Part shown: positions 1 through 21,973 of the stretch, piece by piece
Position numbering within the stretch: position 1 is the stretch's first letter
How the letters are laid out: every line of letters starts with the position of its first letter
Source of the DNA: a virus
IMG/VR virus record: IMGVR_UViG_3300013014_001691
Coordinates: 1 to 21,973 of that record
Direction: 5' to 3' (one strand)
Length of the DNA stretch: 21,973 bases
The notes under the pieces: generated by a model
The model's input: only the letters and a program-made list of their open reading frames with translations
What the model was told of the DNA's origin: nothing
Databases searched by the model: none
Program-made: the position numbers and the translations under genes

Positions 1-355
1 ATCAAGTTTAATATATTATAAGTCAACATAGTTCCCAAATAGGACAGTTTGTTGATGTCAAAAAATCAACTATCAATCCCTGAGATAGCAATGTCATAAG
101 GGCTGACAACTATTAAAACCTTCATTTGTACATAATATGGCTAAAGAAGGGAATGTAGCTAAAGGCATCGCAGAATGTAGTGATCGAAGCTACCTCTGAT
201 CCGTAAGTGCGATGGCCCGTTTGCTTCTGAGATCGAAGCAAAAATTGGAGTTAAAAGAAAAGTTGGATTGATAATACTTAACCTCAGATATATCTTATCT
301 AGAGGTAAAGCCCTTTTGGATATTAAAGAAAAGTTAAATAATTCAGAGAGATATA
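1..355. other. Gene-free, hairpin-rich stretch; possible structured RNA
   Basis: No convincing coding region is seen on either strand. The best open frame (about 184-379, plus) has no ATG, and a 20-codon ATG frame at 137 stops early. Several stems are visible: GTTGAT/ATCAAC (51-56 with 65-70), GTAGC/GCTAC (154-158 with 188-192), GCTTC/GAAGC (223-227 with 235-239), and ACCTCAGATA paired with TATCT-A-GAGGT (281-306, one bulge, 5-base loop). Bases 181-240 are about 52% GC by my count, well above the AT-rich surroundings. GATCGAAGC (182, 231) and GAATGTAG (151, 173) each occur twice. This suggests a structured non-coding RNA continuing left of the window. A decayed, frameshifted gene is the alternative. 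Confidence 0.35.
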
Positions 356-871
356 TTAAAACCAGACTTCATTATGTATAACTCTTAATACTTTAATCCA
401 ATCTTGTAGATGTTCTGATACTTGTATTTTGTCTGAATTTTCAAATCCATCTTTAGCGATGTTATAATAGATTTTCTCTGAAGGGTAAGCTCTTCTTGGT
501 TTATTTAAACTTTTGTAAAAAAATCCTAAAAAAACTAACAATGCTCTAGCTGTATCTTCATCTTTTTTAAGTTCAAAGAATGATTTTTCTGTTATTGGAG
601 ACTCTATCAGATCATAAAATTTATTGCCAACGCTCTCTGAAACGTATTCTTTCTCTTCAAAAGAAAACTTTAAATCTTTTGTATATTTTATAATTGTTAT
701 TTCTGCAAAAACTGGAAAGCTTATATCAACTATACCATCTACATTTTCTTCTGATATTTTATTTAATATTTCTGGCAAGCAGTCTGGATCTTGAATTAAT
801 AAAAAAGTTTTTTCTAAAGAAAGTCCTAGTTTTTTAGCAAAAAAATCTATATCTCTTTCTGATACTATCAC
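356..871 (-). CDS. Hypothetical protein, 171 aa
   Basis: This is an uninterrupted minus-strand frame with no family I recognise. It is soluble-looking, acidic in its first half, with no signal peptide or membrane segment. The start is GTG, because the in-frame codon just upstream is a stop (TGA overlapping the GTG); the ATG at 873-875 is in another frame. A palindrome, ATGTAATTACAT, lies directly upstream at 874-885. It contains the TGTAAT core found before several other genes here, so it may drive this gene and the divergent gene at 914. That the gene is real is fairly clear from length and the intergenic signal; its function is unknown. Confidence 0.6.
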   Translation of the reverse strand: MIVSERDIDFFAKKLGLSLEKTFLLIQDPDCLPEILNKISEENVDGIVDISFPVFAEITIIKYTKDLKFSFEEKEYVSESVGNKFYDLIESPITEKSFFELKKDEDTARALLVFLGFFYKSLNKPRRAYPSEKIYYNIAKDGFENSDKIQVSEHLQDWIKVLRVIHNEVWF

Positions 872-887
872 TCATGTAATTACATTT
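872..887 (-). promoter_or_regulatory. Candidate TGTAAT-type promoter (palindromic)
   Basis: On the minus strand AAATGTAATTACATGA runs directly into the GTG start at 871. Its core ATGTAATTACAT is a perfect palindrome. Taken as a -10 element, TGTAAT is followed by 7 bases and then the start codon, so the transcript would be almost leaderless. No TTGACA-like -35 is present. This is inferred from similarity to the motifs at 891, 1885, 3015, 13371 and 14750. Confidence 0.35.
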
Positions 888-890
888 AAA

Positions 891-904
891 ATGTGTAATT
901 TAGA
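891..904 (+). promoter_or_regulatory. Candidate TGTAAT-type promoter
   Basis: ATGTGTAATTTAGA lies 9 bases before the ATG at 914. It resembles AAGTGTAAATTAGA upstream of 1901 and AAGTGTAATTATCTA upstream of 3034 and 13387. There is no -35 hexamer. A phage-type late promoter is inferred from recurrence only. Confidence 0.4.
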
Positions 905-913
905 TTAAATATT

Positions 914-1897
914 ATGTTTAAATATATACTTGGATTATCAGCTTTACTATTAGCTTCTTGCGCTGCATTTTTTTCAGTCAAAGGAATAGCTTTGTTATTT
1001 GCTGCTAGTTTTTACAGTGTAGCTATAATGTCTGGTAGTTTAGAAATAGCTAAATTAATTACTGCTAGTTATCTTTATCGCTATTGGAAGGACATTAATA
1101 AAATTCTTAAAAATTACATGCTTTGTGCTACAATTCTATTAATGGGAATTACTAGTTTAGGTATATTTGGTTTTCTTTCTGACGCATTTCAACGTAACTT
1201 TTCTCAATATTCCTTAAATTTAAACAAGATTCAAAGTTTAAAGTCTCAACAAAATTTTTACATCTCTCAAATAGATTTCAATAAAAGTAAATTAAAAGAT
1301 CTTATAGAATTACAAAAGACTTATCAAACTTCTTTAGACAATGTTATTAAACAAGATACTACAACCACTAAAACTACTGGCGGTGGATTCTTTAGTTCAG
1401 CTAAAACTGAAAAAGTAACAGATATAAAATTAGTAGAAAGTAAAAATAAGATAGTTGAAGGATCTCAAAGTAACATCAATAGTTTATTCTCTCAAATATC
1501 CGTAGTAACTTCTGATCTTCAAAATTTAGAAAAACAAAGTCTGGAGAATAGTCAAGAAATAATGAAGCTTGAAAGTGACAATACCAAGGGGGAAATTGGC
1601 ACATTTAAATTTGTTGCAGAAGCTTTTGGATTAAAAATAGAAACCGCTGTTCGTATATTTATTCTTCTTATAGTTATAGTGTTTGATCCATTAGCAGTAT
1701 GTTTGGTTATAGCTTATAATTCAATGATTAAAAAAATAGAAAATCAAGATATGCCAACACCAGAAGGAAAGATAAAAGATCTTATACAAAAGTCATTAAA
1801 TACTTTTAAAGTGCTATACGAAAATCTACATAAAAACTTTAAAAGAGGAACAAAAGTTAAGCACGACCCCATTTTAGCAGATCCAAGTGTAAATTAG
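914..1897 (+). CDS. Multi-pass membrane protein with central coiled coil
   Basis: The 327-residue product starts with about three hydrophobic segments (roughly residues 3-22, 24-50 and 66-90). A long polar, coiled-coil-like region follows (about 95-225, rich in Gln, Asn, Lys and Ser, with a Thr/Gly-rich insert near 150). Next comes another strong membrane segment (about 245-270, containing FDPLAV) and a charged tail. From memory, membrane proteins with an FDPLAV segment after a coiled coil occur in other T4-like phages with no known role, and I could not check this. The next gene starts 3 bases after the stop. It could be a virion inner-membrane or DNA-ejection component, or a host-envelope-modifying protein; nothing in the sequence decides between these. 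Confidence 0.75.
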   Translation: MFKYILGLSALLLASCAAFFSVKGIALLFAASFYSVAIMSGSLEIAKLITASYLYRYWKDINKILKNYMLCATILLMGITSLGIFGFLSDAFQRNFSQYSLNLNKIQSLKSQQNFYISQIDFNKSKLKDLIELQKTYQTSLDNVIKQDTTTTKTTGGGFFSSAKTEKVTDIKLVESKNKIVEGSQSNINSLFSQISVVTSDLQNLEKQSLENSQEIMKLESDNTKGEIGTFKFVAEAFGLKIETAVRIFILLIVIVFDPLAVCLVIAYNSMIKKIENQDMPTPEGKIKDLIQKSLNTFKVLYENLHKNFKRGTKVKHDPILADPSVN

Positions 1898-1898
1898 A
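1885..1898 (+). promoter_or_regulatory. Candidate TGTAAA-type promoter inside the upstream gene's end
   Basis: AAGTGTAAATTAGA spans the last codons of the membrane-protein gene. Its TGTAAA core ends 7 bases before the ATG at 1901, matching the geometry at 13387 and 14764. Inferred by similarity. Confidence 0.35.
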
Positions 1899-1900
1899 TC

Positions 1901-2623
1901 ATGAGCAAAGAACAAGCCTATTGTTGTTTAAACTGCACGACCTCAGCAAATTGCTGTGGAGAGTGTGGAGGGTGTGAGTCTTGTTGCGAGAATTGTGATA
2001 CTAGCGCGTGTAAGTCATCAGCATATTTTAAAGATGGAAATTTTTATCTAAATTATACAAGTAAATATAATGGTTCTTCAGACTACGAATGGTCAGATAA
2101 TGCTGATTATCAGAAGGGTAATTCTAGTTTTTCGTATAGTTATAATAGTAAAAACGATTTATGCTCAGCTAGTGGATCAATTACACACCTTGGCGTTCAT
2201 GAAGATGGAGATGCAACTTTTACTTCAACTGGTTACGGGGGAAGTAATGGAATAGAAGGTTACGGTTGTGGTTGTGATACTAACGATTTTTGTTGGAATA
2301 ACGGATCCTGTAACTCTGGTCCTAATGGTGATGCTGATCCTTGTTGCGCTAGTTTTACAGGAGGCTGCGGTGTAATTTGCGCGGATGATGAATGTGGAAG
2401 CTTTAATTTTGGATGCAGTGGATTAGAATGTGTTTGTGATGATGAAGAGTGGTGCGATGGAACTTATGTATCAGAAAATTCAGCAACTATTTCTTTTCAA
2501 GATACTGTACGTCTTTACAACTCAGAAGGAGAAGACGTTGGGAATATTGTAGGTGCTAGTTATAATCCATGTAATCCATGTGCAACATGGGGCGCTCCAA
2601 GTTGCCACTATTTTTCGACTTGA
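1901..2623 (+). CDS. Cysteine-rich protein, 240 aa
   Basis: The protein contains 28 cysteines by my count (about 12%), with many CC and CxC pairs. It has three zones: a cysteine-dense N-terminus (11 Cys in the first 37 residues), a cysteine-poor, Ser/Tyr/Asn/Gly-rich middle (about 40-115), and a cysteine-dense C-terminal half. There is no signal peptide, and I recognise no domain. Possible roles are a disulfide-stabilised virion surface or tail-tip protein, or a metal-binding protein; both are inference. It follows the membrane protein by 3 bases and is paired in style with the milder cysteine-rich protein at 3034. The stop abuts the stop of the convergent small gene at 2624. Confidence 0.75.
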   Translation: MSKEQAYCCLNCTTSANCCGECGGCESCCENCDTSACKSSAYFKDGNFYLNYTSKYNGSSDYEWSDNADYQKGNSSFSYSYNSKNDLCSASGSITHLGVHEDGDATFTSTGYGGSNGIEGYGCGCDTNDFCWNNGSCNSGPNGDADPCCASFTGGCGVICADDECGSFNFGCSGLECVCDDEEWCDGTYVSENSATISFQDTVRLYNSEGEDVGNIVGASYNPCNPCATWGAPSCHYFST

Positions 2624-2785
2624 TTAATATTTTTTAATTTTATAGTTCTTATTAGAAGGATCTATTTTAAGTATATAGGCTTTAGCTTTAATTAAACCTT
2701 CTTTTGATGGAGAAAAAACTCCATGCAAAAAGTTATCATGCTTACTGCAAACAGCATAATATTTAATTCTTTTTTTCTTTTTCAT
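2624..2785 (-). CDS. Small basic protein, 53 aa
   Basis: This short minus-strand frame begins MKKKKRIKYYAVCSKHDN and reads cleanly to a TAA that directly abuts the stop codon of the convergent cysteine-rich gene. It fills the gap between that gene and the SEC-C gene exactly. Its start lies 23 bases inside the end of the SEC-C gene, suggesting translational coupling. The product is Lys-rich, with a mixed hydrophobic/charged pattern typical of a small folded domain (CSKHDNFLHGVFSP is the most distinctive part). I have an impression of similar short proteins in other phages but cannot name a function. Confidence 0.6.
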   Translation of the reverse strand: MKKKKRIKYYAVCSKHDNFLHGVFSPSKEGLIKAKAYILKIDPSNKNYKIKKY

Positions 2786-2996
2786 TTAATATTTTTGTTA
2801 AGTGATCCTTTAAAGAGTCTCTAGCTTTTTCACAAAAGTCTTGGTTCATTTTACCACAGCAATTTTTGAATTTTTTACCAGTAGATGGGCAAACTGTATT
2901 CCTTGGTATTTTTGGATATATTCTTACTATTGGACTAAATTCAGTTGCTCTAGCATATTCAATTGAGGTTAATTTGTCTATATTGTCTTTGTTCAT
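2763..2996 (-). CDS. SEC-C zinc-motif protein, 77 aa
   Basis: Residues about 37-49 read CPSTGKKFKNCCG, a good match to the SEC-C motif (CPCGSGKKYKKCCG type) at the C-terminus of SecA and in many stand-alone proteins, where Cys and His or Cys ligands bind zinc. Here the second Cys of the usual CxC is a Ser, leaving three visible cysteines, so zinc binding may be altered. The flanks are helical and charged. The gene is probably co-transcribed with the 53-residue gene whose start it overlaps. The role is unknown; SEC-C modules often mediate protein or ribosome contacts. Confidence 0.65.
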   Translation of the reverse strand: MNKDNIDKLTSIEYARATEFSPIVRIYPKIPRNTVCPSTGKKFKNCCGKMNQDFCEKARDSLKDHLTKILNEKEKKN

Positions 2997-3014
2997 ATTA
3001 TATTGTATGGTATT

Positions 3015-3029
3015 AAGTGTAATTATCTA
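3015..3029 (+). promoter_or_regulatory. Candidate late-type promoter, identical to that at 13371
   Basis: The 15-base string AAGTGTAATTATCTA is repeated exactly at 13371-13385. In both places it lies immediately before a plus-strand start codon (ATG 3034 here, 4 bases on). Exact recurrence in front of two unrelated genes argues for a functional element. Confidence 0.5.
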
Positions 3030-3033
3030 ATAT

Positions 3034-3801
3034 ATGCCATGCGCCTTAGCAGAACCAGGAAATTATCCAGATTACCTTAAAGCTATTCTTAAAGAAATAG
3101 AGGTTGGAAACGATGATGAAGCAAAAGCTTGTGCTTGTTCTTTAAAAAGTCCAGCTGATGATGAGGGGTGTCCAATACTTGATGAAGATGGTAAATTAGT
3201 AGCTTTTCCATTTTGTTTAAGTGATACAAATCCAAATCTTGGAAATGAAAATCCTTTTTACACATCTGACATAGGACTGTCTTATAAAGATGCAATGAAA
3301 TTGTATTGGAAACGTGATCCAATTAATATATCATTTCAAGCTAGTGGCAGCCGAGCACAACCACAGAGCGAAACGTGTCCAGTAGCTACAAGTATTGCTT
3401 CTACATCTTTAAAATCAGATAGCCTTACTTTAAAAGATTTAGTATGTGGAGCTGGCAAGAGTGCTTCAATAAGTAGTGATGACCCAAGTATACCTGGATT
3501 TTCATGTAGATCAGATAGTTGTGATGATGGTCAATATTATGGTGCATCATGTTTTTATTTTGGTGTAGAACTTTCTATTTTTTTTCAATACTATATTGAT
3601 GGTTCAAGAGCTTGGATTGATAAAGAAGCTAAGTTAATATATCCTTATATATATGGATTAGAATCTTTAAGTGGGTGTTGTGGAAATCTAGGACCAACAT
3701 CTGGAAGCGCATCTTCAGATAATATAATAATAAATACTACCACAAAAAATCCTGGATTTACAGGTTCGGCCTCTGGTACAATTATAGCATCATTAAAATG
3801 A
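3034..3801 (+). CDS. Cysteine-containing protein of unknown function, 255 aa
   Basis: The product has 12 cysteines spread along it, and long Ser/Asp/Gly-rich stretches with a beta-rich look, especially after residue 110. It has no signal peptide or clear membrane segment (YGASCFYFGVELSIFFQYY near residue 180 is hydrophobic but short and aromatic). The low-complexity C-terminus (Ser, Thr, Gly, Asn) resembles phage structural or adhesin proteins. It overlaps the next gene by 4 bases (ATGA). With the 28-Cys protein at 1901 it forms a local cysteine-rich pair. I do not recognise the family; a virion or receptor-binding accessory role is only a guess. Confidence 0.7.
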   Translation: MPCALAEPGNYPDYLKAILKEIEVGNDDEAKACACSLKSPADDEGCPILDEDGKLVAFPFCLSDTNPNLGNENPFYTSDIGLSYKDAMKLYWKRDPINISFQASGSRAQPQSETCPVATSIASTSLKSDSLTLKDLVCGAGKSASISSDDPSIPGFSCRSDSCDDGQYYGASCFYFGVELSIFFQYYIDGSRAWIDKEAKLIYPYIYGLESLSGCCGNLGPTSGSASSDNIIINTTTKNPGFTGSASGTIIASLK

Positions 3802-4271
3802 ACCTATATGAATATATTAAAATAAATCATATAGATTTTTTTGATAAAATTAAATTTTTTTTAGATTCAAAAGATTGTATAGTATTTGGAGGATTTGTAA
3901 AATCTATATTAATAAATTCGACTTGGAATAAAGAATTAGATATTCTTTGCTATAACTATAAAGATACATTAAAAGAGTTTATAGAAATTTTTACTCCAGA
4001 TTCTATTGAAAATATAGACATACATACTATATTAGTATACGGAGAATACAGGATAGATGTTTGCGATATGTTTATTACAAATGATTTTAGTTTTAATTCT
4101 CTTGGACTAATTGGAGAAAATTTAGTAGTCGTACCAAACATTTTTATAAATAATATAGAATTTATATTAAATCAATTAGATAAAAAAGAAGGATTTGAAT
4201 CAAGAATTTGTCCAAATTATAAAAAAAGAAAAGAAAAATATAAAGATTGGAAAATATTAAAAAGATGGTAA
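3798..4271 (+). CDS. Minimal nucleotidyltransferase-like protein (CCA/poly(A)-polymerase head fold)
   Basis: Residues about 30-51 read VFGGFVKSILIN...KELDILC, which fits the GGxVR...DxD signature of the class II poly(A)-polymerase/CCA-adding head domain. Later TNDFSFNSLGL fits the DFTINALAL motif of the same domain. The first acidic residue of the DxD pair appears as Glu (ELD), and the Arg of GGxVR is Lys. At 157 residues it contains only the head domain; the neck, body and tail of a real CCA enzyme are absent. The C-terminus is strongly basic (YKKRKEKYKDWKILKRW) and may bind RNA. The gene overlaps its upstream neighbour by 4 bases. A small RNA- or protein-nucleotidylating enzyme is possible, as is an inactive relative. 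Confidence 0.55.
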   Translation: MNLYEYIKINHIDFFDKIKFFLDSKDCIVFGGFVKSILINSTWNKELDILCYNYKDTLKEFIEIFTPDSIENIDIHTILVYGEYRIDVCDMFITNDFSFNSLGLIGENLVVVPNIFINNIEFILNQLDKKEGFESRICPNYKKRKEKYKDWKILKRW

Positions 4272-4275
4272 AAGA

Positions 4276-5385
4276 TTATTTTCCATGAGCAAACCCCTCA
4301 TACATACTATTTGGGCTATTTCTAACAGCTTGTATGCTATTATTCCATAGACCACCACGCATATCTTGAAGATTTCTAAAACCAAGATAACTCATGGCGC
4401 TTCTTAACCCATTGGTAAAATCATATACAACATCTTCTATGGATTTATTTTCAATAATTGGAATTAGAGTATTGTCACCTTCTACGAAGAGATTCTTTTT
4501 GGTCCCATCGTATAGATCATAATCTTGTACGACATCTTGACTAGCCATACCTCTATACTTAGCAAATCTTTTACCATCTACCTCTATAATATTCTCATCA
4601 TCAATAACATCAGCCAGTCCAGCAAAAATTCTGCCACAAATAACAGCATCACATCCACTAGCAATTGCTTTTACTAAATCTTTTGGATATCTAATACCTC
4701 CATCGGCAAGGATACTTGGTCTATGAGATGGATTGGGTTTATCTTGTTTAAATAAGTCAACTTGAGAAAGCTCCCAATTTCTTACAGCTTTCCAAGCATA
4801 ATAGTTGCCAGTAACACTTGGACATCCAATCCCAGTCTTAACTTGTGTTAAGCACATAGAACCTGGACCGATAAGATGTCTAAATCCATCAGCTCTTAAA
4901 TTTGCTAAACGAAATACGCTTTCTTTAGTTAATGTATTACCAACAATAATATCTTGAGAAAATTGAGATATTTTATACCATCGTAAGAAATCTTCTACAG
5001 TTTTAGATAAACCGTTAGCAGTATCAAGAAAATAAATGTCAGTATAAATGCTAGTAGACGAAATTCTTTCTTCTGCATCTTTTAGGCCAATAGCTGTAAT
5101 ACAAAAATTACTTTCATCTTTAATTATTTTAGCTTTAGATTTTTGGTCTTCTATAGTCATAAAACGATGAAGAACTCCAGCACCACCTATTTTATTCATT
5201 TTAATACAGCTTTTCACAGAAGATACTGTATCCATAGGAGATAATATAATAGGTATCTTGACATAGTTATTTCTTGATATCTTAGTTGTAGTATCAACTT
5301 CTTTTCTAGAAGTTATATCTGAAAAATTTGGTAAAAGTGAAATATCATCATAGCTTAAAGCTTCTTTGAATTCTTGTTTTTGCAT
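4276..5385 (-). CDS. GMP reductase / IMP dehydrogenase family enzyme
   Basis: The 369-residue TIM barrel lacks CBS domains. Motifs in order: LSYDDISLLP (10-19), SPMDTV (49-54), LDTANGLSK (120-128), the catalytic loop GPGSMCLTQVKTGIGCP with nucleophile Cys178, ADGGIRYPKDLVKAIASGCD, CGRIFAG, and KYRGMAS. The ANG triplet and the short flap without the Arg-Tyr pair of IMPDH resemble GMP reductase, which makes IMP from GMP with NADPH. YRGM and the C-terminal GLRSAMSYLG block are shared by both families. The usual TTR after the Cys is LTQ, an oddity. It lies alone on the minus strand, convergent with the gene at 3798 (4-base gap), behind its own leaderless-type promoter. I lean to GMP reductase; IMPDH is the alternative. 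Confidence 0.8.
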   Translation of the reverse strand: MQKQEFKEALSYDDISLLPNFSDITSRKEVDTTTKISRNNYVKIPIILSPMDTVSSVKSCIKMNKIGGAGVLHRFMTIEDQKSKAKIIKDESNFCITAIGLKDAEERISSTSIYTDIYFLDTANGLSKTVEDFLRWYKISQFSQDIIVGNTLTKESVFRLANLRADGFRHLIGPGSMCLTQVKTGIGCPSVTGNYYAWKAVRNWELSQVDLFKQDKPNPSHRPSILADGGIRYPKDLVKAIASGCDAVICGRIFAGLADVIDDENIIEVDGKRFAKYRGMASQDVVQDYDLYDGTKKNLFVEGDNTLIPIIENKSIEDVVYDFTNGLRSAMSYLGFRNLQDMRGGLWNNSIQAVRNSPNSMYEGFAHGK

Positions 5386-5391
5386 TCATTG

Positions 5392-5420
5392 ATATTATGC
5401 TATTTTTCAAAAAGAATCAA
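5392..5420 (-). promoter_or_regulatory. Sigma70-type promoter, leaderless geometry
   Basis: On the minus strand TTGATT (5420-5415), 17 bases, TAATAT (5397-5392), then 6 bases to the ATG at 5385. The predicted transcript would start at or beside the A of the start codon. Confidence 0.6.
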
Positions 5421-5429
5421 GAAAATTCA

Positions 5430-5458
5430 TTGACTTAAAAGTAAAAAAAGTTTAATAT
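5430..5458 (+). promoter_or_regulatory. Sigma70-type promoter, leaderless geometry
   Basis: TTGACT (5430-5435), 17-base spacer, TAATAT (5453-5458), 6 bases, ATG at 5465. It is divergent from the 5392-5420 promoter, with only 9 bases between the two -35 elements. Confidence 0.65.
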
Positions 5459-5464
5459 AGCTCT

Positions 5465-5530
5465 ATGCTTGAAACACTTACATGTATTTTAATGGGTATT
5501 GGAATAGCTATACATTGGCACTTCTTCTAA
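5465..5530 (+). CDS. Tiny membrane peptide, 21 aa
   Basis: The frame MLETLTCILMGIGIAIHWHFF starts exactly where the promoter at 5430-5458 should begin transcription and ends 3 bases before the dCMP deaminase ATG. Residues 5-16 are hydrophobic, long enough for a short membrane helix, and the C-terminus is aromatic/His-rich. Without this peptide the promoter would have a 69-base leader, so the peptide could also be a leader that couples translation into the deaminase. A second tiny peptide ending in IHHW occurs at 19640. The function is unknown. Confidence 0.5.
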   Translation: MLETLTCILMGIGIAIHWHFF

Positions 5531-5533
5531 AAA

Positions 5534-5947
5534 ATGAACAAAAGAATATCATTTATTGAAGCTGCTATACAAACAGCAGCTTTATGGTCTAAAAGATCAG
5601 AAGATCCATATAAAAAAGTTGGAGTATGTATTTTAAATAAAGATGGTAGAGTATTATCTATAGGATATAATGGCCTAGTATCTAAAATCAAAGTCAATAA
5701 ACAATTTTTTAATGATAGGGACAATAGAAGAAAATATATGATTCATGCAGAAATCAACGCATTATCCCTTATCAAACGCACAGATGAACCATATTTATTA
5801 GCCTCGACTTTACTACCATGTTCAAATTGCGCTACGAATATTGTTGCTTATGGAGTTAAAACTGTGGTATACTCAGAAGACTATGAAAAAGACGCCAGTG
5901 CAAAAGACATATTTAAATTTTACAATGTAAAGCTTATAAAAATATGA
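5534..5947 (+). CDS. dCMP (deoxycytidylate) deaminase
   Basis: A zinc-dependent cytidine/deoxycytidylate deaminase fold, 137 residues. HAE at 71-73 supplies the first zinc ligand and the catalytic Glu, and PCSNC at 95-99 supplies the two Cys ligands. It converts dCMP to dUMP for dTMP synthesis, a standard T4-like phage step feeding thymine into an AT-rich genome. The length is at the short end for phage dCMP deaminases (T4 Cd is longer). It starts 3 bases after the tiny peptide and overlaps the following exported repeat protein by 4 bases, so it lies in an operon under the 5430 promoter. A closely related ComE-type deaminase is the only realistic alternative. Confidence 0.88.
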   Translation: MNKRISFIEAAIQTAALWSKRSEDPYKKVGVCILNKDGRVLSIGYNGLVSKIKVNKQFFNDRDNRRKYMIHAEINALSLIKRTDEPYLLASTLLPCSNCATNIVAYGVKTVVYSEDYEKDASAKDIFKFYNVKLIKI

Positions 5948-6420
5948 AATATATAATCCTATTATCTCTTTTAACCAATCTTGCAATAGCTCAATCTGGA
6001 GCGGTTTATGAAACTTATAAAACTAGAGGTGGTGGCACAAACCAATCTGACGGAACAATATTCAATAAGCCGTTTCAAGAATATAATTATATTAAAACTG
6101 CTAGAGGAATAGAAGTATATCAGACTTATAAAACTGGTGGTGGTAATGGAACTAATCAATCTCATGGAACGATATTCAATAAACCATTTCCAGAATACTA
6201 TATAGTTGGAAATAACATATATAGAACATACAAGACTGACTATAAATCAACTAATCAATCTCATGGTACTATATTTGCTCAACCTTTTCAGTCAAAAGAA
6301 ATAAAAGTTCAATCTTTAAAAGAGAATATAAAAACTCAAGTAAGAATACAGAGCACTTATTCAAAAAATAATGGTCCAACTTACGATGGGGAAACTTATT
6401 CATCTGGAGGCGAAGAATAA
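5944..6420 (+). CDS. Exported protein with three tandem repeats
   Basis: The 158-residue product begins with a clear signal peptide (MKYIILLSLLTNLAIA, likely cleaved before Gln17). Three repeats follow at about 22-58, 59-92 and 93-116. Each fits YxTYKT-x(3-5)-TNQSxGTIFxxPF, with Gly-rich linkers. A polar Gln/Lys/Ser tail ends the protein. No cysteines or membrane anchor are seen after the signal, so it should be periplasmic or secreted. It is embedded between dCMP deaminase (4-base overlap) and dNMP kinase (1-base gap), an odd place for an exported protein. Expression with early genes suggests an infected-cell envelope role such as superinfection exclusion; that is inference. I recognise no family. 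Confidence 0.7.
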   Translation: MKYIILLSLLTNLAIAQSGAVYETYKTRGGGTNQSDGTIFNKPFQEYNYIKTARGIEVYQTYKTGGGNGTNQSHGTIFNKPFPEYYIVGNNIYRTYKTDYKSTNQSHGTIFAQPFQSKEIKVQSLKENIKTQVRIQSTYSKNNGPTYDGETYSSGGEE

Positions 6421-6421
6421 T

Positions 6422-7009
6422 ATGATAGGATTAACAGGGGTGGCAAGATCTGGCAAAGACACATTTTACTCAATACTTAATAGATATTTAGAAGAAAAAA
6501 ATATAAAATCTCAAAGAATAGCTTTAGCAGACATCTTAAAAAAAGAATTAAATGATTTTACAAAAGAAAAATTTAAAATTGATTTAAATAAATGCGAAGG
6601 AAATGAAAAAGAATTAATTAGACCCCTTATGGTTGCGTATGGAAAATGTAGACGCATGCAAAGCGAAGGAAAATACTGGACATCTTTAGTAGATCCTAAA
6701 ATAAAAGAATTTAAGAAAGAGCACATTCTCCCTATTATAACAGATGTAAGATACATAGAGTATAAGGACGATGAATACTCTTGGTTAAAGTCTCACAATG
6801 GAATATTAATTCATATATCAAGAAAACTAGACGATGGCTCACTTGTTCTCCCAGCAAATGCAGAAGAAAAATCTAACGATAATAAACTAAAAGCTGTTGC
6901 GGATTATTCTGTAAATTGGGAAACTTGTCAAGATGTTAACTTTTTATATGAATTAATGCAAAAACATTTGAAAAACATATACGAAAAATATTTAGGAGAT
7001 ACCAAATGA
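6422..7009 (+). CDS. Deoxynucleoside monophosphate kinase, T4 gp1-like
   Basis: Residues 1-14 (MIGLTGVARSGKDT) contain a P-loop of the GxxxSGKDT kind typical of phage dNMP kinases. The rest (about 195 residues in all) has the P-loop kinase pattern, with ITDVRYIEYKDDE as a Walker-B-like strand and an Arg-rich lid region near RPLMVAYGKCRRMQ. It phosphorylates dNMPs to dNDPs with ATP. I chose the ATG at 6422 because GGAGG lies upstream (6406-6410) and the P-loop begins right after it; a longer frame to 6371 would only overlap the repeat-protein gene. It overlaps the sigma-factor gene by 4 bases. Confidence 0.82.
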   Translation: MIGLTGVARSGKDTFYSILNRYLEEKNIKSQRIALADILKKELNDFTKEKFKIDLNKCEGNEKELIRPLMVAYGKCRRMQSEGKYWTSLVDPKIKEFKKEHILPIITDVRYIEYKDDEYSWLKSHNGILIHISRKLDDGSLVLPANAEEKSNDNKLKAVADYSVNWETCQDVNFLYELMQKHLKNIYEKYLGDTK

Positions 7010-7605
7010 ATTTAAATATTAATTTAGATGACGCAACATTAGTCAAAAATATACAAGAAAATAATGATGAAAACTCGCTTAAAATACTAGTAGACCGTCA
7101 TTCTCCGCTTTGCCATTCGTTGTATAAAAAATATACAGCTCCAATGGTAGCATCTGGTGTTTATGTTAAAGATGTAATAGACCAAAAAGATTATATTGTC
7201 TACAAATCAGCAATATCATTTGATCCATGTAAAAAATCAAAATTTTCTACTTGGCTATATAATCAAGTGAGATATCAATGTTTGAATTGTATGAACGAAA
7301 ACGGCCACTATATTACCCTTGAGGCAGATAAACTCAATTATTTAATAGAAAAGAATACTGTAATTCCAAAAGAATACAAAAATATAAATGAATATATTTC
7401 TAATATTATAGAATCTTGCTCAGATAAAAGAGTTAAAAAAATATTTAAGTTAAGATATTTAAGTGCTTCTAATAAAAAAATGGCTTGGAATAAGATAGCT
7501 AAAAAACTAAATATTAGCACCCAAACAGCTATTAATATACATAATAAGACCGTTAAATTATTAAAAAATAAAATACAAAGCAAAAATTCTTTTGACAAAA
7601 TATAA
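7006..7605 (+). CDS. Sigma-70 family RNA polymerase sigma factor (phage)
   Basis: The 199-residue protein has a sigma region 2 (about 8-98, including KFSTWLYNQVRYQCLN, the 2.3/2.4 helix) and a region 4 helix-turn-helix (about 140-190, KIFKLRYL...WNKIAKKLNISTQTAINIHNKTVKLL). Regions 1 and 3 are missing, as in compact ECF-like and phage sigma factors such as T4 gp55 relatives. It should redirect host RNA polymerase to phage middle or late promoters. The TGTAAT-type motifs in this window, which lack a -35, are the obvious candidate targets, but that link is inference. It overlaps the dNMP kinase gene by 4 bases, so it is made with the early nucleotide genes. Confidence 0.8.
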   Translation: MNLNINLDDATLVKNIQENNDENSLKILVDRHSPLCHSLYKKYTAPMVASGVYVKDVIDQKDYIVYKSAISFDPCKKSKFSTWLYNQVRYQCLNCMNENGHYITLEADKLNYLIEKNTVIPKEYKNINEYISNIIESCSDKRVKKIFKLRYLSASNKKMAWNKIAKKLNISTQTAINIHNKTVKLLKNKIQSKNSFDKI

Positions 7606-7620
7606 TAAAGGAGCTACAAT
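7592..7620 (+). promoter_or_regulatory. Sigma70-type promoter, leaderless geometry
   Basis: TTGACA (7592-7597), 17-base spacer, TACAAT (7615-7620), 6 bases, ATG at 7627. A Shine-Dalgarno-like AAGGAG sits inside the spacer at 7608-7613, 13 bases from the ATG. It would be present only on read-through mRNA from the upstream operon. Confidence 0.7.
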
Positions 7621-7626
7621 ACTAAA

Positions 7627-7962
7627 ATGAATAATACAAACACAAACACAAATACAAATACAGTCGCAAACAAAAATCAAAATGAGCTAGGTGCTCTCTG
7701 GAAAAAGAAGAGCAAAACAGGCTTGTCATTCCTATCAGGTTATATTAATGACCAAGACGGGCAAAGAACAGATATTGTCGTTTTTGCTAACAGCAAAAAA
7801 ACAAACGAAAGAGCTCCAGACTATAGGCTTTATATTTCAAAGCCTCTAGAAACTCAAAATAAAACTGCCTCTCTACCTGAAGTAAAGGAAAATACTGAAG
7901 CTAAAGTAACAAAAATTAAAAATCAACAGGTAGTTGAAGAGGATGAAGATGACATCCTATGA
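7627..7962 (+). CDS. SSB-like protein with acidic C-terminal tail
   Basis: The 111-residue product has a low-complexity (Asn-Thr)5 N-terminus, a compact beta-rich core at about 19-75 (ELGALWKKKSKTGLSFLSGYI...VVFANSKK...APDYRLYISKP), a charged linker, and a very acidic end, EEDEDDIL. The core pattern (WKK...YLSG...APDYRIY) resembles the DUF736-like small proteins of phages and plasmids, and an acidic tip after a flexible linker is a hallmark of bacterial and phage ssDNA-binding proteins. I infer a ssDNA-binding or replication-accessory role. It has its own strong leaderless-type promoter, which suits a protein needed in quantity, and overlaps the glycosyltransferase gene by 4 bases. Confidence 0.55.
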   Translation: MNNTNTNTNTNTVANKNQNELGALWKKKSKTGLSFLSGYINDQDGQRTDIVVFANSKKTNERAPDYRLYISKPLETQNKTASLPEVKENTEAKVTKIKNQQVVEEDEDDIL

Positions 7963-9044
7963 ATTTAGCGTTTAATTTGCCAGTAAATTCAGTAAGTTTT
8001 GGTCAAATATCTACACTCATTCTTAGAGAGCTTTTTGCTTCTAAGTTCAACGTCCCTATAATACCTATAGGTAATGTTGATTTATCTACGCAATCAGACT
8101 TGAATCAAGACTTTACTAAATGGTTGGAGGAATTGGTAAATTCTTCATTAGAGCAAATAGACAGAAAAAACAAAATATTCAAATTATGGCATTTAAATGG
8201 CTCGTTTGAAAGTTACTCTAACCAACAAGTCTTGCTTAGTTTTTACGAATTAGATCAACCAACAAAAGTAGAAATTAATACCATAAAAAACAATAATAAA
8301 GCTCTCTTTTCCTCGAAAGAGACAGTTGAAATTTTTAAAAATCTTGGATGCAAAAATGTAGAATATATTCCATTAGCATTTGATAAATATAATTTCAATA
8401 CGACAGATAAATCTTATTTTACAGATGATAGGATAGTTTTTAACTTAGTAGGTAAATTGGAAAAAAGAAAGCATCATTTAAAATTAATAGATCTTTGGGC
8501 TAAAAAATTTGGTAATAATAAAAAATACGCTTTACAATGTTGTATTTTTAATCCATTTATGAAGCCAGAAGATCAAAATAATCTTATATCTCAAGCCTTA
8601 CAAGGTAAAAGTTATTTCAATATAAATTTTCTGCCTTTTATGGGACAAAATAAAATATATAATGATTTTTTAAATAGCGGTAACATTATATTAGGTATGA
8701 GTGGAGGGGAGGGCTGGGGTTTACCAGAATTTCATTCTGTAGCGATGGGTAAACACGCAGTAGTAATGAATGCCCACGGATATAAATCTTGGGCAAATGA
8801 AGATAATTGTACGCTAGTTGAACCCAACTCAAAAATGGAAGCCTATGACGGTATATTTTTTCATAAAGGTGCACCATATAATCAAGGTAATATATATGAT
8901 TTTGATGGAAGCGATTTCATATCTGCTTGCGAGGTAGCTATTAAAAAAACAGAAACTCAAAAATTAAATCAACAAGGCCTTGCTCTTCAAAAAGAATTCT
9001 CTTCTGAAAAATTTTTACAGAATATATTAACTCATTTGAAGTAA
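7959..9044 (+). CDS. Glycosyltransferase, GT4-like
   Basis: The 361-residue protein has two Rossmann-like halves. The second half contains VGKLEKRKHHLKLIDLWAKKF (the GxxxxRK segment after the hinge) and the donor-binding GGEGWGLPEFHSVAMGKHAV, a good match to the E-x7-E region of GT4 retaining glycosyltransferases. It transfers a sugar from a nucleotide-sugar donor. In phages such enzymes modify DNA bases, virion proteins or host surface glycans, and the sequence does not show which. It lies between the SSB-like gene (4-base overlap) and the small gene at 9045, whose ATG follows its stop directly. No membrane segment is seen. Confidence 0.8.
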   Translation: MNLAFNLPVNSVSFGQISTLILRELFASKFNVPIIPIGNVDLSTQSDLNQDFTKWLEELVNSSLEQIDRKNKIFKLWHLNGSFESYSNQQVLLSFYELDQPTKVEINTIKNNNKALFSSKETVEIFKNLGCKNVEYIPLAFDKYNFNTTDKSYFTDDRIVFNLVGKLEKRKHHLKLIDLWAKKFGNNKKYALQCCIFNPFMKPEDQNNLISQALQGKSYFNINFLPFMGQNKIYNDFLNSGNIILGMSGGEGWGLPEFHSVAMGKHAVVMNAHGYKSWANEDNCTLVEPNSKMEAYDGIFFHKGAPYNQGNIYDFDGSDFISACEVAIKKTETQKLNQQGLALQKEFSSEKFLQNILTHLK

Positions 9045-9395
9045 ATGCCTTTCTATACTTATATAAACCCAGACACAGAAGAAATGATTGATATATCTCA
9101 ATCTATAAATGAAAACCATGTCTATATTGATAAAAATGGCTTAGAGTGGAGGAGAGTTTTTACTGTTCCAGAGGTAAATACTCATGGAACCTTAAAAGCT
9201 GACGCAACAGAAAAACAATTCTCAGAATATACTAGAAATCAAAAAGGCTCTATGGGCGATCTTTATGATAGGAGCGCAGAGCTTTCAGAGAAAAGAAAAA
9301 AAATATACGGAAAAGATCCAGTAAAGAAAAAATATTTTAATGACTGGTCTAAAAAAAGAAAAGGCAAAGTACACCCCAAAAGTCATTTAGAGTAA
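9045..9395 (+). CDS. Small FmdB-like phage protein, 116 aa
   Basis: The N-terminus MPFYTYINPDTEEMIDISQ and the following WRRVFTVPEV have the layout of FmdB-type zinc-ribbon proteins (MPxYxYxCxxC...), as found in many phages, but all zinc cysteines are absent: the protein has none. The C-terminal half is strongly basic (SEKRKKIYGKDPVKKKYFNDWSKKRKGK is a long Lys-rich run, split here only to describe it). The ATG follows the glycosyltransferase stop with no gap, implying re-initiation. DNA, RNA or protein binding is plausible; the role is unknown. Confidence 0.6.
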   Translation: MPFYTYINPDTEEMIDISQSINENHVYIDKNGLEWRRVFTVPEVNTHGTLKADATEKQFSEYTRNQKGSMGDLYDRSAELSEKRKKIYGKDPVKKKYFNDWSKKRKGKVHPKSHLE

Positions 9396-9472
9396 ATTGT
9401 TTATAACATTTTATATTTCTCTTTCTTTATCACTAAAAAAGATGTAATATAGAGTCTAATCAACTCTATAAA
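9396..9472 (+). promoter_or_regulatory. nrdA leader with promoter-like motif and start-site hairpin
   Basis: The 77-base gap contains GATGTAATAT (9441-9450), related to the TGTAAT motifs elsewhere. It overlaps an 8-bp perfect inverted repeat: TATAGAGT (9448-9455), 7-base loop, ACTCTATA (9463-9470), ending 2 bases before the nrdA ATG. No Shine-Dalgarno sequence is visible. It could be an operator or a hairpin controlling translation of nrdA. Confidence 0.5.
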
Positions 9473-11719
9473 ATGAACGTTAAAAAAAGAAATAATACTA
9501 CTGAAAAATTTGATATAGAAAAAATTAACAAAGTTATTAATTGGGCTATAGATGGGTACGCTGGAGTAAGTTTAACTGATATAGAAATTAACGCTAAGAT
9601 CAATATAACTGATGGCGTTCACACAAAAGAAATTCATAGTTTATTAATTGAAAGTGCAGCTAACTTAATCTCTATAGAAAAACCAAATTATCAATACGTT
9701 GCGGCTAGACTACTCAATTATCAATTAAGAAAAGATGTTTGGAAGGGTAAGCATGCCCCAAGGCTTTCTGAATTTATAAATAATGGTTTAAAAAATAAAA
9801 TATACGATCCTATCATCCTAGAAAAATATACAGAAGATGAAATAAATAAACTAGGAGAGATCATAGACCACGAAAGAGATTTTATTTTTACATATGCTGG
9901 TATAAAACAATTATGCGATAAATATTTAATAAAAAATAGAACTACTCAACAGATTTATGAAACTCCGCAATTCGCTTATATATTAATTTCTGCCTATGCA
10001 TTTATTAATTACCCAACTGAAACTAGGCTAGTTTATGTTAGAAAATTTTATGATGCTATCAGTAAACATAAAATAAATTTACCAACACCAGTTATGGCAG
10101 GAGTAAGAACATCTAGTAAAAATTACGCAAGCTGTTGTTTAATTGGCGTAGATGATACAAGAGAAAGTATTACTGCTAGTGCGACAGCAGTTAGTATGGC
10201 TACAGCAAATAGATGCGGTATCGGAATTGATGTTAGCAAAATTAGAGCCATTGGCGCACCAATTAAAAACGGCGAAGTTGTTCATACAGGTTTAATCCCA
10301 TTCTTAAAAATTTATGAGAGTAGCGTAAAAGCTTGGCAACAAAACGGTTTAAGAGGAGGAAGTGCAACTTGCAATATTCAATGGTGGCATTACGAAATTG
10401 AAGATATCATAGTATTGAAAAACAACGCTGGAACAGACGATAATCGTGTTCGTAAACTTGACTATACAGTTGGTATGAGTAAATTATTTTATGATAGGGT
10501 TTTGAAAGATGAAGATATTATGCTATTTAATACCGCCGAAGTACCAGAACTTTATGAGGCTTGGGGAACAAAGGATTTTGATAAGGTTTATAAAGAGTGC
10601 GAATCTAAGAAACTCAAAATTAAAAAGAAAATTTCTGCTCGTAAATTATTCTCTCTTATAATAAAAGAAAGAGTTGAAACTGGAAGAATTTATATTCTAA
10701 ATGTAGATCATGCTAATAATCATGGAGCATGGTCTGATAAAGTTACCATGAGCAATCTTTGCACAGAAGTTATTCATCCCACAATCCCACTTAATGATTA
10801 CCACGATAAAGACGCAGAAATTGGGATGTGTATTCTTTCAGCGGTTAATATGTTAGAAATAAAAAATTGGCAGGATTTAGAAAAAGTTTGCGATCTTATC
10901 GTAAGATTCCTTGAAGAAATTATAGATATTCAAGATTATTTTAATTTCGCAGCAGAAAATTTTGCAAAAAAGCGCAGAAGCCTTGGTGTTGGAATTACCA
11001 ATCTCGCAGCTTTTCTTGCTAAAAATGAATTAAAATATAATTCAGATAAGTCTCTTTCAATAATAGATGAATGGATGGAGCATTTTCAATATTATCTTTT
11101 AAAGAGTAGCTGTCAACTATCTAAAGAAAAAGGTAGATGCGAAAAGTTTGAAAAGACGAAGTACTCTAAAGGCATCCTGCCAATAGATACATATAAAGAT
11201 AAAGTAGACGAATTAGTTAAAAGAAAACTATCACTTGATTGGGAGAAACTAAGGAAAGATATTAAAGAATTTGGATTAAGACACTCTACATTATCTTCTT
11301 GCATGCCTTGTGAGAGTAGCTCTGTGATTCAATCATCCACAAATGGCGTTGAACCTATTCGTAGCCTTATCACTTATAAGACAAGTAAAATGGGTAAACT
11401 TCCAGTTATGGTTCCAGGAATTGGAAAATATGACCATAACTATGAATTAGCTTTTGATTTTAAAGACAATTTAGGTTTATTAAAAGTCAATGCAGTAATT
11501 CAAAAATATATTGATATGGCTATTTCTACTAATGTATACTATAATTATAGTCACTATGATAATCATATATTACCAGATAGTAAAGTTATGAAAGAAATAA
11601 TGTATGCTTATAGTCTTGGATTAATTAGTTTGTATTATAATAATACAGATGATGGAGATAAAGAACAATCTATGACACAAAAAGAAGATGACTGCTCAAG
11701 TGGGGCGTGTAAACTATAA
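9473..11719 (+). CDS. nrdA: Ribonucleoside-diphosphate reductase, large (alpha) subunit, class Ia
   Basis: The 748-residue enzyme reduces NDPs to dNDPs together with NrdB. An N-terminal ATP-cone (about 1-90) suggests allosteric activity control. Catalytic features are in place: Cys221 (YASCC; Cys225 of E. coli), Asn428/Cys430/Glu432 (NLCTE), Cys453 (GMCILS, Cys462 of E. coli), the radical-transfer pair Tyr689-Tyr690, and the redox tail CSSGACKL with Cys741 and Cys746. Length is close to E. coli NrdA (761). It is separated from nrdB by an FkbM methyltransferase gene. A hairpin and TGTAAT motif precede it, and no Shine-Dalgarno is seen. Confidence 0.95.
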   Translation: MNVKKRNNTTEKFDIEKINKVINWAIDGYAGVSLTDIEINAKINITDGVHTKEIHSLLIESAANLISIEKPNYQYVAARLLNYQLRKDVWKGKHAPRLSEFINNGLKNKIYDPIILEKYTEDEINKLGEIIDHERDFIFTYAGIKQLCDKYLIKNRTTQQIYETPQFAYILISAYAFINYPTETRLVYVRKFYDAISKHKINLPTPVMAGVRTSSKNYASCCLIGVDDTRESITASATAVSMATANRCGIGIDVSKIRAIGAPIKNGEVVHTGLIPFLKIYESSVKAWQQNGLRGGSATCNIQWWHYEIEDIIVLKNNAGTDDNRVRKLDYTVGMSKLFYDRVLKDEDIMLFNTAEVPELYEAWGTKDFDKVYKECESKKLKIKKKISARKLFSLIIKERVETGRIYILNVDHANNHGAWSDKVTMSNLCTEVIHPTIPLNDYHDKDAEIGMCILSAVNMLEIKNWQDLEKVCDLIVRFLEEIIDIQDYFNFAAENFAKKRRSLGVGITNLAAFLAKNELKYNSDKSLSIIDEWMEHFQYYLLKSSCQLSKEKGRCEKFEKTKYSKGILPIDTYKDKVDELVKRKLSLDWEKLRKDIKEFGLRHSTLSSCMPCESSSVIQSSTNGVEPIRSLITYKTSKMGKLPVMVPGIGKYDHNYELAFDFKDNLGLLKVNAVIQKYIDMAISTNVYYNYSHYDNHILPDSKVMKEIMYAYSLGLISLYYNNTDDGDKEQSMTQKEDDCSSGACKL
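11707..11716 (+). promoter_or_regulatory. TGTAAA motif at nrdA end
   Basis: GTGTAAACTA is identical to 14751-14760. It lies 8 bases before the FkbM ATG but also encodes the conserved nrdA C-terminus, so its presence may be coding constraint. Confidence 0.2.
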
Positions 11720-11724
11720 ATTAT

Positions 11725-12291
11725 ATGTATAATTATCAATCTCAATTTTGCCAAGATATTTGGGTAGACAATGTTTTAAACAAGATAAACAACGGATATT
11801 TCGTAGACTTAGGAGCACATGAATCTGAACACATAAGCAATTCTTATTTCTTCGAAAAAGAAAGAAATTGGAAAGGTTTAGCGGTAGAAATAGATCCAAA
11901 ATGGAAGCACCAATGGATAGAGAATAGACCAAGCACAGTTTTTATATCCGAAGACGCTACAATTATAGATTATAATACTGTTTTAAAAGAAAATAATTTT
12001 CCACAACAAATTGATTACCTATCAATCGATTTAGAACCTCCAACAGTCACATTAAAAGCTTTATATAAAATAATACAAACAGATTTTATATTTAAAACGA
12101 TAACCTTCGAAACTGATTATTATAGAGAAAAAACGACTAGAGAACCTTCTAGAGAATTTTTAAAAAATAATGGCTATATCCTAATTAAAGATGTTGGTTC
12201 TAATGGATCTTCTGTAGATGATTTTTATATTCATAATTCAATATATAATTCATCATTTTGCGATTTTAAAACAGAATGGGATATGAGTTAA
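11725..12291 (+). CDS. FkbM-family methyltransferase inserted between nrdA and nrdB
   Basis: The 188-residue product opens with YNYQSQFCQDIWVDNVL, and GYFVDLGAHES is the SAM-binding motif I. AVEIDP (motif II-like) and DYLSIDLEPPTVTLKAL (the IDLEG-type motif IV region of FkbM proteins) follow. These enzymes use S-adenosylmethionine for O-methylation, often of sugars; the real substrate here is unknown. It begins 5 bases after nrdA and ends 3 bases before nrdB, so it is co-transcribed with RNR. The motif GTGTAAACTA (11707-11716), shared with 14751, overlaps the nrdA stop just upstream, but there it also encodes the conserved NrdA tail. Confidence 0.75.
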   Translation: MYNYQSQFCQDIWVDNVLNKINNGYFVDLGAHESEHISNSYFFEKERNWKGLAVEIDPKWKHQWIENRPSTVFISEDATIIDYNTVLKENNFPQQIDYLSIDLEPPTVTLKALYKIIQTDFIFKTITFETDYYREKTTREPSREFLKNNGYILIKDVGSNGSSVDDFYIHNSIYNSSFCDFKTEWDMS

Positions 12292-12294
12292 TAA

Positions 12295-13359
12295 ATGAAA
12301 ACAGTTTTAAATTTTAAAAATATAGATTTTACTAAACAACCATTGTTTCTTGGCGAAGATTTAAATTTACAAAGATACGACAGGTTTAAGTATCCAATAT
12401 TTTTTGAGCTATTTAAAAAGCAAAACGAAAACTTCTGGTGGCCTCATGAAATAGCGCTAGGAAAAGATAGAAGCGATTATAAAAACTTAACTGATACAGA
12501 AAGATTTGTATTTGATAGTAATTTAAGATTTCAAACTCTTGGAGATAGTATGCTTTCTAGAAGCATACATTCTCTCAAAGACTATGTTACTAATCCAGAA
12601 CTTGAAATATGTATGAATACTTGGGCTCAATTTGAAGGTATTCATTCTTACTCTTATTCTTATCTTTTGAATAATGTTCATCCAGATCCTACAAAATTTT
12701 TTGATAGCATCATGGAAGATAAAGAAATAACAAGTCGCGCTCAATTGATTAGAGATAATTTTGATAAAATTCTTGGTAGCGATGAAAAGAAAGACCCTAA
12801 ACAAAAGATTTTTGATGCTCTTCTTTCTATTAATGTAATGGAAGGACTTGTATTTTACGTTTCCTTTGCTTGTTCTTTCTATTTTGGATATCGTGGAAAG
12901 ATGGAAGGGAACTCTAAGATTATCAAATTCATCCAAAGAGACGAGGCGCTTCATTTCGCGGTATCTCAAAACCTAATGAAAATATTAAGGGACGAAGACA
13001 AAGAAGGTTTTACCTCTCTTGTAAAGAAAAATGAAGATAAGATATATGCTTTCTATGAACAAGCAGCAAAGAACGAAAGTGAATGGTCTAAGTATCTCTT
13101 TAGTAATGGCAGTTTACTTGGATTAAATGCTGACGTTTTAGACGGCTACTCCAAGTGGCTTTGCGACAGTAGATTAAGAAGCTTAGGGTATAAGAAGATA
13201 TTCAATCAAAAAGACAATCCTATTGCTGGATGGCATGATAGCTATTTGGACAGTAGTAAAGTACAAGTTGCGCCACAAGAGACTGAGATATCTAGCTACA
13301 AAGTGGGCGCAAGGAAAACGGACATTGAAGATAAAGATTTCTCTGATTTAAAACTATAA
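12295..13359 (+). CDS. nrdB: Ribonucleoside-diphosphate reductase, small (beta) subunit, class Ia
   Basis: The 354-residue di-iron protein carries the tyrosyl radical for NrdA. Metal ligands match E. coli NrdB: Asp84, Glu114 and His117 (FEGIHS), Glu183 (MEGLVFYVSF), and Glu217/His220 (RDEALH); an expected Glu between them lies in MEGN (Glu204) and may instead be structural. The radical tyrosine is Tyr121 (HSYSY), so this is class Ia/b and not the tyrosine-less Ic type. The C-terminus (VQVAPQE.EISSY.VG...LKL) strongly resembles gammaproteobacterial NrdB. There are 3 bases between the FkbM stop and this ATG. Confidence 0.94.
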   Translation: MKTVLNFKNIDFTKQPLFLGEDLNLQRYDRFKYPIFFELFKKQNENFWWPHEIALGKDRSDYKNLTDTERFVFDSNLRFQTLGDSMLSRSIHSLKDYVTNPELEICMNTWAQFEGIHSYSYSYLLNNVHPDPTKFFDSIMEDKEITSRAQLIRDNFDKILGSDEKKDPKQKIFDALLSINVMEGLVFYVSFACSFYFGYRGKMEGNSKIIKFIQRDEALHFAVSQNLMKILRDEDKEGFTSLVKKNEDKIYAFYEQAAKNESEWSKYLFSNGSLLGLNADVLDGYSKWLCDSRLRSLGYKKIFNQKDNPIAGWHDSYLDSSKVQVAPQETEISSYKVGARKTDIEDKDFSDLKL

Positions 13360-13370
13360 TAGATAAGAAA

Positions 13371-13385
13371 AAGTGTAATTATCTA
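13371..13385 (+). promoter_or_regulatory. Candidate late-type promoter, identical to that at 3015
   Basis: AAGTGTAATTATCTA again, here 1 base before the GTG start at 13387. TGTAAT (13374-13379) ends 7 bases before the start codon. No TTGACA-like -35 is found 15-19 bases upstream. Confidence 0.5.
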
Positions 13386-13386
13386 T

Positions 13387-13716
13387 GTGAACTTAGATAT
13401 TACAATTATATTCAATTTAGTCTTAGGAGCACTTTCTTTTTTAGGGGGATGGCTATTCACCAGAGTATTCTCTCTTTTCGACAAACAAGAAACTCTGATG
13501 AAAGATATAAATGATAAAACGTTTAGTGACTTTATTACTTTAAGAAGAGAACTAGAATTAGAGTCTAGAAAACATCAACAAGAATTAGCTGACCTAGCAT
13601 TGAAAGTTAGCGTAACATACATGACTAAAGAATCTTTTGAAACATACTTTAATAGAATAGAAGACAAATTAGATCGAAATTTTGATATAATACAAGAGCA
13701 CTTGTCAAAAAAATAA
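13387..13716 (+). CDS. Small membrane-anchored coiled-coil protein, 109 aa
   Basis: A single N-terminal membrane segment (about residues 4-27, IIFNLVLGALSFLGGWLF) is followed by an amphipathic, charged, coiled-coil-like region (about 30-105) ending in KK. Small phage proteins of this layout are common and some act in lysis or virion assembly, but nothing specific is visible. The start is GTG: the ATG two bases upstream is followed immediately by TGA. The candidate late promoter abuts the start. It is followed, after 39 bases with a separate promoter, by the PurA-like gene, so the two are probably expressed at different times. Confidence 0.65.
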   Translation: MNLDITIIFNLVLGALSFLGGWLFTRVFSLFDKQETLMKDINDKTFSDFITLRRELELESRKHQQELADLALKVSVTYMTKESFETYFNRIEDKLDRNFDIIQEHLSKK

Positions 13717-13718
13717 TC

Positions 13719-13747
13719 TTTACTTTACTTTAGGATATTGGTATAAT
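13719..13747 (+). promoter_or_regulatory. Sigma70-type promoter with extended -10
   Basis: TTTACT (13719-13724), 17-base spacer, TATAAT (13742-13747) preceded by TGG (extended -10). The ATG at 13756 is 8 bases after the -10, giving a leader of about 0-2 bases. Confidence 0.6.
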
Positions 13748-13755
13748 TTTAACTG

Positions 13756-14748
13756 ATGGTAAATTATGTGGATATTATATTCGGGTTAGCTTGGGGTGAT
13801 GAAGGTAAGGGCAAAATTAGTAATGCAATTAGCAAAAATTATGATATGGTGTGCCGTTGGAATGGTGGACCAAATGCTGGTCATACAGTATACTTAGGCG
13901 ATAAAAAATATAAAACACATCTTATTCCTTGTGGGGTTTTTCAAAATAAACTTAGCGTCATTGGTCCAAATTGCGTTATTAATATTGATAAATTTTATGA
14001 TGAAATAGATTATCTTAAAAAAGAAGGATTTGATACATCATTAATTAAAGTAAGTCCAAGAGCTCATGTGATAACAGAAAGACACATTCAATATGATCTT
14101 AAATATTTAAAACCTAAGCTTGGAACAACTGGCCAAGGTATTGCTCCTTGTTATGCTGACAAAGCATTAAGGGTTGGTAAACTTGCGAAAGATTATTTAG
14201 ATAAACAATATCTTTGGAATGGTGAATTGCATGGAAATATACTTTGTGAAGGTGCTCAAAGTTTTTGGTTAGATTTAAATTATGGAGATTACCCTTATGT
14301 TACAAGTAGCGAAACATTACCATATTCAGCTTGTTCTCTTGGTTTTTCTCCAAAAAAAATTAGAGATATTATTGGCGTAGCAAAAATTTATGATACTAAA
14401 AGTGGAGTAGACCCTATATTTCCAGAATTATTATGGCAAGATGAAGATCTTAACAAAATTATAGAGCTTGGAAAAGAATTCGGTTCTACTACTGGTAGAA
14501 AAAGAATAGTTAATTGGTTAAGATTGAATCATTTAAAACAAGCAATTAAAATTTCTGGTACAAATAAATTAATTATAAACAAATGTGATATTTTAGAAAG
14601 CATTAATAAATATAAAATTATTACAGATGATGAAAAAGGACCAAGTCATATTAACTTTAATGATTTTGATAACATGAAAGAATACATAACAAATGAACTT
14701 AAAGAATATTGCGAAGTTACTTTTTCTGGAAATAAATCTTTCATTTAG
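13756..14748 (+). CDS. Adenylosuccinate synthetase, short PurA/PurZ-superfamily form
   Basis: The 330-residue protein is about 100 residues shorter than bacterial PurA and near the size of archaeal PurA and phage PurZ. Motifs: WGDEGKGK (13-20), NAGHT with His43, GTTGQGIAPCYADK (123-136), EGAQSFWLDL (165-174), YPYVTSS, FGSTTGRKR with Arg248, and NKCD (275-278). PurA joins IMP and aspartate using GTP to give adenylosuccinate; PurZ does the same with dGMP on the way to 2-aminoadenine DNA. The catalytic Asp (Asp15, Asp13 of E. coli) is present, whereas published PurZ enzymes, as I recall, replace it; NKCD also favours GTP. So an IMP-using enzyme is more likely. It has its own promoter. Confidence 0.85.
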   Translation: MVNYVDIIFGLAWGDEGKGKISNAISKNYDMVCRWNGGPNAGHTVYLGDKKYKTHLIPCGVFQNKLSVIGPNCVINIDKFYDEIDYLKKEGFDTSLIKVSPRAHVITERHIQYDLKYLKPKLGTTGQGIAPCYADKALRVGKLAKDYLDKQYLWNGELHGNILCEGAQSFWLDLNYGDYPYVTSSETLPYSACSLGFSPKKIRDIIGVAKIYDTKSGVDPIFPELLWQDEDLNKIIELGKEFGSTTGRKRIVNWLRLNHLKQAIKISGTNKLIINKCDILESINKYKIITDDEKGPSHINFNDFDNMKEYITNELKEYCEVTFSGNKSFI

Positions 14749-14749
14749 T

Positions 14750-14760
14750 AGTGTAAACTA
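14750..14760 (+). promoter_or_regulatory. Candidate TGTAAA-type promoter
   Basis: AGTGTAAACTA lies 3 bases before the GTG at 14764, with TGTAAA ending 6 bases before it. It repeats GTGTAAACTA from 11707. No -35 is found. Confidence 0.35.
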
Positions 14761-14763
14761 TTA

Positions 14764-14979
14764 GTGAGCAATTTAACCCAAGCATTAGCAATATGTTCTG
14801 AATTTGCAGATGAATATGGAGTAGACTCCAAAGATAAAGATAAAATAATAGTTCGCATGAAAAGCAAATACATTAATGAATTAAAAAATATGCTTGAAAA
14901 TAAAAACTATAAATTAAAATCTTTTCAAGTATACGGTGATGAAGCAATAGTGTATTTTATTCCTAAAAAAAGAAAATAA
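14764..14979 (+). CDS. Hypothetical protein, 71 aa
   Basis: This short frame starts at GTG (no nearby in-frame ATG gives a sensible length). It has an amphipathic N-terminal helix, a charged centre and a Lys/Arg-rich end (YFIPKKRK). It looks like a small alpha/beta protein and has no recognised motif. Its start lies directly downstream of the TGTAAA motif, in the same geometry as the GTG genes at 871 (minus) and 13387. Its stop is 1 base from the end of the convergent tRNA-Thr gene. Confidence 0.5.
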   Translation: MSNLTQALAICSEFADEYGVDSKDKDKIIVRMKSKYINELKNMLENKNYKLKSFQVYGDEAIVYFIPKKRK

Positions 14980-14980
14980 G

Positions 14981-15052
14981 AGCCAGAAATCGGATTTGAA
15001 CCGATGACCTACGGTTTACAAAACCGTTGCACTACCGCTGTGCTATTCTGGC
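14981..15052 (-). tRNA. tRNA-Thr (anticodon UGU)
   Basis: The 72-base cloverleaf on the minus strand has acceptor GCCAGAA/TTCTGGC with discriminator T, D-arm GCAC/GTGC, anticodon arm ACGGT/ACCGT around TTTGTAA (anticodon TGT), and T-arm ATCGG-TTCGAAT-CCGAT. All stems pair. No CCA is encoded. It reads ACA, which suits an A-rich phage. Its first 10 bases overlap the 3' end of the cytidylyltransferase gene, whose TAG stop is tRNA positions 8-10. Confidence 0.93.
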
Positions 15053-15522
15053 TTAATTAAAGTTGGCGAATGCTGTGGAATTTCTATCATACTTTGGTCA
15101 TTCTTCATTTTTTCTAAATCCGCTGTTCTTCGCCTTAATTCACTAGAAGAATAAATATGACCACGTTTATGATAATGAAGCTCAATTCCATTTTTAATGC
15201 AATAATCTTTTCCAGTAAAATCTCTATTTAAATATTCTTCGCTTAAAAATCTTATATCTATTTTTTGAGTCATTATTAATTGAAGTAAATCGAATTCCGT
15301 ACTATATACTAATATTTCATCCACATATTTACAAGCTTGCAATTGAACATATCTTTCGTATATGCTTTGAATTGGTTTATTTTTAACTCCTGGCCTATCA
15401 ATTGTTGGATCTACTTGTAGTGCGACTTTTAAATAATCACACAAATCCCTTTCCATTTTAAGCATTGTTACATGACCAGCATGAAGCAGATCAAAACTGC
15501 TGCAATTAAAACCTATTTTCAT
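15043..15522 (-). CDS. Cytidylyltransferase-like nucleotidyltransferase
   Basis: The 159-residue protein has the nucleotidyltransferase fold of glycerol-3-phosphate and HldE/RfaE-type cytidylyltransferases. GFNCSSFDLLHAGHV has the HxGH motif (HAGH at about 14-17), and YSSSELRRR near residue 125 corresponds to the RTxGISTT/SSSxLR nucleotide-binding block. It activates a phosphorylated polyol, sugar or similar compound with CTP or ATP; the substrate cannot be read from sequence. The C-terminal end runs into tRNA-Thr. A TATAAT (minus, 15533-15528) lies 5 bases before the ATG, but its -35 is weak. It may supply activated groups to the glycosyltransferase or to surface modification (inference). 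Confidence 0.75.
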   Translation of the reverse strand: MKIGFNCSSFDLLHAGHVTMLKMERDLCDYLKVALQVDPTIDRPGVKNKPIQSIYERYVQLQACKYVDEILVYSTEFDLLQLIMTQKIDIRFLSEEYLNRDFTGKDYCIKNGIELHYHKRGHIYSSSELRRRTADLEKMKNDQSMIEIPQHSPTLIKPE

Positions 15523-15533
15523 AACATATTATA

Positions 15534-15562
15534 TTGACTTTATTATAAAAATTATATATTAT
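15534..15562 (+). promoter_or_regulatory. Sigma70-type promoter, leaderless geometry
   Basis: TTGACT (15534-15539), 17-base spacer, TATTAT (15557-15562), 6 bases, ATG at 15569. It overlaps the upstream region of the divergent cytidylyltransferase gene. Confidence 0.65.
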
Positions 15563-15568
15563 ATTAAT

Positions 15569-16036
15569 ATGAGGTTAATATTGTCATATATTTTATATTT
15601 TATTGGTGATATTATAAGCAGAACACTTATGTTTTGGGGTTATGGATTTAAATTTTATAATAAAATAATGCTTTGGAGCGTTGATTTAGATCAGGAAGGA
15701 AAAATTTGGAAACATGTTAAACCAAAAAAACAAGGAAAAAGAAAAATGTTAAAAAAAATTCTAGAATTCATTGATGGAGTTTTTGAGGAAGAAAAAGAGC
15801 AACCAGTATTAGGTACTCTTTATAAAATCAAAGGCGAAGTTTTGCCATTTAGATATATTAGATTTACTAACGAAGTTTACTCAAATAAACCAGTATACCA
15901 CTTCAAACATCATCAATTAAAACAATATAAATTCAATGATCTTTCTAAAGTAGAAAGAAAAGCCAACAAAGAAGAAGTAAGAATATATAATCTAATAAAA
16001 GATCATGTAAATGAAGTCGCAGAGAATAATAATTAA
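15569..16036 (+). CDS. Membrane-associated two-part phage protein
   Basis: The 155-residue product has a hydrophobic/aromatic N-terminus (LILSYILYFIGDII, then MFWGYGFKFYNKIMLWSVDLDQEGKIW), a layout I associate with a small stand-alone membrane protein of many phages. A second soluble part starts after a basic linker (KPKKQGKRK). The second part begins at Met60 (MLKKILEFIDGVFEEEKEQ) and is preceded by an AAGG-rich stretch, so an internal start at 15746 could yield a separate 96-residue protein. The full-length start is supported by a leaderless-type promoter ending 6 bases upstream. Two tRNA genes follow in the same direction. No function is known to me. Confidence 0.65.
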   Translation: MRLILSYILYFIGDIISRTLMFWGYGFKFYNKIMLWSVDLDQEGKIWKHVKPKKQGKRKMLKKILEFIDGVFEEEKEQPVLGTLYKIKGEVLPFRYIRFTNEVYSNKPVYHFKHHQLKQYKFNDLSKVERKANKEEVRIYNLIKDHVNEVAENNN

Positions 16037-16041
16037 TTTTT

Positions 16042-16113
16042 TGCCTAGTAACTCAATGGTAGAGTGTTTCCCTGTTAAGGAAGTGGTTCTAGGTTCAAAT
16101 CCTAGCTAGGCAG
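16042..16113 (+). tRNA. tRNA-Asn (anticodon GUU)
   Basis: The 72-base cloverleaf has acceptor TGCCTAG/CTAGGCA with discriminator G, D-arm ACTC/GAGT, anticodon arm TTTCC/GGAAG around CTGTTAA (anticodon GTT), and T-arm CTAGG-TTCAAAT-CCTAG. All stems pair with one G-U. No CCA is encoded. It decodes AAT/AAC, both very common here. Confidence 0.94.
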
Positions 16114-16116
16114 ACT

Positions 16117-16203
16117 GGAACGATGGCTGAGTGGTCTAAAGCAGAAGTTTACTAAACTTCCGATGGTTAATTCCATCCGTGGGTTCGAATCCTACTCGTT
16201 CCG
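16117..16203 (+). tRNA. tRNA-Ser with unusual anticodon ACU
   Basis: The 87-base class II tRNA has acceptor GGAACGA/TCGTTCC with discriminator G, a 3-bp D-stem GCT/AGC, anticodon arm GAAGT/ACTTC around TTACTAA, a long variable arm with GATGG/CCATC, and a TTCGAAT T-loop. The long variable arm marks it as tRNA-Ser. The anticodon reads ACT where phage and bacterial tRNAs for AGY codons normally have GCT: base 34 is A instead of G. It should read AGT best. It begins 3 bases after tRNA-Asn. Confidence 0.9.
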
Positions 16204-16211
16204 AAAACATC

Positions 16212-16240
16212 ATATTTGCTAACAAAAAAATGCCAAATAT
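16212..16240. repeat. 29-bp hairpin repeat, copy 1
   Basis: ATATTTG (16212-16218), 15-base loop beginning CTAACA, CAAATAT (16234-16240). It has the same arms and loop start as the copies at 17280 and 17313, and lies between tRNA-Ser and the promoter of the exported protein. Confidence 0.7.
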
Positions 16241-16254
16241 ATAAGAAAATTAAT

Positions 16255-16283
16255 TTGACAAAACCACAATATCCACTTATAAT
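16255..16283 (+). promoter_or_regulatory. Perfect sigma70 consensus promoter, leaderless geometry
   Basis: TTGACA (16255-16260), exactly 17 bases, TATAAT (16278-16283), then 7 bases to the ATG at 16291. Both hexamers match the consensus completely. Confidence 0.8.
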
Positions 16284-16290
16284 ATATAAT

Positions 16291-16587
16291 ATGAATAAAA
16301 TCAAAAATACACTATTAAGTCTCGTTTTAATTTCTGCTTCTTTTGCCTTTGCTGATTCTGGTACAGCTAATCAATCTACTCCAGTAGCAGATGGTTTTCT
16401 ATCAGCAGGAGATCTTGTATTTGTTAGGCCAATCTCAACGGCAGTAACAATTGGTGCGTTTGGAATTTTTGCAGTGGTAGCGCCATTTACTGAAATGGCA
16501 GGATGCACAGAGGAAACTTACGAAGGTTTAGTTGAGAGCGTTGGAAAGTTTAGTTTTGATCGTGATCTTGGCGACTTTAAAAAATAA
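16291..16587 (+). CDS. Small exported protein, 98 aa
   Basis: The product starts MNKIKNTLLSLVLISASFAFA, a textbook signal peptide with likely cleavage after FAFA. The mature part has one more hydrophobic segment (about residues 47-68, STAVTIGAFGIFAVVAPF), a lone Cys in GCTEETYEGL, and a charged tail. The start at 16291 is chosen because the signal peptide begins there and a perfect promoter ends 7 bases upstream; a longer frame from 16216 would run through the hairpin repeat and promoter. Strong promoter plus export suggests an abundant early envelope protein, for example in exclusion of other phages. This is inference. Confidence 0.65.
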   Translation: MNKIKNTLLSLVLISASFAFADSGTANQSTPVADGFLSAGDLVFVRPISTAVTIGAFGIFAVVAPFTEMAGCTEETYEGLVESVGKFSFDRDLGDFKK

Positions 16588-16591
16588 TGTA

Positions 16592-17275
16592 ATGCATCAA
16601 GTTTATAATTGGAAATGCGGGCCAAATCAAGAAATTTATTCTCTTTCAATAAGAGATAAAATACGCACAGAAGAACCTAATTCACTTTTTTATTTTGAAA
16701 AAGTTCTAAATGAACTTAAAAAAAATAAAGATAATAATGTAATGGTGGAATTGGGGTGCAACGAAGCAATCTATTCTGCTTTTTTTCGCGAATATCTTGG
16801 TGAAAAGTCAAAAAATATTCTTGTAGAACCTGACGATGCATGGAAATCACTTTTTGGTGCAAAATATTTCTTTGGAAAAGATAATGTATATTATTATAAT
16901 AAATTCGTTGGTAATCCAGTCAATGCACATTGGGGAGGATTAGAAAATTTAAATTTTTCAAAAGAAATTGGTTCGATATCATTAAATGAACTAATGAAAG
17001 ATACTAATACAGAAAAAATTGATATCTTACATATGGATTTACAAGGCTCAGAGTATTATGTTCTTAAAGATATTATTGAAAATGAGATAATTAAAAAAAT
17101 AAATTATATTTTTATATACACACACGAATTTAATGATGAGATAAGTCTAAAAAGTATTAAATATGAAGATTATTTAAAACTATTAGAAAATAGCAATTTT
17201 AATTATGAATTTGTTTTTAAAGATTCATCTCTTAAGGAAAATGGAGATGGCGAAATTATTATTAAAATTCTTTAA
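16592..17275 (+). CDS. FkbM-family methyltransferase (second copy)
   Basis: The 227-residue protein contains VMVELGCNEAIYS (SAM-binding motif I at about 50-62), NILVEPDD (motif II), SISLNELM and DILHMDLQGSEYYVLKDI, the I-D-x-x-G-x-E motif typical of FkbM methyltransferases. It is probably a SAM-dependent O-methyltransferase of unknown substrate. It is more canonical than the copy at 11725, which it resembles only in fold motifs. The ATG at 16592 is preferred: it lies 4 bases after the exported-protein stop, while a longer frame would overlap that gene. It is flanked on both sides by hairpin repeats (copy 1 upstream of the preceding gene, copies 2-3 just downstream). Confidence 0.75.
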   Translation: MHQVYNWKCGPNQEIYSLSIRDKIRTEEPNSLFYFEKVLNELKKNKDNNVMVELGCNEAIYSAFFREYLGEKSKNILVEPDDAWKSLFGAKYFFGKDNVYYYNKFVGNPVNAHWGGLENLNFSKEIGSISLNELMKDTNTEKIDILHMDLQGSEYYVLKDIIENEIIKKINYIFIYTHEFNDEISLKSIKYEDYLKLLENSNFNYEFVFKDSSLKENGDGEIIIKIL

Positions 17276-17279
17276 TTCT

Positions 17280-17308
17280 ATATTTGCTAACAGGATATTT
17301 TCAAATAT
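17280..17308. repeat. 29-bp hairpin repeat, copy 2
   Basis: ATATTTG (17280-17286), loop CTAACAGGATATTTT, CAAATAT (17302-17308). The stem extends to 9 bp with CT before and AG after (17278-17310). It starts 4 bases after the FkbM stop. Confidence 0.7.
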
Positions 17309-17312
17309 AGCC

Positions 17313-17341
17313 ATATTTGCTAACAGAAAAAAGCCAAATAT
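17313..17341. repeat. 29-bp hairpin repeat, copy 3
   Basis: ATATTTG (17313-17319), loop CTAACAGAAAAAAGC, CAAATAT (17335-17341). It is 33 bp after copy 2, and the ATG of the next gene begins at the base after its right arm. Confidence 0.7.
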
Positions 17342-17518
17342 ATGAACGAAAAAAGTTCAAATAATGGTGCTGGAAAAGGAAGCAAGCCAAGAAGTTGTTT
17401 CTCTAATAGGTTTAAACAAAACTATGATAGTATAAATTGGTTAGAGGAAAACGATAAGTCGTTGATTAAAAAAGAATTAAAAAACAAAGATCGTTCATCT
17501 ATATATATTTACAGATGA
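17342..17518 (+). CDS. Small phage protein, 58 aa (GKGSKPR type)
   Basis: The frame begins MNEKSSNNGAGKGSKPRSCF and continues through NYDSINW to YIYR. From memory this resembles a widespread small phage protein with a GKGDxPRP segment followed by a YxxIxW segment, of unknown role. The stop overlaps the next start as ATGA, good evidence that it is translated. The start is set by hairpin copy 3, whose right arm ends just before the ATG; no Shine-Dalgarno is present. The protein is basic and polar with no membrane segment. Confidence 0.65.
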   Translation: MNEKSSNNGAGKGSKPRSCFSNRFKQNYDSINWLEENDKSLIKKELKNKDRSSIYIYR

Positions 17519-17895
17519 CAGACGAGAAAAGAGTTTTAGAAAATCGTGCAAGCTCTTCATATATAGCGGAATACTCTGCACCAAAAATTGAGCTTGCTGA
17601 TCTTGGTAAGTTCCAACAAGTTAGACATTTAAATCTAAATAAAAAAATAGAAACTAGATTAGAAGAGATTAAGACAGAGTACGATGCGTTAGTTGCCTTG
17701 CACGAATGGAATAATTTTGTTGACTCTTTTGAGTGCAGAATTGAATGTATTATGGGTCAAGATTATTATTTGTATGAAACAGAAGAAGGTAGAAAATTTC
17801 TTTCAATTATTCATCCAGATGACTTTACAATTAAGTATAAGTGTCACGGAGCAACAAGGTTAAATAGCTTTGGATTTTTTGAAAAGCATAGTTGA
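17515..17895 (+). CDS. DUF2452-like phage protein, 126 aa
   Basis: The sequence pattern (ENRASSSYIAEYSAPKIELADL near the start, a helical middle with TRLEEIKTEYDALVALHEWN, then PxxGQxYYLYE...G..FLSIIHPDD and a C-terminal RLNSFGFFEK) fits, as I remember it, the DUF2452 family found in T4-like phages and some bacteria. The function is unknown. It overlaps the preceding small gene by 4 bases. The -35 of the UV-endonuclease promoter overlaps its stop codon. Confidence 0.65.
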   Translation: MTDEKRVLENRASSSYIAEYSAPKIELADLGKFQQVRHLNLNKKIETRLEEIKTEYDALVALHEWNNFVDSFECRIECIMGQDYYLYETEEGRKFLSIIHPDDFTIKYKCHGATRLNSFGFFEKHS

Positions 17896-17920
17896 CAAAT
17901 TTGACAACTCATATTATATT
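17892..17920 (+). promoter_or_regulatory. Sigma70-type promoter, leaderless geometry
   Basis: TTGACA (17892-17897), 17-base spacer, TATATT (17915-17920), 6 bases, ATG at 17927. A second TTGACA at 17901 is too close to the -10 to act with it. Confidence 0.65.
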
Positions 17921-17926
17921 TGAATG

Positions 17927-18829
17927 ATGAGAAAAGGAGTTTGTTGTATTGTATCTAGTCTAGCTGATAGAGAAGATAATCCTATCAAGTTCAATACTAT
18001 GACTTATGCTCGTTTCTCATCTATGGACAGAAAGGAAGCTGTTTCTACCCTTTCTTCTAGAATATTAAACAATATGACTACCACTTATCAATACATAAAA
18101 TATTGTGCCGACCATAATCATACTTATAGAATTTCTTCTGATCTATTTCCTCTTATCACTTATGACAAAGCAAATGTAAAGCTAGAAGATTTACCAGACT
18201 ATAATAAAATATTAGTATCATTTGATACTATCAAACATCTTATTCAATCTAGGAATGTTAGAGTATCTTGCCATCCTTCTGAATTTAATGTTCTTGCAAG
18301 TGATAACGAAAATGCAATCACTAAAACAATCAAAGAATTAAATCACTATGGTTGGTTTATGACGCAAATTGGTTGTCCACTAAACTATGACGCACCTATG
18401 AATATGCACATACATAATTCTAAAGGTGATTTAAATAACATAGTAAAGAAGTTTATGAGCAACTTTGAAAAACTATCAGATGATGTTAAGTCTAGATTAG
18501 TTATTGAGAATGATGATAAAGATACTTGTTGGTCAGTTAAGAAACTTATGAAGCATTTTCATTCTGTATCTAATATTCCGATTACTTTTGATTATCTTCA
18601 TCACAAATGTCATCCAGATAATCTATCAGAGGAACAAGCATTTCATCTTGCACGAATTACTTGGGGCAATCATACTCCATTGTTTCATTACTCTGAAAGT
18701 ATAGATGGTCATAAGAATCCTAGAAAACACGCAGATTACGCAAAGTCCTTGCCAAATACTTATGGTTATGATAATATAGATGTTGACTTTGAATTAAAAA
18801 TGAAAGAACAATCTTTTGCTAAATTATGA
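17927..18829 (+). CDS. uvsE: UV damage endonuclease (UvdE/UvsE family)
   Basis: A TIM-barrel DNA repair nuclease that nicks 5' of UV photoproducts using divalent metal ions. Visible motifs: YRISSDLFPL, VSCHPSEFNVL, MHIHNSKGD, VIENDDKDTCW, ITFDYLHHKCHP and FHYSES; the His/Glu/Asp residues in these blocks form the metal site. At 300 residues the length is normal. Two adjacent ATGs (17924, 17927) are possible; 17927 sits exactly 6 bases after the -10 and is preferred. The stop overlaps the following HNH gene (ATGA). Light-exposed aquatic phages commonly carry such repair genes, which fits but does not prove the habitat. Confidence 0.88.
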   Translation: MRKGVCCIVSSLADREDNPIKFNTMTYARFSSMDRKEAVSTLSSRILNNMTTTYQYIKYCADHNHTYRISSDLFPLITYDKANVKLEDLPDYNKILVSFDTIKHLIQSRNVRVSCHPSEFNVLASDNENAITKTIKELNHYGWFMTQIGCPLNYDAPMNMHIHNSKGDLNNIVKKFMSNFEKLSDDVKSRLVIENDDKDTCWSVKKLMKHFHSVSNIPITFDYLHHKCHPDNLSEEQAFHLARITWGNHTPLFHYSESIDGHKNPRKHADYAKSLPNTYGYDNIDVDFELKMKEQSFAKL

Positions 18830-19650
18830 AAACTCAAGATAAATTACAAATACTTTTTCCTAATCCAGAAGATGTATTCAAAATGTTTCATATTGACTTT
18901 GAAACTGGAGCAATATACATAAGAAAATTTTGGGATAGAGGAATACCCAAATTAATTGGTAGACCAACATCAGATGAAAATTACAGAAGAATAAATGTAA
19001 ATTGTCCTCATTTGACCCACATCTTCAAAAGAGGCTATACAGATGTCTCTGCTCATAGATTAATATATTATGCTGGTACTGGACAACTACCAGAAAAAGT
19101 AGACCATAGAAGAAAAGATGTTGAATATCTAGACGCAATCTCTAATCTAGCAACATCAGATGCAATTCACAATAGATGGAATACAAAAAAAGTAAATAAG
19201 AAAAGATTGCCACCAGAACAAAGAGTGGACAACTCCCCTTCGGCTTATAGAGAAAGAATGTTAAAAGAATATAAAGGCATTTATTTCGCTTATGGTTATT
19301 ATTGGGCTTTATTTGCTGATAAAATCTTAAATGAAAATGGCTTTATATCTCCTATATTAGCCGTTGATTTTAGAAATAAGTTCTTAAAGGAAGAATTTAT
19401 TAAAATGTATGGTTCTTTGGATAATCTTCCAGAAAACGCTTTAGATATTATAGACGAACAAGAATTATTTTTAGAAAAAATGATTCAAGAGGGGATAGAA
19501 AAAACCAAAGATTACAAATTAAAACAAGAAAAAATAAAAGAAGAAAAAAAACGAAGATCAGATATGATATCTCAAAGAAAATTAAAAAATAAAATATCCG
19601 TCAAAGTAGAAGATGACCCATTTTATTGCATAGGAAGATATGACACATAA
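18826..19650 (+). CDS. HNH endonuclease-like protein
   Basis: Residues about 80-120 (AHRLIYYAGTGQLPEKVDHRRKD...ISNLATSDAIHNRW, discontinuous) match the HNH_3 pattern of free-standing phage homing endonucleases: a His in HRL, DH, and an N-L motif followed by an Asn. The usual DHINGDxxDN block is degenerate (DHRRKDVEYLD), so activity is uncertain. The C-terminal half is long, basic and coiled-coil-like (EKIKEEKKRRSDM). The gene overlaps the UV endonuclease by 4 bases and ends 11 bases inside the tiny-peptide gene. It may be a mobile homing gene now co-expressed with its neighbours. Confidence 0.7.
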   Translation: MKTQDKLQILFPNPEDVFKMFHIDFETGAIYIRKFWDRGIPKLIGRPTSDENYRRINVNCPHLTHIFKRGYTDVSAHRLIYYAGTGQLPEKVDHRRKDVEYLDAISNLATSDAIHNRWNTKKVNKKRLPPEQRVDNSPSAYRERMLKEYKGIYFAYGYYWALFADKILNENGFISPILAVDFRNKFLKEEFIKMYGSLDNLPENALDIIDEQELFLEKMIQEGIEKTKDYKLKQEKIKEEKKRRSDMISQRKLKNKISVKVEDDPFYCIGRYDT

Positions 19651-19729
19651 GTTATACGAAATGTTTATCGTTATATTAGGTGTGATAGCTAATATCGTAC
19701 TTATTGTAAATGCAATTCATCATTGGTAA
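19640..19729 (+). CDS. Tiny membrane peptide, 29 aa
   Basis: The frame begins MTHKLYEMFIVILGVIANIV and ends IVNAIHHW. It has a single membrane helix (about residues 8-24). The start overlaps the end of the HNH gene by 11 bases, with AGGAAG (19632-19637) just upstream, and its TAA overlaps the next gene's ATG (TAATG), so both edges look translationally coupled. An internal ATG at 19661 would give 22 residues. Like the peptide at 5465 it is a minimal membrane segment ending in an Ile-His-Trp-type tail. The function is unknown. Confidence 0.55.
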   Translation: MTHKLYEMFIVILGVIANIVLIVNAIHHW

Positions 19730-20391
19730 TGAATAAGTATTTAATCATATCTGATGTTCACCTTGGGGATAAAGATTGCAGACCAGAAATACTATTTAAA
19801 GTATTAAAACAAAATAAAGCGGAAAACATAATAATTGCTGGCGATCTATTTGACCACCACAATTTGCATAGACTTAAAAAAGATCATTGGAAAGTTTTGT
19901 CTAAGCTAAGAAAATTATCTAAAAAAAGTAATATAATTTATCTAATAGGCAATCATTGTTTTTTAAAAGCAGACTTTATGAGTATCCTATTGGGTTTTCA
20001 TTGTGCAGACGAACACAAAATAGAATTAAAAGGTAAAAAAATATTAGTAATTCACGGAGATGTTTTTGATATATATTTCACAAAATATAAACATCTTTCT
20101 AATTTTGTTATTGGATGTTATTATTTTATTAGAAAATATACTCCATTCGCAGATGATTTCTTTAGATTCTTTAGGGCTAGAACAAATAATTTTGTTGAAA
20201 AAAGTTCTAATATTAAAACAAATGCTCTTAAATATATTGAAATGAATAACTATGATACTATAATATGTGGGCATACTCATCTTCCAGAGCATACAGATAA
20301 ATATGTTAATACTGGTAGCTTTTGCGAAAAAGAATGTAGTTATGTTATTATAGATAAAAAAGGCAAGATAAGTTTGACAAAAATTAAATAA
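19729..20391 (+). CDS. Calcineurin-like metallophosphoesterase
   Basis: The 220-residue protein has the full metal-binding motif series: SDVHLGD (DxH), AGDLFDHHN (GD), IGNHCF (GNH), VIHGDVFD (HGD) and CGHTHLPE (GHxH). The order and size resemble LpxH-like UDP-2,3-diacylglucosamine hydrolases and stand-alone phage phosphoesterases. The substrate could be a nucleotide, a phospho-lipid precursor or a nucleic-acid end; the sequence does not decide. The ATG at 19729 is preferred because it overlaps the peptide stop (TAATG). The following gene's -35 promoter element lies inside its 3' end. Confidence 0.8.
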   Translation: MNKYLIISDVHLGDKDCRPEILFKVLKQNKAENIIIAGDLFDHHNLHRLKKDHWKVLSKLRKLSKKSNIIYLIGNHCFLKADFMSILLGFHCADEHKIELKGKKILVIHGDVFDIYFTKYKHLSNFVIGCYYFIRKYTPFADDFFRFFRARTNNFVEKSSNIKTNALKYIEMNNYDTIICGHTHLPEHTDKYVNTGSFCEKECSYVIIDKKGKISLTKIK

Positions 20392-20401
20392 AGAGTAATA
20401 T
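20374..20401 (+). promoter_or_regulatory. Sigma70-type promoter, leaderless geometry
   Basis: TTGACA (20374-20379) within the phosphoesterase gene, 16-base spacer, TAATAT (20396-20401), 6 bases, ATG at 20408. Confidence 0.6.
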
Positions 20402-20407
20402 AAGTAT

Positions 20408-21055
20408 ATGGGAATGTTTAATTATATCAAAGTAGAACAAGAGCTTCCTCTCAATGAGGAACTAAAAGCTCTTAATATTGACTTTAAGAAAGAAGAATAT
20501 CAAACAAAAGAATTAGAGGATAATGTAATGGTTACTTATATTATCCGTGATTATAGGTTATTTGAATTAAAAATAACTGGTCATTGGGAAGATAATCCAG
20601 ACTATGTAAAAGATAATAGTAGATTTGGCGAATTTTTTAATAAAAATAAATGGGTAGAGGATAATAGAGAAGAAGTTTTTAGAGATGATTATACTGGCAC
20701 ATTCACTTTCGGAAATTATATTTATGGCGAAACAAAAGAAAGCTATGATCTTTTTCCAGACTGGAAATGCGTTGTAGTAAAAGGATTGCTTACAGAGATA
20801 TCTTTAATTACTCCAATAGAAAGACACTCATCTAAAGACAGAATAGAATCCGATGAGAATTTTTTTAAAAAAATGGACGATCACAAAACAAAAATGAAGT
20901 GTCCAGCTTATAGTCTTTACTTTAATTATTATGTTAAACCTATCGAGTCTTTGGGTAGAAAAATCTCTTATAATTTAAATAAACCTATTAAGGTTTTGAA
21001 TTGGCTACAATGGAAGGGGATTTCCAAAGCGGTAAATCTATTAACACCAAGATGA
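20408..21055 (+). CDS. Hypothetical phage protein, 215 aa (MGMFNYIKVE type)
   Basis: The opening MGMFNYIKVEQELPLNEEL is similar, from memory, to a group of phage proteins starting MGMFDYV/IxxE. The body is mixed alpha/beta with many acidic and aromatic residues, and no signal peptide or membrane segment is apparent. The C-terminus is basic (GRKISYNLNKPIKVLNWLQW). The start is supported by its promoter and the leaderless geometry. The stop overlaps the start of the HNH/AP2 gene (ATGA). The function is unknown. Confidence 0.65.
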   Translation: MGMFNYIKVEQELPLNEELKALNIDFKKEEYQTKELEDNVMVTYIIRDYRLFELKITGHWEDNPDYVKDNSRFGEFFNKNKWVEDNREEVFRDDYTGTFTFGNYIYGETKESYDLFPDWKCVVVKGLLTEISLITPIERHSSKDRIESDENFFKKMDDHKTKMKCPAYSLYFNYYVKPIESLGRKISYNLNKPIKVLNWLQWKGISKAVNLLTPR

Positions 21056-21705
21056 ATATTTGTGCAATTAGTAATCTTTGGGCTTCGGGTGAAGCTATGA
21101 GGAAAGATTTATTTATAGATTTAGATAAACAAGAAGTCATAAGACTTTCTACTGGAAATAAATTGACTCCATTTTTGCGGGGAAATACCAAAAACAAAGA
21201 GGAACATTATTATGCGATTTCATTTTATAGCAATAAAAAATCGAATATCTTATTATTGCATCGTTTATTCTTTTACTGGCGTTACGGATATTTACCAAAA
21301 ATAGTAGACCACATAGATACTAACCGACGAAATAATAACATAGAAAATTTAAGAGAAATAACTCCATCTGGTAGTAGTAGAAACACAAGCAAAAATCAAA
21401 ATAGAAAAAGAAAACCCTCATCAAAACATAAAGGGGTATCCAAAACTCCTTATAATAAATGGCAAGCAAGAATTACAGACTTAAACGGAAAAGATACTCA
21501 TTTAGGTGTTTTCAATAAAGAAGATGATGCTGGTCAAGCATATAATAATAAATTAAGAGAATTGGGCTTAGAAGAAGTATCAGTAATGAATGATACTCCC
21601 CAAGAAAGAGCAAGAGAAAATATTCAATTTGACCCACTACCTCCAGAGATGAATCATCTCAAAGATTTATTTAAGAACCTAGAGCCTCTTGTGGATTTTA
21701 AATGA
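21052..21705 (+). CDS. HNH + AP2-domain homing endonuclease-like protein
   Basis: An HNH_3-type block (LLLHRLFFYWRYG...IVDHIDTNRRNNNIENLREIT) at about residues 65-105 is followed by an AP2 DNA-binding domain (about 125-180: SKHKGVSKTPYNKWQARIT...THLGVFNKEDDAGQAYN), the usual make-up of free-standing phage homing endonucleases. HNH residues (His, Asp-His, Asn) appear intact, so it is probably active. The ATG at 21052 overlaps the upstream stop (ATGA) and is preferred; a later ATG at 21097 (MRKDLFIDL) is also plausible, and the longer TTG frame from 21001 is unlikely. It overlaps the AbrB-like gene by 4 bases. Such genes move by cutting alleles that lack them. Confidence 0.82.
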   Translation: MNICAISNLWASGEAMRKDLFIDLDKQEVIRLSTGNKLTPFLRGNTKNKEEHYYAISFYSNKKSNILLLHRLFFYWRYGYLPKIVDHIDTNRRNNNIENLREITPSGSSRNTSKNQNRKRKPSSKHKGVSKTPYNKWQARITDLNGKDTHLGVFNKEDDAGQAYNNKLRELGLEEVSVMNDTPQERARENIQFDPLPPEMNHLKDLFKNLEPLVDFK

Positions 21706-21887
21706 AATATAACATACCAGTTCAAAAACATAAAGACGGATATCTTTATATAGAGTTTCCAAAAAAGCTAATGAAAAAGATGGGCTGGGAAACTGGTGAT
21801 ACGATAGATTGGCACGATAACAAGGATGGAACTTTTTCTTTGCTTAAAGTCGCAACTCCTTCTAAATCAAAAAAAAACAAAGTTTGA
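21702..21887 (+). CDS. AbrB/MazE-like DNA-binding protein, 61 aa
   Basis: The pattern YNIPVQKHKDGYLYIEFPKK, then MKKMGWETGDTIDWHDNKDG, fits the SpoVT/AbrB swapped-hairpin fold (strand, FPxxLxxxxGWxxGDxIxW, strand), seen in AbrB-type regulators and MazE-like antitoxins. The tail is Lys-rich. No toxin gene is adjacent, so a transcriptional regulator is more likely than an antitoxin. It overlaps the HNH/AP2 gene by 4 bases, and its stop overlaps the -35 of the next promoter. Confidence 0.7.
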   Translation: MKYNIPVQKHKDGYLYIEFPKKLMKKMGWETGDTIDWHDNKDGTFSLLKVATPSKSKKNKV

Positions 21888-21912
21888 CCATTTGGTTAGT
21901 CCAGTATATACT
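21884..21912 (+). promoter_or_regulatory. Sigma70-type promoter, leaderless geometry
   Basis: TTGACC (21884-21889), 17-base spacer, TATACT (21907-21912), 6 bases, ATG at 21919. Confidence 0.65.
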
Positions 21913-21918
21913 GAGACT

Positions 21919-21973
21919 ATGAAGTTAGATACAATTTATAAAAAGACAAAGACTGGCAAAGTCCAAGAGTGGA
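21919..21973 (+). CDS. Partial gene, possibly ATP-dependent DNA ligase
   Basis: Only the first 18 residues are present (MKLDTIYKKTKTGKVQEW) before the window ends. LYKxxxxGKxxxW at the extreme N-terminus is typical, as I recall, of phage ATP-dependent DNA ligases; a WGR-domain protein would look similar. The catalytic KxDG is beyond the window, so the call is tentative. The start is supported by the leaderless-type promoter ending 6 bases upstream. A ligase would fit the DNA-metabolism content. Confidence 0.4.
   Translation, partial: MKLDTIYKKTKTGKVQEW

Follow-up and report, generated by a model that had tools for sequence, protein, structure and literature searches.

We find that a 21,973-base virus fragment (IMG/VR record IMGVR_UViG_3300013014_001691; the window, below, is this whole stretch) encodes a GMP reductase-like protein and a compact adenylosuccinate synthetase (PurA), which probably form the purine interconversion pair of a module converting G and C nucleotides into A and T nucleotides. 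We infer their activities, the ribo or deoxy form of their substrates and their purpose of shifting nucleotide pools. The following features were located in the window.

4276..5385, minus strand: GMP reductase-like protein, 369 aa, IMPDH/GMPR barrel without CBS domain (PF00478 IMPDH/GMPR, 2.3e-63)
5392..5420, minus strand: candidate leaderless promoter for GMPR; TTGATT (5415-5420), 17-bp spacer, TAATAT (5392-5397), 6 nt to the ATG
5534..5947, plus strand: dCMP deaminase-like protein, 137 aa, HAE and PCSNC motifs, divergent from GMPR (PF00383, 3.7e-15)
6371..7009, plus strand: deoxynucleoside monophosphate kinase-like protein (phrog_139, 1.1e-18; PF21448, 2.8e-6)
9473..11719, plus strand: NrdA, class Ia ribonucleotide reductase alpha (NF006578, 870 bits, cut-off 813)
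12295..13359, plus strand: NrdB, class Ia ribonucleotide reductase beta (PF00268, 2e-57)
13719..13747, plus strand: candidate leaderless promoter for PurA; TTTACT (13719-13724), TGGTATAAT, -10 at 13742-13747, 8 nt to the ATG
13756..14748, plus strand: compact PurA, 330 aa (PF00709, 4.9e-82)

Both genes of the pair are real, as originally predicted: 30 shuffled versions of the window gave open stretches of no more than 137 aa, far shorter than the two reading frames. An alternative start at 6422, behind an SD-like GGAGG, is possible for the kinase-like gene. The window sequence holds candidate -35/-10 elements and no Shine-Dalgarno sequence before either GMPR or PurA, consistent with the leaderless-type promoters proposed for both genes. 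The candidate GMPR arrangement also occurs in close relatives; the promoter-like -10 of PurA, at -14 to -9 relative to the gene, is conserved in only part of them. Since the record is a fragment, the genome beyond the window was read from 22 related contigs (72-212 kb, mostly partial), one of which (G012) has 143-bp terminal repeats and is thus probably complete. The phages that carry the module are AT-rich freshwater phages.

Alignment shows that the 369-aa protein, whose family was aligned from 68 members, keeps Cys178, Thr180 and Glu302, corresponding to Cys186, Thr188 and Glu289 of GMPR. The flap Arg of IMPDH is missing from all family members examined, which have Leu at this position; canonical IMPDHs in the same alignment retain the flap Arg-Tyr. 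Because the Cys-Thr-Glu set is kept and the flap Arg is absent, GMP reductase is the best reading of the sequence. The original prediction had pointed to an ANG motif and to a flap without the Arg-Tyr pair, and the alignment bears out both (ANG at residues 123-125), with an HRF motif also present. A CBS domain, likewise lacking here, is absent from some IMPDHs too. A supposed Glu to Gln replacement (GMASQ) was rejected, as by numbering the Glu289 equivalent lies in the later VEG motif. The protein thus resembles GMPR1 (GuaC), GMPR2 and GuaB1/GMPR3 in its Cys-x-Thr, its Glu, the missing flap Arg and the ANG (GMPR1) or HRF (GMPR2) motif, but differs from known GMP reductases (∼28% identity) in having CLTQ instead of CTTR, an extra insertion around residues 200–220 and its own C-terminal tail. 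In the tree, the family forms a deep, long-branched clade of its own that falls in none of GMPR1, GMPR2 and GuaB1; the nearest group holds IMPDH, with support that is not strong (84/95). NCBIfam scores are 177 bits for IMPDH and 143 bits for GMPR, both below cut-off, as are all other GMPR models, with NF052358 (GuaB1-type) among the matches. The structure prediction (pLDDT 48) was left out of the evidence.

The 330-aa protein retains Asp15, Lys18 and His43 (catalytic Asp13, Lys16 and His41; GDEGKGK loop), which are conserved in its 79-member family, the aspartate/IMP residues R248, R250, Q168, T125 and R139 (R303, R305, Q224, T129 and R143), and Lys276 and Asp278 of the GTP-type Lys331-x-Asp333. 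Asp15 and the NKCD motif, named earlier as marks of an IMP/GTP enzyme, are both confirmed by the alignment. Among the key IMP, aspartate and GTP residues only R131 (Gln127) and V273 (Ser216) are changed. The Ser is invariant in the family and belongs to a remodelled ribose loop carrying an inserted residue; ∼58 residues are deleted internally. The protein scores 267 bits with the equivalog model NF002223 (cut-off 402) and exceeds the PF00709 cut-off, which marks it as a divergent superfamily member. Sixteen of 22 diagnostic signature columns have the bacterial state, and by predicted fold the protein is closest to bacterial PurA (Z 36.6–37.5, compared with 27.6–29.9 for PurZ). The free tree, which contains one archaeal sequence, puts the family within bacterial PurA with weak support (84/72), and AU tests do not reject its grouping with archaeal PurA/PurZ (p 0.60), with PurZ (p 0.31) or, when PurZ is left out, with Pyrococcus (p 0.068). 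Trees alone are not enough, and on signature columns, HMM scores and fold we place the protein as a bacterial-type PurA that was independently shortened. It shares fold, signature columns and the catalytic Asp, His41, Arg143, Arg303, Arg305 and Lys331-x-Asp333 with the enzymes of E. coli, H. pylori and T. thermophilus but is shorter (330 rather than ∼410–430 aa), has DTKSGVDPLFPE in place of TRVGxGPFPTE, and has its C-terminal motif cut down to FSG. No cellular PurA exceeding 39% identity appeared among the matches listed in the genome scan.

GMPR, PurA and dCMP deaminase genes lie within 12 kb in 67 distinct contigs; in 56 of these GMPR and PurA share a strand, and in 46 the gap between them is ≤3 kb. 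The dCMP deaminase is present at 124/124 loci containing GMPR and PurA, and ThyX is found in 20 of the 22 related contigs, a constancy that suggests coordinated conversion of G+C to A+T. Neither ThyA nor a PurB-type lyase was found in these 22 contigs, and no IMPDH/GMPR gene was seen in 3 of the 22 PurA contigs, one of them 177 kb. In four contigs (G012, G015, G017 and G036), a PurA of the window type (65–69% identity in three of them) is accompanied by a GMPR2-type reductase that clusters with GMPR2 of phage 42E and phage G at 100/99. That the same PurA is paired with a reductase of other ancestry supports a reductase function for the 369-aa protein. G012 is a T4-like phage encoding PolB, while DNA polymerase III alpha is found in the window lineage, and the pair thus spans two phage types. 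It is not obligatory, as 21 of 25 GMPR2-bearing viral contigs lack PurA; the idea that PurA occurs wherever GMPR2 does was rejected (4/25, one clade). A dCMP deaminase accompanies GMPR2 in 15/25, a count with no background rate to set against it.

In the module we propose, the GMP reductase-like enzyme would convert GMP to IMP and ammonia, with NADPH expected as the reductant, the compact GTP-dependent PurA would join IMP and aspartate to adenylosuccinate, and host PurB would release AMP. The equivalent C-to-T half, dCMP to dTMP, would be carried out by dCMP deaminase and ThyX, the latter encoded elsewhere in the genome; dCMP deaminase, ribonucleotide reductase and dNMP kinase would be the cluster partners of the pair. 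The net effect would be to turn host-derived G and C nucleotides into A and T nucleotides, to suit a genome of ∼30% GC. Of the original prediction, the route through GMPR, PurA and host PurB appears to stand, supported by the active-site residues, the linkage with dCMP deaminase and the GMPR2-type exchange; its PurA/PurZ intermediate near the archaeal branch is weakly contradicted by the signature columns and the fold, the AU tests allowing such a placement, and its 2-aminoadenine alternative did not hold up (see below).

The related phages have 29.6–32% GC. Isolated phages with GMPR have 38% (Cr30), 50% (XacN1), 42% (RAS14) and ∼33% (phiYS40) GC, and their hosts ∼65–69%; in this small comparison, which ignores kinship, they are AT-rich for their hosts. 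Caulobacter phage Cr30 resembles the window phage in the neighbourhood of its GMPR-like gene, which includes dCMP deaminase, NrdAB and thymidylate synthase, but its GMPR belongs to the GMPR1 branch and Cr30 is not among the phage PurA matches listed. The same logic has been proposed on the pyrimidine side for chlorovirus PBCV-1, where, as in T4-like phages, dCMP deaminase and thymidylate synthase would shift C to T precursors (PMC10142491); here, by contrast, a purine branch is linked to the C-to-T enzymes.

Were the barrel an IMP dehydrogenase, IMP would be drawn to both XMP and adenylosuccinate, and all purines would rise. The higher IMPDH score and the weak tree affinity point this way, but nearness to IMPDH leaves the direction open because GuaB1-type GMP reductases exist, as the NF052358 match recalls. 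The ANG/HRF motifs and the GMPR2 enzymes that take the reductase's place argue against a dehydrogenase, and the flap Arg absent from the family rows (Arg418) is the chief water-activating base of IMPDH, while Glu431/289 is conserved in GMPRs (PMC2525682); we consider this reading improbable. Plain salvage, in which GMP from host RNA would feed ATP and other adenine nucleotides irrespective of genome base composition, is unlikely. In its favour, both enzymes of the pair are of ordinary salvage kinds, and S. aureus purA and guaC rise ∼2–4-fold upon phage K infection (PMC9241854), a rise that is in line with the proposed module too. Against it stand the dCMP deaminase always found beside the pair, ThyX, and the presence of GMPR in several isolated phages far lower in GC than their hosts. 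The pair might instead act on deoxynucleotides, taking dGMP from degraded host DNA through dIMP to succino-dAMP, a dG-to-dA path parallel to dCMP to dTMP. Such a substrate is conceivable because Ser216 of the remodelled PurA loop lies beside C2′, next to an inserted residue, yet we hold this version to be rather doubtful. In dGMP-specific PurZ, too, this loop is altered.

Synthesis of succino-2-aminodeoxyadenylate out of dGMP by a PurZ-type enzyme, with 2-aminoadenine in the phage DNA, would fit the phage setting, the short length of the 330-aa protein, its replacement of R131 by Gln, a feature shared with phiVC8 PurZ, and MazG-family genes in 7/22 related contigs. All 147 phage PurZ/PurZ0 sequences, however, have Ser at the catalytic Asp position, Ser (or Gly) for Asp13 being the criterion (PMC12884076), and our protein keeps Asp15. 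It also scores 96.6 bits with the PurZ model NF038379 (cut-off 300), retains R303 and the GTP-type Asp333, and has a predicted fold closer to PurA. Of the partners sought in the wider genome, DatZ (YfbR, PF12917) and PolA (PF00476; DpoZ) are found in none of the 22 mostly partial contigs, including the probably complete G012. A (d)GMP reductase would moreover deplete the dGMP that PurZ requires. We rejected PurZ identity on Asp15, the HMM score and the lack of DatZ/PolA in the 22 contigs, and regard 2-aminoadenine DNA as very improbable. The likeness to PurZ/PurZ0 of phiVC8, S-2L and Archimedes is one of family, phage origin, similar length and an altered ribose-side loop. PHROGs names the matched family '2-aminooxy adenylosuccinate synthetase'; despite this label, a phage PurA-family gene does not automatically mean 2-aminoadenine DNA.

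Many lytic phages exceed their hosts in AT content. The phage supply of A precursors is largely unstudied: the literature that we found, on chloroviruses, concerns the C-to-T side, and we found no study of phage GMPR and PurA as a base-composition module. The chemistry looks ordinary, with no sign of 2-aminoadenine DNA, and the A-precursor question becomes testable with the conserved cluster that dCMP deaminase, GMP reductase and PurA form.

The window, a complete IMG/VR record of 21,973 bases with 29.9% GC, contains both open reading frames of the original prediction, each well above chance length (the longest open stretch in 30 shuffles was 137 amino acids). Further genes lie between them:

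4276-5385, minus strand: IMPDH/GMP-reductase barrel, GMPR (PF00478, 2.3e-63)
13756-14748, plus strand: adenylosuccinate synthetase, PurA (PF00709, 4.9e-82)
5534-5947: dCMP deaminase-like gene, between GMPR and PurA
6371-7009: deoxynucleoside monophosphate kinase-like gene, between GMPR and PurA
Between GMPR and PurA: NrdA and NrdB, class Ia ribonucleotide reductase

Promoter-like sequences end 6-8 nt upstream of the ATG of the GMPR and PurA genes, and inspection of both start regions revealed no Shine-Dalgarno sequence, in line with the leaderless-type promoters originally proposed. A GTGTAA hexamer at 893, 1887, 3017, 13373 and 14751 ends ∼8-15 nt upstream of the ORF starts at 914, 1901, 3034, 13387 and 14764 and is possibly a phage-specific promoter element. 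The 240-residue ORF at 1901-2623 is exceptionally rich in Cys, Gly, Ser and Asn. The protein encoded at 7006-7605, shared by 122 of 124 related loci, has weak sigma-70 region 2 similarity (PF04542, 2.2e-4, under the cut-off) and is a possible phage sigma factor. Between nrdA and nrdB lies an FkbM methyltransferase-like ORF (11725-12291; named from sequence appearance), detected in only 13 of the 124 loci. The window also encodes a UvdE-family UV endonuclease (17924-18829; PF03851, 4.8e-40) and a tRNA-Ser (16116-16204) that adjoins a tRNA-Asn, with a tRNA-Thr nearby; its anticodon is ACT, with A at the wobble position, whereas AGY codons are usually read by GCT.

We aligned the barrel with E. 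coli GuaC and GuaB, cellular IMPDHs, GMPRs and phage homologues. The catalytic residues common to both enzymes (Cys186, Thr188 and Glu289) correspond to Cys178, Thr180 and Glu302 in the barrel. The flap Arg, the principal water-activating base of IMPDH (PMC2525682), is missing from every barrel-family row examined, and two GMPR-type motifs are present, HRF (GMPR2-like) and ANG (GMPR1-like); the ANG motif and the absent Arg had both been predicted. The family (68 members aligned) forms a deep separate clade with a long stem, loosely nearest to the group containing IMPDH (84/95), and the barrel scores under the cut-offs of all IMPDH and GMPR equivalog models. Its residues and motifs thus read as GMP reduction, yet the protein is outside the named GMPR families.

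Four related viral contigs (G012, G015, G017 and G036) combine a PurA of the window's family with a different reductase; the three of these reductases placed in the tree cluster (100/99) with the GMPR2 enzymes from phages 42E and G rather than with the window's reductase family. G012, which has identical 143-bp ends and is therefore probably complete at ∼211 kb, is T4-like (gp20, gp23, PolB, ThyX, dUTPase), whereas G002, from the window's lineage, carries DNA polymerase III alpha and DnaB. The pair is thus shared by two kinds of phage whose reductases differ in ancestry, the strongest sequence evidence for GMP reductase function in the window's barrel. The pair is not obligatory, however: of 25 viral contigs bearing GMPR2, 21 lack PurA, so the host's PurA is often enough.

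The window's PurA keeps the IMP, aspartate and GTP residues, including the predicted Asp15 (also Lys18, Asn40, His43, Thr125, Arg139, Gln168, Thr183, Thr246, Arg248, Arg250, Lys276 and Asp278). Its placement near the archaeal PurA/PurZ branch, part of the original prediction, fared less well. At 22 columns chosen as separating bacterial PurA from archaeal PurA and PurZ, the family has the bacterial residue at 16, the archaeal/PurZ residue at 3 and neither at 3. The predicted structure (pLDDT 88.5) is nearest E. coli and H. pylori PurA (Z 37.5), followed by P. horikoshii PurA (33.4), PurZ0 (29.9), phiVC8 PurZ (28.5) and S-2L PurZ (27.6), a ranking that may favour longer targets somewhat. In the free tree the family falls inside bacterial PurA, a weakly supported placement, and AU tests also permit the archaeal/PurZ side. 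The protein is short because ∼58 residues are deleted internally and its C-terminal part is reduced; since the deletion exceeds the archaeal one, PurA was likely shortened independently.

The alternative of a PurZ-type pathway to 2-aminoadenine DNA is not supported. The hallmark Ser, found in all 147 phage PurZ/PurZ0 sequences (PMC12884076), is absent from the window's PurA, which reaches 97 bits against a PurZ HMM cut-off of 300; PolA and YfbR/DatZ were each found in 0 of 22 large related contigs, picked mostly for PurA. The ribose loop is remodelled: Val273, identical in all other PurA, PurZ and PurZ0 sequences examined, is family-wide replaced by Ser216, in a loop altered from TRVGxGPFPTE to DTKSGVDPLFPE. 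A second family-wide change is Arg131 to Gln127. In PurZ, an insertion shortens the distance between the corresponding Val and the dGMP C2' (PMC8342488), so an altered sugar preference is possible.

IMG/VR scans returned 79 PurA and 66 GMPR loci, frequently on shared contigs. After removal of duplicates, GMPR, PurA and dCMP deaminase fall inside 12 kb in 67 contigs; of these, 56 have GMPR and PurA on one strand and 46 have them 3 kb or less apart, and the divergent arrangement seen in the window is the less common one. dCMP deaminase is present in each of the 124 loci holding GMPR and PurA. Both sets were picked for having the two genes and are informative only on order, spacing and the third partner. 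Among the 22 large contigs, ThyX occurs in 20 and an IMPDH/GMPR gene in 19 (undetected in three), whereas ThyA and a PurB-type lyase were found in none. MazG occurs in seven; such an enzyme (e.g. 4807-5022 in the related contig L298) might supply the reductase with (d)GMP, if dGTP-specific.

The barrel would convert GMP to IMP, phage PurA would use GTP to form adenylosuccinate, and host PurB would release AMP, after which the phage's own ribonucleotide reductase would reduce ADP to dADP. On the cytosine side, phage enzymes would convert dCMP to dUMP and, by ThyX, to dTMP. Both arms would lower G and C precursors and raise A and T, fitting a genome of ∼30% GC. The predicted guanine-to-adenine route is partly supported, and strengthened by its conserved association with dCMP deaminase and ThyX. 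Isolated GMPR phages (Cr30, 38.4% GC; RAS14, 42.2%; XacN1, 49.7%; phiYS40, ∼33% over a 4-kb stretch) are often much poorer in GC than their hosts (∼65-69%), in a small comparison that ignores kinship. Support by analogy comes from PBCV-1, whose infection shifts dCTP:dTTP more than sevenfold toward the lower GC of the virus (PMC10142491), and from S. aureus, in which purA and guaC rise after infection by phage K (PMC9241854). We infer a base-composition purpose for the pair, with plain salvage for ATP as the main rival. The route would involve no new chemistry; what is new is that a base-composition module would have a purine branch, and that its PurA is remodelled.
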